Below, piece after piece: positions 1 through 64,000 of a stretch of 64,000 nt of DNA; within the stretch, counting starts at the first letter, position 1; every line of letters begins with the position of its first letter. This stretch comes from Mesorhizobium sp. RMAD-H1 (GTDB taxonomy: Bacteria; Pseudomonadota; Alphaproteobacteria; Rhizobiales; Rhizobiaceae). The stretch covers positions 124,001-188,000 of the forward strand of contig NZ_JACHWN010000003.1 of the NCBI RefSeq assembly GCF_014191375.1. The letters run 5' to 3'. The notes under the pieces were generated by a model. That model did not search any database. It had not been told where the DNA came from and saw nothing but the letters and a program-made list of their open reading frames with translations. The translations under genes and the position numbers were made by a program.

Positions 1-765
1 GTAGGTAACAGGCGCAGCCGGCTTCTGGATCAGCATCGTATAAGCCAGGCCGCGCGCGGCGAGTGTGCGTGCCAGTTCGAAATTGGATGTGCGATAGGCG
101 ATGCGGGGCTGCACGCCCGCCTGGGCAAAAACCTCGAAAGTGTTGCTGGCGGCGGGAGGCACCTCGAAGAGAATGAACGGCTCATGTGCGATATCGCGCA
201 GGTCGATTTCCTTCTCTCCGGCAAGCCGGTGGTTCTCCTGGAGGACGAGATGTGGCCGCAATTCGTAGAGGCGCTCTCTCTCCACATCGTCGCCGAGGCC
301 GAATTCATAGAGCAACGCCAATTCGCAGATGCCCGCGCGCAATTCTGCCCGGATTTCATCGGTGGAACCTTCCATAAGCTCCAGATCGATCGCCGGATGA
401 CGCTCCCTGAAGCCCGAGAAGAGACGCGGCACGAGAAGTGGCGCCATTGTCGTATAGCAGCCAACGGTCAGGCGACCGGTAAGGCCCTGCTCCCACCCAT
501 GGGCGGCTGAGTATAGATCGCCCGCCGCGTCCAGCACCGCGCGGGCCTCCCCCAGAAGCCTTACACCTGCAGCGGTCAGGTTAGCGCCGTGCGACCTGCG
601 ACGGGCGAGTAGGGGCGTGCCCAGCTCCTCCTCGAGCTCCGTGAGGGCCTGGGAGAGAGCCGTCTGTGAGATGTTCAGCCGTTCGGAGGCCCCCCGTATC
701 GATCCGGCCTCGGCGATGGCCAGAAAATAACCGATCTGCCGCAGCGAGAAACGCGGGATTTGCAA
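1..765 (-). CDS. LysR-family transcriptional regulator (3' end cut by window edge)
   Basis: The visible 255 codons begin with a LysR winged helix-turn-helix: a segment reading SLRQIGYFLAIAEAGS, then SQTALSQALTELEEELG, then PLLARR and LTAAG. The start of the effector domain follows (LTVGCYTTMAPLLVP). LysR proteins are about 300 residues, so roughly 45-50 C-terminal residues lie outside the window. No ATG fits the beginning; a TTG at 765 sits 7 nt after AGGAG, and an in-frame GTG at 771 is the alternative. It is transcribed away from the P450 gene at 901 across a short divergent gap, the usual LysR arrangement, so it probably controls the P450-reductase-ferredoxin operon (inference). The inducer is unknown. 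Confidence 0.85.
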   Translation of the reverse strand, partial: MQIPRFSLRQIGYFLAIAEAGSIRGASERLNISQTALSQALTELEEELGTPLLARRRSHGANLTAAGVRLLGEARAVLDAAGDLYSAAHGWEQGLTGRLTVGCYTTMAPLLVPRLFSGFRERHPAIDLELMEGSTDEIRAELRAGICELALLYEFGLGDDVERERLYELRPHLVLQENHRLAGEKEIDLRDIAHEPFILFEVPPAASNTFEVFAQAGVQPRIAYRTSNFELARTLAARGLAYTMLIQKPAAPVTY

Positions 766-900
766 GGGCACTCTCCTTCTGCGGAAAAACCGTGATAGTA
801 GCGCATATAAATCTATTTTACATGTTTTCTATTTGTCGCGAAACTCCTCGTCGAAGTGGCACGGCTCGGGGGCTCCGCTGTCGCTGTGGAGGAGAACGCG

Positions 901-2082
901 ATGGACGCGAAAGTTGCAAAGCCGGGCGAGGGCATCAGGCTCTCCGACCTGTGGAACGATCCATATCCGATTTATGCGAAGCTTCGCCGGGAGGTGCCGG
1001 TCGCCTGGGTTCCCGCGGCAAACCGCTACCTCGTCACGCGCCACGAGGATATCGTGGCGCTGGAGCGGCAGCCCGAGATTTTCAGCGCCGATGAGGAAAA
1101 CTCGCTGATGAAGCGTGTGATGGGCCACACGCTCCTGCGCAAGGACGGGCCGAGCCACAAGCGCGAGCGCGTTGCCTGTGAGCCGGCATTGCGCCCTGCT
1201 ACGGTGAAGAACCATTGGATGCCGGAATTCCGCCGCATCGTCGATGAACTCATCGACGGTTTCATCACAGATGGCGAGGCAGACCTGTTCGACCGCTTTG
1301 CCGCGCCCTGTGCGGCGCTGTCGCTCGCCCGCATGCTGGGCCTCACCAATGTCGACCAGAAGGATTTGCGTGAGTGGTCGCAGGCGATGATGGACGGCAC
1401 GGGCAATTATGCCGACGATCCGGAAGTCTGGAGGCGCGCGGAAGCGGCCTCCAGCGGGGTGGATGCAGCGCTGGACGAGGTCATCCCCTATCTCAGCCGA
1501 AATCCCGACCAGTCCTTGGTCTCCTGCATGCTTCACGCGGACGATCCGTTGAGCCGCGAGGAAATCGCCGCCAACGTCAAGGTCATCATCGGTGGCGGCC
1601 TGAACGAGCCGCGTGACGCGATCGCGACCGGCGCCTATGCGCTGCTGAGCAATCCCCGCCAACGCGCGGCTGTCGAAGCGGATTTTGCTTTATGGCGACT
1701 GGTCTTTGAGGAAACCATCCGCTGGGTCGCACCCATCGGCATGTATCCTCGCCAGACCACGCGTGAAGTCGAGCTGGGCGGCACGCTCCTGCCCAAGGGC
1801 GCGCGCATCGGCGTCGTGCTCGCCTCCGGAAACCGCGATGAGACCGTGTTTGAAAATCCGGATGTCTTTGACATTCATCGAGCGAAGAAGCCGCATGTCG
1901 CTTTCGGTGGCGGGCCGCATTTCTGTCTCGGCGCCTGGGCAGCTCGGGTGCAGGTCGGTGAGGTGGCGTTGCCGGCGCTCTTCGGGCGCCTGAAGAATCT
2001 GCGTCTGGCCGATGAGCCCGTTCGCTTTGGAGGCTGGGTATTCCGGGGACCCCTCAATCTGCCCTGCCGCTGGGACGCTTGA
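901..2082 (+). CDS. Class I cytochrome P450 with Glu-Pro in the oxygen-activation site
   Basis: A 393-residue soluble bacterial P450. Seen: the K-helix ExxR (E271-R274) followed by WVAPIG, and the heme-binding loop FGGGPHFCLG with thiolate C342. The I-helix reads GGGLNEPRDA, so the acid of the usual acid-alcohol pair is E236 but the threonine is replaced by P237. Start: ATG at 901 follows GGAGGAG by 6 nt; an upstream ATG at 856 lacks such a site. It heads a plus-strand operon with its own FAD reductase and 2Fe-2S ferredoxin, so the electron path NADH to reductase to ferredoxin to P450 can be read directly. It is clearly paralogous to the P450 at 8247-9437. The substrate is unknown; a Glu-Pro pair is, as I recall, found in the aromatic O-demethylase GcoA (CYP255A). 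Confidence 0.93.
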   Translation: MDAKVAKPGEGIRLSDLWNDPYPIYAKLRREVPVAWVPAANRYLVTRHEDIVALERQPEIFSADEENSLMKRVMGHTLLRKDGPSHKRERVACEPALRPATVKNHWMPEFRRIVDELIDGFITDGEADLFDRFAAPCAALSLARMLGLTNVDQKDLREWSQAMMDGTGNYADDPEVWRRAEAASSGVDAALDEVIPYLSRNPDQSLVSCMLHADDPLSREEIAANVKVIIGGGLNEPRDAIATGAYALLSNPRQRAAVEADFALWRLVFEETIRWVAPIGMYPRQTTREVELGGTLLPKGARIGVVLASGNRDETVFENPDVFDIHRAKKPHVAFGGGPHFCLGAWAARVQVGEVALPALFGRLKNLRLADEPVRFGGWVFRGPLNLPCRWDA

Positions 2083-2112
2083 GGGAACGGGCAGACAGCA
2101 AGGGGACATGCC

Positions 2113-3360
2113 ATGGCATTGAGCGACATCCTTATCGTCGGCGCCGGTCACGCCGGGTTTCATCTTGCGGCGGCGCTTCGCCAGGCAGGCTATAGCGGTC
2201 GGGTAAGGCTCATAGGCGACGAGCCGGGCCTGCCCTATCAGCGCCCGCCGCTGTCGAAAGCCTATCTCGCGCCGGACGCATGCGATGAAATGATCGAACA
2301 GCGACCACAGGCTTTCTTTGCGGACAATCGCATCGAGCTCGTCACGCCCAATAGCGTAATGGCAATCGACCGCGTGGGATCGGCGGTCGAGCTAGCCGGC
2401 GGACAGCGCATTGGCTATGATCATCTCGTCCTGGCCACGGGCGCTCGCAACCGGCAGCTTGCGGTGCCGGGCGCGGATCTGACAGGCATCTTCTATCTGC
2501 GGACGGCGGAGGATGCCCGGTGCTTGCGTGCGCGCCTCGAGACCTGCCGGCAGATCGTCGTGATCGGAGCGGGCTTCATCGGCCTCGAGTTCGCGGCGAC
2601 AGCCGCCAAGCGTGGCGCGCGGGTCACCATTATCGAGCAGGCGGAGCGGGTGATGGCCCGTGCGGTGTCGCCGGAAATGTCTGCCTGTTTCGAGCGGCTT
2701 CACAGAAGCTGGGGCACCGAATTCATGTTTGGATCGGGTGTTGCGGAAATCACTGGCAGGGACGGCGCGGTCGCGACGGTGGAAACCAGCGACGGGCACT
2801 CGATTCCGGCCGATCTCGTGCTCGTCGGCATCGGCGTCGTGCCCAATGCGGAGCTTGCCGCTGCTGCCGGCCTTCCTACCGACAACGGCATTCTAGTGGA
2901 TGCGACGATGGCGACGGCGGATCCGCATGTTTCGGCGATCGGAGATTGCGCCTCGCATCCGAACCCGTTCGCAGGCCGCTCCATACGGCTTGAATCGGTG
3001 CAGAATGCAAGCGATCAGGCACGCCTGCTGGCGGCCCGCCTTACCGGTCAAGCCTGTGCGCCCTATGCGGCTGTGCCGTGGTTTTGGAGCGATCAAGGCC
3101 CGGCCAAGCTCCAGATCGCGGGCATCGCCGCGCCAGGAGACGAGAGCGTGCTCCGGGGCGACCCTGACGAAGGAGCCTTCTCCGTCTTCCGCTTCCGTGG
3201 CGGCCGCCTCACCGCCGTTGAAAGCCTCGAACGGCCCGGTGACCATATGGGGGGGCGGCAGATGCTCGCCCGCAATATCCCCATCACTGCCGAGGAGGCG
3301 GCCGATCCTGCTTTCGACCTCAAGGTACTTCTGAAAGCCCTGCCGGCCGCCGCCGAATAA
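2113..3360 (+). CDS. NAD(P)H-dependent ferredoxin reductase (putidaredoxin-reductase type)
   Basis: A 415-residue FAD flavoprotein that passes electrons from NAD(P)H to the neighbouring ferredoxin. Domains: an N-terminal FAD Rossmann fold (DILIVGAGHAG), a sequence RPPLSKAYL typical of the family, a second dinucleotide fold for NAD(P)H (VVIGAGFIGLE) near residue 150, the GIGVVPN and AIGDCA motifs for FAD, and the C-terminal reductase domain carrying VPWFWSDQ. Length is normal for PdR/TerPA-type reductases (about 400-415). It lies 30 bp after the P450 and 26 bp before the ferredoxin, with a purine-rich AAGGGGA upstream of its ATG. Its role as the class I P450 redox partner is well supported by context; it could also feed the second P450 on the opposite strand. 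Confidence 0.93.
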   Translation: MALSDILIVGAGHAGFHLAAALRQAGYSGRVRLIGDEPGLPYQRPPLSKAYLAPDACDEMIEQRPQAFFADNRIELVTPNSVMAIDRVGSAVELAGGQRIGYDHLVLATGARNRQLAVPGADLTGIFYLRTAEDARCLRARLETCRQIVVIGAGFIGLEFAATAAKRGARVTIIEQAERVMARAVSPEMSACFERLHRSWGTEFMFGSGVAEITGRDGAVATVETSDGHSIPADLVLVGIGVVPNAELAAAAGLPTDNGILVDATMATADPHVSAIGDCASHPNPFAGRSIRLESVQNASDQARLLAARLTGQACAPYAAVPWFWSDQGPAKLQIAGIAAPGDESVLRGDPDEGAFSVFRFRGGRLTAVESLERPGDHMGGRQMLARNIPITAEEAADPAFDLKVLLKALPAAAE

Positions 3361-3386
3361 CACCCTTTTCCAGCGACAGGTGAATT

Positions 3387-3710
3387 ATGCCCACCATCAC
3401 CTACATTCAGCCAGACGGCTCAAGCCAAACCATCGAGGTGCCGGTAGGAACCAGCGTCATGCACGCGGCCGTATCGAATGGCGTTGCCGGCATCGTCGGC
3501 GAATGCGGCGGCTCGGCCATGTGCGCGACGTGCCATGTTCATGTAGAGCCGAAATATCTCGATCTGCTGCCGCCCGTCTCCGACAACGAAGCCGAAATGC
3601 TCGACTTCGCTGCGACCGAGCGGCAGGAGAACAGCCGTCTCGGCTGCCAGATCAAACTTTGCGAAGCTCTCGACGGGCTGGTCGTCACAGTACCCGACAC
3701 GCAGGTCTAG
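3387..3710 (+). CDS. [2Fe-2S] ferredoxin (putidaredoxin/adrenodoxin type)
   Basis: A 107-residue cytosolic electron carrier. The four cluster ligands are visible as C40, C46, C49 and C87 in the vertebrate/adrenodoxin-like spacing CX5CX2C...C (GECGGSAMCATCHVHV, then RLGCQIKL). Length and motif match putidaredoxin and terpredoxin, partners of class I bacterial P450s. It is the third gene of the P450-reductase-ferredoxin operon, with AGCGACAGGTG upstream of ATG 3387. It is the only ferredoxin in the window, so it is the likely electron donor for both the P450 at 901 and the one at 9437 (inference). Confidence 0.95.
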   Translation: MPTITYIQPDGSSQTIEVPVGTSVMHAAVSNGVAGIVGECGGSAMCATCHVHVEPKYLDLLPPVSDNEAEMLDFAATERQENSRLGCQIKLCEALDGLVVTVPDTQV

Positions 3711-3806
3711 GCGACGCCCGCGGACAGAACGGATCCGGTTCCGGCGGCGCGACCTCCGGGGCCGCGCTTCAAAGCGGAGAGACCTTGATGCTTTCGGCCG
3801 ACCTCC

Positions 3807-4580
3807 TCAGACCGCCCGGTGGTGGGTGGGCGCACGGCCGCCGCCATCGGCAACGAGCACGGCGCCGGTGACGAAGGAGGCCTCGCCGGATGCCAGAAAC
3901 AGACAGCAGGCGGCGATTTCCTCGGGCTCGGCCACCCGCCGCAGGGCGATGCGGCTGGTAAGCTGCGCAAATTCTTCCTCGGCCGTCGTGCCGTTGGCGC
4001 GCGCGGCCACGTCCATCTCGTATTCGCTCATGGGCGTGCGCACCCAGCCAGGGGCGACGACATTGGCCCGGATCCCGTCGGGACCATGCGCGTAGGCGAG
4101 CGTGCGCGTATAGGAGACCAGCGCCGCCTTGCTCGCCGCATAGGCGGCGTTGGCCGGGCTGGCGTTGAAGGCGGCCACGGAAGCGATGTTGACGATAGCC
4201 CCGCCCTGGCGCTTGAGGAACGGCAGCGCGGCCCGGCAGACCTTCATCGCGCCGGTCACGTTGACCGCGAAGCTCTTTTCCCACGCGTGGTCGGAAACCG
4301 TTTCCGGTTCGTCCAGAAGAATGATCCCGGCGGCGTTGACCACGATGTCCAATTGTCCGTGGCAGGCTTCGATGGCGCGCCCGATGTCGGCGCTTTCAGT
4401 TATATCCCCATGAACGGCCGTACCGTCCGCAAGCGCTGCCGCTTCTTCGAGAGACGCGCCGCCCAGGCCGAAAAGAACCACCCGCGCGCCTTCTCTTGCA
4501 AAACGGATCGCGGTGGCCCGGCCCATGCCGGTGGCGGCGCCCGAGATCAGGGCCGTACGGCCGACTAGTTTTCCGCTCAT
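3807..4580 (-). CDS. SDR-family NAD(P)-dependent oxidoreductase
   Basis: A 257-residue classical short-chain dehydrogenase. The coenzyme-binding motif (SGAATGMGRA) is near residue 13, NNAG-equivalent NAAG follows, and the catalytic Ser...Tyr-x-x-x-Lys reads NIASVAAF...YAASK. The C-terminal VTGAVLVADGG is typical. Its ATG overlaps the stop of the preceding SDR by 4 nt (ATGA), implying translational coupling. It is the last gene of the minus-strand operon that contains P450, aldehyde dehydrogenase, aminotransferase and another SDR, and it converges on the ferredoxin gene. It probably oxidises an alcohol or reduces a ketone intermediate of the same pathway; the substrate cannot be told from sequence. 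Confidence 0.9.
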   Translation of the reverse strand: MSGKLVGRTALISGAATGMGRATAIRFAREGARVVLFGLGGASLEEAAALADGTAVHGDITESADIGRAIEACHGQLDIVVNAAGIILLDEPETVSDHAWEKSFAVNVTGAMKVCRAALPFLKRQGGAIVNIASVAAFNASPANAAYAASKAALVSYTRTLAYAHGPDGIRANVVAPGWVRTPMSEYEMDVAARANGTTAEEEFAQLTSRIALRRVAEPEEIAACCLFLASGEASFVTGAVLVADGGGRAPTHHRAV

Positions 4581-5368
4581 GCAAGCCCCCAAAAGCTTTC
4601 CACCGCATAGCCGGTCTCCGGAAGGGTGGAGCCCCCGTCCACCGCGAGGGTCTGCCCTGTGACATATTTGGCCTCCGGCGAGGCGAGATAGAGCATGGCA
4701 GAGGCGATATCGTCCGCCTCGCCCATGCGGCCTATGGGAATATGGCGGGAGATAGCGGCCTGCTTCTCCGGTGTGCTCAAGGTGCCTCGGCCCGGTTTGG
4801 CGATGAAGCCCGGTTCGACCGCATTGACGGTGATCCCGTCCCGCGCCAATTCGAAGGCGGCTCCGCGCATGAAGGCGTTCACGGCCGCCTTTGCCGCGGA
4901 ATAATGCGCACCCCCACCCATCGCGACGCGAGCGGAGACGGATGACGTAACGAGAAGACGTCCGAAACCCTGTCGTCGCATATGGGGAATGGCGGCCTGT
5001 ACAAGCCAGACGAAGGCCGAAAAATTGATATCGAGTGCGGCGGTGAGCTGGCCGTCGTCCAGATCCTCGACGTTCCCCCACGGGCAGCCGCCGGCGTTGT
5101 GAACGAGGATATCGAGCCGTTCTTCTTCTCTCACCGCCTGATCCACCAGGCTCTTGAGCGTTGCGCGTTCTGTGCCCGGCCAGGGCAGGGCGCGGGCGGA
5201 AAGGTCGCGTCTGCAAAGCGTGTCAGCGATCCTTTCCGCTGCCTCGAGCGTGCGATTGACGATCACCACCCGTGCGCCGTGCTCGGCGAAGCGGGCGGCG
5301 ATGGCTGCGCCGATCCCTCTTCCGCCGCCGGTCACAAGAGCTACCCGGCCCGTGAGGTCGAACGCCAT
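4577..5368 (-). CDS. SDR-family oxidoreductase
   Basis: A 263-residue classical SDR with TGGGRGIGAA for NAD(P) binding, HNAGG in strand beta-4, SSVSAR...YSAAK as the catalytic serine, tyrosine and lysine, and a C-terminal VTGQTLAVDGGS. A phenylalanine-tryptophan-rich tail (VESFWGLA) extends slightly past the normal end. The start codon lies 2 nt after the aminotransferase stop and the stop overlaps the next SDR start, so the three are one transcription unit. Two different SDRs in one operon suggest two successive alcohol/ketone conversions, or oxidation of two stereoisomers (inference). Confidence 0.9.
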   Translation of the reverse strand: MAFDLTGRVALVTGGGRGIGAAIAARFAEHGARVVIVNRTLEAAERIADTLCRRDLSARALPWPGTERATLKSLVDQAVREEERLDILVHNAGGCPWGNVEDLDDGQLTAALDINFSAFVWLVQAAIPHMRRQGFGRLLVTSSVSARVAMGGGAHYSAAKAAVNAFMRGAAFELARDGITVNAVEPGFIAKPGRGTLSTPEKQAAISRHIPIGRMGEADDIASAMLYLASPEAKYVTGQTLAVDGGSTLPETGYAVESFWGLA

Positions 5369-5370
5369 GC

Positions 5371-6762
5371 TCAGACCGCCTCCGCGGCGGCAAGCTTATC
5401 GACGAACCGGGAAAAGACCTGCGTATGACGATCCACATCCGCATCCGCCGTCGCCGGGCACATGAGGAACATGGTGTGGAACGGCGTCACCAGAATGCCT
5501 TCATTCATGTAGCAGGCGTGCAGCAGCGTCTCCAGATCGCCGCGGCGCGTGGCGCGCACGTCAGCAGCATTTTGCGGCGGGTGCGGTGAAAACATGATTT
5601 CCACCCGCCCGCCGATGCGGGTGACATGCCAGGGCAGATTGTGCCCGACGATGATTTCTTCCGCCCCTCGTGCAAGCCTTTCCGCGCAGGCATGCATCCG
5701 AGTGTAATTTTCCGGCGTCAGCACCTCTTCCAGCACTGCCCGCATGGCTGCGATCGTCAGCGCATTGCCAGCCAGCGTCCCGCCGATTCCGAAATGCGAT
5801 GATTGCCGCTCGCGGGGGTTAACGTGAGGAATCAGTTTCCACAGCCGCTCCGCCGTTTCCTGCGAAAGACCGAACACGCCCGCCGGGATGCCGCCGGCGA
5901 TCGCCTTTCCGGTAACGAAGATATCGGGCTTGAGGCCGTGCTCGCCGGTATAGCCGCCCGGTCCGCAGGAGATTGTATGCGTTTCGTCAATGATGAGGAG
6001 CGTCCCCGTCCTGCGCGTGGCGGTGCGTACGGCTTCATGGAAGCCTTCGGCCACGGGGATCATGCCGAAATTGGTTATCAGAGGCTCCATCAGCACGCAG
6101 GCGACGTCTCCGTCCGCCAGCGCCGCTTCCAGAGCGGCCACGTCGTTGAACTCGACCACCTTGCAGAGCCGTGCGTGATCGAATCCGTTCGGGTGGATCA
6201 TGTTGCGCAGGCCCATCCTGCCGTCGCGCAGCTCCACATGAGCTTCCTCCACGCCACCATGGTAGCAGCCGGAGAAGACCAGCACTTTCTCGCGGCCGGT
6301 GATCATGCGCGCAATGCGGATTGCGCCGCGATTGGCGTCGGTGGCGGACGTCGTCAGCGTCCAGTAGGGCAGGCCGAAGCGGCGCTGCAGTTCCTCGCCC
6401 ACCCAAAGGCTGTCCTCGGTGGGCATCATGTGGGTGGTGCCGCGCTGGAGCTGTCGGGTCGCCGCTTGCGTCACCGCTTCGGGAGCGTGGCCGCACATGC
6501 CCCCCGTGTCGCCCAGGCAGAAATCAATATAGGTACGGCCATCGATGTCGGTCACGTGGCAGCCGCGCGCTTTGTCCACATAGATGGGGAAGCCGCCTGC
6601 CCAGCGGCGCATCCAGTGGGAAGGACCGCCATAGAGAAAGCTCTTCCTGCCCCTTGCCCAGGCTGCCGCCGAACGGGAATGGGTGACTTTGAACCGGGCC
6701 TGTTCCTCGTCGATCAGGCGGTCGATAATTTGAGAAGCGTCGATAGTCACAGAGCGATCCAT
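5371..6762 (-). CDS. Class III PLP aminotransferase, glutamate-1-semialdehyde / beta-amino-acid type
   Basis: A 463-residue fold-type I, class III aminotransferase or aminomutase. The PLP lysine is K286 (VTGKAIAGG) and the PLP-pyridine aspartate is in LIIDETHT (D259). A glycine/histidine loop FSGCYHGG is present. The phosphate-binding loop reads TTSATDAN where most relatives have TNSGTEAN, so the substrate side may differ. By general layout it resembles glutamate-1-semialdehyde aminomutase and beta-phenylalanine transaminases more than ornithine or putrescine enzymes. Its first 16 bases overlap the end of the aldehyde dehydrogenase gene. With that enzyme it could turn an amine into aldehyde and then acid; the precise substrate is unknown. 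Confidence 0.85.
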   Translation of the reverse strand: MDRSVTIDASQIIDRLIDEEQARFKVTHSRSAAAWARGRKSFLYGGPSHWMRRWAGGFPIYVDKARGCHVTDIDGRTYIDFCLGDTGGMCGHAPEAVTQAATRQLQRGTTHMMPTEDSLWVGEELQRRFGLPYWTLTTSATDANRGAIRIARMITGREKVLVFSGCYHGGVEEAHVELRDGRMGLRNMIHPNGFDHARLCKVVEFNDVAALEAALADGDVACVLMEPLITNFGMIPVAEGFHEAVRTATRRTGTLLIIDETHTISCGPGGYTGEHGLKPDIFVTGKAIAGGIPAGVFGLSQETAERLWKLIPHVNPRERQSSHFGIGGTLAGNALTIAAMRAVLEEVLTPENYTRMHACAERLARGAEEIIVGHNLPWHVTRIGGRVEIMFSPHPPQNAADVRATRRGDLETLLHACYMNEGILVTPFHTMFLMCPATADADVDRHTQVFSRFVDKLAAAEAV

Positions 6763-8231
6763 GCGGTTTTGAGGTCGATATATTTTTCGAGTGCGTGCAG
6801 CGATTTGTCGTAGCCGTTGCCCGACTGCTTCACTCCGCCCAACGGCACGGTGATGTCGGCGCCGCCATAGGTGTTGACGTGAACAACGCCCGCCTTGATC
6901 GCCCGCACCATGCGGTGGGCGCGGGAGAGATTGGAAGTCCAGACGGCGGAAGCCAAGCCGTAGGCAGTCGAATTGGCAATGCGGATCGCTTCCGCCTCGT
7001 CCTCAAAGGGAAGTACCGCCAGGACCGGACCGAACACCTCTTCGCACGCCACCTCCATATCAGGGCGGACGGCGTCGAGAACCGTCGGCGCCATATAGAA
7101 GCCGCCTGTCTCCTGCAGGACACGTTCTCCGCCGGTTCTAATCCTGGCACCCTCCGCTTTCGCTCTTGCGACAAAGGCGAGCGTCTTTTCGAGTTGGCCT
7201 AGGCTGTTGATGGCGCCGGCCTGAGTTGACAGGTCCAGCGGATCGCCGACCTTCATCTTGCCGGCAATGGCGGAGACTCTTTCGACGAATTCCCCGTGAA
7301 TCGAGCGCTCGACCAGCAGGCGGGAGCCGGCCACGCAGACCTGGCCGGAATTGCGGAAGATGCCGAAAGCGGCGGTTTTTGCGGCGGCGTCCAGATCCGG
7401 CGCGTCGGCGAAGACGATGTTGGGCGATTTGCCGCCGAGTTCCAGATAGACCCGCTTCAGATTGGAGCGGGCTGAATATTCCAGCAGCCGGCGCCCGACC
7501 GCACCGGAGCCGGTGAAGGCGAGGATATCCACATCCATGGACAAACCCAGCGCTTCACCGGCAACCGCCCCCCGCCCCGTGACCACATTGAATACGCCTT
7601 CAGGCAGGCCGGCCTCATGGCAGAGCTCCGCCAGTCTCAGAAGGGACAGGGAAGCTGTTTCTGCGGGCTTGAGCACCACCGAGTTCCCCGCCGCGAGCGC
7701 GGGCGCGATCTTCCAGGCGCCAATCATCAACGGGAAATTCCAGGGCACGATAGCCCCCACGACGCCTACCGGCTCACGATGAATGAGACTCAGCACATTG
7801 TTCGCCGTCGGTGCGATCTCGCCATAGACCTTATCGATCGCCTCCGCGTAATAGCGGAATGTGTTTGCCGCACTGCCCGGTTCGGCCTTGAGCGCCATGG
7901 AGATCTCGGTGCCGTTGTCGCGCACGCCGAGTACGGCAAGTTCAAGCGCGTGGCTTTCGATGAGCTCAGCAATCCGGTGCAGAACCTTCTTGCGCTCGGC
8001 TGGGTCGGCACGCGACCAGATGCCGTTGTCGAATGCTTCCCGCGCTGCGGAAACCGCCTTTTCCACATCCGTGGCGGAGGCGTCCGCAATGGTCGTTAGC
8101 CTGCTGCCATCAATGGGTGAAATGACGTCGAGAACCGCACCGTCCGTACTCGGGCGCTGCTTTCCGCCAATCCAGAGCTGTCCGGCTCTTACCGGTTGGG
8201 CACGCAGGCGGTCAATCGAGGGTTGATCCAT
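6747..8231 (-). CDS. Aldehyde dehydrogenase (NAD(P)+), ALDH superfamily
   Basis: A 494-residue ALDH of usual length. Catalytic C299 is in NSGQVCVAGSR, the general base E264 in LELGGKSPN, N165 in PWNFP, and the cofactor lysine K188 in LKPAE. The sequence most resembles gamma-glutamyl-aminobutyraldehyde / betaine-aldehyde-type ALDHs that act on amino-aldehydes, but family members cannot be separated safely by eye. It is the second gene of the minus-strand operon, 15 bp after the P450 stop, and its end overlaps the aminotransferase start. It likely oxidises the aldehyde formed by P450 dealkylation or by transamination (inference). Confidence 0.92.
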   Translation of the reverse strand: MDQPSIDRLRAQPVRAGQLWIGGKQRPSTDGAVLDVISPIDGSRLTTIADASATDVEKAVSAAREAFDNGIWSRADPAERKKVLHRIAELIESHALELAVLGVRDNGTEISMALKAEPGSAANTFRYYAEAIDKVYGEIAPTANNVLSLIHREPVGVVGAIVPWNFPLMIGAWKIAPALAAGNSVVLKPAETASLSLLRLAELCHEAGLPEGVFNVVTGRGAVAGEALGLSMDVDILAFTGSGAVGRRLLEYSARSNLKRVYLELGGKSPNIVFADAPDLDAAAKTAAFGIFRNSGQVCVAGSRLLVERSIHGEFVERVSAIAGKMKVGDPLDLSTQAGAINSLGQLEKTLAFVARAKAEGARIRTGGERVLQETGGFYMAPTVLDAVRPDMEVACEEVFGPVLAVLPFEDEAEAIRIANSTAYGLASAVWTSNLSRAHRMVRAIKAGVVHVNTYGGADITVPLGGVKQSGNGYDKSLHALEKYIDLKTAWIAL

Positions 8232-8246
8232 CTTGGCTTCTTTCGG

Positions 8247-9437
8247 TTATGCAGCAGGTGAAAAGGTAACGTGAAGCGTTTGCGGCGCGCGGAATTCCCA
8301 GCCGCGGAACGCCGGCGGGCTCCCAGGGTCGAGCTGTAGCTGAGAAAGCCTCGTAAACAGGAGACGCAAAGCGATCTCGATCTGTGCTGCGGCAAACCAG
8401 CGTCCCGCACAGAAATGGTGGCCGAAGCCGAAGGCCGCGTTGCCGCCGTCGTTGCGATGGATGTCGAACCGGTCCGGCTCCTTAAATCGGTTCTCGTCGC
8501 GATTGGCCGATGACAGCACGGCGGCAACGGGGGTGCCTGCCGGGATGGTGACGCCACCGAGCTCGACATCCTCGCGCGCCAGGCGCATCTGCGTTCCGAT
8601 GGGCGCGACCCACCGCACGCCCTCAGCCACCGCCTTCGGCAGCAGCCTATCCATATCGGAAAGCAAAGCCTCCATCTGATCGGGGTTCTGCAACAGGCCG
8701 ACAAGGGTGGAACCGGCTCCATGCCCCGGCTCCTGCATTCCGCCGAGCAGCGTTACCTTAACCGTGGGCAGGATGAATTCGGCCGGGCGCGTTTCCCCCT
8801 CCGGCATACCGTAGTGCAGCATGTGCGAGAGGGGAGAGCCATCGGGTTCCTTCCGCAGCTTCTCGATCAGGGGCAGGGCTACCGCATCGATCTCAGCACA
8901 GGTCCTGTTCGAGATTTCCTGGCGCTTTGGATCCTGCTCATAGTTGATTGCGCCTTGCGACAGGCCGTGGAACCAGCGTCGAAGGGTTTCCACGTCCACA
9001 TTGCGGAAGCCGAAAGAGCGGGCGAGGCTCAGGACCGAAATCGGTTCGAAATATTCGCCCATCAGTTCGGCGTGGCCGCGCTTGGCGAACTTGGCCAGGA
9101 ATTCCTCGGCAATGGGCGTGACCAGGTTCTCAATGTACTCGGCCACCTTGCGTGGGCGGTAATGCGGGTCGATTCCACCGCGCAAGTGCCTGTGTGCGTC
9201 GCCGTCCACGGTCAGGATCGTCGGTTTGCCGAAAGAGATTTCAACCGGTGAAGTCGGTGCTTCGGCGGTGAAGGCTTCGGGCGATTTCGTTACTGTTTCG
9301 ACATCTTCCCAGCGGGTGGCAAACCACACATTCGCCGCCGGGACATAGGTTACCGGGCTCTCTCGTCTCAGGCGGGCATAGATGGGATAAGGATCGGCTT
9401 CGAGCGCTTCGATCGTGATTGCTTCTGCATAGGACAT
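8247..9437 (-). CDS. Cytochrome P450 (second, paralogous to the one at 901)
   Basis: A 396-residue P450 with heme loop FGFGHHFCAGRW (thiolate C343), K-helix EGVR (E272-R275) followed by WVAPIG, and I-helix LLGGMQEPGHGAG. As in the first P450, glutamate E236 is kept but proline P237 replaces the conserved threonine. No reductase or ferredoxin is encoded beside it, so it probably borrows the pair at 2113-3710. It leads the operon P450, ALDH, aminotransferase, SDR, SDR; GGAGGAG sits just upstream of its ATG. The permease at 9495-10943 ends 57 bp upstream in the same direction and may be co-transcribed. Confidence 0.93.
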   Translation of the reverse strand: MSYAEAITIEALEADPYPIYARLRRESPVTYVPAANVWFATRWEDVETVTKSPEAFTAEAPTSPVEISFGKPTILTVDGDAHRHLRGGIDPHYRPRKVAEYIENLVTPIAEEFLAKFAKRGHAELMGEYFEPISVLSLARSFGFRNVDVETLRRWFHGLSQGAINYEQDPKRQEISNRTCAEIDAVALPLIEKLRKEPDGSPLSHMLHYGMPEGETRPAEFILPTVKVTLLGGMQEPGHGAGSTLVGLLQNPDQMEALLSDMDRLLPKAVAEGVRWVAPIGTQMRLAREDVELGGVTIPAGTPVAAVLSSANRDENRFKEPDRFDIHRNDGGNAAFGFGHHFCAGRWFAAAQIEIALRLLFTRLSQLQLDPGSPPAFRGWEFRAPQTLHVTFSPAA

Positions 9438-9494
9438 GACTTCTCCTCCTCCGCGCGAAAGTGGGCGGCCCGGAAGCCGCCCGGTCTGGATGGG

Positions 9495-10943
9495 TCAATC
9501 GACCATGGCCTGTCCGAGACGGTTGAATGCCGTGAGATCGCGCGATCTCAGTGCGGAGGAGAGCACGAGACCGACCAGGGCAGCGATCAGGATGAGGCTT
9601 GGCAGAAAGATGCCAAGGAAACCTGAAGCGCCCGAAAGATTGCCGAAATTGATGACGATCTGATAGATCACGATGAGCAAGGCAACGAGTGCGATGCCTG
9701 GCATTACCAGCGTCTTGAGCGGAGAGGGCGCGAGCTGCGGGTTCTGTCTGAAATAGGCGATGACCGCGAGCGACGTCGTCGCCATCAGGACGATAATGCC
9801 GAGGGTTCCCACATTCGTCAGCCACGAGAAGAGCGAGAGCACCGGATCAAGCCCGAGAGCCGCGAAGAGGCCGATGACCCCGACCGCGATCACCGTCTGG
9901 ACCATCGAGCCGACATAGGGGCTCTGGTGGACAGGGTGGGTTACGCCGATCGCCTCGGGCAGGAGCTTCTCACGACCGGCGACGTACATATAGCGCGCCA
10001 CGCCATTGTGGAAAGCCACCACGCCGGCAAAGAGGCTGGACACGAAAAGAATGCCCATTGCTTGCGTCAACCAGCCACCGGCGTAGCGATCGGACAGGCC
10101 GAAGAGGAAGGTGGTCGGATCCTGCAGCGCCTGCAGTTCGGGCACGAGTTTATCGACCCCGGCGCCCATCGCCATGCACCAGGCGCTCAGCGTATAGAAC
10201 AGGCCGATCATCAGCACGGAGAAATAGGTGGCCCGGGGGATCGTCCGCTGCGGATCCCGTGCTTCCTCGCTGTAGATGGTGGTGGCCTCGAAGCCGATGA
10301 AGGCCGCAAATGCGAAGAGCAGCCCGATAGCGGGCGAGCCGCTCAACAATTGTGATGGGCTGAAGGGCTGGAGGTTAAGTCCGCCGTCGCCGCCCTGGCC
10401 GACAATGAATAGATTAAGGACCAGCACGACCGCATATTCGCCGATGACAAGCACCGTGAGGACCTTCGCGGAAAGATCGACCTGCCGATAGGCGAGGATA
10501 GCGATCAGGGCGATTGCCAGAAAGCTCCAGACCCACCAGGGAAGATTGATACCCCAACTCGCAAACAGACCGCTGGTCGCAGCGCCCAGAAGACCAAGCA
10601 CCCCGATCTGCATGGCATTGTAACTCAGAATGGCGACCATCGCCGCCGCACCGCCTAAAAGGCCGCCGAGCCCGCGGCTGACATAGCAATAGAAGGCTCC
10701 TGCGTTGGCGACGTGACGCGCCATGGCGACATAGCCTACCGCAAAGAGCACCAGCAGAATTGTAACGATCAGATAGGTGCCGGCGAATCCGGCGCCGTTT
10801 CCCATGAGCATAGCGAGCGGCGTGCCACCCGCAATCGCCGTCAGCGGGGCTGCGGCGGAAATGACCAGAAATGTGATCCCCCACACGCCCAGGCTGTTTT
10901 TCTTCAATCTGTTTGATTGCTGCGTATCGGCTACCGCTGACAT
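9495..10943 (-). CDS. APC-superfamily amino-acid/amine permease
   Basis: A 482-residue inner-membrane protein with about 12 hydrophobic segments. The N-terminal region LGVWGITFLVISAAAPLTA with GGTPLAMLMG matches the first helices of APC transporters, and GFEATTIYSEEARDP is the conserved loop after TM6 seen in amino-acid permeases. Start: ATG 10943 follows GGAGGGAACA; a longer reading from 11054 lacks support. It lies directly upstream of, and in the same direction as, the P450/ALDH/aminotransferase operon and is divergent from an IclR gene. It is the natural candidate for uptake of the nitrogenous substrate of the cluster (inference). Confidence 0.9.
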   Translation of the reverse strand: MSAVADTQQSNRLKKNSLGVWGITFLVISAAAPLTAIAGGTPLAMLMGNGAGFAGTYLIVTILLVLFAVGYVAMARHVANAGAFYCYVSRGLGGLLGGAAAMVAILSYNAMQIGVLGLLGAATSGLFASWGINLPWWVWSFLAIALIAILAYRQVDLSAKVLTVLVIGEYAVVLVLNLFIVGQGGDGGLNLQPFSPSQLLSGSPAIGLLFAFAAFIGFEATTIYSEEARDPQRTIPRATYFSVLMIGLFYTLSAWCMAMGAGVDKLVPELQALQDPTTFLFGLSDRYAGGWLTQAMGILFVSSLFAGVVAFHNGVARYMYVAGREKLLPEAIGVTHPVHQSPYVGSMVQTVIAVGVIGLFAALGLDPVLSLFSWLTNVGTLGIIVLMATTSLAVIAYFRQNPQLAPSPLKTLVMPGIALVALLIVIYQIVINFGNLSGASGFLGIFLPSLILIAALVGLVLSSALRSRDLTAFNRLGQAMVD

Positions 10944-11015
10944 TGTTCCCTCCTGGATATCAAAGCTTGCGCCATTGAATGGCGGCGGCCCCGGCGTTGC
11001 GCCCCCTGCCAGAGT

Positions 11016-11041
11016 TTCAAATAATGAACCACCGGTTTGAA
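11016..11041. promoter_or_regulatory. Inverted repeat in the divergent permease / IclR promoter region
   Basis: The 164-bp gap between the permease start (10943) and the IclR start (11108) holds an inverted repeat, TTCAAA and TTTGAA, separated by 14 nt. It could be the operator of the adjacent IclR regulator, but six-base arms can arise by chance and no second copy was found here. Confidence 0.25.
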
Positions 11042-11107
11042 TATAGACTTGCAAGTGAACCGGGCTTCTGTCAAGATAATTCTCATGTTAAGTATTTTGA
11101 GGAATCG

Positions 11108-11881
11108 ATGAGCACGGTCGGCAAGGCGCTAACGCTTCTTAATCTTTTCAGTGCGGAAAAGCCGGAATTGGGTCTCGTTGAGCTTGCCCGCGGGGCGGGC
11201 TACGACAAGGCGACGACCCGGCGCCTGCTCGTATCGCTCGCCGAGCACGGTTTCGTCGAACAAGATCCAGAAAGCCGCCTTTACCGGATCGGCGCCAGCC
11301 TGACGCGCTTCGCGCGAATTCGCGAAGCGCGCCTGCCGCTGCTCCAGACCGCACTTCCTTTCATCCGGAAGCTGGCGGAGGAAACCGGCGAGACCGTGCA
11401 TTTGTCGGAGGCTGGAAACGGCACGTTGGCGACGATCTATGTCGAGCATCCGGCGCGCGCGAACCGGGTCAATGTCGATGTCGGAGGACTCCTACCCCTG
11501 CATTCGACCGCGTCCGGCATTGCCTATCTGTCGCACGCGCGGGACGCCGTGGTCAAAGCGGCGCTGGCTTCGCCGCTCACTGCCTTCACCGCATACACTG
11601 CGACGGACCGGGCTGCCGTCGTCGCTGCCATGGATGCAGCCCGCCGACGGGGCTATTCCACGAGCGAGCAGGGCTATGAGGAAGGGGTTTATAGCGTGGC
11701 CGCGGCGATCCTGGGGGCGGATGGCTTCGCCATTGGAACGCTCGCGATCGCCGCTCCTCTAGTGCGCACCCCCAAGGCAAAGGCGATAGAGCGCGGTAAG
11801 GCCGTCATGATTGCAGCGCGCGAGATTACGCAGCTGCTCAACGGCGATCGCATAAACACGGTCGCGAAGGCATCAGCATGA
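11108..11881 (+). CDS. IclR-family transcriptional regulator
   Basis: A 257-residue IclR protein. The N-terminal winged HTH covers about residues 1-65 (VGKALTLLNLFS, LVELARGAGYDKATTRRLLVSLAEHGFVEQD), and the C-terminal effector domain includes ETVHLSEAGNG and STSEQGYEEGVYSVAAAIL. The start at 11108 is 5 nt after GAGG and matches the family's usual first helix; longer in-frame readings upstream to 10979 would lengthen it without homology. It is divergent from the permease and followed 16 bp later by the UPF0261 gene. It probably controls both directions of this cluster in response to a pathway acid (inference). Confidence 0.88.
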   Translation: MSTVGKALTLLNLFSAEKPELGLVELARGAGYDKATTRRLLVSLAEHGFVEQDPESRLYRIGASLTRFARIREARLPLLQTALPFIRKLAEETGETVHLSEAGNGTLATIYVEHPARANRVNVDVGGLLPLHSTASGIAYLSHARDAVVKAALASPLTAFTAYTATDRAAVVAAMDAARRRGYSTSEQGYEEGVYSVAAAILGADGFAIGTLAIAAPLVRTPKAKAIERGKAVMIAAREITQLLNGDRINTVAKASA

Positions 11882-11897
11882 CAAGGGAGGAACCGGG

Positions 11898-13160
11898 ATG
11901 GAGGAAGCCCCGAAGATTCTGGTCATCGGCACGGGAGATACCAAAGCCGATGAACTTGAATTCATTCGCGAGAGCATAGAACGGGCAGGAGGGCGCTCCC
12001 TGATGCTGGATATCAGCATTCTGGGCGACCCGCCCTATGCGCCCGAATATGACAAGCACAGTGTGGCTGCCGCGGCCGGTACGACCATATCGGCGATTAT
12101 CCGGTCGGGCGACGAAAACAGCGCCATGACGCTGATGTCGGACGGCGCCTCGCGCCTTGCACGCGATCTTCACGAACGGGGGGAGATCGACGGCATGCTG
12201 GCTATAGGCGGTACCATGGGCACTGATCTTGCGCTGGATGTGGCGCTCCAACTTCCCATCGGCACCCCGAAGTTCATTGTCTCGACCATCGCTTATTCTC
12301 ATCTCATCCCGCCGGAGCGGATCGCGCCCGATTTGATGATGATCCTGTGGGCGGGAGGCCTGTACGGCCTGAACGCCACCTGCAGGGCCGTTCTCTCGCA
12401 GGCCTGCGGGGCTGTCGTGGGCGCGGCCCGGATGGGTTTGCGTCTCCATAATCGGCGTCCCGCCGTGGCGATCAGTTCACTCGGCAAAAGCTGCCTCGCC
12501 TATGTGGCCGCGCTCAGCCCCGAGCTCAAAAAGCGTGGCTACGAGCCGGTCGTCTTCCACACGACGGGCATGGGCGGCCGCGCGCTGGAGGGTCTGGCGG
12601 CCCAGAAAGCCTTCGCGGCGGTCATGGATTTCAGTCTGCAGGAGGTCGCCAATCATCTGGCGGGTTCGGTCGTTACCTCCGGGGTCGACCGGATGGAGAA
12701 TGCCGGGCATGCCGGCATTCCGCAGATCGTAGCCCCGGGGGCGATCGATATGGTCGATTTTCCTACCTGGCAGGCAACGCCTTCGGGATATGAGGAGCGC
12801 CCTTACCACGCCCACAATCGCCTGATTGCATCGGTCACCAGTGATGGGGAAACCCGGCGCCGCATCGCCCGGACCATTGGCGAAAAACTCGCCGCCGCAA
12901 AGGGGCGGACCGCCTTCATCCTTCCCGCCGGTGGCGTCCAGCAATGGGATATGGCAGGAGAGCCTCTCCATGAGCCGGAGGCACTGAATGCATTCATAGA
13001 TGAAATGCGTGGGACGATTCCGGCGAATGTCGAATTTCACGAAATTCCCGATCATATCAACAGTGCAGCATTCGCGGCCAAGGCGCTGGAGATTTTTGAT
13101 GCCTGGGTAGCCGAAGGCATCATACCGCCCGGCAATTGCGTTGCGGAGGCTGCGGCGTGA
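11898..13160 (+). CDS. Tm-1-like ATP-binding protein, UPF0261 family
   Basis: A 420-residue protein of the UPF0261 family, related to the N-terminal ATP-binding domain of tomato Tm-1. Seen: the start KILVIGTGDTKADEL, AIGGTMGTDLALDVALQLP, GMGGRALEGL, and VAPGAIDMVDF, all at the positions expected for this family and at full length. In plants and many bacteria the domain is fused to, or next to, a TIM-barrel partner; none is seen here. It is preceded by IclR and overlaps the following HAD gene by one base (TGATG). Its biochemical function is not established; in this locus it presumably acts on an intermediate of the amine pathway. Confidence 0.85.
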   Translation: MEEAPKILVIGTGDTKADELEFIRESIERAGGRSLMLDISILGDPPYAPEYDKHSVAAAAGTTISAIIRSGDENSAMTLMSDGASRLARDLHERGEIDGMLAIGGTMGTDLALDVALQLPIGTPKFIVSTIAYSHLIPPERIAPDLMMILWAGGLYGLNATCRAVLSQACGAVVGAARMGLRLHNRRPAVAISSLGKSCLAYVAALSPELKKRGYEPVVFHTTGMGGRALEGLAAQKAFAAVMDFSLQEVANHLAGSVVTSGVDRMENAGHAGIPQIVAPGAIDMVDFPTWQATPSGYEERPYHAHNRLIASVTSDGETRRRIARTIGEKLAAAKGRTAFILPAGGVQQWDMAGEPLHEPEALNAFIDEMRGTIPANVEFHEIPDHINSAAFAAKALEIFDAWVAEGIIPPGNCVAEAAA

Positions 13161-13813
13161 TGCGGCCAAAGGCGCTGGTGCTTGATTTCGGCGGGGTAAT
13201 CAGCCGAACCCTGTTTGAGACGCATGATGTCACGGAAGCGGCGCTGGGCCTGCCTTCCGGCACGCTCACCTGGCGCGGCCCGTTCGATCCTCCCACGGAC
13301 CCGCTGTGGCAGGCGATGCAGCGCGAAGAGATCAGCGAGCGTGACTATTGGCTCACCCGCACCCGCGAGGTGGGGCGGCTCTTGGGCGAGGATTGGGACA
13401 AGATGGAAACCTTCGTCCGGCGTGCCCGTGGCACCGATCCGGATGCCGCACTGCGCCCGGAAGCCGTCTCGGCCATCCGTAAGGCGCATGCGGCGGGGGT
13501 TCGCCTTGCTATCCTCTCCAACGAATTGGACCTTTTCTATGGGGCGGCGTTCCGGGACCGCTTATCCATCCTTCCGCTTTTCGAAGTGATCGTTGACGCC
13601 ACCTATACCGGCATTCTCAAGCCCGACCCGCGCGCCTATGCGGCGGCCGCCGAGGCGCTTGCCTTGCCACCGCAGGCTTGTGTCTTCGTCGACGACCAGA
13701 AGCGCAACATTGCGGGCGCGGAGAAGGCCGGCATGTGCGCTGTCCATTTCGACGTCCTCGACCCCGGCAAATCCTACGCGGAAGCACTCGGCCAATTCGG
13801 CCTTTCCGCCTGA
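13160..13813 (+). CDS. HAD-superfamily hydrolase
   Basis: A 217-residue haloacid-dehalogenase-type phosphatase or dehalogenase. Motif I is ALVLDFGGVIS with glycine where most phosphatases have the second aspartate (D-F-G-G), as in epoxide-hydrolase N-terminal / YihX-like HADs. Motif II is LAILSNE, the lysine is in GILKPDPRAY, and motif IV is CVFVDDQKRNIAGA. The ATG overlaps the UPF0261 stop by one base, so the two are coupled. The aminotransferase starts 16 bp later. The substrate is unknown. Confidence 0.85.
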   Translation: MRPKALVLDFGGVISRTLFETHDVTEAALGLPSGTLTWRGPFDPPTDPLWQAMQREEISERDYWLTRTREVGRLLGEDWDKMETFVRRARGTDPDAALRPEAVSAIRKAHAAGVRLAILSNELDLFYGAAFRDRLSILPLFEVIVDATYTGILKPDPRAYAAAAEALALPPQACVFVDDQKRNIAGAEKAGMCAVHFDVLDPGKSYAEALGQFGLSA

Positions 13814-13828
13814 AGCACAGGAAAATCC

Positions 13829-15181
13829 ATGCGCGACAAAAACTTTCTCATCGAAAACAATGCAAAGCCCATCTGGCATCCCATGGCTCATCCGGCTGAG
13901 ATGCGTGGCAATCCGCCACGCGTCATCATGAAGGGCGAGGGCGCCTATGTTACGGATATAGAAGGGCGCACAGTGCTCGACGCCGTAGGCGGGCTATGGA
14001 ACGTCAATCTCGGCTACAGCTGCGACCCGATAAAACGCGCCATCGCCGCTCAGCTCGATGCGCTGCCCTATTATTCGGGCTTCCGTGGTACGTCGACGGG
14101 GCCGTCGATCGAACTGGCTTACGAACTAACGCAGTTCTTCGCACCCGAGGGCATGGTGCGGGCATTTTTCACCTCCGGCGGGTCGGATTCGGTGGAAACG
14201 GCGCTCAGGCTCGCCAGGCAGTACTGGAAAATCCGCGGGCAGGGCGACCGGACGAAGTTCATCGCGCTCAAGAAGGGTTACCACGGCACCCATTTCGGTG
14301 GCGCTTCTGTCAACGGCAACGCCAATTTCCGGCGTAACTACGAGCCGCTGATGCCCGGGGTATTCCACATCCCGGCGCCTTACACCTATCGCAATCCTTT
14401 CGACGAGACTGATCCGGAAAGGTTGGCAAGGCTTTGCGCCAAGTCGTTGGAGGACGAGATCGCCTTCCAGGGAGCGGACACGATTGCCGCCTTCATCATG
14501 GAGCCGATCCTGGGTGCGGGCGGCGTGATCGTGCCGCATGAGAGCTTCATGCGGCTGGCGCGGGATATCTGCAACCGTCACGAGATCCTCTTCATCGCCG
14601 ATGAGGTCGTCACCGGCTTCGGCCGTGCCGGAGCTTGGTCCGGCTCGCGGCTGCACGGGGTGAAGCCCGACATGATGACCATCGCCAAGGCGATTACTTG
14701 TGGCTACTTCCCCCTTGGCGCCACCCTGATCGGCGAAGAAGTCGCGGAGGTGTTCGAGGCTGACAGAACGAGCTTCGGCGCTATTGGCCACGGCTATACC
14801 TATTCCGGCCACCCCGTGGGCTGCGCGGCGGGTCTTGCCGCGCTCGTGGAGACACGTCGCCTCAAGGTGGACGAAAACGCGGCCGCGCGCGGCAGGGAAC
14901 TTGCCGACGTGCTGGAAGGCTTGAAGCGCAAGCATGCGCTCATCGGTGATATACGCTGCAAGGGCCTGATGGCGGCTTTGGAGCTCGTCAGCGATCGCGA
15001 GATGAAGAGGCCTGCGGATAAGGCGACAATGGCGAAAGTGGCGGACGCGGCCTATGAAGCCGGTGTCATGCTGCGCATTTCCGGCTCCAACATCATCCTA
15101 TCGCCTCCGCTCATTCTGAAGACGGAAGAAGTGCGCATGATCGGTGAGGCGCTGGATGCGGGCCTTATGCAGGCATCATAG
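13829..15181 (+). CDS. Class III omega-aminotransferase (beta-alanine/putrescine:pyruvate type)
   Basis: A 450-residue class III aminotransferase. The PLP lysine is K287 (IAKAITCGYFPLGA), the PLP aspartate D258 (FIADEVVTGFGR), and the phosphate loop FTSGGSDSVETALRLAR. The beginning, with WHPMAHP and a long central insert ending IPAPYTYRNPF, is typical of omega-amino-acid/diamine:pyruvate transaminases. It ends the IclR-UPF0261-HAD transcript. It is a different subfamily from the aminotransferase at 5371-6762, so the cluster has two separate transaminations. The true amine donor is not readable from the sequence. Confidence 0.9.
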   Translation: MRDKNFLIENNAKPIWHPMAHPAEMRGNPPRVIMKGEGAYVTDIEGRTVLDAVGGLWNVNLGYSCDPIKRAIAAQLDALPYYSGFRGTSTGPSIELAYELTQFFAPEGMVRAFFTSGGSDSVETALRLARQYWKIRGQGDRTKFIALKKGYHGTHFGGASVNGNANFRRNYEPLMPGVFHIPAPYTYRNPFDETDPERLARLCAKSLEDEIAFQGADTIAAFIMEPILGAGGVIVPHESFMRLARDICNRHEILFIADEVVTGFGRAGAWSGSRLHGVKPDMMTIAKAITCGYFPLGATLIGEEVAEVFEADRTSFGAIGHGYTYSGHPVGCAAGLAALVETRRLKVDENAAARGRELADVLEGLKRKHALIGDIRCKGLMAALELVSDREMKRPADKATMAKVADAAYEAGVMLRISGSNIILSPPLILKTEEVRMIGEALDAGLMQAS

Positions 15182-15282
15182 CAGCTATTCGGCAGGCTTG
15201 GTCTGTGCGAGCTCGGGCGGAAGGTTCGCCCGGATGCTATGCCACGAAGCGCTTGCTGCTTTCGTTTGACCCGAGGTGAAGA

Positions 15283-15732
15283 TTAGCCGGCTTGTTGCCC
15301 AATAGCGGCAAGGAAGCCGGCGGTGTCGAAATAGTCGCGCCAGCGGGCGATCTTTCCACCCTCGATCTCGATTACGCCCAGGGCGCGAACGGTCAGGATG
15401 ATGGTGCCATCCTGCCTGCAGAAGTGATCGACCCGCTCGGCATGGATACGGTTGCCTTCGCCTGACAGCACGAGGTCCTCAATGCGCATGTGGTGAAACT
15501 GCACCGGGAACGCCCGGGCGAAATTCGTAGCCTCTTCGGGGCCAATCGTTTGGGCCAGGCCGACATTTTCCCAGATGGTCCCATCATTGAAATATGCATG
15601 GAAGGAATTCCAGAACCCCTCAGGCGTGGCGACAGTCGCTTCGAAGAATTCCCGAACGAGCGCGACCGCTTGAGCCGTCTCATTTCCACGGTGTTCCTTA
15701 CCCGCTTGCTTCCTGCCCACATTTGCAGACAT
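15283..15732 (-). CDS. Limonene-1,2-epoxide-hydrolase-like enzyme (NTF2 fold)
   Basis: A 149-residue protein aligning along its whole length with limonene-1,2-epoxide hydrolase (LEH). The LEH catalytic set is present with an offset of one: R100 and D102 in ERVDHF and D133 in WRDYFD correspond to R99, D101 and D132, and N56 corresponds to N55; the active-site tyrosine Y53 is a tryptophan (W54). Enzymes of this family open epoxides with water in a single step, or have lost that activity and become SnoaL-like. AAGGA lies 8 nt before ATG 15732. It stands alone, convergent with the aminotransferase, beside the P450 cluster, so it could process a P450-made epoxide (inference). Confidence 0.75.
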   Translation of the reverse strand: MSANVGRKQAGKEHRGNETAQAVALVREFFEATVATPEGFWNSFHAYFNDGTIWENVGLAQTIGPEEATNFARAFPVQFHHMRIEDLVLSGEGNRIHAERVDHFCRQDGTIILTVRALGVIEIEGGKIARWRDYFDTAGFLAAIGQQAG

Positions 15733-15938
15733 GGCCCATTTCCTTGCTGAACATGGGCAAGGACTATCGTGCCGGTCAGATTTGGTCGCTCAGAATCAGG
15801 CGGGTTTTTGCAATTTCGGTCGGAAATCATTTGCCTTTGGCGATTTCGCCGGGAAATTGCATCATCAAAGCATGTGACTTTGGATGAGGAAGGCCTTGGC
15901 GGGCGGCTCAATGGCTCTGCCCAGCCGATCCGGCTCCG

Positions 15939-15981
15939 TCTACCCTGCCCCTCAGCCAAAACTGCTGAGGGGCAGGGTAGA
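15939..15981. terminator. Long perfect stem-loop beyond the aldolase gene
   Basis: An 18-bp perfect stem with a 7-nt loop (CAAAACT) lies 6 bp beyond the stop codon of the minus-strand aldolase gene. Position fits a transcript 3' end, but no clear T-run follows on the minus strand, so it may instead protect the mRNA 3' end or act with Rho. It also separates the aldolase/TctC transcript from the LEH-like gene. Confidence 0.55.
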
Positions 15982-15987
15982 TATGGT

Positions 15988-16902
15988 TCAAGCGGCCTTT
16001 GAGGCGGCTTCGGTTTCATCCCAGCGCAGGACGGCTTTCAGCTCCTGATCGATTGCGGCTGCCTGCGTAGCCGATGTGACAGGCATCGGCATGCGCGGCA
16101 GTCCGCTAGCAACGCCCTGCTGTGCCAGGCAGTATTTGACATTGGCCGGCAGGTTGTCAGCGTAGATTGTATTCCAGAAACGAAGCAATGCTTTGTGGAT
16201 TTCCTGCGCCTTGGTATGGTCGCCGGCATTGACCGCATTCCAGAGCGTGACGCACACGCCGGGAACGGCGGCCGGGTTTGCGGCGATGGTGCCCTGCGCG
16301 CCGATTGCGAAGGAGGGGTAGAGCAGAGCATCAACGGCGGTGAAGATCACCTTGTCCTTCGGCGCTGTGATTAGCAGGTCGGCCATCAGCTTGAGGTCGC
16401 CGGCGCTCTGCTTGACGCCGATGACGCCCGGAAGTCCGGTCATGACCCGCACCAGCAGCTTCGGGCTCAGATAGTTCCAGGGAACGACATTGTAGATGAT
16501 GATCGGGATATCGGTTTCCCGCGTCAGCCGCTCGAAATGCGCATAGGTCGCATCTTCGTCCGGTTTGAAAACGTAATGCACCGGTGTGATCTGCAGCGCG
16601 GCGACATCGAATTTGGCGACGGCCTTGGCCTTCTCGGCGGCGTCGCGCGTGCTGTTGGCGATGATGCCGGCGACGATCGGAATACGGCCGTTCACTTCTT
16701 CGCTGGCGATCTCGATCGAGCGGGCGAGCTCGGCGGTCGAAAGCGTGTGACCTTCCCCCGTGCTGCCGCCAAGGCAGATGCCATGGACCTTCTTGCGCAG
16801 CATAAAGCGCACATTTTCGCGCAGCGCCGCCTCGTCGATGCTCTCGTCGGCCTTGAAGGGCGTGACAAGCGGAGGGATGATACCTTCGAGTTTGTGGGAC
16901 AT
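15988..16902 (-). CDS. Dihydrodipicolinate synthase / N-acetylneuraminate lyase family aldolase
   Basis: A 304-residue (beta/alpha)8 class I aldolase. The Schiff-base lysine is K164 (IGVKQSAGD), the catalytic tyrosine Y137 (IIIYNVVPWN), and the carboxylate-binding loop GGSTGEGHTLS starts at 45. The family splits or joins pyruvate and an aldehyde; this context (binding protein, transporter, keto-sugar kinase) argues for a catabolic keto-acid aldolase or dehydratase rather than lysine synthesis. ATG 16902 is preceded by GAAGGAAAACGTA. It is downstream of the TctC-type gene at 17013-17990 in one operon, whose promoter carries the IclR-like palindrome at 18005. Confidence 0.88.
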   Translation of the reverse strand: MSHKLEGIIPPLVTPFKADESIDEAALRENVRFMLRKKVHGICLGGSTGEGHTLSTAELARSIEIASEEVNGRIPIVAGIIANSTRDAAEKAKAVAKFDVAALQITPVHYVFKPDEDATYAHFERLTRETDIPIIIYNVVPWNYLSPKLLVRVMTGLPGVIGVKQSAGDLKLMADLLITAPKDKVIFTAVDALLYPSFAIGAQGTIAANPAAVPGVCVTLWNAVNAGDHTKAQEIHKALLRFWNTIYADNLPANVKYCLAQQGVASGLPRMPMPVTSATQAAAIDQELKAVLRWDETEAASKAA

Positions 16903-17012
16903 TACGTTTTCCTTCGTTGCTATCGGGGCTTGCCCGTCGTGCCTTGGCGCTCTCGCGCCATGCCGGTGATCGTCTCCGCGAACCGAATGGGACCCGTGGA
17001 GACGGATGCGGT

Positions 17013-17990
17013 TCAATCAGAGGCTTCCGCCGTGCCAAGCGCGGTCATCACACGCCTGGTCTGTTCCTCGTGCTGCTTGATGAAAGCGGTGAAATCGACC
17101 GTCCCCAGCCAGACCGCGCCGAAACCGCGATCCTTCATGCCCCTCTGGAAGCGCTCGGAATCGAATGCCTTGTGCAGGGCGGCCTCGATTTTGGCCACGA
17201 GCGCGGGGTCCATGCCCGCAGGACCTGCTATGCCGCGCCAGGTGCCGCCGGTCACGGCCTTGCCTGTTTCCTCTTGGGCAGTCGGCACATCAGGATATTT
17301 CTGGAGCCGTTCAGCGCTGAGCACTCCGACAGTTTTCACGAGCCCTGCCGAGGAGAGAGAATCCGTCTCCGGGATCGAGCACAGGACGACGTCGATGCCG
17401 CCGGAGACGAGTTCCTGCAGTCCTGCCGCGGAGCCCTGGGCGGGAATGAGATTGAGTTTGGCGACATCGACGCCTTCCTCGAGCATCAGCGAGACGAAGG
17501 GAATGTCCCAGCTGGCGCTGCAGGTGCCGCCGCAGGAGATCTTGAGACTTGATGGATCTGCTTTCAGCGTGGCCACGATATCCTTGAGCGATTTGAGCTT
17601 GGAATCGGCCGCCACATGCACCGCTGCGGGGTCCGCGTTGAACTGGGCGATGGGCGTAAAGCTCTCGCTCGTGAAATCGGCCTGCCCGAGCAACCTGAAC
17701 TGGGCAAAGGGCGAAAGCTGGCCAAGCGTATAGCCGTCCTTCGCCGCGGTGCTGTAGGTTGTGTAGCCGACCACGCCGCCGCCCTGGCCCTGGTTGATGA
17801 CATTGAAGGGCTGGCCCGTACTCTCCTCAAGCTCACGCGCCAGCAGTCGCATCGTGTAATCGCTTCCGCCACCCGCGCCGGCAACCGCTATCAGCGTCAC
17901 GGGCCGTTGCGGCCATTCCGCTTGAGCGGGCGTTGCAACGGCCAGCAATGTCCCGGCGGCTGCCGCTAACAGATTTCCAATCGATCCCAT
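17013..17990 (-). CDS. TctC/Bug-family periplasmic solute-binding protein
   Basis: A 325-residue secreted binding protein. A Sec signal peptide (MGSIGNLLAAAAGTLLAVATPAQA) is cleaved near residue 24. The mature part starts WPQRPVTLIA and shows the tandem glycine loops GAGGGSDYTMR and INQGQGGGVVGY that grip the ligand carboxylate in Bug proteins. The start ATG at 17990 has GGAGG 5 nt upstream. It pairs with the aldolase gene downstream and is a clear paralogue of the binding protein at 20270-21235, though only one TctA/TctB membrane pair lies in this locus. The ligand is probably a carboxylate; identity unknown. Confidence 0.9.
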   Translation of the reverse strand: MGSIGNLLAAAAGTLLAVATPAQAEWPQRPVTLIAVAGAGGGSDYTMRLLARELEESTGQPFNVINQGQGGGVVGYTTYSTAAKDGYTLGQLSPFAQFRLLGQADFTSESFTPIAQFNADPAAVHVAADSKLKSLKDIVATLKADPSSLKISCGGTCSASWDIPFVSLMLEEGVDVAKLNLIPAQGSAAGLQELVSGGIDVVLCSIPETDSLSSAGLVKTVGVLSAERLQKYPDVPTAQEETGKAVTGGTWRGIAGPAGMDPALVAKIEAALHKAFDSERFQRGMKDRGFGAVWLGTVDFTAFIKQHEEQTRRVMTALGTAEASD

Positions 17991-18004
17991 GTCATCCTCC
18001 CATG

Positions 18005-18019
18005 TTCCATATTGTGGAA
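18005..18019. promoter_or_regulatory. IclR-type palindrome upstream of TctC-type gene (copy 1)
   Basis: TTCCATATTGTGGAA: arms TTCCA and TGGAA with 5-nt spacer, ending 15 bp before the start codon of the binding-protein gene at 17990. Closely similar 15-mers occur at 21297 and 22350, upstream of the other two transcripts of this locus. IclR proteins commonly bind such short palindromes; the IclR at 21323-22144 is the likely binder (inference). Confidence 0.6.
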
Positions 18020-18095
18020 TAAAATGTAATACGGAATGCGCATATACCTTATGAACGAATTCGCGATTCTGCAACATAGAACTTCATCAATTTTG

Positions 18096-18112
18096 GAATA
18101 TGAATGATATTC
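18096..18112. promoter_or_regulatory. AT-rich palindrome in the TctC / TctA intergenic region
   Basis: GAATATGAATGATATTC, with 6-bp arms and 5-nt spacer, in the 235-bp AT-rich gap between the TctA stop (18226) and the binding-protein start (17990). It may be part of the promoter of the binding protein-aldolase operon or a second operator. Its sequence is unlike the 15-bp palindrome nearby. Confidence 0.3.
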
Positions 18113-18225
18113 AAATCCACATATTCCGAATTCATATAAGCGCGCAACAGCATCACCCCGCAGCCTTGACGAGCGGTCATTTAGGCTTGCAAGCCAGGAA
18201 GTGATCGCCGTGATGAAGCCAGTCC

Positions 18226-19740
18226 TTATGCCTGGTGATGCATCTCGCGCTCCACGTTGCTACCAAAGGCTTTCATGCCTATGGCGGCCAGCCAGACCAT
18301 GATAGTGAAGACGCCGATGGCGGCAGCGATCGGCCGTTCGAAGAAGATCGTGAGATCGCCCTGGGATTTCAGCATGGTGGTCATGAAGGTCTGCTCGATC
18401 AACGGACCCAGGATCAGGCCGAGAATAGCCGGCGCAAGCGGAATCCCGTTGGCCTCCATCAGATAACCGAGCAATCCGAAGAGCGCGATAAGGCCCACGG
18501 CGAACAGCGTGTTTTCGACCGAGAAGGCGCCAAGAATGCAGAATACCAGGATGACGGGCGAAACATAGTTCGTCGGCAGCTTGAGGATAAGGCCAAAGCC
18601 GCGGATACACAGAATGCCGAGCGGGACGATCAGGAGATTGGCGATGAAGAAGATTGCAAAAATCGTATAGATCGTATCCGGATTGTTGAGGAACAGCGTC
18701 GGGCCGGGATTGATCCCCTTGATGAACATGACGCTGATGACGATTGCGGTAATGGCGTCACCGGGAATGCCAAAGACCGTCGCCGGGATATAGGCACCGC
18801 CCAGCGAGGCGTTATTTGCTGCACTTGCCGACATGATGCGTTCGACAGCGCCTTTCTCGTCATCCTTGCGGCCGATCCGCGAACCGCGCCGCGCGATGGC
18901 ATAGGAGATCCAGGCTGCAATGTCGGAGCCGGCTCCGGGCAGCGCGCCGACGACCGTACCGATCATCCCGCCGCGCAGAACGCCGATTTTGTGTGGCCAG
19001 AGTCGCTCGCCGATGGTGGAAAAAATCGGGCCCATGCGATGTGTGTCGGCGCGGCCGTGAAATTCGGCATTTGCATTGCGCAAGAGTTCCGAAATGGCGA
19101 AGAGGCCGATCAGCACGGGAATGAGACCGAGGCCGCCCATCAGATTGGCCGAGCCGAACGTGAAACGCGGGATCCCTGAAACGGGATCCATGCCGACTGT
19201 CGCAAGCGAAAGGCCAAGAAGGAGCGACGCGAGGCCCTTGAGCAGTGAAGGACCGGCGACAAAGGTGGCGCAGCTCAGGCCAAGCACGCCCAGCCAGAAA
19301 TACTCGGCGCTGGAGAAAGCGAGTGCGATGCGGGCAAGCGACGGCGCGGCAAGTGTCAGCACGATGGCGCTCATGAGGCCGCCGGCGGCCGAAGCGAAGA
19401 GGCCGGCGCCAAGCGCCATCACCGTCTTCCCCTTCAGCGTCAGATTATAGGCATCGTCGGTATAGGCCGCCGATGCCGGCGTTCCCGGCATGCGCAGCAG
19501 CGCACCGGGGATATCGCCTGCGAAAATCGCCATGGCGGAGGCCGTGATGATCGAGGCGATTGCCGGGAGCGGATCCATGAAGATGATGAAGGGCACGAGC
19601 AAGGCGCTGGCCATCAGCGCGGTCAGCCCCGGTATCGCGCCGATGACGAGGCCATAGACGGCGGATGCGAAGATCACCAGCAGAAGATGGGGATTTGTAA
19701 CCTGCTCAAGGATCGTGAGGGGATTTACCATATCAGCCAT
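18226..19740 (-). CDS. Tripartite tricarboxylate transporter large permease, TctA family
   Basis: A 504-residue inner-membrane protein with about 10-12 hydrophobic segments. Family hallmarks are visible: the early VYGLVIGAIPGLTALMASALLVP, the loop AIFAGDIPGALLRMPGTPASAAY, and the mirrored second half GMIGTVVGALPGAGSDIAAWISYA with NNASLGGAYIPATVFGIPG. Its start overlaps the end of TctB by 16 nt; ATG 19731 is an alternative start. With TctB and a TctC-type binding protein it makes a secondary, ion-driven carboxylate importer. It is the end of the TctC-TctB-TctA transcript starting at 21235. Confidence 0.93.
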   Translation of the reverse strand: MADMVNPLTILEQVTNPHLLLVIFASAVYGLVIGAIPGLTALMASALLVPFIIFMDPLPAIASIITASAMAIFAGDIPGALLRMPGTPASAAYTDDAYNLTLKGKTVMALGAGLFASAAGGLMSAIVLTLAAPSLARIALAFSSAEYFWLGVLGLSCATFVAGPSLLKGLASLLLGLSLATVGMDPVSGIPRFTFGSANLMGGLGLIPVLIGLFAISELLRNANAEFHGRADTHRMGPIFSTIGERLWPHKIGVLRGGMIGTVVGALPGAGSDIAAWISYAIARRGSRIGRKDDEKGAVERIMSASAANNASLGGAYIPATVFGIPGDAITAIVISVMFIKGINPGPTLFLNNPDTIYTIFAIFFIANLLIVPLGILCIRGFGLILKLPTNYVSPVILVFCILGAFSVENTLFAVGLIALFGLLGYLMEANGIPLAPAILGLILGPLIEQTFMTTMLKSQGDLTIFFERPIAAAIGVFTIMVWLAAIGMKAFGSNVEREMHHQA

Positions 19741-20210
19741 CCGGAAATCGAGGTGAGGGGACCCCAGGGCAGCGGCACATGGAGCACCGAGGCAAAGCCG
19801 ATGTTCATCGCCAGGGCGACGAGAAAGCCGACGATCAGCGCCTTCGTCTTCGGCGCGCCGCCTGTTGCGATGACCGTTGCGAGAACCAGCGTCGTCGTAA
19901 TGAGAAAGCCGAAGTGATCCACGAAGGTTACATAGAAGAGGATAGCGCCCGGAATTGCCCAGAAGCGCAGGGCGAGCTTCGGACTCTTCGCCCAATCGGG
20001 CAGAACCGCGAGGGGGGACGTCCTGTAGTTGCGCAGCCCCTGCCAGGCGATTGCAAGTCCGACAAGGGCAAGGCCCGTGCCGACCATGAGCGGAAAGAAA
20101 CCCGGACCATAGTTGAGGTTTCGCGGCGCAGCGAATGTCTGGGAATAGGCGGCGACGAAGACGCCTGATAGCATGAACATGACGCCGACGATGAGGTCGT
20201 GCACTTTCAT
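19725..20210 (-). CDS. Tripartite tricarboxylate transporter small permease, TctB family
   Basis: A 161-residue membrane protein with four hydrophobic segments and the family motif NYGPGFFPLMVGTGLALVGL near residue 37. A leading loop between helix 2 and helix 3 carries RTSPLAVLPDWAK. ATG 20210 is preceded by AGGTGGA; a GTG 9 nt upstream is possible. It is between the binding protein at 20270 and TctA in the usual C-B-A order. TctB is the small, poorly conserved subunit needed for transport. Confidence 0.88.
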   Translation of the reverse strand: MKVHDLIVGVMFMLSGVFVAAYSQTFAAPRNLNYGPGFFPLMVGTGLALVGLAIAWQGLRNYRTSPLAVLPDWAKSPKLALRFWAIPGAILFYVTFVDHFGFLITTTLVLATVIATGGAPKTKALIVGFLVALAMNIGFASVLHVPLPWGPLTSISGWLIW

Positions 20211-20269
20211 TGGATCCACCTGTCAGGGTTTCAGCGAAAGGCGCCGCTTGCGGCACCCTTCGTCATACA

Positions 20270-21235
20270 TCACTGGCCGTAGCCGAGCGCGTTCATGACC
20301 CGCGCGGTATCGGCTTCATGCTGCTCCATCAGTGCCTTCAACTGCGCGGAATCGAGCCATTTCACGCCGAAATTCGCCTTGCGCATCGCGGAACGGAAAT
20401 CCTCGGACTGGACAGCGGTTCGGATTGCATCCTCCCATGCCTTGACAGCATCGGCAGGTATGCCCGCGGGGCCGCCGATGGCGCGCCAGGTGCCGCCGTC
20501 GACCGGATGCCCGACAGTGGCGCCGGCAAGCGGCACGTCCTCGAAGCCGGGGACAGGTTCGGGGCTGAGGACGGCGAGGGCGCGGACCCGGCCTGCCTGC
20601 ATCAGGGACGATGCTTCCGGCAGGGATGCCGTCTGAAAGTCGACGCCACCCGAAGCGAGCTCGGTAAGGCCGCTAGCCGCACCCTGGCCCGGTATCCAGT
20701 TGATCTTCGAAACGTCGATGCCGTAATCGAGCATCATGCCGGCAACGGGAATGTCCCAGACGCTGCCGCAGCCGCCGCTGCAATGGATCTTGAGAGCGGC
20801 AGGATCCGCCTTCAGCGCATCCAGCGCTTCCTTCAGACTGGCGAATTTGGAATCCGCGCCGACCAGCAGCGAAGAGGAGTCGCCATTGAAATTCGCGATC
20901 GGCGTGAAATCCGAACCTTTGAAATCGGCCTGTCCGGTCAGCTTGTATCCCGCATAGGGGAAAAGCAGGCCCACCGTATATCCATCGGGTGAGGCATTGC
21001 GGAGATTGGTGAGCCCGACTACGCCGCCGCCCTGGCCTTGATTGATGATGGTGATCGGTTGCCCGAGCCCTTTTTCGAGTTCGCGTGCCAGGATGCGCGT
21101 CGTCGTATCGCCACCACCGCCGGCGCCTGCCGGAACGATGATGGTGAGTGGCCGTTCGAAAAAGCCGGCCGACGCCGCGCCCGTTGTCGCAGCCAATATC
21201 ATGAAAGATGCAGTGAATGTGCGGAAAGTGCCCAT
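20270..21235 (-). CDS. TctC/Bug-family periplasmic solute-binding protein (second copy)
   Basis: A 321-residue binding protein with a Sec signal (FMILAATTGAASA) and mature start GFFERPLTIIVPAGAGGGGD. The second ligand loop NQGQGGGVVGLTN and the WDIP block are shared with the protein at 17013-17990, so the two come from a duplication. This copy is first in the C-B-A transport operon. AGGAG lies upstream of the ATG at 21235. The palindrome at 21297 is 62 bp upstream. Having two such receptors in one locus suggests two ligands for one membrane unit, or a sensor role for one of them (inference). Confidence 0.9.
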   Translation of the reverse strand: MGTFRTFTASFMILAATTGAASAGFFERPLTIIVPAGAGGGGDTTTRILARELEKGLGQPITIINQGQGGGVVGLTNLRNASPDGYTVGLLFPYAGYKLTGQADFKGSDFTPIANFNGDSSSLLVGADSKFASLKEALDALKADPAALKIHCSGGCGSVWDIPVAGMMLDYGIDVSKINWIPGQGAASGLTELASGGVDFQTASLPEASSLMQAGRVRALAVLSPEPVPGFEDVPLAGATVGHPVDGGTWRAIGGPAGIPADAVKAWEDAIRTAVQSEDFRSAMRKANFGVKWLDSAQLKALMEQHEADTARVMNALGYGQ

Positions 21236-21296
21236 CGATCTCCTCCCAATCTCCAGGGTTAACCAGAGGAATATGGTGCGCAGATCAATAAGTCAA

Positions 21297-21311
21297 TCCC
21301 GTATTGTGGAA
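21297..21311. promoter_or_regulatory. IclR-type palindrome upstream of TctC-TctB-TctA (copy 2)
   Basis: TCCCGTATTGTGGAA: the right half TATTGTGGAA is identical to copy 1 at 18005, the left arm is degenerate. It lies between the IclR stop and the second TctC-type gene, in the short promoter gap of the transport operon. Confidence 0.5.
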
Positions 21312-21322
21312 TATAATGCTTT

Positions 21323-22144
21323 TTAACGCCGCCCATTCCATCCGAGCTCGCGGGAAATCTGGTCCGCGGTCTGGATTACAGTCGGAGCCAATCCCTGGAT
21401 GCGCGTCAGTGGCATGCGCTCCGTCGGGCCGGAGACGCTGACGGAGGCGAAGACCTGCCCGCGGGAATCGCGGATCGGTGCGCCGACGCAGCGGATGCCG
21501 ATTTCGTTTTCCTCGTTATCGATCGCATAACCCCGCTCGCGGATCTCCTTGAGATCATCGAATAGCGCCTCGATCGTCGTCAGCGTTTTGTTTGTCCGCT
21601 GCTGCAATCCCTCCTCGGCCGCGATGCGGCGGATGAGATCGTCCCGCTGAAAGGCGAGGAACGCTTTGCCCACGCTGGTGCAATATGTCGGTGCCGCCTC
21701 GATGGTCGTCAGTGTAGTCAGGCGTGTTTCGCCCATCTCCTCCCGTTCGATGCACACCATCTGGCTGCCGTCGAACATATGCAAATGCACGACTTCGCCA
21801 GTGATTTGATGAAGATTGAGCACATGCGGCCGGGCATGACGGTTGAGGTCGAGATTGGCGAGCACGACGCTGCCGTAATAGAACATCTTCAGACCGAGAC
21901 GGTAATCGTGCCGCCGCCCGTCCTGATCGATCAGTCCGATGTCGCGCAGCGACGCCACGATCCGGTGAATTGTCGTGCGCGGCATGCCCGTCATCTCGAC
22001 GAGATCGGTAATCGAGAGCTGGCCCTTCGCCCGCGTGAAACAATCGAGCACCGCCGCCATCTTGTAGAAGGATTTGGTTCCGCCATCGCGCCCGCCATCG
22101 GCGTCAAACTCTTCGGCCTGCGGTTTTTCGCTCATGTCATTCAT
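21323..22144 (-). CDS. IclR-family transcriptional regulator
   Basis: A 273-residue IclR repressor/activator. The winged HTH is at about residues 25-90 (KMAAVLDCFTRAKGQLSITDLVEMTGMPRTTIHRIVASLRDIGLI). The effector domain holds EVVHLHMFDGSQMVCIEREE, the hinge SVGKAFLAF and the C-terminal ENEIGIRCVGAPIRD. ATG 22144 gives the expected length; longer readings to 22237 add non-homologous residues. It stands between the transport operon (same direction) and the divergent kinase gene. The 15-bp palindromes at 18005, 21297 and 22350 make it the probable regulator of all three promoters (inference). Confidence 0.9.
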   Translation of the reverse strand: MNDMSEKPQAEEFDADGGRDGGTKSFYKMAAVLDCFTRAKGQLSITDLVEMTGMPRTTIHRIVASLRDIGLIDQDGRRHDYRLGLKMFYYGSVVLANLDLNRHARPHVLNLHQITGEVVHLHMFDGSQMVCIEREEMGETRLTTLTTIEAAPTYCTSVGKAFLAFQRDDLIRRIAAEEGLQQRTNKTLTTIEALFDDLKEIRERGYAIDNEENEIGIRCVGAPIRDSRGQVFASVSVSGPTERMPLTRIQGLAPTVIQTADQISRELGWNGRR

Positions 22145-22349
22145 CGCCGTTTGCTGCTCCTGTCGGCCTGCTGTTGCCACGCAAGAGTGCCATTTTGTTC
22201 CATGATTGGCCAGTCTTGCGCCGAGATTCTTCCGCATAGCAGATTTTATAATCGCTGTATTGATATATGGAGCTATTTTCGGAATTCAAAATTCAATGTT
22301 GACCATGCCTGTTTATAATGGCACAAAATGACAGAAATTTTCTCATAAA

Positions 22350-22364
22350 TTCCATTATGCGGAA
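22350..22364. promoter_or_regulatory. IclR-type palindrome upstream of the kinase gene (copy 3)
   Basis: TTCCATTATGCGGAA, 39 bp before the kinase GTG start and inside the divergent IclR/kinase gap (22145-22402). It matches the palindromes at 18005 and 21297 in arm sequence and spacing. A further inverted repeat, TGCGGA (22358) with TCCGCA (22377), overlaps it. Confidence 0.6.
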
Positions 22365-22402
22365 TAGAGCATAATCTCCGCAGCTGCGTAGAGGGAGGTA
22401 TC

Positions 22403-24130
22403 GTGAAGAAGCTGATCAATGATCCGCGTGCGGCGGTGCGCGAAATGCTGGAGGGGCTTGCCGACGTCTCGCCGCATCTGGCGCTGCTCGCTGGCGAGAA
22501 TGTCATCTTGCGAAGCAATTTGCCAGAGGCTGAGAGGCGCAAGGTTGCCGTCATTTCCGGCGGCGGCAGCGGACATGAGCCGGCCCATGCCGGTTATGTG
22601 GGCGAGGGGATGCTGACGGCTGCGGTCGCGGGCGATGTCTTCACCTCACCCAGCGTTGACGCCGTCCTTGCCGCTATCCTTGCCTCTGCCGGGCCAGCGG
22701 GCGCGCTGCTGATCATCAAGAACTATACCGGTGACCGGCTTAATTTCTCGCTTGCCGCCGAGCTTGCCCGCAAGGAAGGCATACCGACCGAAACGGTGGT
22801 CGTTGCCGACGATGTGGCCCTGCGCGATGTCGTGGCGCGGGATCGCCGCCGCGGCATTGCGGGTACCGTTCTCGTCCACAAGATCGCCGGTGCCGCTGCC
22901 GAGATGGGGCTGCCCCTTGCCGAGGTTGCACGGCTGGCGCGTTCGGCCGCCGGCGAGGTGGCGACCATGGGCATCGGCCTCGGCGCCTGTACCGTCCCAA
23001 CTGCCGCAAAGCCGAGCTTCGAACTCGGCGAAAACGAGATCGAGTTCGGTCTCGGCATCCATGGCGAAAAGGGTGTGCGGCGCAGCCAGATGCAAAGCGC
23101 TGATAAGATCGTTGGCGAGATTATCGAAACGCTGCTCGCTGATATGGGAGCATCTGGCACGCAAAGCGTGGCGCTTCTCGTCAACGGGCTGGGCGCAACG
23201 CCGCCCATGGAGCTTTCCATCGTCGCCCGCCATGCGCTCGCGGTCCTGCGGGCGCGCGGATGTCGGGTGGAAAAAGCCTGGGTCGGCAATTTCATGACTG
23301 CGCTCGAAATGCCGGGATGTTCGCTGTCGCTCCTTCCCCTCGACGAAGAGCGCATTGCGCTTCTCGATGCGCCATCAAAGGCTGTCGCCTGGCCTGGTCC
23401 GGGCGATATCGCCGGCCGGCGCAACAGTGTAGCGCCGGTGCGGCCTGCCGCCGATGAGGCACCGGCGGCATCTGTACCCGGGCCGGTTACAGCGCAGCTC
23501 AAGATAGCCGTCCGCGCCGTGGCTGATGCCCTTGAACAGGCGGAAAGTCATCTGACAGAGCTCGACAGTCTCGCCGGCGACGGCGATCTCGGCGCCAGCA
23601 TGGAGCGGGGCGCCAAGGCATTGCGGGCGCTGCCGGCCTCCGCCTTCTCGACGCCCGAAACGCTTTTCGTTGCCATGGCCAATACGCTCCGGCGCACCAT
23701 CGCCGGCAGTTCCGGCCCCTTTTATGCCGCGGCGCTGATGCGGGCGGCCCGGCAGCTTTCCGGCATCCCCGCGCCGGATGCCGGGCAATGGGGAGCGGCC
23801 TTCGCCGATGCGGTCAATTCCGTGTCCGAGATCGGCGGCGCCAAGCTGGGGGACCGGACGATGTTTGACGCCTTGTCCGCCGCGCTTGAGGGATGGCGGC
23901 AGGCGCAGGCATCAGGCGAGACGGCGGAGCGCTCCTGGCAGCGTGCGACGACAAGCGCCCGCGAGGCCGCCGAGGCTACCGCCGAGATGAAGCCACGTCT
24001 TGGTCGCGCCAGCTATCTGGGAGACCGCGCCGTCGGCACGCCCGATGGCGGCGCTGTCGCGGTCGCGATCTGGATGGAGGCCATAGCCAAAGCTTTGCAG
24101 GCAGCGGCTGCCCAATCTGCATCCGCTTGA
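22403..24130 (+). CDS. dhaK: Single-chain, ATP-dependent dihydroxyacetone-kinase-family enzyme
   Basis: A 575-residue two-domain kinase. The N-terminal DhaK domain (about 1-330) has SGGGSGHEPAHAGYVG for substrate binding and H220 in GLGIHGEKG, the histidine that forms a hemiaminal with the keto-sugar. The C-terminal DhaL domain (about 360-575) has LAGDGDLGASMERGAKAL with the Mg-ATP aspartates and SSGPFYAAAL. Having both on one chain means ATP, not PTS phosphate, is used. Members also phosphorylate erythrulose and other ketoses, so dihydroxyacetone itself is not certain. GTG 22403 follows GGGAGGTATC. A TRAP transporter and an FAD dehydrogenase follow, probably in one operon. Confidence 0.92.
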   Translation: MKKLINDPRAAVREMLEGLADVSPHLALLAGENVILRSNLPEAERRKVAVISGGGSGHEPAHAGYVGEGMLTAAVAGDVFTSPSVDAVLAAILASAGPAGALLIIKNYTGDRLNFSLAAELARKEGIPTETVVVADDVALRDVVARDRRRGIAGTVLVHKIAGAAAEMGLPLAEVARLARSAAGEVATMGIGLGACTVPTAAKPSFELGENEIEFGLGIHGEKGVRRSQMQSADKIVGEIIETLLADMGASGTQSVALLVNGLGATPPMELSIVARHALAVLRARGCRVEKAWVGNFMTALEMPGCSLSLLPLDEERIALLDAPSKAVAWPGPGDIAGRRNSVAPVRPAADEAPAASVPGPVTAQLKIAVRAVADALEQAESHLTELDSLAGDGDLGASMERGAKALRALPASAFSTPETLFVAMANTLRRTIAGSSGPFYAAALMRAARQLSGIPAPDAGQWGAAFADAVNSVSEIGGAKLGDRTMFDALSAALEGWRQAQASGETAERSWQRATTSAREAAEATAEMKPRLGRASYLGDRAVGTPDGGAVAVAIWMEAIAKALQAAAAQSASA

Positions 24131-24248
24131 AAACCGCAATACCGAACTGCAGGCAGGCGCCGGATACCGGAGGAGGTAGGCGGCGGCGGATAAAACTGTG
24201 TTTGCGGACGGAGCGAAGCCTGTTCTTCAAAAAAGGGAGGAGAAATCA

Positions 24249-25268
24249 ATGAAATCCATCTTATTGGCGATTGTCGTTTCGGCAGCCATGTTCATTGCCG
24301 CAACGGCGTCGGCGCAGGAATATACGATCAAGTATTCCTTTGCCGATGTCGACCAGCCGGGAGAGAACGCGGCGGCTGCCCACGCCTATGTCTTCAAGGA
24401 TGCGCTGGAACGCTTGAGCGGCGGGCGCATGAAGGTCGATCTCTTTCCGAATGGCCAGCTTGGCGACGCCAAATCGATGGCGCAGCAGATTCGTCGCGGC
24501 ACGATTGGCGTGGCGAGCTTTTCGTCGGGCGTCTTCGCCTCGCTCTATTATCCGAAGCTTGGCGTTCTTGATCTGCCGTTTCTCTATAGCACCCGTGCCC
24601 AGATGGTCGACGTGCTTTCGACCGACAATGACTACATGAAAACGCTGGTCGATGACATCGCCGCGGAGACGGGTGTGCGAATTCTCAGCTTCGAGCCTTA
24701 TGGCTTCCGCAATTTCACCACCGCATCCAAGGAAGTTCGCGAGCCTGCCGACTTCGTCGGCCTGAAAATGCGTACGCAGGAGATCGTGCCGCACCAGGAG
24801 ATGATGCGTGCGCTCGGCGCGACGCCGACGCCCATTCCCTTCATGGAACTCTATTCGAGCCTGCAGACCGGTGTCGTCGACGGCGAGGAAAATCCGCTTG
24901 CGACGATCCTGCAGCAGAAGTTCTACCAGGTGCAGAAGCATCTGACCCTGTCAGGACACCTGATGACCATCGCGGGGATTTTCGTCAATGAGAAATGGTA
25001 TCAATCGCTCCCCGATGACCTGAAGGCAGCTGTCGTCGCGGCCAACAGGGAAGCTTCTCTCGCCTATGCCGGCATCGGCGCCATTCAGGACGTGCTTGCC
25101 CTTAAGGCGCTTCAGGAGAACGGCATGCAGGTCTATGCGCCAACGCCCGAGCAGATGGCGAAATTCCGGGAAGCGACGTCGGGCGTGGTGCGCGGCTGGG
25201 CCGAGAAGGAGTACGGCAAGGAATTCGTCGATGGGTTCTTCGCTCGTGTGGAAGCCGCGTCCAAATAG
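24249..25268 (+). CDS. TRAP transporter periplasmic binding protein, DctP family
   Basis: A 339-residue DctP-type receptor with Sec signal MKSILLAIVVSAAMFIAATASAQ's hydrophobic core and cleavage near residue 22. The mature part starts YTIKYSFADVDQPGENA. The ligand arginine region reads LKMRTQEIVPHQEMMRALGATPTPIPFMELYSSLQTGVVDGEENP, standard for DctP. GGGAGGAG precedes ATG 24249. It follows the kinase by 118 bp and precedes DctQ and DctM genes. It likely captures the hydroxy-acid or keto-sugar used by this locus (inference). Confidence 0.92.
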   Translation: MKSILLAIVVSAAMFIAATASAQEYTIKYSFADVDQPGENAAAAHAYVFKDALERLSGGRMKVDLFPNGQLGDAKSMAQQIRRGTIGVASFSSGVFASLYYPKLGVLDLPFLYSTRAQMVDVLSTDNDYMKTLVDDIAAETGVRILSFEPYGFRNFTTASKEVREPADFVGLKMRTQEIVPHQEMMRALGATPTPIPFMELYSSLQTGVVDGEENPLATILQQKFYQVQKHLTLSGHLMTIAGIFVNEKWYQSLPDDLKAAVVAANREASLAYAGIGAIQDVLALKALQENGMQVYAPTPEQMAKFREATSGVVRGWAEKEYGKEFVDGFFARVEAASK

Positions 25269-25329
25269 CGCGCGTTTGTTCACGCCGGCGCGCCGGTCGC
25301 GCGCCGGACCACTTCCCCGGGGAATGAAG

Positions 25330-25845
25330 ATGACCAAGTTTCTTTCCGTCTGCCTTTTCGCCGACAGACTGCTCTTCTGGCTCAATGCCATCATTGTCGG
25401 TGCAATTCTCGTGGTGATGTCCGCCCTCGTCTTCTACGGTATCGTGGCGCGCTACATTCTCGATGCTCCGCCCTTCTGGGGCGAGGAGACAGCGCGCTTC
25501 ATGATGTTCTTCCTCGTGCTGACGGGAAGCGCTCTCGCCATGCGGCTTTTCCAACATCCGCGGCTTACGATGTTCGCCGACATGCTTCCTGCTCGTGGCC
25601 GCAAGGGTCTCACCGTCATCAGCGATGCGATTGTCTTCGGAACGCTGATTATCCTTCTCGTTCAGGGCCTCGATCTCGCTGTCGAGGAGGGGATCATGCG
25701 CACACCGGCGCTCCGCATTTCCTATTTCTGGATCTATCTCGCCTATCCCATCGGCGCGGTGCTGGGTCTCCTGCAACTGATTGGGGTCTATCTTGCCCCC
25801 AGGGTAGCCGAAGAGATCAACGATGGTGCGGAGGGACCCTATTGA
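25330..25845 (+). CDS. TRAP transporter small permease, DctQ family
   Basis: A 171-residue protein with four transmembrane segments and the DctQ motif VFYGIVARYILDAPPFWGEETARFMMFFLVLTGSA near residue 35. ATG 25330 is 6 nt after GGGGA; an in-frame ATG at 25324 is too close to that site. Its stop overlaps the DctM start (TGATG). It bridges the binding protein and the large permease. Confidence 0.9.
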   Translation: MTKFLSVCLFADRLLFWLNAIIVGAILVVMSALVFYGIVARYILDAPPFWGEETARFMMFFLVLTGSALAMRLFQHPRLTMFADMLPARGRKGLTVISDAIVFGTLIILLVQGLDLAVEEGIMRTPALRISYFWIYLAYPIGAVLGLLQLIGVYLAPRVAEEINDGAEGPY

Positions 25846-27134
25846 TGTTCTCGCCACTTGCCCTTTTGCTTCTCACCTTCTTCGCAATGATGGTGGCGGG
25901 CGTACCCCTTTCCTTCGCGATGCTGGCCAGCACCATCGTCTATTTCCTTTTTGTCGGGCAGCCGCTCTATCTCGTCGTGCAGCAGTTCTTCATCGGCATC
26001 GATAGCTTCACGCTGCTTGCCATTCCCTTCTTCATGCTTGCCGGCGACCTCATGGTCGTTTCGGGTACGGCGGAAAAGATGCTCAAATTCTCCAATGCGA
26101 TCGTCGGCCGCTTTCGCGGCGGCGTCGGCTATGTGACGATTGTCTCCAGCATGCTGTTCGGCGGCTGCTCGGGCTCCGCCATTTCCGAGATCGCGGGTCT
26201 CGGGCGGATGCAGGTTCGCATGATGGAGAGCGGCGGTTTCGCACGGCCGTTCGCCACGGCGCTCGCTGTTGCGGCGTCGATAAAGGGAGCCATCATTCCG
26301 CCGAGCATTCCGATGGTGCTGGTCGGCGCGATCACCGGAACCTCGATCGGCGGGCTCCTGATGGGTGGCGCGATACCCGGTGTGCTTGTCGCTGTCGCCA
26401 TGGCGGTGGTTATCATCTTCACCTCGCGTAAGATGCGCCCTGCACGCGACGAAAGGCTCACGCCGCGGGCATTCGCCGCCATTTTCCTGGAATCGATCCC
26501 TTTCCTGGCAATGCCTTTCATCATACTGGGCGGCATATTGACGGGTCTGTTCACGCCGACGGAGGCATCGGCGGCCGCAGTCGCCTATGGGCTGCTGCTG
26601 CTCGCAATCAGCACGGGGCGGGCGCTCGACTGGAAGAAACTCGGTCTGTTGTTCGTACGCTCAGGCACGCTTGCCGCCGTGATTCTCCTGCTTTCGGGTG
26701 CATCCGCCGTCTTTTCCTGGGTGCTGGCGGCGGAGAAGGTGCCGGAGCTCATTGCGGGCGCCCTGTTTGGCATCACCGACAACAAATATGTGATCCTTCT
26801 GATCATCAACATCTTTCTGCTACTCTGGGGCATGGTCATGGATATGCTGCCGGCCATCTTCATCATCGTGCCCATGCTGATGCCGCTCGCGGTGAAGCTC
26901 GGTATCGACCCGGTCCATTTTGGCGTGGTCGTCGTCTTCAATCTGGTGATCGGCCTCATCACCCCGCCCTATGGAGCTGCTCTTTTCACCGGCTCGATCG
27001 TCACCGGTGTTCCACTGGAAAAGATCGTCCGCAGCATGTGGCCGTTCATGCTGGCGGCGATAGCGGTGCTGATGATTATCACTTATATTCCGCAGACCGT
27101 GCTCTTGCTGCCGCGTCTGTTCGGACTGAACTGA
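25845..27134 (+). CDS. TRAP transporter large permease, DctM family
   Basis: A 429-residue, about 12-helix ion-coupled permease. Visible blocks include GVPLSFAMLAS, AIPFFMLAGDLMVVSGTAEKM, VSSMLFGGCSGSAISEIAGLG, PPSIPMVLVGAITGTSIGGLL and GLITPPYGAALFTGS, all standard for DctM. The ATG overlaps the DctQ stop by one base. It completes the TRAP importer of the kinase operon. Confidence 0.94.
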   Translation: MFSPLALLLLTFFAMMVAGVPLSFAMLASTIVYFLFVGQPLYLVVQQFFIGIDSFTLLAIPFFMLAGDLMVVSGTAEKMLKFSNAIVGRFRGGVGYVTIVSSMLFGGCSGSAISEIAGLGRMQVRMMESGGFARPFATALAVAASIKGAIIPPSIPMVLVGAITGTSIGGLLMGGAIPGVLVAVAMAVVIIFTSRKMRPARDERLTPRAFAAIFLESIPFLAMPFIILGGILTGLFTPTEASAAAVAYGLLLLAISTGRALDWKKLGLLFVRSGTLAAVILLLSGASAVFSWVLAAEKVPELIAGALFGITDNKYVILLIINIFLLLWGMVMDMLPAIFIIVPMLMPLAVKLGIDPVHFGVVVVFNLVIGLITPPYGAALFTGSIVTGVPLEKIVRSMWPFMLAAIAVLMIITYIPQTVLLLPRLFGLN

Positions 27135-27159
27135 TCGAAAAATATGCGGAGAAAAGAGC

Positions 27160-28566
27160 ATGGATAGCGATATTGCACGCGAGATCACGAGCCTGCCAGC
27201 TCCAATCGTCAAGGAACTTGCGAGCTTGGTCGGCGGCCGCATCTCGGTTGCGCCGTCCGATCTCTACGTGCGTGGCAAGGGAGAGTGCTATCATCCCTCT
27301 TTTCCGCCCGACATCATCTGCTTTCCCGAGACCACGGAGGAGGTTTCCGCCGTCGTGAAATTGGCCCGGCGTGAAAGCATCCCCGTCGTGCCATTTGGGG
27401 CCGGCACTTCGCTCGAAGGCCATACGGCAGCCCTTCGCGGCGGCATCTGTATCGACCTCAGCCGTATGGAGCAGATCATTGAGGTTCGGCCCGAGGACAT
27501 GGATGTCATGGTCGAGGCGGGGGTGAGGCGTAAACAGCTGAACAGTTATATCCGCGATACGGGCCTGTTCTTTCCCGTGGATCCCGGTGCAGATGCAACG
27601 ATCGGCGGCATGGCCGCCACCCGGGCTTCCGGCACCAACGCAGTACGATACGGCACGATGCGGGAGAATGTGCTAGCGCTTACCGTGGTCCTGCCTGACG
27701 GCTCCATCATCAAGACCGCCAATCGCGCACGCAAATCGTCGGCGGGCTATGATCTCACCCGGCTTTTTGTCGGATCCGAAGGGACGCTCGGGATTATCAC
27801 CGAGGTGACGCTCAAGCTGCACGGCATGCCCGAGGCGATCATCTCCGCAGTCTGCAGCTTTCCTGATGCCGCGGCGGCTGTGAGTACGGCGATCGAGGTA
27901 ATCCAGAGCGGCATTCAGGTCGCCCGTGTGGAATTTGTCGATCAGGTCGGCATGGAGGCAGTCAATCGCTTCGCCGGCCTCGATTATCCGGTGGAGCCGG
28001 CGCTGTTCTTCGAGTTTCACGGTTCCTGGGGCGGCGTCGAGGAACAGGCGAACAGGGTGGGCGAAATCGCGACCGCCAATGGCGGATCGGCCTTTGCATG
28101 GGCGTCTTCGCCGGAGGAGCGCAGCAAGCTCTGGCAGGCGCGGCATGATTTCCACTATGCTATCATGGCATTGCGTCCGGGGGCGAAGATCTGGGGTACC
28201 GATGTCTGCGTGCCGATCTCCAAGCTGGCTGATTGTATCGAATTTGCTCGGGCGGACGCGGCGGGCGCTCCGTTCCCGGTGAGCGCACTCGGACATGTCG
28301 GCGACGGCAATTTCCATATGAGCTATGTAATCGATCCCGACAATCCCGCCGAGCGGGGCCAAGCGGAAGAACTGGCTTCGCGCCTGGGCTTTCACGCTCT
28401 CTCGCTTGGCGGTACCTGTACCGGCGAACACGGGGTCGGCTATGGCAAGACTAAATTCATGATGGCTGAATACGGGGCGCCGGCCATTGCGTTGATGCGG
28501 CTTATCAAGTCCTCGATCGATCCGGACGGGCTGTTCAATCCGGGAAAGATTCTGCCTGGCGAGTGA
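27160..28566 (+). CDS. FAD-linked 2-hydroxyacid dehydrogenase (D-lactate dehydrogenase / GlcD type)
   Basis: A 468-residue FAD_binding_4 / FAD-oxidase_C protein. The N-terminal PP-loop VPFGAGTSLEGHTA and GADATIGGMAATRASGTNAVRYG bind FAD; RLFVGSEGTLGIITEVTLKL ends that domain. The C-terminal catalytic part has SALGHVGDGNFHMSY and GGTCTGEHGVGYGK, found in D-lactate and D-2-hydroxyacid dehydrogenases that use quinone or cytochrome. It lies 25 bp after DctM, so it is probably the last gene of the operon. It would oxidise the imported D-2-hydroxyacid to a 2-keto acid (inference). Glycolate oxidase subunit GlcD is the alternative, but no GlcE/GlcF is nearby. Confidence 0.88.
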   Translation: MDSDIAREITSLPAPIVKELASLVGGRISVAPSDLYVRGKGECYHPSFPPDIICFPETTEEVSAVVKLARRESIPVVPFGAGTSLEGHTAALRGGICIDLSRMEQIIEVRPEDMDVMVEAGVRRKQLNSYIRDTGLFFPVDPGADATIGGMAATRASGTNAVRYGTMRENVLALTVVLPDGSIIKTANRARKSSAGYDLTRLFVGSEGTLGIITEVTLKLHGMPEAIISAVCSFPDAAAAVSTAIEVIQSGIQVARVEFVDQVGMEAVNRFAGLDYPVEPALFFEFHGSWGGVEEQANRVGEIATANGGSAFAWASSPEERSKLWQARHDFHYAIMALRPGAKIWGTDVCVPISKLADCIEFARADAAGAPFPVSALGHVGDGNFHMSYVIDPDNPAERGQAEELASRLGFHALSLGGTCTGEHGVGYGKTKFMMAEYGAPAIALMRLIKSSIDPDGLFNPGKILPGE

Positions 28567-28622
28567 GCGGGAACGCGAAGTAGAGCACGGTTTGCTTGCT
28601 CTGCCGCTGAGAGGTTTCGAGG

Positions 28623-28820
28623 GTGCATGCTACAGTGCACGTAATGTTTCCCAGCGCGGTCCAAGCCGTCATAGAGGACGCCTGCGATGACAACTCCGCC
28701 TTCTCCAACGGCAGCTTCGCCATCTCCACCGGCGCGGCGGGCGCTGTCGCGGTCGCGATCTGGATGGAGGCTGTGGCTGAGGCCCTGCGGAGTCAGGCTG
28801 CCCGAAGCGCACCTGCCTGA
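28623..28820 (+). pseudogene. C-terminal remnant of a second dihydroxyacetone-kinase gene
   Basis: The last part of this 65-codon frame reads AGAVAVAIWMEAVAEAL and ends QAARSAPA, matching the DhaL C-terminus of the kinase at 22403-24130 (GGAVAVAIWMEAIAKAL ... QSASA). A 32-nt run (28740-28771) is identical to 24050-24081, and the bases after both stops remain similar (CCGGAGGAGG). Nothing like the rest of the kinase is present upstream. It is best read as a decayed duplicate left by recombination; the 488-bp gap 28567-29055 holds no other recognisable gene. The first ~35 codons are unrelated to the kinase. Confidence 0.7.
28740..28771 (+). repeat. 32-bp direct repeat shared with 24050-24081
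   Basis: Identical 32-nt run in the kinase C-terminus (24050-24081) and in its remnant here, in the same orientation and about 4.7 kb apart. The TRAP and dehydrogenase genes lie between the two copies, so homologous recombination could excise or duplicate that block. Confidence 0.85.
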
Positions 28821-29055
28821 AATCGAAAAAATCAGGAGGCGGAATGCCGGAGGAGGCAGGGTCAGTGGCCGTGTATAGGGCCTCGGCATGCCGTTTTTCC
28901 TGCGGAACGTGACGGGGTGCCTGAATGGTTGGATGTCCCGACATTGAGCGTTATGCCGACAAAGTACGCCTCGGTTCCCGCGGCGGCGGCTTGGAAGACG
29001 GCAGAAGCTCGCCGCCCCGAGGCCCCGCAAAGCACGGGAGGAGGGGCGGCAAATG

Positions 29056-30690
29056 CTAATTGCCGGCGCTTTCGATGCGGCGGGTTTTCAGCACCTCTTC
29101 GAGCCAGCCGATCCGCATTTCGGGAACGGACTTCAGAAGCAGATCCGTATAGTCGTCGAAGGGCGGCGAGAGCGCGACATGCTTGGGCCCGAAGCGGACG
29201 AGCCTGCCGCGATGCATGACGGCGACGGAATCCGCGATGGCGCGGACAATGGCGATATCATGGGTGATGAAGACATAGGAGACCGCAGTTTCCGTCTGAA
29301 GCCGCATGAGGAGCTTGAGAATGCCTTCCGCGACCAGCGGATCGAGCGCCGAGGTCGGCTCGTCGCAGAGGATGAGATCCGGTTTGGCCGCCAGCGCGCG
29401 GGCGATCGCCACGCGCTGCTTCTGGCCGCCGGAGAGCTCGGCCGGATAGCGGTCGAGGAATTGCAGCCCCATCTCGATCTGGTCGAGGAGCTCGGCGACG
29501 CGCTCCGTCTTCTTGCGCCCATGCAGGCCGAAATAGAAGGTGAGCGGGCGGCCGATGATATCGCGCACCGTCTGCCGCGGGTTCATGGCGGTGTCGGCGA
29601 TCTGGTAGATCATCTGGATGCGGCGCAGATGCTCGCGCGTGCGCTGCGCCAGCGCCTTGGGCAGTTCCCCGCCGTCGAAGACGATCATGCCCGCACTGGG
29701 CGGAAGCAGCCCGGTGATGACGCGGGCGAGCGTCGACTTGCCTGATCCGGATTCGCCGACGATGGCGAGCGTCTGTCCCTTAGGCAGATGCAGCGAGACA
29801 TCGAAGAGCACCTGCACGACATTGGAATAGGAGGCGCTGATACTGTCGAGCTTCAAAAGCGGCTTCGTCTGGTCGGCGGCTTCCTCATGCTGCATCTCGC
29901 GTACGCTGACGAGCGCTCTGGTGTAGTCCTCCTTCGGCGCTTCGATGATCTGTTTGGCGGTTCCGTATTCAACGGTTTTGCCGTTGCGCAGCACCATGAT
30001 GTCGTCAGCTACCTGCGCGACGACGGCCAGATCATGGGTGATGTAGAGGGCGGCGACGCCGGTTTCCTCGATGGCGTGCTTGATCGCCGCCAGAACGTCG
30101 ATCTGCGTCGTGACGTCGAGGGCGGTGGTGGGTTCGTCGAAGACGATCAGCTCGGGGTTTGGGCAGAGCGCCATGGCGGTCATTGCCCGCTGCAGCTGGC
30201 CGCCGGAGACCTGATGCGGATAGCGCTCGCCGAAGCTTTCGGGATTGGGAAGGCCGAGAACGCGGAAGAGATAGATCGCCCGTTCCCGCGCTTCCTCGCG
30301 GCTCATGATGCCGTGCTCGACGCTCGCCTCGATCACCTGCTCGCCAAGACGGTGCGCCGGGTTGAAGGCGGCGGCCGCCGATTGCGCGACATAGCAGACC
30401 TTTGCGCCGCGCAGGGATCGCAGCCCGTTCTTGCCGAGCTTCAATATGTCCTGGCCGTTCAGGAGCACCTCGCCGCCGGTGATGCGGATGCCGCCGCGGC
30501 CATAGCCGAGTGTGCTCAGGCCCACGGTGGACTTTCCGGCGCCGGATTCGCCGATGAGGCCCAGCACCTTGCCTTTCTGCAGCTCGAAGGAAACGCCGTC
30601 CACAATGGCAACATCGCGGGGCGCCTCGCCTTGCGGGTAGATCCTGGCTTCGATTTTGAGATTGCGGACGGAGAGAAGAGGTTCATGCAT
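29056..30690 (-). CDS. Peptide/nickel-type ABC transporter, double ATPase
   Basis: A 544-residue protein with two full nucleotide-binding domains. Domain 1: Walker A GESGAGKSTVG, signature VSGGQLQRAM, Walker B LIVFDEPTTALD. Domain 2 (from about residue 275): Walker A GESGSGKSTLA, signature LSGGQKQRVAIARAL, Walker B LILCDEPTSALD. This is a DppD-DppF fusion, common in rhizobia. Its start overlaps the end of the permease gene by 8 nt. With the two permeases and the binding protein it completes an importer for oligopeptides or similar compounds. The ligand is unknown. Confidence 0.93.
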   Translation of the reverse strand: MHEPLLSVRNLKIEARIYPQGEAPRDVAIVDGVSFELQKGKVLGLIGESGAGKSTVGLSTLGYGRGGIRITGGEVLLNGQDILKLGKNGLRSLRGAKVCYVAQSAAAAFNPAHRLGEQVIEASVEHGIMSREEARERAIYLFRVLGLPNPESFGERYPHQVSGGQLQRAMTAMALCPNPELIVFDEPTTALDVTTQIDVLAAIKHAIEETGVAALYITHDLAVVAQVADDIMVLRNGKTVEYGTAKQIIEAPKEDYTRALVSVREMQHEEAADQTKPLLKLDSISASYSNVVQVLFDVSLHLPKGQTLAIVGESGSGKSTLARVITGLLPPSAGMIVFDGGELPKALAQRTREHLRRIQMIYQIADTAMNPRQTVRDIIGRPLTFYFGLHGRKKTERVAELLDQIEMGLQFLDRYPAELSGGQKQRVAIARALAAKPDLILCDEPTSALDPLVAEGILKLLMRLQTETAVSYVFITHDIAIVRAIADSVAVMHRGRLVRFGPKHVALSPPFDDYTDLLLKSVPEMRIGWLEEVLKTRRIESAGN

Positions 30691-31510
30691 CGCCGCGTCC
30701 TCCTTTGAGCGAAGATGTCCGTTTCATCAGCCAGTCCACCACCATGTTGACGCAGATGGCGAGGATGGCGATGGCCGCTCCGGGCACCAGCGCGGCGGAG
30801 ACGCCGAAGATGATGCCGTCCTTGTTGTCCTTGACCATGCCGCCCCAGTCGGCCGCCGGCGGCTGAATGCCAAGCCCAAGGAAGGAGAGGGTGGAAAGGA
30901 ACAGGATGGAAAAAGCAAAGCGCAGGCCGAATTCGGCCAGAAGCGGCGACAGCGTATTGGGCAGGATCTCGCGGAAGATGATCCATAGTCTGCCTTCGCC
31001 GCGCAGCCTTGCCGCCTCGACGAACTCCATGACCGCGACGTCGAGCGCCACCGCCCGCCCGAGCCGGTAGACGCGGGTGGAATCGAGGATGGCCATGACG
31101 AGGATCAGGACGATCAGGTTCTGCGGCAGGACGGCAAGCACGACCAGCGCGAAAATGAGTGTCGGGATCGACATCATCAGATCGTTGAAGCGCGACAGCA
31201 CCTGGTCGATCAGCCCGCGCGACGTGGCCGCGGTGAAGCTCAGTATGACGCCGAGCGAGAAGGAGATGATGGTGGCGGCAAGGGCCACCAGCAGCGTCGT
31301 CCGCGTGCCGTAGATCAGCCGGGAGAGTATGTCGCGGCCGAGATTGTCGGTACCGAAGACGAATTGGCCATCGGGCGGCTGCCAGACGCTGCCGACAATT
31401 TCCGTTTCGCCGTAAGGGGCGAGCAGGGGGGCGAAGATGGCGCAGATGATGGCCAGCAGAATGCCTGCAATGCCGATCCAGGCCGTGACGGGAATATCGC
31501 GCAGTCTCAT
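30683..31510 (-). CDS. ABC transporter permease, DppC family
   Basis: A 275-residue inner-membrane permease with about six helices. The periplasmic/early segment has FVFGTDNLGRDILSRLIYGTRTTLLVALAATIISF, typical of DppC/OppC, and the EAA loop reads EFVEAARLRGEGRLWIIFREILPN. It overlaps DppB by 4 nt (31507-31510) and the ATPase by 8 nt, showing tight operon structure. Confidence 0.93.
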   Translation of the reverse strand: MRLRDIPVTAWIGIAGILLAIICAIFAPLLAPYGETEIVGSVWQPPDGQFVFGTDNLGRDILSRLIYGTRTTLLVALAATIISFSLGVILSFTAATSRGLIDQVLSRFNDLMMSIPTLIFALVVLAVLPQNLIVLILVMAILDSTRVYRLGRAVALDVAVMEFVEAARLRGEGRLWIIFREILPNTLSPLLAEFGLRFAFSILFLSTLSFLGLGIQPPAADWGGMVKDNKDGIIFGVSAALVPGAAIAILAICVNMVVDWLMKRTSSLKGGRGDA

Positions 31511-32529
31511 CGCGGGTGCCTCAGCCTCGGGTTGGCGATAATGGCGAGAATGTCCGCCACCATGTTCAGGAGGATGTAGACGGCGGCGAAAATGAGTCCG
31601 CAGGCCTGTACCACGGGCATGTCCCGCACCGTCACCGCGTCGACCATGTATTGCCCCATGCCGGGATAGACGAAGACGACCTCGACCACCACGACGCCGA
31701 CGACGAGATAGGCCAGATTGAGCGCCACCACATTGATGATCGGCGCCACCGCATTGGGCGCGGCATGGCGAACGATCGCGCGGAAGGCGCCGAGGCCCTT
31801 GAGTTCCGCCGTCTCCATATAGGCCGACGACATGACGCTCAGGATCGCCGCCCGTGTCATGCGCATCATGTGGGCCAGCACCACGAGAACGAGCGTTGCC
31901 ACCGGCAGTGCCACTGCCTTCAGGCGCTCGAGAACGGTCATGGTGTCGTAGACGGTGGCCGGGAAGGTCGCGATGCCGAATTTGACGGCGAAGAACAGGA
32001 TGAGCAGATAGCCGATGAAGAACTCGGGCAGGGAAATCGCGGCGAGCGAGACCACATTGATGATCTTGTCAGGGATGCGGTTGCGGAAGTGAACCGCGAG
32101 CATGCCGAGCCCGACCGCCAGCGGCACCGATACGACCGCCGCGCACAAGGCGAGGAACAGCGAATTCCAGAGCCTTTTGCCGATCTGCTCGCTCACCGAA
32201 TTGCGGCTTGCCCAGGAGGTGCCGAAATCGCCCTGCACGGCATTGCCGAGCCATTCGAAATAGCGGGTGACGACAGGCCGGTCGAGGCCGAGATCCTTGC
32301 GGATGTTGGCGACGGCCTGCGGTGTCGCGGACTGGCCGAGATAGGTGGAGGCGAAATCGCCGGGCAATGCCTCGACGCCTCCGAAAATGAGGACGGAGAC
32401 GGCAAAAAGCAGGGCGATACTGAGCAAGAGCCGCTGGACGATGAGCGTCAGGAGCGGAAACCGGTCCCTATAACTCAGGTCAGGTTCTTTCTGATCGGGC
32501 AGGATCCCGGTGTCTACGGATTCGGACAT
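31507..32529 (-). CDS. ABC transporter permease, DppB family
   Basis: A 340-residue DppB/OppB-type permease. After a ~30-residue hydrophilic head comes the first helix LIVQRLLLSIALLFAVSVLIFGGVEALPGD. Later blocks are TRYFEWLGNAVQGDFGTSW, RMTRAAILSVMSSAYMETAELKGLG (EAA-type loop), and VVEVVFVYPGMGQYMVDAV. ATG 32529 was preferred to an upstream in-frame GTG (32547). It is separated from the binding-protein gene by 100 bp containing a GC-rich stem-loop. Confidence 0.92.
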   Translation of the reverse strand: MSESVDTGILPDQKEPDLSYRDRFPLLTLIVQRLLLSIALLFAVSVLIFGGVEALPGDFASTYLGQSATPQAVANIRKDLGLDRPVVTRYFEWLGNAVQGDFGTSWASRNSVSEQIGKRLWNSLFLALCAAVVSVPLAVGLGMLAVHFRNRIPDKIINVVSLAAISLPEFFIGYLLILFFAVKFGIATFPATVYDTMTVLERLKAVALPVATLVLVVLAHMMRMTRAAILSVMSSAYMETAELKGLGAFRAIVRHAAPNAVAPIINVVALNLAYLVVGVVVVEVVFVYPGMGQYMVDAVTVRDMPVVQACGLIFAAVYILLNMVADILAIIANPRLRHPR

Positions 32530-32601
32530 GGACAAGAAGCCTCGCACTGAAACGGATCGGGAAGCACCGCGGGACGGCTCCGCGGCACCTGTTCCGGAAT
32601 G

Positions 32602-32621
32602 ACCGGGCCGTTCGGCCCGGT
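32602..32621. terminator. GC-rich stem-loop between binding protein and permease genes
   Basis: A 9-bp stem (ACCGGGCCG with CGGCCCGGT) with a minimal loop, 8 bp beyond the binding-protein stop and upstream of dppB in the same operon. There is no T-run. Such intra-operon hairpins often stabilise the abundant binding-protein mRNA and lower expression of the downstream permeases (inference). Confidence 0.5.
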
Positions 32622-32629
32622 TTCAGGCG

Positions 32630-34219
32630 TCAGCTTTCCAGCCACACGCGGGTGGCGACGTAGCCGTTGGACATGTCGTTGCCGATATCGTGGACGTAGC
32701 CTTTCACGCTCTTGCTGGCGGCGTTCACGAAATCGTTGAACATGGGCAGGATCAGGCCGCCTTCATCGCGGACCATCATCGCCATCTCGCGATACATCTC
32801 CTTGCGCTTGGCTTCGTCCAGCTCGGCACGCGCCTCGTAAACCAGCTTGTCGAAATCCGGACGCTTGAAACGCGTGTCGTTCCAGTCGGCTGTCGAGAGA
32901 TAGGCGGTCGAATACATCTGGTCCTGCGTCGGCCGCCCTCCCCAATAGGAGGTCGAGAATGGCTGCACGTTCCAGACATTGCTCCAGTAACCGTCGCCGG
33001 GCTCGCGCTTGACCTCGATGTTGATGCCGGCCTTCTTGCAGCTTTCCTGGTAGAGGACCGCCGCGTCGACCGCGCCGGGGAAGGCGACCTCAGATGTACG
33101 CAAGAGCACCGAGCCGCTATGGCCGGACTTCTTGTAGTGGAAGGCGGCCTTGTCTGGATCATAGGCACGCTGCTCGATGCCTTCGGGGAAGAGGGCATAG
33201 GTTTCGTTGATCGGGAAATCATTGCCGATCTTGCCGTAGCCGCCGAGGATGCGCTGCACCATCGTCTCGCGATCCATCGCATATTTCAGCGCCAGCCGCA
33301 GGTCGTTGTTGTCGAACGGCGCCGTGTTGCAATGCATGATGAAGACATAGTGGCCGCGGCCCGGCGTATTGAGGATCTCCACCGTCGGCGCGCGTTTGAG
33401 GAGGTTTACCGTCTTCGGATCGACGCGGTTGATATAATGCACCTGGCCCGATGAGAGCGCGGCAATGCGGGCGGTCGCGTCGTTCATGCCGATGATTTCG
33501 ATCGAGTCCACATAGCCGCGGTCGGACCGCCAGTCACCGGGGTTCTTTTCGAAGGTGGCGCGCACGCCCGGCTCGAAGCTCGCGAGCTTGTAGGGGCCGG
33601 TGCCGATCGAGGCGCCGGGATCGTCGACGCCGCCATTGGGCTGGATGATCAGGTGATAGTCCGACAGGAGCAATGGCATGTCGGCATTGCCCTCGTTCAG
33701 CGTCAGCACCAGCTTGCCGCCGTCGGCCTTGATATCCTTGATCGATTTCAGGACGCCCAGCGCGCCGGATTCCGACTTCTCGTCGGTATGGCGCTTCAGG
33801 GTCGCCACCACATCGTCGACGGTGAGTTCCTTGCCGTTATGGAACTGTACGCCCTTGCGGATGGTGAAGGTCCAGGTCGCCGCATCGGCCGAAGGTTCCC
33901 AGGATTCGGCCAGTGCGGGAACCGGCGCGCCGGTATGCGGGTCGGATTCGACCAGCATGTCGCCCCAGCAGCGGCCGACGACGAACATGAACTGCGAGAG
34001 GAATTTCGCCGGATCCCGGGAATCGGTGGCAGCACCGCCCTCCAGGCCGAGTTTCAGATGACCGCCGCGCTTCGGCTCCTGGGCCGCAGCGCTTGCGGTG
34101 AAAAGCTGGCTTGCGGCTGTCAGCGTCAGCCCCGCGGCCATGGCGCGGCCCATGAATTCACGGCGGCTCATGCCGCCTGCCGTCACACGGCCGGCAAGAT
34201 ATTTCGTGTAATTGCTCAT
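32630..34219 (-). CDS. ABC transporter substrate-binding protein, SBP_bac_5 family, Tat signal
   Basis: A 529-residue periplasmic receptor of the peptide/nickel class. The N-terminus has a twin-arginine signal, SRREFMGRAMAAG, followed by a hydrophobic stretch and SAAAQ cleavage, so export is by Tat rather than Sec. The mature start PKRGGHLKLGLEGG is standard, and the family block WTFTIRKGVQFHNGKELTVDDVVATLKRH is near residue 115. AAGGA precedes ATG 34219. It is the first gene of the ABC operon. The 508-bp region upstream (34220-34728) contains its promoter but no recognised gene. Confidence 0.92.
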   Translation of the reverse strand: MSNYTKYLAGRVTAGGMSRREFMGRAMAAGLTLTAASQLFTASAAAQEPKRGGHLKLGLEGGAATDSRDPAKFLSQFMFVVGRCWGDMLVESDPHTGAPVPALAESWEPSADAATWTFTIRKGVQFHNGKELTVDDVVATLKRHTDEKSESGALGVLKSIKDIKADGGKLVLTLNEGNADMPLLLSDYHLIIQPNGGVDDPGASIGTGPYKLASFEPGVRATFEKNPGDWRSDRGYVDSIEIIGMNDATARIAALSSGQVHYINRVDPKTVNLLKRAPTVEILNTPGRGHYVFIMHCNTAPFDNNDLRLALKYAMDRETMVQRILGGYGKIGNDFPINETYALFPEGIEQRAYDPDKAAFHYKKSGHSGSVLLRTSEVAFPGAVDAAVLYQESCKKAGINIEVKREPGDGYWSNVWNVQPFSTSYWGGRPTQDQMYSTAYLSTADWNDTRFKRPDFDKLVYEARAELDEAKRKEMYREMAMMVRDEGGLILPMFNDFVNAASKSVKGYVHDIGNDMSNGYVATRVWLES

Positions 34220-34728
34220 TCCTTGTTCCTTCTCTGGTTGGCCCTTATAGCGCCCGGGCGCGTTGTTCTTTTATTCCGGGGCGAGCGGCGAAATTTGCGG
34301 AAAACTAACCGGCCGGGCTGCCAAATCAAAGCCTTGACGGCCTCTTTATCGCAGATTTCGCTTCAATTCGTGATCTGTCCCGTCCTCCTTTCCCGCTCCG
34401 ATCACCGGTTTTCAGGCATAGCCCGGCAACTCCGCCGCCATGGGAAATTGGCAGTGGATAAACCTGATTGTTGTGGAATTTTCACCCCGATAGGGGTCCG
34501 TGACAAGGTTATTCGTGGTGGCCGCCGCGCGGTCCATCATCGCTTCGGAGACGCCGTCAGTGCGGCGGATGCGGGTGGAATCGGTAAAATGGACATTGCC
34601 TTTCCGCCGGATCGGGCCCGCGACGACGCCTCGCCATCGCGCAGCACCATCGAAAATTAGTAACCCCTTTTCCCGCCTTGGAAGCTTCTGATGCGACATA
34701 TTCCGCCGCGCTTGCGACGTGGCGGATA
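34220..34728. other. Intergenic region without a recognised gene
   Basis: This 509-bp stretch separates the divergently oriented 5' end of the ABC operon from the 3' end of the kinase-like gene at 34729. A 95-codon minus-strand open frame (34412-34699) is present, but it has no recognisable domain and no good ribosome-binding site, so it was not called. The ABC operon promoter must lie in the 34220-34400 part. Nothing else was seen. Confidence 0.5.
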
Positions 34729-36249
34729 CTAGGGCCGTATGCCCAGTATTTCTGCGGCGATATCGGCTGGTTCGGGAGCCGCGTCGAGCTTGCGCCAGCT
34801 GACATCACGCGCATGCCTTTGGAGCTGCATCGACAGAATGTCGACCGTCGCGTCCGAAGGCCCGCCGGTGCGTTCGCTGACCCGCTGCCAGAGCACGGTG
34901 GGATCGGCTTCGAGCCAGACGCCGAGGAAGGGCAGGCTCCGATCGCGCGCCTGCGCTTCGATGCGCTTTCTGTCATCGGGCCTGTCGAAGACCGCGTCGG
35001 CGACGACGGAGCCCCCTTCGGAGAGGATGAGCCCGGTGCGCCAGGCCATCTCGCGATAGACCTTTACCGAAACTTCCGGCCGGTAGGCCCTCTCCGGCAG
35101 GCGGGTTTCCGGCGGCACGCCATGCATGGCCTTGCGGATGCGGTCGCTTTCCAGGATGCGGGCTCCCGGCGGTGCGCCGACACGTGCCGCCAGGGCTTCG
35201 GCTATGGTGGTCTTGCCGGAACCGCTCAGGCCCCCGATGGCGATGAGCCTCGGCGGGTGTTCGTGAAGCAGATCGCGGGCAAGATCGAAATAGGATCGCG
35301 CCTCGGCCGCGAGATTTCCGGATCGGCCGTCTCCTTCCTCGGCCTGTGTCGCGGTCACGTGCGCGCGCACCGCCGCCCGCACGGCCATGAACAAGGGCAA
35401 CAGCACGAAGCCGTCCTCGTCATCCGCCTCGTCGATGTAACGGTTCATCACCAGATTGGCGAGTTCCGGGAAGCCGCGGTGCCAGAGATCCATGAGCAGG
35501 AAGGCGAGATCATAGAGCACGTCGACCGTCGCGATCCGGTCGTTGAACTCGATGCAGTCGAAGAGACGCGGCTCGCCCTCGAGAAGGCAGATATTGCGCA
35601 GATGCAGGTCGCCATGGCAGCGGCGCACCTTGCCGGCCGCCTCGCGCCGGTCAAGCAGCGTCGCACGGAGGGCGAGCGCCTTGCGGAACAAGCCGTCGAA
35701 AGCCGCGATCTGAGCCTCGCCGAATAGATGGCTGGTCGAGAAGCCGGCCCTGTTGATATCAAGCACCGCCGCCAGGTTCGCAGCGCCGCCGGTCGCGTGG
35801 TTGACGGGCGCGGTGCGGTGGAAGCGGGCAATCATGCGCGCGGTCTCAGTCATCAACTCAGGCGTCAGGGTGCCGGCAAGCGCCATCCGGTCGAGCAGGG
35901 CCGATTGATCGAACCGCCTCATCTCGACCGCCGCGTCGACCAGGGTCCCCCGGCCATCGAAGGCGAGCCGTCCATCTTCCTCCCGTGTGATCCGCCTGAC
36001 GCCGCGATAAAGTCCGGGCGCCGTTTCGGAATTGAGCTCCAGCTCCTTCCGGCAGGCTTCGAGCCTCAGTTCCGGCGTCGAGAAATCGGCATAGGGCAGT
36101 TTCACCGCCCGCTTCATCTTGAACGCGCGGTCGCCGGCGAGAAAAATCCTGGAGATATGCGTCCCGATCGTCTCGACCGGTCCGGCGGTTTCGTGGCTGG
36201 CGGGATCCGCCAGGAAGGCGATTGCAGCCTGCTGGTCGTCGACGATCAT
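34729..36249 (-). CDS. Bifunctional aminoglycoside-phosphotransferase-like / P-loop kinase protein
   Basis: A 506-residue two-domain protein. The N-terminal part (about 1-330) is a phosphotransferase/choline-kinase-like fold: KMKRAVKLPYADFSTPELR, catalytic loop RRCHGDLHLRNICLL and metal-binding FDCIEFND. The C-terminal part (about 335-506) is a P-loop kinase, Walker A IGGLSGSGKTTIAEALA with a lid region RPDDRKRIEAQARD. This COG2187-COG0645 fusion is common in proteobacteria; its physiological substrate is not known and antibiotic resistance should not be assumed. It is a single gene; in many relatives it sits near stress or anaerobic genes, and here the FNR boxes lie on the other side of its start. 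Confidence 0.85.
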   Translation of the reverse strand: MIVDDQQAAIAFLADPASHETAGPVETIGTHISRIFLAGDRAFKMKRAVKLPYADFSTPELRLEACRKELELNSETAPGLYRGVRRITREEDGRLAFDGRGTLVDAAVEMRRFDQSALLDRMALAGTLTPELMTETARMIARFHRTAPVNHATGGAANLAAVLDINRAGFSTSHLFGEAQIAAFDGLFRKALALRATLLDRREAAGKVRRCHGDLHLRNICLLEGEPRLFDCIEFNDRIATVDVLYDLAFLLMDLWHRGFPELANLVMNRYIDEADDEDGFVLLPLFMAVRAAVRAHVTATQAEEGDGRSGNLAAEARSYFDLARDLLHEHPPRLIAIGGLSGSGKTTIAEALAARVGAPPGARILESDRIRKAMHGVPPETRLPERAYRPEVSVKVYREMAWRTGLILSEGGSVVADAVFDRPDDRKRIEAQARDRSLPFLGVWLEADPTVLWQRVSERTGGPSDATVDILSMQLQRHARDVSWRKLDAAPEPADIAAEILGIRP

Positions 36250-36507
36250 CCAGCGCTCCTTGAATGGATCATGCGGCTTCCAGCGGAAGCATTTTCGCCA
36301 GTGGAGAGCGCCGTGTCCTCCGTCCTTTCGCCTCGAGCTCCCAGGAGGCGCAAGAGCCGGAGGACAGCGGCGCGCCTGCCGCGCTTTCGCTGCGGGTCCG
36401 ATCCCATGGCATCGGCGAGGCTCCCACCCCTGCGGTTGTCGCCATGCTTCCGGTTCGGCCTTTTCGCGGCAAGCACATCATCGAAGCATTTTAGACGGTC
36501 TCTTTCG

Positions 36508-36521
36508 TTGATGAAGATCAA
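36508..36521. promoter_or_regulatory. FNR/FixK-type box 1 (TTGAT-N4-ATCAA)
   Basis: TTGATGAAGATCAA is a perfect match to the consensus operator of FNR-family oxygen regulators. Its centre is 35 bp upstream of the centre of a second perfect box. Doubled boxes are known in front of rhizobial hemN and fnrN genes. It would make transcription of the downstream hemN remnant and GNAT gene low-oxygen-inducible. Confidence 0.85.
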
Positions 36522-36542
36522 ACATGCGCGAAATCGCCCGTC

Positions 36543-36556
36543 TTGATGGAGATCAA
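36543..36556. promoter_or_regulatory. FNR/FixK-type box 2 (TTGAT-N4-ATCAA)
   Basis: TTGATGGAGATCAA, a second perfect FNR-type palindrome, 53 bp before the ATG of the hemN remnant. In doubled arrangements one box activates and the nearer one often limits expression; which does what here cannot be told without the transcription start. Confidence 0.85.
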
Positions 36557-36608
36557 CGAGGGAAGCATGCGGATCGGCCATCCTGCAACCATTGTGTGGA
36601 GCAAGGCC

Positions 36609-36800
36609 ATGTCTGACGATCCAGCAAGATTTTCCGCGTCGGTACTCCGTTACACGTGTTATCCGCCCGCTCCGCGGTTCGATCCCGGTGTGGCGGCGGA
36701 AGCCCATCGTGACTGGCTGGAGGCCCTGCCCGTCGGGCCATCCCTGTTGGAGCATATCCACATTCCCTTTGACAGCCATGACAGGAGAAAAACGAGATGA
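36609..36800 (+). pseudogene. hemN: N-terminal remnant of hemN (oxygen-independent coproporphyrinogen III oxidase)
   Basis: A 63-codon frame matching only the HemN N-terminus: RYTCYPPAPRFDPGV, then a segment WLEALPVGPSL, then HIHIPF, the strand that in HemN leads into the radical-SAM cysteines. At that point the protein changes to DSHDRRKTR and stops, so every 4Fe-4S ligand is missing and about 400 residues are gone. Two perfect FNR boxes lie upstream, as for genuine rhizobial hemN. The stop overlaps the GNAT start by 4 nt (ATGA), so the fragment may now serve as a leader for that gene (inference). A functional short peptide is possible but unlikely. Confidence 0.75.
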
Positions 36801-37366
36801 TGCCACAAGCCGAAATGGCCTCTCATTCCAGAGGCAAGGAGACGAGCACCGGTGACTGGAGCCGCAATCTGGCCACCCGCACGGGACTGTCGTTCAGTGT
36901 TCGTCCGGTCCGCACGGATGACGAGGCGGCGCTGGCGGAATTCTTCGCGCATGTGAAGCCGGAGGACCTGCGGTTCCGCTTCCTTGCGGGCATGAAGGCG
37001 GTGAGCCATGATCGGCTCGCCGCGATGACACAGGTCGATCATCGCCAGACCGAGAATTTTCTTGCCTTTGCCGAGGATGGCAGAACGGTCATCGCCACCG
37101 CCATGCTGGCCTGCGATCCGGCCTTTGAAAAAGGCGAGGTGGCGATCTGCGTGCGCGCGGCATACAGGCACAGAGGTATCGGTTGGGAGATGCTGCGCCT
37201 TGTCGCCCAATACGCGCAAGCAAAGGGAGTGAAAGTCCTCGAGTCGATCGAAAACCGCGACAATCATGAAGCGATCGAGCTCGAGCGGGAGCAGGGCTTT
37301 GTCGTGGCAAGCTATCCGGACGATCCGACCCTGATGCTGATAAGGAAGGAGCTTCGCCGGAACTAA
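36797..37366 (+). CDS. GNAT-family N-acetyltransferase downstream of FNR boxes
   Basis: A 189-residue GCN5-type acetyltransferase. After a ~30-residue polar head, the fold begins LSFSVRPVRTDDEAAL. The acetyl-CoA pyrophosphate loop is VRAAYRHRGIGWEMLRLVAQYA (R-x-x-G-x-G-type) and the end NRDNHEAIELEREQGF is standard. It most resembles the GNAT domain of Pat-like protein/amino-acid acetyltransferases. The ATG overlaps the stop of the hemN remnant, with AGGAG 9 nt upstream, so it shares the FNR-controlled promoter. The acetyl acceptor is unknown. Confidence 0.85.
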   Translation: MMPQAEMASHSRGKETSTGDWSRNLATRTGLSFSVRPVRTDDEAALAEFFAHVKPEDLRFRFLAGMKAVSHDRLAAMTQVDHRQTENFLAFAEDGRTVIATAMLACDPAFEKGEVAICVRAAYRHRGIGWEMLRLVAQYAQAKGVKVLESIENRDNHEAIELEREQGFVVASYPDDPTLMLIRKELRRN

Positions 37367-37395
37367 GGCGGCCGGGCCGGCAAGCCGGCGGCGGC

Positions 37396-37857
37396 TCATC
37401 CGTAAGTCCCGGTCAGCTCCGCTTCGGCCAGCATGCTGTCGCGCGCGGCCTCCCATATATCGAGCGCATCCGGCTCCGGGCTGATTTCCAGGTGGTCGAC
37501 GCCGAGGGCGGCGAGACGGAAACGGTAGGTATGCGGGGGCTCGCCGGGTTTGGGATCGGGACCATCATAATGGAGATTGCCGAAATCGTTGAAGCCGTGC
37601 GGCAGGTCCTCCGTGCGCGCCTTCGAACTGCGGCCCTCGGCCAGTTGCCGCCGGTCGCCCGGGATGTCGTAGACCGCCCAGTGCCGGAATGTCTGCGAAG
37701 GCGCATCCGCATCCTCCATCACCAGCACGTAGCTGCGCGTACCGGGCGGCGGATCCTCCCACAGCAGGAAGGGCGAGAGATTGGCGCCGCGCCGGGCGTG
37801 ACGTTCCGGAATGGGCTGGCCATTCTCAAAGGCGGGGCTGGTCAGGGTGAACGCCAT
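37396..37857 (-). CDS. PEBP / YbhB-YbcL family protein (Raf-kinase-inhibitor-like)
   Basis: A 153-residue phosphatidylethanolamine-binding-like protein. The ligand-site signature is visible: SPFLLWEDPPPGTRSYVLVMEDADAP, then HWAVYDIPGD, and the later GEPPHTYRFRLAALG. Function in bacteria is unknown; the fold binds small anionic ligands. ATG 37857 is preceded by GAGGAGATCGCC. It converges on the GNAT gene (29 bp apart) and is a single gene. Confidence 0.9.
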   Translation of the reverse strand: MAFTLTSPAFENGQPIPERHARRGANLSPFLLWEDPPPGTRSYVLVMEDADAPSQTFRHWAVYDIPGDRRQLAEGRSSKARTEDLPHGFNDFGNLHYDGPDPKPGEPPHTYRFRLAALGVDHLEISPEPDALDIWEAARDSMLAEAELTGTYG

Positions 37858-37951
37858 GGCGATCTCCTCATGCAAAGGCATTCCGAGCCATAGGCTCGAT
37901 ATCGTTGCTGGCCAAACCGGCGCGCGTGCATATTGTTCCGCAAAGGGAAAA

Positions 37952-37975
37952 TCCCCGGCCTTCGGAAAGGCCGGG
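37952..37975 (-). terminator. Rho-independent terminator of the padR-like gene
   Basis: A 10-bp perfect GC-rich stem, CCCCGGCCTT with AAGGCCGGGG, with a 4-nt loop. On the minus strand it is followed by ATTTTCCC, and it lies 29 bp after the PadR stop, as expected for an intrinsic terminator. Confidence 0.75.
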
Positions 37976-38004
37976 GACTTCCAAGGGCTTCAGCGCAGGG
38001 CTGA

Positions 38005-38640
38005 TCAGCCCAGGTCGATATCGTCAGGATCCTGCGGCAGGTTCCTGATCTCGTCAGCGGCCTTGCGCAGGATATCGGCCACCTTGCGCTGCGTTCCGGC
38101 AGAGGCGTCGAGCCGTTCGGCGAGCGCTGTCTTGAGGGCGCGCCGGGCTTCGTTCACCTCCGGCACCACCTCGGGAATATCCCGGTCGCGCCCGCGGCCT
38201 TCGCCACCCTCGAACCACTGGCGCGCGCGGGCCATGCGCTCGCCGATAAAGCGGATGCGGTCGAGCGCGGCATCCACCACCTTCCGGTTCTCCGCGAGAT
38301 AGGCGCGTCCCTCGTCGGTGATGGAATAGACCTTCTTGTTGCCGTCCGCGGAAGAGACGGCGTGGCCTGTCTCCTCGAGATAGGTCAGCGTCGGATAGAT
38401 CACGCCCGGGCTCGGGCTGTAGAAGCCGCTCGAATGCTCTTCCAGCGCCTTGATCACGTCATAGCCGTGGCGCGGCGCCTCTTCGAGCAAGGCGAGGACC
38501 ACGAGCCGCAATTCGCCGTCGCCGACGAAGCGCCCGAAGCCGCCGCCCATGCCGCGGCCGAAGCCGCGGGCAAAATGCTGGGAAAAACGGCGCGGTCCGA
38601 AATGGCGCTCGTTATGATGATGGCAGCCATAAGCATGCAT
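38005..38640 (-). CDS. PadR-family regulator with His-rich N-terminus (YqjI-like)
   Basis: A 211-residue PadR repressor. The first ~35 residues are rich in His, Cys, Arg and Gly (MHAYGCHHHNERHFGP...FGRGMGGGFGRF), recalling the metal-binding extension of E. coli YqjI. The winged HTH follows (ELRLVVLALLEEAPRHGYDVIKALEE, SPSPGVIYPTLTYLEETG, KKVYSITDEGRAYL) and a C-terminal helical dimer arm ends it. ATG 38640 has the strong site AAAGGAGG. Two palindromes upstream (38662, 38701) look like its own operators. It is divergent from an EamA exporter that it may also control. A metal or redox signal is inferred from the N-terminus only. Confidence 0.87.
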   Translation of the reverse strand: MHAYGCHHHNERHFGPRRFSQHFARGFGRGMGGGFGRFVGDGELRLVVLALLEEAPRHGYDVIKALEEHSSGFYSPSPGVIYPTLTYLEETGHAVSSADGNKKVYSITDEGRAYLAENRKVVDAALDRIRFIGERMARARQWFEGGEGRGRDRDIPEVVPEVNEARRALKTALAERLDASAGTQRKVADILRKAADEIRNLPQDPDDIDLG

Positions 38641-38661
38641 GGAAACCTCCTTTGTGTTATA

Positions 38662-38681
38662 GCATAAGATATATCTTATGC
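38662..38681. promoter_or_regulatory. PadR operator candidate 1: perfect 20-bp palindrome
   Basis: GCATAAGATATATCTTATGC is a perfect 20-bp palindrome 22 bp upstream of the PadR ATG, in the divergent gap to the EamA gene. A near copy lies 20 bp away at 38701. Autoregulation through such sites is usual for PadR proteins. Confidence 0.75.
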
Positions 38682-38700
38682 GTGAAACGATCGCTCCGTC

Positions 38701-38712
38701 AAGATATATCTT
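38701..38712. promoter_or_regulatory. PadR operator candidate 2
   Basis: AAGATATATCTT, the 12-bp core of the palindrome at 38662, repeated; the right flank (ATG) is also shared while the left flank differs. Centre-to-centre distance is about 35 bp, suggesting two PadR dimers on the same DNA region. Confidence 0.65.
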
Positions 38713-38849
38713 ATGTACTATCTTTAGATGAGGGTTGCGAGCTGTTAGAGGCGATAACGAGCCATCGACATTTCGGTGGGCGCCGAAACATTGCATGGGG
38801 CCGTGCTGCTAGAAGAGCGCTTCGATCATGAAAGGTCAGGCCCGGCAGG

Positions 38850-39767
38850 ATGGCGGAAAAATCAGGTATGACGCGGCAACTCGCGCTTCTTTTTACTCTC
38901 TCCACCTTGTGGGGAGCCTCCTATACCTTCATCAAGCTCGGCGTTGAGACCATCCCGCCGATCACGCTGATCGCCGCCCGGACGCTGATTGCCGGCGGCA
39001 TATTGCTCGCCATCATCCGCTGGCGGGGCCTCTCCCTGCCGAAGGACGCCGCGACATGGCGGCGTTTCCTGCTCCAGGCATGCCTTAACAGCGTCGTGCC
39101 CTTCACGCTCATTGCCTGGGCGGAACGCACCGTCGAAGCAGGATTGGCGACGATCCTCAATTCCACGACGCCGATCTTCACGTTCTTGCTGACCGTTCTG
39201 ATCACGCGTCATGAGCGGGTGACGGGGCGCAAGCTTTTCGGCATCGCCGCCGGTATTTCCGGAACCTGCCTCATTGTCGGCGTTGAGGCGCTTACCGGTC
39301 TGGGACACCAGCTATGGGCGCAACTTGCCATCGTGGCGGCGACGGTGTGCTATGCGGGAGCTGCGATCTTCGGCACGAACTTCAAAGGCCTTGATCCGGT
39401 CATGCCGGCGGCGGGCTCTCTCTTGTGTGGTGCGGTGATCCTCACTCCCTTGAGTCTCGTCTTCGACCAGCCATGGCGCCTGACGCCATCGCGGGAATCG
39501 GTTCTTGCCCTGCTCGGTCTCGCGGTGTTTTCGACAGCGCTCGCCCTGGTGATCTATTTCCGGCTGCTGCAGATGCTCGGCTCCGTAGGCACGACCGCAC
39601 AGGCCTATCTGCGGGTGCCGATCGGTGTGGCCATCGGTGTCGTCTTTCTGGACGAGGCGCTCGGACCCACGGCCTGGGTCGGTCTCCTGTGCATCGTCGC
39701 TGGGGTGATCGCGATGACCATTCCTCAAAAATCCCCGCAGCCAAAGCCGGTGGGGCGGGGGATCTGA
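38850..39767 (+). CDS. EamA/DMT-family membrane transporter
   Basis: A 305-residue, 10-helix drug/metabolite transporter with two EamA repeats. Repeat 1 begins LALLFTLSTLWGASYTFIKLGVETIPP and includes ATILNSTTPIFTFLLTVLI; repeat 2 runs from about residue 155, with GTTAQAYLRVPIGVAIGVVFLDEALG near the end. Such proteins usually export amino acids or small metabolites. It is divergent from the PadR-type gene, with the two palindromic operator candidates in the 209-bp gap. Confidence 0.9.
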   Translation: MAEKSGMTRQLALLFTLSTLWGASYTFIKLGVETIPPITLIAARTLIAGGILLAIIRWRGLSLPKDAATWRRFLLQACLNSVVPFTLIAWAERTVEAGLATILNSTTPIFTFLLTVLITRHERVTGRKLFGIAAGISGTCLIVGVEALTGLGHQLWAQLAIVAATVCYAGAAIFGTNFKGLDPVMPAAGSLLCGAVILTPLSLVFDQPWRLTPSRESVLALLGLAVFSTALALVIYFRLLQMLGSVGTTAQAYLRVPIGVAIGVVFLDEALGPTAWVGLLCIVAGVIAMTIPQKSPQPKPVGRGI

Positions 39768-39856
39768 GCGGTGTGGAACATTGCGCGATGACGGACGTTC
39801 TTCCCATCCGTAGACGTCAGCGTCCAGTCATCACCGCAAAGGGAGCAGGCACTGCC

Positions 39857-40714
39857 ATGTACCACTATCCCACGCCCCCATTTCCACAGCAGAAGCAGCC
39901 CATGCCGGGCTTTACCGGCAAGATGGATCCCGTCCCGGATCACGGAGAGAAGACCTATAAGGGCTCCGGCCGGTTGAAGGACATGAAGGCGATCATCACC
40001 GGCGGTGACAGCGGCATCGGCCGTGCCGTGGCGATTGCCTATGCCCGCGAGGGTGCGGACGTCCTCATCGCCTATCTCAATGAAGACAATGATGCGGAAG
40101 AGACCAGACGGCTCGTCGAGGAGGCGGGCCGCAAGGCGGTGCTCGTGCCCGGCGACATCCAGTCGCCTGATCACTGCCGCAAGATCATCGAGATCGCGGT
40201 GCAGGAATTCGGCGGCATTGACATCCTCGTCAACAATGCCGCGCATCAGGCCTCGTTCAGCAAGATCGATGATATTTCCGACGAGGAGTGGGAGCTCACC
40301 TTCAAGGTCAACATCCACGCCATGTTCTACCTGACGAAGGCTGCGGTGGCACATATGAAGCCCGGCAGCGCCATCATCAACACGGCGTCGATCAATTCCG
40401 ATAACCCCAATCCGAGCCTTCTTGCCTATGCGACCACCAAGGGTGCGATCCAGAATTTCACCGCTGGCCTCGCCCAGCTGCTGGCCGAAAAGGGTATCCG
40501 CGCCAACACCGTGGCACCCGGACCGATCTGGACGCCGCTCATTCCCTCGACACTGCCCGAGGACGCGGTTTCCAATTTCGGCAAGCAGGTCCCGATGAAG
40601 CGGCCCGGCCAGCCGGCGGAGCTCGCCACCACTTATGTAATGCTCGCCGATCCCCTGTCGAGCTATGTCTCGGGCGCGACCGTCGCTGTCACCGGCGGCA
40701 GGCCGATCCTTTAG
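39857..40714 (+). CDS. SDR-family oxidoreductase, YghA type
   Basis: A 285-residue SDR with the long N-terminal arm of the YghA/general-stress group: PFPQQKQPMPGFTGKMDPVPDHGEKTYKGSGRLKDMKAIITGGDSGIGRA, matching E. coli YghA closely. The catalytic motif reads SINSDNPNPSLLAYATTKGA, and APGPIWTPL follows. ATG 39857 fits homologue starts; an in-frame ATG at 39788 would add 23 residues. Members reduce aldehydes or sugars and are linked to stress in several bacteria. It follows EamA by 89 bp. Confidence 0.88.
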   Translation: MYHYPTPPFPQQKQPMPGFTGKMDPVPDHGEKTYKGSGRLKDMKAIITGGDSGIGRAVAIAYAREGADVLIAYLNEDNDAEETRRLVEEAGRKAVLVPGDIQSPDHCRKIIEIAVQEFGGIDILVNNAAHQASFSKIDDISDEEWELTFKVNIHAMFYLTKAAVAHMKPGSAIINTASINSDNPNPSLLAYATTKGAIQNFTAGLAQLLAEKGIRANTVAPGPIWTPLIPSTLPEDAVSNFGKQVPMKRPGQPAELATTYVMLADPLSSYVSGATVAVTGGRPIL

Positions 40715-40787
40715 GCGGTGGCAGACGATGCCGGGGCGGCGCCTCGAAACTGCCCCGGCAAAATCCGCTTGCCGGCCCCGTCCGAAG

Positions 40788-41633
40788 ATGCGGCCTGTCC
40801 TGGATGAACTGGCCCGCTCGATAAGCGAGCGGCACGCCATATTATTTGTTGGTGCCGGGGTTTCGATGAGCGTCGGCCTGCCTTCCTGGCGGGTGCTGAT
40901 CGAACACATGGCGGAGGAACTACACCTCGATCTGGAGCGGATCGGAGGGCGGGACGCCAATTACCAGACCATCGCGGAATATTATCGCCTCCAGCTCGGC
41001 AGCATGGAGAGCCTGCGGGACTGGATGGAACGCAACTGGCAGGTCTCCCGGGAGAAGGTCGAGAGGTCGGCGATCCATTCGCTGATCGTGTCGCTCGATT
41101 TCCCGATCATCTATACGACGAATTACGACCGCAATCTCGAGGTCGCCTTCGAAATCCATGGCCGGGATTACGTCAAGGTCGCCAATGCGCGCGATGTCGC
41201 GAGGGTTACTCCCGAGGTGACCGAGATCGTCAAATTCCATGGCGATTTCGATGACGAGGCCTCGCTGGTTCTGGCCGAGACGGATTATTTCGAACGGCTC
41301 TCCTTCGATTCACCGCTGGACGTGAAGTTCCGCTCCGACGCACTCGGCCGGACGGTTCTCTTCATCGGCTACAGCATGTCGGACATGAACATCCGGCTTC
41401 TGTTGCATCGGCTGTGGAGCACCTGGCAGCGGTCGGGCTACGAGAGCCACCGCCCGGCCTCCTTCATCTTCATGCCGAACCCGAACCCGGTGCAGGAGGC
41501 GGTTCTGCGCCGCTGGGGCATAACAGTGCTGAGCGAGGAGGAGAACGATCCCGGGCAGGCCTTGCAGGTATTCCTGTCGAAGCTCAAGGACAGGGTTGAT
41601 CAGCTCAGCGCCTCGGCTGCACCTGATCGATGA
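40788..41633 (+). CDS. SIR2-family (SIR2_2) protein, probable NAD+-binding enzyme
   Basis: A 281-residue protein with the SIR2 fold: ILFVGAGVSMSVGLPSW (NAD loop, G22-S26), IIYTTNYDRNLE (N112, D114) and IVKFHGDFDD with the probable catalytic H151, then LFIGYSMSDMNIR. There is no zinc-binding CxxC pair, so it is closer to the bacterial SIR2 NADases/ADP-ribosyl-type enzymes than to protein deacetylases. Many such domains serve in phage defence, but here there is no partner (no Argonaute, HerA, TIR or NTPase) next to it, so a defence role is unproven. Start: ATG 40788; a longer frame upstream lacks homology. It is convergent with the P450 gene (29 bp overlap). Confidence 0.82.
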   Translation: MRPVLDELARSISERHAILFVGAGVSMSVGLPSWRVLIEHMAEELHLDLERIGGRDANYQTIAEYYRLQLGSMESLRDWMERNWQVSREKVERSAIHSLIVSLDFPIIYTTNYDRNLEVAFEIHGRDYVKVANARDVARVTPEVTEIVKFHGDFDDEASLVLAETDYFERLSFDSPLDVKFRSDALGRTVLFIGYSMSDMNIRLLLHRLWSTWQRSGYESHRPASFIFMPNPNPVQEAVLRRWGITVLSEEENDPGQALQVFLSKLKDRVDQLSASAAPDR

Positions 41634-42909
41634 TGAAGCCGCTTTCCGGCTGCGCCGGGATTCTGTTGAGGCGGACGGAGAGGTCCTGTGCCGGCACGCG
41701 GTAGGTCATCTCGCGGCAGAGCAGGCGCACGGATTCCTTCATGATCTCCACGGTGATCGCCTCTCCCGGGCAGCGATGGGTGGTCGCCGTGTCGCCGGCG
41801 CCCTGCGGGATGAAGGCGTAATCCTGCTGCCGCCAGGAAAGCTGCCGCTGCGGCCGGAACTCTTGAGGCTCTTTGAACAGCCGGGGATCATGGTTGGTGC
41901 CGTAGAGGTCGAGCAGCAGCCACTGGCCCTGCGGAAAGTCGTGGCCCTCCCATTCGATCGCCTTTTTCGCCCGCGCGCCGATGAAGGGGAAGAAGGGGGC
42001 GGTGCGCCGTACCTCCTCGACGAAATCCTCGATAAGCTCGTCATTGCCGCCCTGAAAAAGATGGCACCAGAGCTCGTCGCGGGAGAGCTCCAGCGCGGTG
42101 AAGACGATAAAACGGCCAATGGCTACCACCGGCCGCAATATGTTGAGCATCTCGACCGCCGCATCGCGGATATCGAGCATGTCGCCTTCGGGATCGCGAT
42201 GAAAGGCGACCGCGTGAAGGGCGGTTTCGGGTCCCGGATTCCACCTGCCCGCACGGACATTCTCGATAATTTGCTGGAGCCATCGCTCCGCGCGGTCGCG
42301 CCGCGACAGGGCTATCCAGAGCCGCGGACCGAACCGGCCCGTATTGTCGATCATGCCGGCAAGGTCCTTCGCCGTTCGGCTGCCGTTCTGATCGGGCAGT
42401 GGAACGCCGGCCCAGCGGCAGACTGCGCGCGTCAGGATCAGACTTGCTTCCGGCAGCAGCGTCACCTGCCGCATGCTTTGCCAGGCGGTAAGCCTTTCGA
42501 GCCAGGCATCGCGGAAGAGGTGCACCAACCGGTCGACCGCCCGCGGCTGCATGAGAAGCTCCACGAACATTGCCTTGCGGTGCCGATGCGCCTCGCCGTC
42601 GAGTTGCTGGACACTGCCCATGTCCTGGAGAAGCCACAGGGCGGTTGCCGGCATCGCGCCGACGCGCGTCAGATCAGGATGCCCGTAGAGGAGGGCGGCC
42701 GCCGCGGGGCCGCGCATGCAGACCACATCGCGCAGCATGAGCCGTGTCCGGAAGACATCGGTGCGCAGCCGCTCGCAGCGATTGGAGATGAACGGGTAGC
42801 CTTTCTCCAGCAATCGCAGCGTGGCATCGAAGGGCGGTGCGCGCGGGATAGTTCCGGCCCCCGCTGCCGCAGTCGATCTTTCACCGGTCGGTTGTCGATT
42901 TTCAGGCAT
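41605..42909 (-). CDS. CYP152-type fatty-acid peroxygenase (H2O2-dependent P450)
   Basis: A 434-residue P450 of the CYP152 (P450-BSbeta/SPalpha) type. The I-helix reads NILRPVVAIGRFIVFTALEL: R259-P260 replace the acid-alcohol pair, the hallmark that lets the fatty-acid carboxylate activate H2O2. The heme loop is IPQGAGDTATTHRCPGE (C380), and EEVRRTAPFFPFIGARA is the K-helix block. No reductase is needed. The ATG at 42909 lies 8 nt inside the DUF2243 gene end, so the two are translationally linked; this start also gives the usual length. Products would be 2- or 3-hydroxy fatty acids or terminal alkenes. It partly overlaps the SIR2 gene end on the other strand. Confidence 0.9.
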   Translation of the reverse strand: MPENRQPTGERSTAAAGAGTIPRAPPFDATLRLLEKGYPFISNRCERLRTDVFRTRLMLRDVVCMRGPAAAALLYGHPDLTRVGAMPATALWLLQDMGSVQQLDGEAHRHRKAMFVELLMQPRAVDRLVHLFRDAWLERLTAWQSMRQVTLLPEASLILTRAVCRWAGVPLPDQNGSRTAKDLAGMIDNTGRFGPRLWIALSRRDRAERWLQQIIENVRAGRWNPGPETALHAVAFHRDPEGDMLDIRDAAVEMLNILRPVVAIGRFIVFTALELSRDELWCHLFQGGNDELIEDFVEEVRRTAPFFPFIGARAKKAIEWEGHDFPQGQWLLLDLYGTNHDPRLFKEPQEFRPQRQLSWRQQDYAFIPQGAGDTATTHRCPGEAITVEIMKESVRLLCREMTYRVPAQDLSVRLNRIPAQPESGFIIDQVQPRR

Positions 42910-43708
42910 TGGCGTCCCAGCGGGTGTAACTGAGGCAGCCGCCGGCCATCGTGCCCCCGACGAAGAGGGCACCTTGGCCATAGAGGCGATAGGCCGTCAG
43001 CGGGTTGTCGAAATGGACAAGCCAGAGGGTGCCGCTCGGATCGCTCGAGACGAGCGTTCCGCCGGTAAGCTGGATGGCTCGCATGATCTCCGCCTGGCTT
43101 GCGGATGCGCCGAAGAGAACGGCCGCTGGCTGGCTGCCGCGCGGCGGCATGAGGGCGGCAAGGCCGCTCGCCATTCCGCCGGCCAGCAACAGTGAAAGAG
43201 CAAGGCGACCGCCGGTAGGCGGTCCGGACGCCGGACCTGCGTTGCGGAGCAATCCGTAGCCGATGAGTGCCGGCACGAGGCCAAAGACAAGAAGCCAGCC
43301 GATATCCCAGAAAAGCGGATTGGGACTGTCCATTCTGATCCGGTGGATACCGAGAAGCCAGTGCGAAAGAACCGCATCGATCAGGTGCCACGAGGCGAAG
43401 CCGAAGCAGGCCACGGCCAGTACACGGCGCCCGGCGAGGTTTCGGTCATGCCCTTTTCGCCAGAGCAGGATGAGACCGGTGATCATCACGACATACATGG
43501 CGGCGTGAAAAACACCGTCGGCGACGATCTGGAACCGGAGATCCTGGGCCCGGCCTGCGATCCCCGAAAGCAGATGATGCCACTGGAGGATCTGGTGCAG
43601 CAGGATTCCGTCGAAGAAGCCCCCTATGGAAAAGCCGAGCAGAAAGGCAGCCAGGCTGTTGCACGACGATGTCGCCGTGGAAATATGAGGTGCTGAAATG
43701 GTGTTCAC
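42902..43708 (-). CDS. DUF2243 membrane protein with extra C-terminal domain
   Basis: A 268-residue inner-membrane protein. The DUF2243 core has LLGFSIGGFFDGILLHQILQWHH, GVFHAAMYVVMITGLILLW and HLIDAVLSHWLLGIHRI, with conserved histidines that could bind heme or metal. About 60 residues after the last helix (SQAEIMRAIQLTGGTLVSSDPSGTLWLVHF...) form an extra soluble domain not usual for DUF2243. GTG 43708 is 4 nt after GGAGG. Its end overlaps the CYP152 start, so the pair is one operon; function unknown, possibly related to peroxide or membrane lipid chemistry (inference). Confidence 0.8.
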   Translation of the reverse strand: MNTISAPHISTATSSCNSLAAFLLGFSIGGFFDGILLHQILQWHHLLSGIAGRAQDLRFQIVADGVFHAAMYVVMITGLILLWRKGHDRNLAGRRVLAVACFGFASWHLIDAVLSHWLLGIHRIRMDSPNPLFWDIGWLLVFGLVPALIGYGLLRNAGPASGPPTGGRLALSLLLAGGMASGLAALMPPRGSQPAAVLFGASASQAEIMRAIQLTGGTLVSSDPSGTLWLVHFDNPLTAYRLYGQGALFVGGTMAGGCLSYTRWDANA

Positions 43709-43912
43709 GACGCCTCCTTCGGGAGGAGAGGTCAGGAGCTTACCGGCTGGACGCTCCTCCCCAAAGCAAAGTAACCTTCGGGAAAGAGCGAAGTTCCACA
43801 AACATCGAAGGCATTTCCCGGCAAAAGATCATCCCACGCATGCTCCCTGCGAGGCGGTCGCGCCGGTCCATGAAAATTCAGCTCAAGGCCGGTTCAGGCC
43901 ACTGCTTGCCGC

Positions 43913-44068
43913 CTAATAGGAAGCGGCTCGGTCTACGTCCTCGCCGGCATTCTGCGTCGCGTTCACCGCACCGGCGGTGTCACGCCCCATGCCACGGATC
44001 GTGTTGGCGCAGGCGGAGAGGGTTAATAACAAGGCGGCAAGCACAGCAAAAGTCGTTGTCGTTTTCAT
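43913..44068 (-). CDS. Entericidin-like small lipoprotein
   Basis: A 51-residue lipoprotein. MKTTTTFAVLAALLLTLSACANTIRGMGRD: a signal peptide with lipobox LSAC, cysteine at residue 20 of this start, then the entericidin motif TIRGMGRDTAGAVNATQNAGEDV. Entericidins are tiny outer-membrane lipoproteins with unclear, partly toxic/antidote roles. An in-frame ATG at 44080 would add 4 residues. It stands alone in a 580-bp interval between DUF2243 and the DUF6766-type gene. Confidence 0.75.
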   Translation of the reverse strand: MKTTTTFAVLAALLLTLSACANTIRGMGRDTAGAVNATQNAGEDVDRAASY

Positions 44069-44284
44069 CGTCTCGTCCATCCCGTTGAAGATGCTCTGGA
44101 TGAACGATGGCGGGGCCCGAAATGTTCCCGCGTCCACCCATTACCACAATGGCGCATGCCGTCGCTGCCATGCCGCCGCCAGGTGCCTTCGCGTAAAGCA
44201 TTGGGAACGAACAAGCATTTCCGGCGTTTTCGGGTGATCCAGGTTCAACATGGTTCCCGGATCAGTTCTGAAGAGGTTTACGCG

Positions 44285-44689
44285 ATGGCCAGAAGCTCCA
44301 TTTGGCGCAGTTACAGCTATGCTTGGATAACGCTCGGCTTCTTTATCATAAGCCTCGTCGGGCACTGGTTATTCGGCTGGTTCGCCTATGTGAACGAACA
44401 GCAAAGCCATGGGGAGGCAGCCACTTTCGGTCCCTACGTTGTCGAAATGATGCGCGACACGCTGGAGAACTGGCAATCGGAGTTCCTGCAACTCCTGTGG
44501 CAGGTGGGCGGGCTGGCCTTCCTGCTCTTTCTGGGGTCTCCCCAGTCCAAGGAAGGCAACGATCGCCTGGAAGCGAAGGTGGACGAGTTGCTGCGGCATC
44601 TCGATCCCGAACGCGGCGACGCGATCATCCGCGAGATCGACGACCGCTATTCCGGCCGGCATACGGACGAGCCGCATGCGCATAGGTGA
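44285..44689 (+). CDS. DUF6766-type small membrane protein
   Basis: A 134-residue protein: an N-terminal transmembrane helix (YAWITLGFFIISLVGHWLFGWFAY), a middle periplasmic or peripheral part (ATFGPYVVEMMRDTLENWQSEFLQLLWQVGGLAFLLFLGSPQSKEG) that holds the second helix, and a charged cytosolic tail with alternating leucines. The pattern matches a conserved family of rhizobial hypothetical proteins, DUF6766. GAGG lies 8 nt before ATG 44285. Function unknown. Confidence 0.7.
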   Translation: MARSSIWRSYSYAWITLGFFIISLVGHWLFGWFAYVNEQQSHGEAATFGPYVVEMMRDTLENWQSEFLQLLWQVGGLAFLLFLGSPQSKEGNDRLEAKVDELLRHLDPERGDAIIREIDDRYSGRHTDEPHAHR

Positions 44690-44708
44690 AGACTGAAGCC
44701 GGCAAGCT

Positions 44709-46532
44709 TTACCGCGCCATAGCCTGATCGCGGGCCACGGAAAGCACGATGACCAAGCCTTCCGGTGCCCAGTCCCGCGTGATCCGGCCGCCGAGCGAGC
44801 CCTTCACCGTAGCCCGCGTCAGGAGCGTGCCGAAGCCCTCGTCTGCAGGCTCGCGCTCGATGGGTGGGCCGCCGCTTTCACGCCAGGTGAGGGCGAACTG
44901 ATCGCCATCTTCGCTGCAGGCGATATGAACATGCCCATCCGGAACGGAGAGGGCGCCATATTTGGCCGCGTTGGTTGCGAATTCATGCAGGAGCAGCGCG
45001 AAATTCGTGACCGCCGAGCCGCCCAGCGGCAGGTCGGGGCCGGTAATGACCGCCCGCGGCTCACCGTCGCCCGCTTTTTTCTCGAAGGGCAGCAGGATTG
45101 ACCGGATCAAGGTGTGCAGTGTGGTCGTCTGCCCCTCGTCGCTAGCGACGTTCCACGTCGGGGGCAGGGTCAGCGTATGGGCTTGGGCCAGCGCAGCGAA
45201 ACGTTCACGGACGCCGGAGACGAGTTCCTCGGTGGAGGCCGCCGATCGGGCGCACAGCGTCACCAGGCTGCTGGAAAGGGTGAAGAGGTTCTTCACCCGA
45301 TGATTCATTTCTCGCAGAAGCAGGCGCTGCTGCTCCTCCGCTAGGCGCCTCTCGGTAATATTGCGGGCGATCTTCGACGCGCCGACAATTCGTCCCTGCT
45401 CGTCCCTAAGCGGCGATACGGTCAACGAGATATCGATCAGCGTGCCGTCCTTGTGCTGCCGGATGGTCTCATAATGATCGATCCGATCGCCCCGGCGGAT
45501 CCGGGCCAGTATCTGCGGCTCCTCATCCTGCCGATCTTCCGGTATGAGGATGGTGACTGGCTGGCCGATCACCTCATGGGCCTTGTAGCCGTAAAGGCGC
45601 TCCGCGCCATTATTCCAGCTTGTGATGATGCCGTTAAGGTCTTTCGAGAGGATCGCGTCGTCGGAGGATTCAACGATCGCCGCCAGCTGTTGCGCCGTCT
45701 CGTCGGCGATCTTGCGCCCCCGGATATCCATCAGCATGTTGACGGCGCCAGTGAGCTCCCCGGCAGTATCGAAGAGCGGTGTCGGAAAGGCGAGGAAGGG
45801 TATGCGCTCGCCATCCGGCCGCTCGGCGGCAGCCTCCATGCCCGAAATGGGCCGCTTTTCCTTGAGCGCCATCGCCATCGGGCACTCATCGTGGGGAAGG
45901 AACGTGCCGTCGGGCCAATAGAGCTTCCAGGAGCCGCAGAATTCGCTCTTTCCGAGTTCCGGCCTGACACCCCACAGCTCCGCGGCTGCTTCGTTGTAGA
46001 AGGTGATGCGTCCTTCGGCGTCCGTCGTGTAGATCGCTGCCGGCAGCGCCTGCAAGATGGATTCGAATTCGCGCTTTCGTTCCCCGAGCGCGATTCGGAG
46101 ATTGTACTGTTCGGTGTTGTCACGAAAGACGTTGATGGCGCCCGTGACTTCACCATCGGCATTTTTCAGGACCTCGATCGAGACCAGCGCGACGACACGG
46201 CTTCCATCGGGGCGCTCGACCACGATCTCCCCGTCGCGCATGCCCTCGCCGGTGGCAAGCGCGACGGCCATGGGGCATTCTATGTGGGGCACATAGGTGC
46301 CATTGAGATAGCGCAGCCGCCAGGACCCGCAAAAACGGTCGGCCGGATCGCCGATCCGGGGCGAACGGCCCCAGAGTTCCGCCGCGGCGCGATTGTAGCG
46401 GATGATCAGTCCGTCTCGATCACAGACATAGACGCCGACCGGCAGAAGCTCGAGCAGTGCGTAGTTCCCGACATCGTCGAGCGTATCTCCTGCAAGCTTC
46501 AAGATTTCGGTTTGGTCAGCGGAAGGTTTCAT
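44709..46532 (-). CDS. PAS-domain HWE-family sensor histidine kinase
   Basis: A 607-residue soluble kinase with no transmembrane segment. It has three PAS domains (about 25-140, 155-270, 280-400; the first two each contain WG...FCGSW and P-H-x-ECPMA blocks, evidently duplicates of one another) and a C-terminal HWE kinase: phospho-acceptor LLREMNHRVKNLFTLSSSL, HEFATNAAKYGALS (N-box) and WRESGG giving the W-x-E. HWE kinases are typical of Alphaproteobacteria and feed general-stress or light/redox responses. It has no neighbouring response regulator. Sensed signal unknown. Confidence 0.93.
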   Translation of the reverse strand: MKPSADQTEILKLAGDTLDDVGNYALLELLPVGVYVCDRDGLIIRYNRAAAELWGRSPRIGDPADRFCGSWRLRYLNGTYVPHIECPMAVALATGEGMRDGEIVVERPDGSRVVALVSIEVLKNADGEVTGAINVFRDNTEQYNLRIALGERKREFESILQALPAAIYTTDAEGRITFYNEAAAELWGVRPELGKSEFCGSWKLYWPDGTFLPHDECPMAMALKEKRPISGMEAAAERPDGERIPFLAFPTPLFDTAGELTGAVNMLMDIRGRKIADETAQQLAAIVESSDDAILSKDLNGIITSWNNGAERLYGYKAHEVIGQPVTILIPEDRQDEEPQILARIRRGDRIDHYETIRQHKDGTLIDISLTVSPLRDEQGRIVGASKIARNITERRLAEEQQRLLLREMNHRVKNLFTLSSSLVTLCARSAASTEELVSGVRERFAALAQAHTLTLPPTWNVASDEGQTTTLHTLIRSILLPFEKKAGDGEPRAVITGPDLPLGGSAVTNFALLLHEFATNAAKYGALSVPDGHVHIACSEDGDQFALTWRESGGPPIEREPADEGFGTLLTRATVKGSLGGRITRDWAPEGLVIVLSVARDQAMAR

Positions 46533-46689
46533 GCGCGTGCTCCGGGACGGTATACTGAATCCGGCGCCGAAGCCGCACGGGTGGGGAGCCGCCGTGCCGG
46601 CCAGCTACCCTTCCAAAGGATATCACATGTACTTGCCTTTTCCAGAGGGAAGCATGTTTGACCCTGCGACAATCAGGGCATGCGGCCGC

Positions 46690-47547
46690 TTAGTTCAGGA
46701 ATGGGAGGAGTTCCGCGACCAGCGCTTCCGGCGCTTCTTCCGCCATGTGATGGCCGGACTCGATGCCGCGCCCTTCGCAGTGTACCGTCCAGGGCCGCCA
46801 GACATCCAGGACATTGCCGTAGAGCATTTCCAGGTCATCGCGCAGCGACCACAGAACCAGAGTGGGGCAGGTGATTCGCCGTCCGTTGCGGCGATCCGCC
46901 TCATCATGCTTGCGGTCGATGCCGAGACCGGCGCGATAGTCCTCGATCATGGCGTGGACTGTCGCGGGATCGTGGATGGCCGCGCGGTAATCCTCATAGG
47001 CTTGCGCGCCCATCTCCCCGGCTGATCCTTCGTACCAGGCGTCGGGATCGGCGAGAATGGCCCGCTCAGGCTTTTCCGGCTGGGCGAAGAAGAACCAGTG
47101 CCACCACGCCGTGGCGAAACGCGCATCGCAACGCTCCAGGGCTTCGAGGATCGGCACGCCATCGAGGATAGCAAGATGACTGACAGACGCCGGATGGTCC
47201 ATAGCAGTGCGAAAGGCGGTATAGGCGCCACGATCATGGCCCACGATCGCAAAGCGGCCGAAGCCCAGCCTTTCCATCAGGGCCACGCAATCGCGCGCCT
47301 TGGCGCGTTTTGACGAACCGGAATGGTCGGGCGTATCGGCCGGTTTGGAGGATTGTCCGAAACCGCGCAGATCGGGGCAGACCACCTTGTGCGTTCGGGC
47401 CAGCAGCGGCGCCACGCGATGCCATGTGACATGGGTTCGGGGGTGGCCGTGAAGCAGCAGGACCGGCGGACCACTTCCGCCATGGCGCACGCGCAATGTC
47501 GCCTCCGGCAGTTCGATCATCTCCAGGTCAAATCCTTCGAAGATCAT
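46690..47547 (-). CDS. Alpha/beta hydrolase, fluoroacetate-dehalogenase-like
   Basis: A 285-residue alpha/beta hydrolase. The oxyanion block LLLHGHPRTHVTWHRVAPLLA, the strand DLRGFGQSSKP, the nucleophile elbow VGHDRGAYTAFRTAMDHP with catalytic Asp, and the tryptophan/histidine cap WWHWFFFAQPE resemble fluoroacetate dehalogenase and related haloacid/epoxide hydrolases. The catalytic histidine is in SGHHMAEEAPE. ATG 47547 follows AGGAGACGCAGG. It is adjacent to a GST gene in the same direction. The natural substrate is unknown; dehalogenation is only a possibility. Confidence 0.85.
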   Translation of the reverse strand: MIFEGFDLEMIELPEATLRVRHGGSGPPVLLLHGHPRTHVTWHRVAPLLARTHKVVCPDLRGFGQSSKPADTPDHSGSSKRAKARDCVALMERLGFGRFAIVGHDRGAYTAFRTAMDHPASVSHLAILDGVPILEALERCDARFATAWWHWFFFAQPEKPERAILADPDAWYEGSAGEMGAQAYEDYRAAIHDPATVHAMIEDYRAGLGIDRKHDEADRRNGRRITCPTLVLWSLRDDLEMLYGNVLDVWRPWTVHCEGRGIESGHHMAEEAPEALVAELLPFLN

Positions 47548-47572
47548 CCTGCGTCTCCTGGGTTCACCAGCT

Positions 47573-48292
47573 TCAGCCGTCATCCCTGTCCAGTTCCGGA
47601 TAGTGACGGAAGATGCCGGATTCGTTGAAGGAAAGACGCCGGTCCGAGGCGAGATACCGCTTGATATTCGGCCGCTCCCGCACTGCGCCATGCAGGGCGG
47701 CCAGTGCCGGATACCTGGCTTCATACCGCGTCATGGCGCGGGGGAAGGCATAGAGCAGCCCTTCGATCACATGGAAGAGAGAAAGGTCGACATAGCTCAG
47801 GCGGTTGCCGACGCTGTGCTTGCCGCCATGCGGGTTCTGCTGCAGCACCCGTTCGAAATAGCCGAGATATTTCGGCAGCCGCTCGTCGAGGAAACTGGCG
47901 GCGCGCGCCAAGGCGGGACCCTTCTGTTCCTCGTAATATTGCGAGACCGCGATCGGATGATGGGTGTCGTGCACCTCGACGAGGAAATCGGCGATCGTCA
48001 GTTGCAGCCCGTTGGTGAAATAGCGCAGCGCCTCATCATCCGGAGCCAGTCCGAGCTTCGGTCCGAGATAGAAGAGGATGTTCGCCACATGCGAGATGAG
48101 CATGTCGCCGTCCTTCAGGAATGGCGGGGCAAAGGGGATATGCGGTTCGGTGCGGCCTGCCATGATCTTCATCATCGCCGCGGTGTCCTTGCGGGCGACG
48201 TCGACATAATCGGCGCCGGCTTCTTCCAGCGCCAGCCGGATGAATTCGCCCCGGCCCGGAATGCCGTCCCAATAATAGAGTTCATATGCCAT
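47573..48292 (-). CDS. Glutathione S-transferase family protein
   Basis: A 239-residue GST. The thioredoxin-like N-terminus begins YELYYWDGIPGRGEFIRLALEEAGADYVDV with the GSH-binding tyrosine region; LISHVANILFYLG gives the S-H/A-type GSH contact; the alpha-helical C-terminus includes SYVDLSLFHVIEGL. ATG 48292 has GGGAG 7 nt upstream. The 25-bp gap to the dehalogenase-like gene downstream suggests a shared transcript, which fits handling of electrophilic compounds (inference). Confidence 0.88.
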   Translation of the reverse strand: MAYELYYWDGIPGRGEFIRLALEEAGADYVDVARKDTAAMMKIMAGRTEPHIPFAPPFLKDGDMLISHVANILFYLGPKLGLAPDDEALRYFTNGLQLTIADFLVEVHDTHHPIAVSQYYEEQKGPALARAASFLDERLPKYLGYFERVLQQNPHGGKHSVGNRLSYVDLSLFHVIEGLLYAFPRAMTRYEARYPALAALHGAVRERPNIKRYLASDRRLSFNESGIFRHYPELDRDDG

Positions 48293-48432
48293 GGCGTTGC
48301 TCCCGGCCTGGTAACGTGAATATCGCCACCGTTTATATAGCCGATGAGCGTGGAGCGGAAAGGCGACGGTTCTGGAAAAATAAGGCGCGCCGGCAGATAG
48401 CCGGCGCGCCGGGCGTTCGCTATGTGCCCGTC

Positions 48433-48915
48433 TCAGATCCTGGCTACGAGGGCGGCAAGCTGGTCGGTGCACTGTCCCCAGCCTTCATGAAAGCCCATTT
48501 CCCCATGCGCCTTGCAGTCGGCAGCGCTCCAATGGCGGACACGGGCCGTGTACCGCGTCTTGCCGGCCTCGTTCTCAAAGGTCAGGATCAGCGTCATGAA
48601 CGGCTTCTCCGAAGGCTCCCATGCCCTGACATAGGCGTCCGTGGCAACAATGCGCTCGTTCTCCACCACCTCGAGATAGACGCCTCTATTCGGCATATCC
48701 TGGCCGTCCGGGCTGCGCATGATTATGAGGCTGGCGCCGCCCGGGCGCACGTCGAGCTCCGCATGCGGGGTCGTGTAGGGCAGTGGCGCGAACCATTGCT
48801 TGAGCAGTTCCGGATCGGTCCAGGCCCGGTAGAGTTTCTCGCGCGGCGCGTCGATGAGGCGGGTCAGAACGAGCTCGCGATCGTTCAAGGGAGTGGCTTC
48901 GGCAGTCGTTGTCAT
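48433..48915 (-). CDS. SRPBCC / AHSA1 (ATPase-activator homologue) domain protein
   Basis: A 160-residue START-like protein: DRELVLTRLIDAPREKLYRAWTDPELLKQWFAP at the start, then LDVRPGGASLIIMRSPDG, and a GWGQCTDQLAALV tail. ATG 48915 leaves 9 nt to AAGG; ATG 48924 is too close. In other genomes this family is encoded next to YCII/DGPF proteins and their sigma factor, as here (80 bp downstream of the sigma gene). Function within that group is unknown; some bind hydrophobic ligands. Confidence 0.87.
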   Translation of the reverse strand: MTTTAEATPLNDRELVLTRLIDAPREKLYRAWTDPELLKQWFAPLPYTTPHAELDVRPGGASLIIMRSPDGQDMPNRGVYLEVVENERIVATDAYVRAWEPSEKPFMTLILTFENEAGKTRYTARVRHWSAADCKAHGEMGFHEGWGQCTDQLAALVARI

Positions 48916-48994
48916 GGCTGTCATCCTTTGTCAGCTTGCTTCCGTTCCAAGGACGGATGGACAGCCATCCAACCTACACTGCGGAGAAATTTTT

Positions 48995-50248
48995 TCAGGC
49001 GGACGCCCCGGTCTGTGCCAGTTGGTCGAGATGCATGCGGATATGGGCGGCTTCGGCCGCCGTATTGGCAAGCGCGATGGCACGGTCGAAGGCTATGCGC
49101 GCCTCCTCGTTGCGGCCGAGCTTCTTGAGAAGGGCGCCCTTGACGCCGAAATAGTGGAAATAGCCGGAGAGCTTCTCCTCCAGCGGCTCGATGAGGGCAA
49201 GCGCATCCGCGGCCCCGCGCACCTTTTCCACCGCGACCGCGCGGTTGAGCGTGACGACGGGCGAGGGGATGAATGCTTCCAACGCGGCATAAAGCAGCTC
49301 GATTTCTGCCCAGTCCGTATCCTCGGCCCGCGCCGCGCGGGCGTGCAGGGCGGCGATCGCCGCCTGGATCTGGTAAGGGCCGGGCCGCCTGTGCCGCATC
49401 GCCTTGTCGATGAGCGCCAGGCCTTCGGCGATCATCTGCCTGTTCCAGAGGCCGCGATCCTGGTTATCGAGCAGAATAATCTGCCCGTCGGCATCGAAGC
49501 GGGCGGCGGCGCGGGCATGCTGGAGGAGCAGCAATGCCATCAGCCCCATGATCTCGGGTTCGGTCGGGAAGATGCGCAGGAGCAGCCGCGCCAGCCTGAT
49601 CGCCTCGTCGCAGAGCGGGAAACGCGCCTTCGCCTCGCTGCCGCCAGCCGAGTAGCCCTCGTTGAAGATGAGATAGACCATGGCGCCGACGGCAGCGAGC
49701 CGCTCCGCCCGTTCGATCGGGCCGGGCGTCTCGAACGGCAGGTTGCCGGCGCCGATGCGCGCCTTGGCGCGGGTGATGCGTTGCTCCATGGCGCTTTCGC
49801 TGACGAGGAAGGCCCGCGCGATCTGCCGGACCGAGAGGCCCGAGACGATCCTGAGCGCCAGTGCGATCTGCTGCGTGGCGGGCAGGTCCGGATGGCAGCA
49901 GATGAAGAGCAGGCGCAGGATGTCGTCGCGGTAATCGGCGACGTCCATCTTCTCGGCGACGGCGGATTCGGTATCCTCGAGATCGGACAGGTGCTCTTCG
50001 GACGGCAATGCCTGATGCTTCGCCTGGCGCCGCACCACGTCGATGGCGCTGTTGCGTCCGACGAAAATGAGCCATGCAGTCGGATCGCGCGGCGGGCCGT
50101 TCTTCGCCCAGGTCTTGAGCGCCCTGAGGCAGGCCTCCTGAAATGCTTCCTCCGCCGTGTCGAGATCGCGGAAATAGCGCAGCAGCGCCCCCACCACCTG
50201 CGGGCGGGCTGCGGTCAATGCGGCATCGATCCAATGGGTATCGTTCAT
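48995..50248 (-). CDS. ECF sigma factor with TPR-like C-terminal extension (ECF42 type)
   Basis: A 417-residue RNA-polymerase sigma subunit. Sigma region 2 is within the first 80 residues (RYFRDLDTAEEAFQEACLRALKTWAKNG, PTAWLIFVGRNSAIDVVRR) and sigma region 4 around 130-180 (IVSGLSVRQIARAFLVSESAMEQRITRAKA). The long alpha-helical C-terminal part with the tetratricopeptide-like YAALEAFIPSPVVTLNRAVAVEKVRGAADALALI identifies the ECF42 group. No anti-sigma factor is beside it, in keeping with the group, whose C-terminus is thought to regulate it. Its start overlaps the YCII gene by 4 nt. Confidence 0.92.
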   Translation of the reverse strand: MNDTHWIDAALTAARPQVVGALLRYFRDLDTAEEAFQEACLRALKTWAKNGPPRDPTAWLIFVGRNSAIDVVRRQAKHQALPSEEHLSDLEDTESAVAEKMDVADYRDDILRLLFICCHPDLPATQQIALALRIVSGLSVRQIARAFLVSESAMEQRITRAKARIGAGNLPFETPGPIERAERLAAVGAMVYLIFNEGYSAGGSEAKARFPLCDEAIRLARLLLRIFPTEPEIMGLMALLLLQHARAAARFDADGQIILLDNQDRGLWNRQMIAEGLALIDKAMRHRRPGPYQIQAAIAALHARAARAEDTDWAEIELLYAALEAFIPSPVVTLNRAVAVEKVRGAADALALIEPLEEKLSGYFHYFGVKGALLKKLGRNEEARIAFDRAIALANTAAEAAHIRMHLDQLAQTGASA

Positions 50249-50619
50249 GTCAGGCCTGATCCCGGACGGAAAAGCATGATGGGGCGGATTTCATAGGAAC
50301 CGGTGCCAGGATTGGCTTGCGCCAGATCGCGTGCGGTATCGAGCGCTTCGTCGAGCGACGCGGCTTCGATGACATAGAACCCCAGGAGTTGTTCCTTGGT
50401 TTCGGCGAACGGCCCGTCTATGACGAGCGGTGCGTCGCCGTTCTTGCGCAGGGTCGTTGCCGCCGTGGTCGGCAGGAGCCGGGCGACAGGGCCGAGACGC
50501 CCTTCCCTGGCAAGCCCTTCCTGGACGGTCATGAGCTTTCCCATGACCTCGTCCTCTTCCTCCTGCGACCAGGAGCCGACGACGTCTTCCACGTTATAGC
50601 AAAGGATCGCGTAGAGCAT
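50245..50619 (-). CDS. YCII/DGPF-domain protein
   Basis: A 124-residue YCII-related protein with the DGPF motif (VIDGPFAETKEQLLGFYVIEA). The ferredoxin-like fold of this family is small; DGPF proteins are almost always encoded with ECF42 sigma factors. Its stop overlaps the sigma-factor start, so both come from the same transcript. ATG 50619 has AAAGGAA upstream. It may be a target or helper of the sigma factor; no chemistry can be assigned. Confidence 0.9.
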   Translation of the reverse strand: MLYAILCYNVEDVVGSWSQEEEDEVMGKLMTVQEGLAREGRLGPVARLLPTTAATTLRKNGDAPLVIDGPFAETKEQLLGFYVIEAASLDEALDTARDLAQANPGTGSYEIRPIMLFRPGSGLT

Positions 50620-50703
50620 TGGGCCATTCCTCTTTCCATAAAGACGGACGAGTATGGCCTTTCCCGACATCAGGTCGAGGAATTTTTACTCTTCATCCCG
50701 TCC

Positions 50704-51801
50704 TTATCGCATGGCCTTGCCGCCACCGATGATCAGATTGGTCCAGTCGGCGATGAAGCGCGCGCGCTGTGCGTGGTCCTGGGCGGCGAGGAGCTCCGGG
50801 CCGATGCGGATCGGCCGCGCGATCCCTGACTGGACGAGCGTCAATGGGCCGTCTACATCCGGTGGCAAGGGGCCGCTTTCGGAGAAGAAGAAGGCTTTTT
50901 CGCGGGCGATGGCCCGGCCGCGCGGCGAAAGGAGATAATCGAGGAACCGGGCGCCAAGATTGCCGCTCACCGCGTTCTTCGGGATGAGCGCGCCGCGGCT
51001 CAGGATCAGCGTGTAGTCGCGCGGCACGACGATCTTCAGCTGCGGGTTCCGCTTGTATTCGGCATAGGCGTAGGAGCCGAGAATATTGTAGCCGATATAG
51101 AAATTGCCGCTCGCCACCTGCTGCAGGACCTCGCTGTTGCAGCAGCGCACCGTCGCGTCGGCGCGGCTCATGCTTTCGAGCAGGCGGCCATAGACGGTGG
51201 TGGTCTGCTTCGCGTCGTAAAAGGCAAGGAGATAGCCGATGCCGGACTGGCGCAGATCATAGGTGCCTATGCGCCCGCGATAGAAATCGAGCTTGCGGCG
51301 AAGCAGGTCGGCGAGCTCCACATGCGTCCGGGCCACATCTTCGGCTGGCACCAGATCGCTGTTATAGACGAAGACCGATGGTTCAAAGGTGAAGCCGAAG
51401 ACCTCATCGCGCCAGTTCGCCCATGAGGCGACGCTCTGGGTCTGCGGCGATTGGTGCGGCGTGGCACAGCCGTCATTCGCAAGTTTCACGAGTTGGTCGA
51501 CGGAGGACGACAGGTAGATGTCGCCGAGCGCGGTGCCCTCGCGGCAGGCCCTGTCCGCGTCATTGTAGAGATCATTGGTGACGTATTCGACATATTGCAC
51601 GGCTATGTCGGGCGCCATTTTCTGGAAGTCGAGAATGAGCGGTTCCATCGCGTCGATGTCGGTGGCGGCGTGAATGGAAAGGACGTCGCGCTGGGGCTGC
51701 TGTGCGGGGAAGAGATGGCGGCTGCCCTCCAGCGCATCTGCCGGGCCGGCAGATGAAAGAGCGACCATCATGGCGCAGAGGTGGATCAGCATCTGTTTCA
51801 T
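50704..51801 (-). CDS. PgtC/Fbp-like periplasmic solute-binding protein linked to tctDE
   Basis: A 365-residue periplasmic binding protein: Sec signal MKQMLIHLCAMMVALSSAGPADA (split core), then VLSIHAATDIDAMEPLILDFQK and the segment LGDIYLSSSVDQLVKLANDG typical of Fbp/PgtC-like proteins. Near the end SGNLGARFLDYLLSPRGRAIA. It carries no membrane partner in the neighbourhood. Instead its ATG overlaps the stop of the sensor kinase gene by 4 nt, as the PgtC protein is encoded with PgtA/PgtB. This suggests a signalling helper that presents ligand to the kinase rather than a transport receptor (inference). Confidence 0.78.
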   Translation of the reverse strand: MKQMLIHLCAMMVALSSAGPADALEGSRHLFPAQQPQRDVLSIHAATDIDAMEPLILDFQKMAPDIAVQYVEYVTNDLYNDADRACREGTALGDIYLSSSVDQLVKLANDGCATPHQSPQTQSVASWANWRDEVFGFTFEPSVFVYNSDLVPAEDVARTHVELADLLRRKLDFYRGRIGTYDLRQSGIGYLLAFYDAKQTTTVYGRLLESMSRADATVRCCNSEVLQQVASGNFYIGYNILGSYAYAEYKRNPQLKIVVPRDYTLILSRGALIPKNAVSGNLGARFLDYLLSPRGRAIAREKAFFFSESGPLPPDVDGPLTLVQSGIARPIRIGPELLAAQDHAQRARFIADWTNLIIGGGKAMR

Positions 51802-53198
51802 TTCTTTTTCTTCACTTCTGCTTGCCCAGCCAGCGGAATTTCGAGATAGACGGTGAATCCGCGTTCGCCTTTTTCGCGGAAGCCGAGACGGCCGCCATGG
51901 GCGGTCGCCACTTCCGAGGCGATGGCGAAGCCGAGGCCGCCGCTGCCCTCGTGCGCCCTCGATGTGACGAAACGCTGTGTCACCCTTTCCCACTCTCCGG
52001 GTGGAATGCCGACCCCGTCATCCTCCACCTCCACGCGCGCCTTTTCCCGGTCGCTGACGACCCGCACCTCCAGGCGCGATATGGTTCCGTGCCGGAGCGA
52101 ATTGTCGATGACGTTGACGATCGCCTCGCGCAGCGAGACGGGGTCGCCCAACACCATCGGCGCCTCGCTTTGCGCTTCGAACGAGACGACGATATCGGGG
52201 TCGATGGTGATCGGTATGGCCGCGCGGAAGGCGCGTCTGGCAATGTCGACCAGATTGACCGGCGCAAGCTGCACCGATTCCGACCGGTGGATCACCATGG
52301 CATGGCTCAGGAGCTGGTTCGTCAGCCTCGCCAGCTCGTCGGCACGCTTCTTCACCCGGGCGAGATGCCGACGGCCGGATTCGTCCATCTGGTCCTGGCC
52401 GAGCAGATCCACCTGCGCGGAGAGCGCCGTCAACGGTGTCCTGATCTGGTGGGCGGCATCGGCGATAAAGCGCTGCAGGAGGTCGACCCGCTCGCTGAGC
52501 CGGCCCATGAAATGATTGATGGAGGCAAGGAATGGCTGAAGCTCGCGTGGCGCCTCGACCTTGATGGGTGTGAGGTCCTGCGGGTCGCGACGGCGCATCG
52601 CGGCCCCCAGATGGGCGATCGGCTGGAGCGAATAGCGGATGGCGAGCATCGTGCCCGCCAGGGCGAGAACGCTCATGATGGCGACCAGGACGATGGCATG
52701 GGAGGTCAGCTCGCCGGCGAGCGCGCGGCGGGCCTCTGTCGTCTGTGCGACGATGACATGTGCGAAGCCGGAGAGCGTGGGGTCGGAAAGCGCGCGGGCG
52801 ACGATGGTCAAGCGAACCGGAACGCCGCGAAACTCGGTCGAGGCGAAGACCGGCTCGGCGCGGACGGTATCGAGATCGATATCCGTTTTGAGATCGTCAT
52901 AGCCAGTCAGCGTCTGCCCGGCGGGGTCGATGACGCGGTAGAAGATGCGGTCGCTCGCCGCCAGCCCGAGCAGCTCGAAAGCCGATGAGGGCAGGTTGAT
53001 GATGAGGTGGCCGGCATCGACTGTAAGGTTTTCCGCAATCTGGATCGCGGCGCCGAGGAGCAGCCGGTCATAGGCATCGTCGGCGGCGGCCCTGGCATAA
53101 ACCCAGGCAGCCGTGATCAGCAGTGCCGCTCCAGTGCACAGGACCAGCGCAACGCGCAGCGCCAGGCGCCAGAAGAGCGAGGGTTCACGCCGTGTCAT
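51798..53198 (-). CDS. tctE: Sensor histidine kinase TctE
   Basis: A 466-residue membrane-bound kinase. A first helix (LALRVALVLCTGAALLITAAWVY) and a second near residue 170 enclose a ~130-residue periplasmic sensor domain. A HAMP-like linker then leads to the H-box LQRFIADAAHQIRTPLTALSAQ, N-box EAIVNVIDNSLRHG, G1 VEDDGVGIPP and GSGGLGFAIASEVATAHGG. It overlaps the response-regulator gene by 14 nt and the binding-protein gene by 4 nt. The adjacent tctCBA operon identifies it as TctE of the tricarboxylate system; the inducing ligand is probably citrate or a relative (inference). Confidence 0.9.
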   Translation of the reverse strand: MTRREPSLFWRLALRVALVLCTGAALLITAAWVYARAAADDAYDRLLLGAAIQIAENLTVDAGHLIINLPSSAFELLGLAASDRIFYRVIDPAGQTLTGYDDLKTDIDLDTVRAEPVFASTEFRGVPVRLTIVARALSDPTLSGFAHVIVAQTTEARRALAGELTSHAIVLVAIMSVLALAGTMLAIRYSLQPIAHLGAAMRRRDPQDLTPIKVEAPRELQPFLASINHFMGRLSERVDLLQRFIADAAHQIRTPLTALSAQVDLLGQDQMDESGRRHLARVKKRADELARLTNQLLSHAMVIHRSESVQLAPVNLVDIARRAFRAAIPITIDPDIVVSFEAQSEAPMVLGDPVSLREAIVNVIDNSLRHGTISRLEVRVVSDREKARVEVEDDGVGIPPGEWERVTQRFVTSRAHEGSGGLGFAIASEVATAHGGRLGFREKGERGFTVYLEIPLAGQAEVKKKK

Positions 53199-53862
53199 CG
53201 GAAACCAGCTGATAGCCGAGGCCACGGACGGTGACGATGCGGGCGCGCGAGCCTTCCAGCTTCTTGCGCAGCCGACCGACATAGAGCTCGATGGCGTTGT
53301 GATGGCCGGCCGGCTCCTCGAAACCGAAGAGCTGGTCGAGCAACTCGTCCTTGCTGAAGACGCGGCCGGGCCGGGTGGCCAGGATTTCCAGAAGCGTCAT
53401 TTCCCGCCGCTTCAACTGCACCTCGCGTTTGCCGACGCGCACGCTGCGGCTCGACCGGTCGAGCACGATATCGCCGCACTCGATCAGATTGGTCGCCTCT
53501 CCGGCATGGCGGCGCAACAGCACGCGGGCGCGTGCCTCCAGCTCGCGGAAATCGAACGGCTTGACGAGATAGTCGTCGGCGCCGAGATCGAGCGCTCCTA
53601 CCCGGTCCTCGATTTCGGAGCGCGCTGTCAGTACCAGGACAGGGATGGACTTCTTCGCCTGGCGCAGGCGGCGCAGGATCTCGAACCCGTCGAGGCCCGG
53701 GAGCATGACGTCGAGGATGACCAGGTCGTAATCGGTGAAATCGAGGATATCGGATGCAGCCTGGCCGTCGGTTTCCCAATCGACCGTATGCCCGACCGTC
53801 TCGAACCGGCGGCTGATCGCCTCTCCCACATCCTGGGTATCTTCGACAAGAAGAATGCGCAT
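53185..53862 (-). CDS. tctD: OmpR-type response regulator TctD
   Basis: A 225-residue response regulator: receiver with acceptor aspartate in DYDLVILDVMLPGLDG, the lysine in YLVKPFDFRELEAR, and an OmpR-type winged HTH (VGKREVQLKRREMTLLEILATRPGRVFSKDELLDQLFGFEEP, IELYVGRLRKKL). It is the first gene of the tctD-tctE-binding-protein operon and divergent from tctC across a 309-bp gap, which must contain its binding sites and both promoters. Confidence 0.92.
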   Translation of the reverse strand: MRILLVEDTQDVGEAISRRFETVGHTVDWETDGQAASDILDFTDYDLVILDVMLPGLDGFEILRRLRQAKKSIPVLVLTARSEIEDRVGALDLGADDYLVKPFDFRELEARARVLLRRHAGEATNLIECGDIVLDRSSRSVRVGKREVQLKRREMTLLEILATRPGRVFSKDELLDQLFGFEEPAGHHNAIELYVGRLRKKLEGSRARIVTVRGLGYQLVSDDTA

Positions 53863-54171
53863 TTTGATGCATTTGCACGGAAAATGGCGGCGATCAAGAA
53901 GAAGCACACGGAAGCGGCTGCCGGATTCCGTGACAGCATGGTGACAGGTTTCCCTTCTATGAATGCTGCAGCCTGTCTGCGGGAGAAGGACCGGACAGCG
54001 GCGCGGAGGAAATCGCGAAACTCACCCCGATACGGAAGCGAAGAGCTTTTATGGGGTAACTCTGCACATGAGCCGACGCATCGTGACCGCATGCGATGTG
54101 AAGGCCTGCATGCCGTTGTGATGAAGTCCTGCATCCGCGTCGGCCGATAATAATCAACGTGGGAGAGGATT
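53863..54171. promoter_or_regulatory. Divergent tctD / tctC regulatory region
   Basis: A 309-bp gap without genes between the divergent response-regulator and tctC starts. A direct repeat, GTGACAGcatGGTGACAGG, lies near 53930-53950. This region should hold the TctD-controlled promoter of tctCBA, as in Salmonella; no certain operator was identified by eye. Confidence 0.5.
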
Positions 54172-55146
54172 ATGATGAAATTGAAGACTGGAGCCCTCGT
54201 CGCCGGCGTTCTGTTTGCCGTGCTGGCAGGCGGAAACGCTTCGGCTGAGCCGGCGAAGCCCGAATGCCTCGCCGGGGCAAAGCCCGGTGGCGGCTTCGAC
54301 CTGACCTGCCGTCTTGCGGCCAATTCGCTGCTCGAGGCCAAGCTGATCAGCAAACCGATGGCCGTTACCTATATGGAAGGCGGCGTCGGCGCGGTGGCCT
54401 ATAATCACGTCATCGGCAAGCGCGGCTCGGACGGTAATCTGATCACCGCCGCCTCGGCCGGTTCGGCGCTGCTGATCGCCCAAGGCAAGTTCGGCCAGTA
54501 CGATGAAACCGCCGTTCGCTGGCTTGGTGCTCTCGGCACCGATTACGGCGTACTGGTCGTTGCCGCGGATTCGCCCATCAAGACCCTCGGCGACCTGATC
54601 GATGCCTACAAGGCCAATCCTTCCGACTTCGCCATTGCCGGCGGCGGTGCCGTCGGGTCGCAGGACTGGATGAAGGGGGCGATCCTCGCGAAGGCCGCAG
54701 GCCAGGATGCCAAGGCGATGCGCTATGTCGCGCTCGAAGGTGGCGGTGCGGTGCTGACGGCGCTCGAAGGCGGCCATGTCAAGGTGGGCGCCGGCGATGC
54801 CGCCGAAATGTCCAAGCATCATGCTGCGGGAAAGGTGCGCATCCTTGCCGTCATGTCGAAGGAGCGCCTCCCGGGCGAACTGGCCGAGGTCCCGACGGCC
54901 AAGGAGCAGGGAATTGACATCGAATGGCCGGTCTGGCGCGGTTATTATGTCGGCAAGAATGTTTCCGATGCCGACTATAACTGGTGGGTGGACAGCTTCA
55001 AGAAGCTGGTGGAGACGCCCGAATTCAAGAAGGAGCGCGAAGCGCGCGGCCTCTATGAATACACCGTCATTGGCAAGGAATTCGACGAGCAGGTGAGGGC
55101 TGATGTCGCCCGCTTCAAGGTGCTCGCCAAGGAAGCCGGCATGTAA
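54172..55146 (+). CDS. tctC: Tricarboxylate-binding protein TctC
   Basis: A 324-residue periplasmic binding protein, signal peptide with cleavage after NASA, mature start EPAKPECLAGAKPGGGFDLTCRLA. It follows Salmonella TctC closely: VTYMEGGVGAVAYNHV, GTDYGVLVVAADSP, GSQDWMKGA, KVRILAVMSKERLPGELAEVPTAKEQG and VSDADYNWWVDSFKKL. It binds citrate or another tricarboxylate. It differs strongly from the two TctC-like proteins at 17013 and 20270. AGAGGATT precedes the ATG. It leads the tctCBA operon and is divergent from tctDE. Confidence 0.93.
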   Translation: MMKLKTGALVAGVLFAVLAGGNASAEPAKPECLAGAKPGGGFDLTCRLAANSLLEAKLISKPMAVTYMEGGVGAVAYNHVIGKRGSDGNLITAASAGSALLIAQGKFGQYDETAVRWLGALGTDYGVLVVAADSPIKTLGDLIDAYKANPSDFAIAGGGAVGSQDWMKGAILAKAAGQDAKAMRYVALEGGGAVLTALEGGHVKVGAGDAAEMSKHHAAGKVRILAVMSKERLPGELAEVPTAKEQGIDIEWPVWRGYYVGKNVSDADYNWWVDSFKKLVETPEFKKEREARGLYEYTVIGKEFDEQVRADVARFKVLAKEAGM

Positions 55147-55214
55147 TGACGAGAGGCGGCCCGCCGGCAACCGGCGGGCCGTTCGTCCTGTTTGTGCCAA
55201 CGACGGAGAAACCG

Positions 55215-55673
55215 ATGTCGGACAAAACGAAAAACGCTTCCCTCGCGGGAAGGATCGGCGGCGTCTGCCTTCTGGCCTTGGCGATCGCCTACGGAATCGG
55301 CGGCAGCCGGATCGAATATGCCTTCGCTTCCGATCCGCTGGGGCCGCGGGTGATGCCTGTCGTGCTGGCGATCATCCTTGGTGTCTTGTGCCTCTTCTAC
55401 CTGAGAAAGCCGGGTAACACCGAGAGCTTTCCGACCGGAGCGCTGCTCGTCAAGACGCTTGCCGTGCCTGGGCTGATCATCCTTGCCGTGCTTCTTCTGG
55501 AACCGTTTGGCTTCGCGGCGTCGATCTTCATCCTGACGGCGGGGGTGGGCTGGATTTTCGGAGCATCATTGCGCAAGGCGCTGATTGGTGCCGCCGGGCA
55601 CGCCCTCCTGTGGTGGTTCGTCTTCTCCTATCTGCTCGAGGTCTATCTGCCGAAGGGCACGCTTTTCGGCTGA
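55215..55673 (+). CDS. tctB: Tricarboxylate transporter small permease TctB
   Basis: A 152-residue protein with four hydrophobic segments and the family loop IEYAFASDPLGPRVMPVVLAIILGVLCLFYL. GGAG lies upstream of ATG 55215. It is 68 bp after tctC and 32 bp before tctA. TctB is the small membrane subunit of the citrate-importing complex. Confidence 0.9.
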   Translation: MSDKTKNASLAGRIGGVCLLALAIAYGIGGSRIEYAFASDPLGPRVMPVVLAIILGVLCLFYLRKPGNTESFPTGALLVKTLAVPGLIILAVLLLEPFGFAASIFILTAGVGWIFGASLRKALIGAAGHALLWWFVFSYLLEVYLPKGTLFG

Positions 55674-55705
55674 GCCGAAGCGGGGAACTGACCGAGGATA
55701 TTTCC

Positions 55706-57214
55706 ATGAACCTTGAATATCTCTGGGGTGGCTTTGCCGTTGCCCTCACTTTCCAGAACCTGCTGATCGGCTTTATCGGCTGTTTCATCGGCACGCTGGT
55801 CGGCGCACTGCCTGCAATCGGTCCGATCAACGGCATCGCGCTGCTGCTGCCGATCGCCTATACGATGGGCCTTCCGCCCGAAAGCACGATGATCCTGCTT
55901 GCCTCGATCTATTGCGGGGCTGAATATGGCGGGCGCATTTCTTCGATCCTGCTCAATGTGCCAGGCGACGCCGGCGCCGTGATGACCGCTCTCGACGGCT
56001 ATCCGCTCGCCCGCCAGGGCCGTGCCGGCGAAGCTTTGATGCTGAGCGGGCTTGCCTCCTTTGTCGGTGGCATGATCGGCGCGGTCGGACTTGCGCTTTT
56101 TGCTCCGGTGCTTGCCGGTCTCGCCACCGGCTTCGGCCCCGCGGAATATTTCGTGCTGATGGTCTTCGCCTTTGCCACGCTCGGCTCCATGGTCGGCAGC
56201 CAGCCGGTGAAGACGCTGATCGGCTGCACGCTCGGGCTGATGCTCGCCACCGTCGGACTCGATGCGACGTCCGGCGCCTACCGCTTCACCTTCAACGAGC
56301 CGGAACTGGGCGACGGCATCGAGTTCGTGGTCCTGGTGATCGGTCTGTTCTCGATCTCCGAGGCGCTGCTCATCCTCGAACACCAGGCATCGGGGGTTAC
56401 CGTCATCAGGCAGCTCGGACGGATGTTCGCGCGGGCCAATGATATCCGCAAATCCGTCGGCACGACGCTGCGCAGCTCCATCATCGGCTTCGTCGTCGGC
56501 GTCCTGCCGGGGACGGGGGCATCGGTTTCCAGCGCCATCGCCTATACGACAGCCAAGCGCCTGTCGGATACCGAGGGCACTTTCGGCAAGGGCGACGTGC
56601 GCGGCCTGGCAGCACCGGAGGCGGCGAACAACGCTACGGCGTGTGGCGCCTTCGTGCCCATGCTGACCCTGGGCGTGCCGGGTTCGGGCACCACCGCCGT
56701 CATGATCGGCGCTCTGATGCTCTATAATATCCAGCCAGGCCCCATGCTGCTCACCGAGCGGCCTGAGATCGTCGGCGGCCTCGTCGCCTCGCTCTTCGTG
56801 GGCAACATCATTCTGTTGCTTCTCAACCTGCCGCTCGTCAATATCTTCGCCCGCGTGCTGACGGTGCCTAACTGGCTGCTCGTGCCGGGCATTCTGGTCC
56901 TGTCGATCGTCGGGGTCTATTCGACCCACGCTTCCGGCTTCTCGGTGCTTCTGATGCTCGGGATCGGCATGGTGGGCTGGCTGTTGCGCAAGCTCGGTTT
57001 CGACATGGCGCCGATCATCCTCGGTTTCGTGCTCGGCCATGTCATGGAGATCAATCTGCGCAATGCGCTGGCGATCAGCGGCGGAGACATCTCCATCCTG
57101 TTCCAGAGCAAGATCTCCCTGGTGCTGTGGGTGCTTGCCGCGGGAATGGCCGTTCTTCCCCTCGTCCTGTCACGCCGGGCGAAGAAGAGGTTGAAAGCCG
57201 CCGCGCCGGCCTGA
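55706..57214 (+). CDS. tctA: Tricarboxylate transporter large permease TctA
   Basis: A 502-residue permease with about 12 helices. Family blocks: FIGCFIGTLVGALPAIGPINGIALLLPIAY, YCGAEYGGRISSILLNVPGDAGAVMTALDGYPLA, and in the second half IGFVVGVLPGTGASVSSAIAYTTAKR with APEAANNATACGAFVPMLTLGVPGSGTTAVMIGAL. It is the last gene of tctCBA; a palindromic terminator follows at 57240. Confidence 0.94.
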   Translation: MNLEYLWGGFAVALTFQNLLIGFIGCFIGTLVGALPAIGPINGIALLLPIAYTMGLPPESTMILLASIYCGAEYGGRISSILLNVPGDAGAVMTALDGYPLARQGRAGEALMLSGLASFVGGMIGAVGLALFAPVLAGLATGFGPAEYFVLMVFAFATLGSMVGSQPVKTLIGCTLGLMLATVGLDATSGAYRFTFNEPELGDGIEFVVLVIGLFSISEALLILEHQASGVTVIRQLGRMFARANDIRKSVGTTLRSSIIGFVVGVLPGTGASVSSAIAYTTAKRLSDTEGTFGKGDVRGLAAPEAANNATACGAFVPMLTLGVPGSGTTAVMIGALMLYNIQPGPMLLTERPEIVGGLVASLFVGNIILLLLNLPLVNIFARVLTVPNWLLVPGILVLSIVGVYSTHASGFSVLLMLGIGMVGWLLRKLGFDMAPIILGFVLGHVMEINLRNALAISGGDISILFQSKISLVLWVLAAGMAVLPLVLSRRAKKRLKAAAPA

Positions 57215-57239
57215 CCGGCGCAGCATATTCTGCCAGGGT

Positions 57240-57268
57240 TCAAGGAGCCGGATCATCCGGCTCCTTGA
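57240..57268. terminator. Bidirectional palindromic terminator between tctA and the GntR gene
   Basis: A 14-bp perfect inverted repeat (TCAAGGAGCCGGAT and its complement around a single C) starting 26 bp after the tctA stop. It overlaps the last nine codons and stop of the convergent GntR gene, so the GntR C-terminus is encoded inside the hairpin. It could end both transcripts. Confidence 0.6.
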
Positions 57269-58001
57269 CTGTTTCCGGCGGGGAGCCGTCGCCTTCCGGT
57301 GCGGCAAAATATTGCGGATGCTGCTGGCGCAGCACGGCAATGAGCGAGTTGATGCGCGACAGATGATGGCGCATCGCCGCTTCGGCGCGCGCTGCGTCGC
57401 GATCGCGCAAGGCATCGATGATGGCTGCGTGTTCCTTGATGACGACAGGTTCATTGAAGGCGAGGCTGAGATAGCGCACCCGGTCCATCTGCGCCTTCTG
57501 CTCGTTGATCAGCGTCCAGACGAGGCCACGGCCCGATCCTTCTGCGATCGAGCGATGAAACGCATCGTCGAGATCGTGGAAAAGCTCGCGCTCATTGATG
57601 TCGACCGCCTTGCGCTGGCGCTCGACGATATCCTCCAGACAGTCGATCAGCCCATCCTCGCAATGCGCGCACGCATCCCTCACGATCGCCGCCTCCAGCG
57701 CCTCGCGGATGAAGCGCGCGTTGAGAACGGCTGCCTCGGAGATCTTGCATACCTCGGTCGCGCGCTTCGGCTGGATGCGGACGAATTCGATCTGCGCCAG
57801 CCGGATGAAGGCTTCGCGCACCGGCTGGCGCGAGACACCCAGCTGCTTGGCGATCTCGGCTTCCGAAAATTTCGCGCCCGGCGGCATCTGCAGGGTAAGA
57901 ATGGCCGAGTGCAGCGTCGCGAAAACGCGGTCCGCAATGGTCGGATCGCCTGTTTCAGATCGTTCCGCCAGTGTTTCTCCCTTGGTCGAAAGTAGGTCCA
58001 T
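57240..58001 (-). CDS. GntR-family (FadR/FCD) regulator of uronate genes
   Basis: A 253-residue GntR protein. The winged HTH reads RVFATLHSAILTLQMPPGAKFSEAEIAKQLGVSRQPVREAFIRLAQIEFVRIQPKRATEV, and the helical FCD domain (about 90-225) has FIREALEAAIVRD, HDLDDAFHRSIAEGSG and EHAAIIDALRDRDAARAEAAMRHHLSRI with metal-binding histidines. It is divergent from uxaC across 128 bp, as ExuR/UxuR-type regulators often are. A uronate or keto-deoxy-gluconate intermediate is the probable effector (inference). Confidence 0.9.
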   Translation of the reverse strand: MDLLSTKGETLAERSETGDPTIADRVFATLHSAILTLQMPPGAKFSEAEIAKQLGVSRQPVREAFIRLAQIEFVRIQPKRATEVCKISEAAVLNARFIREALEAAIVRDACAHCEDGLIDCLEDIVERQRKAVDINERELFHDLDDAFHRSIAEGSGRGLVWTLINEQKAQMDRVRYLSLAFNEPVVIKEHAAIIDALRDRDAARAEAAMRHHLSRINSLIAVLRQQHPQYFAAPEGDGSPPETVKEPDDPAP

Positions 58002-58129
58002 TCCGAGCCGTTTTCCCTATTTACAAATCTACCATACCAGTTTTAACTGAGAAGAACAGTCATCGGCGGGGCCGAAGTTGCCGGTCTATGATCTGATGCT
58101 GATAGAAGATTTTGGGAGGGAATGCCTAG

Positions 58130-59572
58130 ATGTCGATAGCGCAGCAAAGCGTGGCGGGGCGTGAAGGGGGGTTGCTGGACGAAGACCGGCTTTTTCCCGC
58201 CGATCCTGGCACGCGGGCCATCGCGCGCGCGCTTTACGCCCACGTCCGCGATCTGCCTGTCATCAGCCCGCATGGTCACACCGATCCGCGCTGGTACGCC
58301 GAAGACGAGGCCTTTCCCGATCCGGCGCAGCTTCTCGTCGTGCCGGATCACTATGTCTTCCGCATGCTGTTCAGCCAGGGCGTGAAGCTGGAGGACCTGG
58401 GTGTTCCGACACGCGACGGCACGCCTGTTGAAACCGACAGCCGCAAGATATGGCGGCGCTTTGCCGAGAAATATCATCTCTTCCGCGGTACGCCGACGCG
58501 CCTCTGGCTTGATCATTCCTTCTCGACATTGTTCGATATCGACGTGGTACTTTCGGCAAAGACGGCGGATTTCTATTACGACCGCATCGCCGAACGGCTG
58601 ACGCGGCCGGATTACCGCCCGCGGGCGCTTTTCGAACGTTTCAACATCGAGGTGATCGCCACCACGGAAAGTCCGCTCGACGATCTGCGCTGGCATAAGA
58701 CGATCGGCGAATCCGGCTGGACGGGCCGGGTGATCACCGCCTATCGCCCGGATGCAGTCGTCGATCCGGAATTCCAGGATTTCCAGCAGAATATCGAGCG
58801 TTTTGGCGAAATTTCCGGCGCGGATATCGGGACTTTCGCCGGTTATCTCGATGCACATCGCGCGCGTCGCGGCTTCTTCAAATCGCTTGGCGCCACGTCC
58901 ACCGACCATGGCCATGCGACGGCGCGCACGGAGAACCTCGACCGTGGCGAGGCCGAGCGGCTTTATCAGAAGGCGCTGAAAGGCACCATCTCCGCCGAGG
59001 AGGCGGATGCCTTCCGCGGCCACATGCTGACCGAGATGGCGCGCATGAGCCTCGACGACGGGCTGGTGATGCAGATCCATCCCGGCTCCTGGCGCAATCA
59101 TTCGCCAACGATCTTTGCCCGGTTCGGCCGTGACAAGGGTTTCGATATCCCGACGCGGACGGATTATGTCAGGGCATTGAAACCGATGCTCGACGCCGTC
59201 GGTACCGAACCCGGCCTTTCGGTCATCCTGTTCACGCTTGATGAAACCGTCTATTCGCGCGAGCTCGCGCCGCTGGCCGGCGTCTATCCCAGCCTCAAGC
59301 TCGGGCCGGCCTGGTGGTTCTTCGACAGCGCGGAGGGGATGCGCCGCTTCCGCGAACTGACGACGGAAACGGCGGGCTTCTACAACACCGTCGGTTTCAA
59401 CGACGATACGCGCGCCTTCTGTTCCATTCCGGCACGCCACGACGTCGCGCGCCGCGTGGACTGCGCCTATCTGGCGGAGCTGGTGGTCACCGGCAGGCTT
59501 CGGGAGGACGAGGCCTATGAGGTGGCACACGATCTGACCTATCGGCTGGCGAAGGAGGCCTACAGGCTCTGA
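58130..59572 (+). CDS. uxaC: Uronate isomerase UxaC
   Basis: A 480-residue metal-dependent isomerase (amidohydrolase superfamily) converting D-glucuronate or D-galacturonate to fructuronate or tagaturonate. Signatures: [18 protein letters not shown] near the start, [46 protein letters not shown] and [21 protein letters not shown]. Length is normal for the family. GGGAGGGAATGCCTAG precedes ATG 58130. It leads the uronate operon uxaC-TRAP-kdgF-kduI-kduD. Confidence 0.95.
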
Positions 59573-59628
59573 CGGGAGCCGGGGGAAATTTATCAACGGG
59601 GCAGGTGCCCAAATCGGGAGGAGAAGAC

Positions 59629-60615
59629 ATGAAACATCTAGGGAAATTCGGTGCCGCGCTTGCGATCTCCGCATCGCTGCTGGCGTCGATCGTCGCCGCG
59701 GGTGCGCAGGAACTGGTGCTGAAATCCGCCGATACCCATCCGGATGGCTATCCCACGGTGGAAGCCGTCAAATATATGGGCGAGCTCCTGAAGCAGAAAA
59801 CCAATGGCCGCATCGGCATCGAGGTCTTCCATTCGCGCCAGCTCGGCGAGGAGAAGGAAACGATCGAGCAGACGCAGTTCGGCGTCATCGATCTCAACCG
59901 CGTCAACATGGCGCCGTTCAACGGCATCGTGCCCGAGACCATCGCGCCGTCGCTGCCCTATATCTTCCGCTCCAAGGAGCATATGCGCAAGGTGATGGAC
60001 GGCCCGATCGGCGAGGACATCCTGAAGGCCTTCGAGGCTCAGGAACTGATCGGCCTTGCCTTCTACGATTCCGGTGCGCGTTCCTTCTACAATTCCAAGA
60101 AGCCGATCAAGACGATCGACGATCTGAAGGGCATGAAGTTCCGCGTCATCCAGTCGGATCTCTTCGTGGACATGGTCAATGCGCTGGGCGCCAACGCTAC
60201 GCCGATGGCTTATGGCGAGGTCTATTCCGGCATCCAGACCGGCCTTCTCGACGGGGCGGAGAACAACTGGCCGAGCTACGAATCCTCCAAGCATTACGAG
60301 GTCGCCAAATATTATTCTCTCGACGAACACTCCATGTCGCCGGAAGTGCTGGTGATGTCCAAGAAGAGCTGGGAAAAGCTCTCGCCGGAGGATCAGCAGG
60401 CGGTGCGCGAAGCGGCGAAGGAATCCGTTGCCAAAATGCGCGAGCTCTGGGACGCCAAGGAAAAGGAATCGCAGAAGATCGTCGAGGCGGCCGGCGTCGA
60501 GGTCACACAGCCGGACAAGCAGCCCTTCATCGACGCGATGAAGCCCGTCTACGACAAATTCGCGAGCACTGATGTGCTGAAGGACCTCGTGAAGCGGATA
60601 CAAGAGACGCAGTAA
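59629..60615 (+). CDS. TRAP transporter binding protein, uronate-type DctP
   Basis: A 328-residue DctP receptor. Sec signal [20 protein letters not shown], mature start [26 protein letters not shown]. Ligand-contact blocks: [35 protein letters not shown] and [30 protein letters not shown], the set seen in uronate-binding TRAP receptors. GGGAGGAG precedes ATG 59629. The neighbouring uxaC, kdgF and kduI make galacturonate/glucuronate or their unsaturated forms the likely ligands (inference). Confidence 0.93.
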
Positions 60616-60690
60616 AGGGCAGGGGCGGGAGATTGGCGGTTCTCGCCCTCTCGCCCTCCCTCCGCCATTGAAAATATCGAGGATCGTGTC

Positions 60691-61212
60691 ATGCAGACCG
60701 CCATGCGGCAAAGCGCTGCCGTTCTATCCCGCATCTCGACGCTTGCCCTCTGGGCCGCCGGCATCGGGCTCGTCCTGATGACCGTCTTCACCGGCTGGCA
60801 GGTGTGGTCGCGCTATATGCTCAACGCTTCGCCGAGCTGGACGGAGCCGCTTTCCATCCTCCTGATGAACTGGTTCATCTTCCTGGGCGCCGCCGTCGGT
60901 GTCCGCGAGGGCTATCACCTTGGCTTCGATGTGCTTTTGTTTCTGCTGCCCGAAAAGGGCAAGGCGGTGCTGCGCACGATCAGCGACATCGCGGTCCTTT
61001 TCTTCGGCGCCGGCATGGCCTGGTATGGCTTCGACCTTGCGCGCGGCACGTGGTCGGCGGTGATGCCGTCGCTGCGCCTGCCGGTCGGCTTCGACTATCT
61101 GCCGATCCTCGGCGGCGGCATTCTCATCATCCTCTTCTCACTCGAGCGTCTCGCACGCCGCTTCTCCGGCCAGGAGAAACTGGACGTCGAGATGATCGAC
61201 GCGACGGCCTAA
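60691..61212 (+). CDS. TRAP transporter small permease, DctQ family
   Basis: A 173-residue four-helix protein with the DctQ pattern TGWQVWSRYMLNASPSWTEPLSILLMNWFIFLGAAVGVREGYHLGFDVLLFLL and C-terminal PVGFDYLPILGGGILIILFSLERLAR. It is between the receptor and the DctM gene (12 bp upstream of it). Confidence 0.92.
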   Translation: MQTAMRQSAAVLSRISTLALWAAGIGLVLMTVFTGWQVWSRYMLNASPSWTEPLSILLMNWFIFLGAAVGVREGYHLGFDVLLFLLPEKGKAVLRTISDIAVLFFGAGMAWYGFDLARGTWSAVMPSLRLPVGFDYLPILGGGILIILFSLERLARRFSGQEKLDVEMIDATA

Positions 61213-61224
61213 GGACCGGGATCA

Positions 61225-62505
61225 ATGGCACTCACAGTTCTTTTCGGCACGTTCGTCCTGCTTCTCCTGATCGGAACGCCTATCGCGTTCTGCCTGGGGA
61301 TCGCGTCCTTCGCCACCGTCCTTTATCTGGGCATCCCGCCGGTGATCGTCTTCCAGCGCATGAACGCCGGCGTCAGCACGTTCGCGCTGATGGCAATCCC
61401 GTTTTTCATCTATGCCGGTGACCTCATGGTGCGCGGCGGCATCGCGCAGCGGCTTGTCGCTTTCGCCGGTTCCCTGTTCGGCCATCTGCGCGGCGGCCTG
61501 GGGCAGGTGAACATCGCCGCTTCGACGCTTTTCGGCGGCATTTCCGGTTCCGCCGTGGCCGATGCCTCGGCTATCGGCGGCCTAATGATCCCGCAGATGA
61601 AGGCGCGCGGCTATGATGTCGATTATGCCGTCAATGTCACGGTGACGAGCGCCATCATCGCGCTGATGATCCCGCCCTCGCACAATATGATCATCTATTC
61701 GATCTCCGCGGGCGGCACGATCTCGATCGCCGACCTTTTCACCGCCGGCATCGTTCCCGGGCTCCTGCTCGCAATTGCCCTGATGGTGGCCGCCTGGGCC
61801 GTGGCCAGAAAACGCGGCTATCCGCTCGGGCAGTTCCCCGGCTGGACGATGGTGGCGCAACTGGCCGTCGCGGCGATTCCAGGATTGATCCTCATCGGCA
61901 TCATTTTCGGCGGTGTGCGTTCCGGCGTGTTCACCGCGACCGAAAGCTCCTGCATCGCCATTCTCTATGCTTTGCTGATAACGGTGACGGTCTACCGTTC
62001 CATGTCGTTTTCCGATTTCATCGAGGCGACCATGGGTGCGGTGCGGACAACGGCCATGGTGCTGCTCATCATCGGTGCTGCAGCCTCCTTCGGTTGGCTT
62101 CTCGCCTTCCTGCGCGTACCGGCGGCGATGATCGATTTCATGCAGTCGATCTCGACCGAACCGCTCGTCATCTTTCTCCTGATCAATGTGCTGCTGCTCT
62201 TCCTCGGCACTTTCATGGACATGTCGCCGCTGATCATCATCACCACGCCGATCTTCCTGCCGGTCGTGCAGGCCTATGGCATGGACCCGGTGCATTTCGG
62301 CGTCATTCTCATCCTTAATCTCGGCATCGGCCTTTGCACGCCGCCGGTGGGCGCGGTGCTTTTCGTCGGCTGTGCTGTGGGCAAGATCAGGATCTGGGAA
62401 GCGATGCGCACCATCTGGCCATTCTATTTCGGCGCGCTCGCCGTGCTGATGCTGGTCACCTATATCCCCGCGCTGTCGCTGTGGCTGCCGAAACTCTTCC
62501 ATTGA
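61225..62505 (+). CDS. TRAP transporter large permease, DctM family
   Basis: A 426-residue, ~12-helix permease: GTPIAFCLGIASFATVLYLGI, AIPFFIYAGDLMVRGGIAQRLVAF, NIAASTLFGGISGSAVADASAIGGLM, PPSHNMIIYSISAGG and GLCTPPVGAVLFVGCAVGKI are standard DctM blocks. It completes the uronate TRAP transporter. Its stop is 18 bp before kdgF. Confidence 0.94.
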   Translation: MALTVLFGTFVLLLLIGTPIAFCLGIASFATVLYLGIPPVIVFQRMNAGVSTFALMAIPFFIYAGDLMVRGGIAQRLVAFAGSLFGHLRGGLGQVNIAASTLFGGISGSAVADASAIGGLMIPQMKARGYDVDYAVNVTVTSAIIALMIPPSHNMIIYSISAGGTISIADLFTAGIVPGLLLAIALMVAAWAVARKRGYPLGQFPGWTMVAQLAVAAIPGLILIGIIFGGVRSGVFTATESSCIAILYALLITVTVYRSMSFSDFIEATMGAVRTTAMVLLIIGAAASFGWLLAFLRVPAAMIDFMQSISTEPLVIFLLINVLLLFLGTFMDMSPLIIITTPIFLPVVQAYGMDPVHFGVILILNLGIGLCTPPVGAVLFVGCAVGKIRIWEAMRTIWPFYFGALAVLMLVTYIPALSLWLPKLFH

Positions 62506-62523
62506 TGCGATACGAGGTGTGAA

Positions 62524-62844
62524 ATGACGGATCGACAAAATCCCCTGCCATGGGTCGAGACGGGGGGAGGGGTAAGCCGCCGCGTGCTTTCCCATTCGCC
62601 GGAGGTGATGCTGGTGGAATTCCGCTTCGGGCCCGACGGGTTCGGCGCCCCGCACCACCATCCCCATATCCAGGCGACCTATGTGCGCGAAGGCCGCTTC
62701 GAATTCACCATCGATGGCGTGGCGCATGTCATCAGCGCGGGTGACACGCTGATCGTGCCCTCCAATGCCGTGCATTCCTGCCGGGCGCTCGAGCCAGGAA
62801 CTCTGATCGACGTGTTCACTCCGCGTCGTGACGATTTCCTCTGA
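62524..62844 (+). CDS. kdgF: KdgF-type cupin (unsaturated galacturonate linearisation)
   Basis: A 106-residue single cupin. Metal ligands H46, H48, Q50 and H84 are visible in HHHPHIQATYVREGRFEFTIDG and PSNAVHSCRALEPG, the pattern of KdgF. KdgF turns the 4,5-unsaturated galacturonate released from pectin into its linear keto form, the substrate of KduI, which is the next gene. Position between the transporter and kduI strongly supports the name. Confidence 0.88.
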   Translation: MTDRQNPLPWVETGGGVSRRVLSHSPEVMLVEFRFGPDGFGAPHHHPHIQATYVREGRFEFTIDGVAHVISAGDTLIVPSNAVHSCRALEPGTLIDVFTPRRDDFL

Positions 62845-62880
62845 TCAATTCATACAATCCAGAAAAACGAGGAGGCAGAG

Positions 62881-63708
62881 ATGCTGAAAACTGAAACGCG
62901 GCAGGCCATTGACCCGCGCCACGCAAAGACGCTGGATACGGCGGCGCTTCGCAAGGAGTTCCTGATCGAGGACCTTTTCACCGAGGGCAGGATCAATCTC
63001 GTCTACAGCCATCTCGACCGCATGATCGTCGGTGGCGCGGTGCCGGGAGCGGGCACGCTGGAGCTGAAGGAGGCCAAGGAGACCGGCACGCCGGGCTTCC
63101 TCGACCGTCGCGAGGCCGTCATCGTCAATGTCGGCGGCGAGGGCGGGGTTTCGGTCGGCGGCACGGACCATGTGCTCGGCAATCGCGATATGCTCTATGT
63201 CGGCATGGGCGCGGGTCCGCTGACGTTTTCGGGCAAGGATGCGCGCTTCTACATCCTTTCCGCGCCCGCCCATCGCGCCCTGCCGACAAGGCTGGTGCGC
63301 ATCAGCGACGCCAAGCGCCTCGATCTTGGCGACCGGGCGACCTCCAACGAACGCTCCATCTTTCAGTTCGTGCACCCGGATGTGATGGAATCCTGCCAGC
63401 TCGTCGTCGGCATGACGAAGCTCGCGGAAGGCTCCGTCTGGAACACGATGCCGGCCCATGTCCATGACCGGCGTTCGGAAGCCTATCTCTATTTCGACCT
63501 GCCGGAGGATCAGCGTGTCTTCCATTTCATGGGCGAGCCTTCCGAAACCCGCCATATGATCGTGAAGAACGAGCAGGCCATCCTTTCGCCGGGTTGGTCG
63601 GTGCATTGTGGCGCGGGCACCGCGTCCTACACCTTCATCTGGGCGATGGCGGGCGACAATGTCGATTACCGCGATGTCGACATGGTGAAGATGGAGGATC
63701 TGCGGTGA
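62881..63708 (+). CDS. kduI: 4-deoxy-L-threo-5-hexosulose-uronate ketol-isomerase KduI
   Basis: A 275-residue double-cupin isomerase. Begins TETRQAIDPRHAKTLDTAALRKEFLIEDLFTEGRINLVYSHLDRMIVGGAVP, as in KduI, and has the zinc-binding MPAHVHDRRSEAYLYFDLPEDQRVFHFMGEPSETRHM. It converts the linear 5-keto-4-deoxyuronate to 2,5-diketo-3-deoxygluconate. GGAGG precedes the ATG. The stop overlaps the GTG start of kduD by 4 nt. Confidence 0.96.
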   Translation: MLKTETRQAIDPRHAKTLDTAALRKEFLIEDLFTEGRINLVYSHLDRMIVGGAVPGAGTLELKEAKETGTPGFLDRREAVIVNVGGEGGVSVGGTDHVLGNRDMLYVGMGAGPLTFSGKDARFYILSAPAHRALPTRLVRISDAKRLDLGDRATSNERSIFQFVHPDVMESCQLVVGMTKLAEGSVWNTMPAHVHDRRSEAYLYFDLPEDQRVFHFMGEPSETRHMIVKNEQAILSPGWSVHCGAGTASYTFIWAMAGDNVDYRDVDMVKMEDLR

Positions 63709-64000
63709 GCGGCCTTTTCGATCTCTCCGGTCGTCGCGCTTTCGTGACGGGAGCCAATACCGGCATCGGCCAGGCGATCGCACTCTCCCTCGGGCAGGCC
63801 GGTGCGCAGGTGATCTGCGCCGGCCGCTCCTCAATGGTCGAGACGCTGGCCATGCTGAAGGAAGCGGGCGCGACGGGTTTCGAATGCCTGACCGATTTTG
63901 CCGACAAGGATGCCGCCGTCGAGGCTTTCGGGAAGGTGGCGGAAGCACACGGTCCCATCGACATTCTTGTCAATAATGCCGGCATCATCCGGCGTGCCGA
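63705..64000 (+). CDS. kduD: 2-deoxy-D-gluconate / 2-keto-3-deoxygluconate dehydrogenase KduD (5' part)
   Basis: The first 98 codons of an SDR starting at GTG 63705: FDLSGRRAFVTGANTGIGQAIALSLGQAGAQVICAGRS and DILVNNAGIIRR, as in KduD, which reduces 2,5-diketo-3-deoxygluconate to KDG with NADH. The rest (about 155 residues, including Tyr-x-x-x-Lys) lies beyond the window. Translationally coupled to kduI by a 4-nt overlap. Confidence 0.92.
   Translation, partial: MSGLFDLSGRRAFVTGANTGIGQAIALSLGQAGAQVICAGRSSMVETLAMLKEAGATGFECLTDFADKDAAVEAFGKVAEAHGPIDILVNNAGIIRRA

Follow-up and report, generated by a model that had tools for sequence, protein, structure and literature searches.

How did the beginning of a hemN gene come to stand directly ahead of an acetyltransferase gene, and did its arrival bring that gene under oxygen control? 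The question was raised by a 64,000-nucleotide stretch of the Mesorhizobium sp. RMAD-H1 genome (contig NZ_JACHWN010000003.1, positions 124,001 to 188,000; hereafter the window, to which all plain positions refer). A previous reading of the letters (the sequence-only reading) had proposed that the deletion of most of a hemN gene fused its regulated promoter and translation start to a GNAT acetyltransferase gene, thereby creating a new low-oxygen-inducible GNAT. In line with the first part of this proposal, two exact copies of the palindrome TTGAT-N4-ATCAA (TTGATNNNNATCAA) were found ahead of the hemN stub. One begins at 36508 and the other 35 bp further on, at 36543, and both are identified as anaeroboxes (Table 1). 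They are the only sites in the window with at most one mismatch, and since this number was also reached in 40 of 100 shuffles, the bare box count in the window is not telling. Across the 5.14 Mb genome the exact motif occurs at 12 places, and the two copies ahead of the stub are the only ones lying less than 4 kb apart.

The surroundings of the boxes were compared with hemN-type loci. An anaerobox-like site was present 63–102 bp before the stub-aligned start in 25 of 34 loci, counting the window and its counterpart in the sister species Paramesorhizobium deserti, and a box of this form was missing in the other nine. When the 25 promoters were aligned on the box, offset 37 was A in 22, and 20 of them had T or C at offset 36, which is also the position of the hexamer most similar to TATAAT, with 32 bp between box centre and hexamer centre, the spacing expected of a class II FNR/FixK site. 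The window's CATCCT, a predicted but weak −10 element, sits at the conserved-A position with the same 32 bp between the centres, and the transcription start is predicted near 36591. Two full-length hemN genes were also preceded by twin boxes: those of genome G205 are separated by 35 bp and those of the congener G004 by 26 bp, the proximal G004 box agreeing with that of the window in every letter. Among the 21 boxed hemN loci scored (including L064, a broken hemN described below), a full second box at 35 bp was present only in G205, so the 35-bp spacing is no family rule. The assignment of the window promoter as hemN-like is supported by these alignments.

Table 1. Features of the locus, with positions in the window
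Feature	Position	Strand	Basis or remark
Divergent kinase-like gene, APH + AAA_33, 506 aa	34729..36249	−	Marks the left edge of the module
Distal anaerobox, FixK/FnrN-type palindrome TTGATGAAGATCAA	36508..36521	+	Exact match; P. deserti counterpart TTGACGCGGATCAA
Proximal anaerobox TTGATGGAGATCAA	36543..36556	+	Exact match; P. deserti counterpart TTGACCGAAATCAA; position as in hemN promoters
Predicted −10 element CATCCT	36579..36584	+	Box-aligned promoters (n = 25); 3/6 match to TATAAT
HemN-derived part of stub, 54 codons to HIPF	36609..36770	+	tblastn and family HemN matches; P. deserti stub
Non-HemN stub tail DSHDRRKTR + stop	36771..36800	+	Same tail in P. deserti; L229 leader resembles it
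GNAT acetyltransferase, 189 aa	36797..37366	+	Pfam; PDB matches; P. deserti ADH-GNAT
Junction zone	36802..36856	+	Start context of a host-attachment gene to the left and GNAT to the right, without the host-attachment and ADH genes themselves

The stub itself is a frame of 63 codons (36609–36797, with the stop extending through 36800), which matched the genome's own HemN at 42% over 45 amino acids (tblastn against a three-sequence database, E = 2e-8) and the top-ranking full-length HemN from the family search at 56% over 48 amino acids (E = 4.6e-14). As had been read from the letters, the similarity stops at HIPF (codon 54), before the radical-SAM cysteines; the final nine codons are not HemN-like, and the stub is without the radical-SAM cysteine motif and barrel of a functional HemN. 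Searches of Pfam at E up to 1 and of NCBIfam at E up to 0.01 gave no match. The overlap with the GNAT gene was likewise found as described, the stop codon TGA (36798–36800) running into the start codon ATG at 36797 (ATGA). This overlap is present in two species, and as a short predicted ORF overlapping the next start the stub has the form of a leader or coupler. RNA folding at the stub–GNAT junction was unremarkable (z +1.2 and +0.46), with no hairpin that would enforce coupling, and the single Rfam match around the locus remained under the gathering score (22.6 versus 70 bits, E 0.41). A narrow literature search found no published account of a truncated hemN leader.

The second species is P. 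deserti A-3-E, in which one locus (G002:C37) aligns with window positions 32687–36801 at 85%. It has the same divergent kinase gene, twin boxes 35 bp apart (TTGACGCGGATCAA and TTGACCGAAATCAA) and a stub of 63 codons whose tail DSHDRRKTR and ATGA are identical to those of the window. The gene overlapping the P. deserti stub encodes a 134-aa host-attachment protein (Host_attach/baeRF; PF10116 3.6e-24, baeRF_family12 4.5e-28), and it is followed by a single frame of 539 codons, ADH-GNAT, which joins a zinc alcohol dehydrogenase to a GNAT and has a box of its own (TTGATCCGGGTCAA). Open frames of 545–573 codons that hold both the GNAT and the zinc alcohol dehydrogenase were found in P. deserti (L075), G092, G404, G283, G375, G373 and G239, and represent an enzyme–acetyltransferase fusion that occurs in several genera. 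The blastn blocks shared by the two species end at 36801, just past the common start codon, and resume at 36857 inside the GNAT gene. Between GNAT and PadR, the window holds a PEBP-family gene (PF01161, 37396–37881) that has no P. deserti match between the two aligned blocks here. The codons of the stub tail run through the ribosome-binding region of the following gene (AGGAGA, 36783–36788), and a similar leader, gatgacaggagaag, precedes one other host-attachment gene, in L229; these two observations place the hemN break at codon 54–55, and the other side of the break was most likely the leader of a host-attachment gene.

Since the P. deserti stub precedes a host-attachment gene, the truncation of hemN and the stub–GNAT junction were separate events, and the hemN-derived control region is older than the junction. 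The simplest reading of the alignment is that the host-attachment and ADH genes were lost in the lineage of the window. P. deserti could also be the derived state, with the genes gained there, because solo GNATs exist too. A single deletion in a hemN-X-GNAT locus, which would have fused hemN promoter and start to GNAT and made the latter newly low-oxygen inducible, would explain why a hemN-like promoter and stub stand directly ahead of GNAT; however, GNAT in P. deserti follows a boxed ADH while the stub precedes another gene, and a one-step origin could stand only if the host-attachment and ADH genes had been inserted between stub and GNAT in P. deserti. With the units of the relatives (see below) also speaking against it, we regard this account as very improbable. 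What stands of the deletion proposed earlier is thus the hemN-like promoter and stub, and what falls is the single deletion joining hemN to GNAT.

The claim that a low-oxygen GNAT was newly created was not supported when related units were compared. Of 22 GNAT or ADH-GNAT units in relatives, 15 have the motif TTGAYN4RTCAA within 250 bp upstream and seven lack it there; the remainder of these loci predicts 0.033 sites per unit. Two of the GNATs have the same sequence, so that the units are not all independent. The statistic covers 22 of the 30 matched non-own genomes; omitted were the six weaker matches G405, G238, G232, G363, G372 and G077 (each with E 2.5e-32 or weaker) and, in addition, G392 and G322. 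Because most of these relatives already have a box, GNAT was probably part of a low-oxygen unit beforehand rather than newly put under oxygen control. ADH lies directly before GNAT in eight of the 22 relatives' loci (P. deserti included), and an anaerobox-like site occurs within 300 bp upstream in 17 of 30 host-attachment loci (P. deserti included; a count without background). On a Shinella plasmid, GNAT is located beside arcD/arginine deiminase, with an MBL hydrolase, a phosphoketolase and a phosphate acetyltransferase on its other side. The part of a Bradyrhizobium diazoefficiens study that covers cells at 0.5% O2 reports higher levels of proteins annotated as host attachment (bll5315, bll4645), of proteins annotated as GNAT (bll6068, bll1906) and of HemN1/2, which were compared with the window genes by annotation name (PMC6515984). 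Table 2 of that study marks bll5315 and the two HemN proteins as FixK2 targets but not the GNATs, bll6068 among them; bll6068 is close by number to phaC2 (bll6073) (PMC6515984). The anaerobox motif and hemN as its target appear in print (in parts of PMC7888657 and PMC4999443), and the main text of the latter, a regulon paper, contains neither the word acetyltransferase nor alcohol dehydrogenase.

The distribution of the stub was surveyed with several queries. Among 297 family genomes, 195 of which matched the stub, two carried a stub of this type among the matches listed; the stub–GNAT arrangement was therefore not one conserved across many genera, a pattern that would have spoken against the earlier proposal. 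Weaker stubs may lie among the matches beyond those listed. The 30 loci inspected from this search comprised the two stubs, 27 hemN genes of 435–455 codons and one hemN broken in frame (L064 in G140, another genus), where hemN matches lie in two frames with a gap, perhaps through hemN decay or an assembly error. Three further short-frame matches among those listed were inspected, two of which run off a contig end. The third, in G074 (L292, G074:C58:191000-196000, about 2468–2797, minus strand), has hemN codons 1–92 fused in frame to codons 425–450; it is an independent internal hemN deletion in another genus, without an anaerobox, and differs from the window stub. A stub was found in two of six genomes of the genus survey and in one (P. 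deserti) of the 80 kinase loci inspected from 570. The host-attachment protein search covered 394 genomes, of which 67 matched at 1e-25, and 30 loci were inspected: none of the 29 other than P. deserti had a hemN match in its flank (up to 1.5 kb), and none of the loci inspected had an intact hemN directly before the host-attachment gene. An intact ancestor, which had been expected in close relatives, was thus not encountered in the loci inspected, and P. deserti has the same stub. The congener G005 is without 34723–38004, the blocks ending at 34722 and starting at 38005 lying 119 bp apart, and in the other four genomes of the genus nothing matched the kinase at 1e-30, which marks the kinase–stub–GNAT module as a local insertion or loss. 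A plasmid search gave 80 matching records, none covering more than 80% of the query; promoter and stub were absent from the best ten of these 80, whose matches begin within GNAT or shortly behind its start.

The explanation that we favor overall, and consider probable, is a transplanted hemN control region followed by a later loss that put GNAT at the restart position. Before the window's species and P. deserti separated, a twin-box hemN promoter with the first 54 hemN codons would have become joined to a host-attachment gene (baeRF/Host_attach) at its ribosome-binding site, and this gene would have headed a unit with ADH-GNAT. The hemN fragment would have persisted as a short leader ORF with its stop overlapping the next start, an ATGA arrangement in which ribosomes ending the leader can restart on the following gene. 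The lineage leading to the window would later have lost the genes for host attachment and dehydrogenase, leaving GNAT at the point of restart. When oxygen is low, a regulator of the FixK type is envisaged to occupy the proximal box, around −41.5, and to activate leader and GNAT, while the distal box may tune this promoter or serve the divergent kinase.

Whether the leader itself matters was addressed by comparing the two stubs, which share 76% amino acid identity over 63 codons with 0 indels and differ at 30 nucleotides (8/6/16 by codon position). Codon maximum likelihood gave an omega of 0.38 (p = 0.017, one species pair) for all 63 codons and 0.42 (p = 0.038) for the first 54; the two shifted and three antisense frames were not significant, among them one antisense frame with omega 0.47 (p = 0.09). 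In a neutral simulation of the 54 hemN codons, the 15 amino acid changes observed compared with 18.2 +/- 2.2 (p = 0.11). The Nei-Gojobori ratio was 0.28 for the stub versus 0.07–0.16 for three neighbouring genes (Fisher test on the counts p = 0.004, a statistic that ignores transition bias), and eight gaps between the species were counted by eye in the non-coding stretch of about 360 bp beside the stub. Judged from this one species pair, the stub frame looks kept under modest constraint, looser than that on the neighbouring genes. An inert remnant, in which the 5' region persists only for the promoter and the next ribosome-binding site, would share the promoter history favored above and differ solely on the leader. 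That the stub is short and without a family match, that its tail is a ribosome-binding site and that the simulation leaves the amino acid constraint insecure all fit such a remnant; the frame that stayed open with no indel in 63 codons, against eight gaps in the adjacent non-coding DNA, and the omega value in the true frame do not, and we give this reading real but less than even weight. It is quite unlikely that the 54-residue HemN fragment is itself a selected small protein and not merely a coupling leader, with a role, for example, in contacting HemN/coproporphyrinogen and so tying heme supply to the low-oxygen unit. Selection on the stub peptide would mean that a piece of an enzyme had been retained after the rest of its gene disappeared.

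The divergent gene left of the boxes encodes a kinase-like protein (Pfam AAA_33 8.2e-19, APH 3.6e-8) with an ortholog in the same place in P. deserti (86%). Among 80 kinase loci, that of P. deserti being one of them, 27 had an anaerobox-like site within 450 bp upstream (a count without background), and the two halves of the locus diverge from the boxes, as would suit a two-way switch in which the distal box acts mainly for the kinase and the proximal box for the GNAT side. However, about 260 bp separate the distal box from the start of the kinase gene, versus about 70–80 bp in many boxed relatives, and twin boxes occur before full-length hemN too; such a division of labour, which would be compatible with the other readings, appears rather unlikely. 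The non-coding block upstream of the kinase (intergenic region 36250–36507), which is partly conserved in P. deserti, present as a single copy in the genome and without an Rfam match, contains an inverted repeat (TGTCCTCCG / CGGAGGACA, 36314–36366) and could be a kinase mRNA leader.

A gene for a Crp/Fnr-family regulator that we take to be FixK-like adjoins a boxed, presumably fixN-like gene in the window's genome; at this locus (G000:C3:461757-468932; L008, L009, L252), boxed genes that we take to be nirK-like and fixN-like lie on either side of the regulator gene. This FixK-like protein is the probable regulator of the window promoter. No clear FNR cysteine cluster was seen by eye in four proteins read among 25 HTH_Crp_2 matches, and L255, an HTH_Crp_2 match, has a CxxC pair near its N-terminus. 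The intact hemN sought elsewhere in the genome was located at G000:C9:115824-117167, and a second, weaker match of the hemN model is presumably HemW-like. The intact gene has no anaerobox of the TTGAT-N4-ATCAA form; a TTGAG-N4-CTCAA palindrome precedes the intact hemN of both species instead (L079 9229–9242; L251). A Crp/Fnr-family gene lies about 6 kb from the intact hemN in the window's genome.

The GNAT gene product contains an Acetyltransf_1 domain (PF00583, E = 2.9e-10, 40.9 bits versus a cut-off of 20.7), matches the C-terminal part of the P. deserti ADH-GNAT at 78% and groups with it as sister in the GNAT tree (support 99/96). All five PDB matches at E ≤ 0.01 (9it0, 9isq, 4nxy, 4u5y and 3f8k) are named protein acetyltransferase or acyl-CoA synthetase, with E about 1.5e-12 for 9it0/9isq, and the NCBIfam Pat model matched weakly (34/460 bits). 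By these similarities, the protein is a relative of the Pat-type protein acetyltransferases in their GNAT domain and a putative protein lysine acetyltransferase.

Promoter evolution as such is well documented. The present locus would be an example of rewiring in a probable low-oxygen regulon, in which a whole control region together with a coding leader moved before another unit. Through a later change, a gene from further downstream would have come to stand first, apparently without leaving the regulon. It also counsels caution: a stub–gene junction seen in a single genome need not mean gained regulation.

Among known systems, the Pat-type protein acetyltransferases (PDB 4nxy, 4u5y, 9it0, 9isq and also 3f8k) resemble the window protein over the GNAT domain; unlike them, neither the stand-alone GNAT of the window nor the ADH-fused GNAT of P. 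deserti has an acyl-CoA synthetase part. The fnrN promoter of Rhizobium leguminosarum also has two boxes close together, at −34 and −2, and the part of the source describing them assigns activation to the distal and repression to the proximal box (PMC7888657). Its boxes are 32 bp apart as against 35 bp in the window, whose proximal box lies at the position of the single box of hemN promoters, which makes activation by the proximal box more likely; an fnrN-type arrangement in the window is possible and fits the hemN pattern less well. With the FixK/FnrN-regulated hemN promoters of rhizobia the window shares the motif, the distance of the proximal box to the start, a HemN N-terminus immediately downstream and, for its predicted −10 element, the class II position, whereas its hemN breaks off after codon 54 and gives way to other genes. 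The low-oxygen units of Rhizobiaceae (ADH, GNAT, host-attachment, USP, phosphoketolase, arc) have the GNAT family and the boxes in common with the window, but a hemN-derived promoter and leader were found only in the window's genome and in P. deserti.
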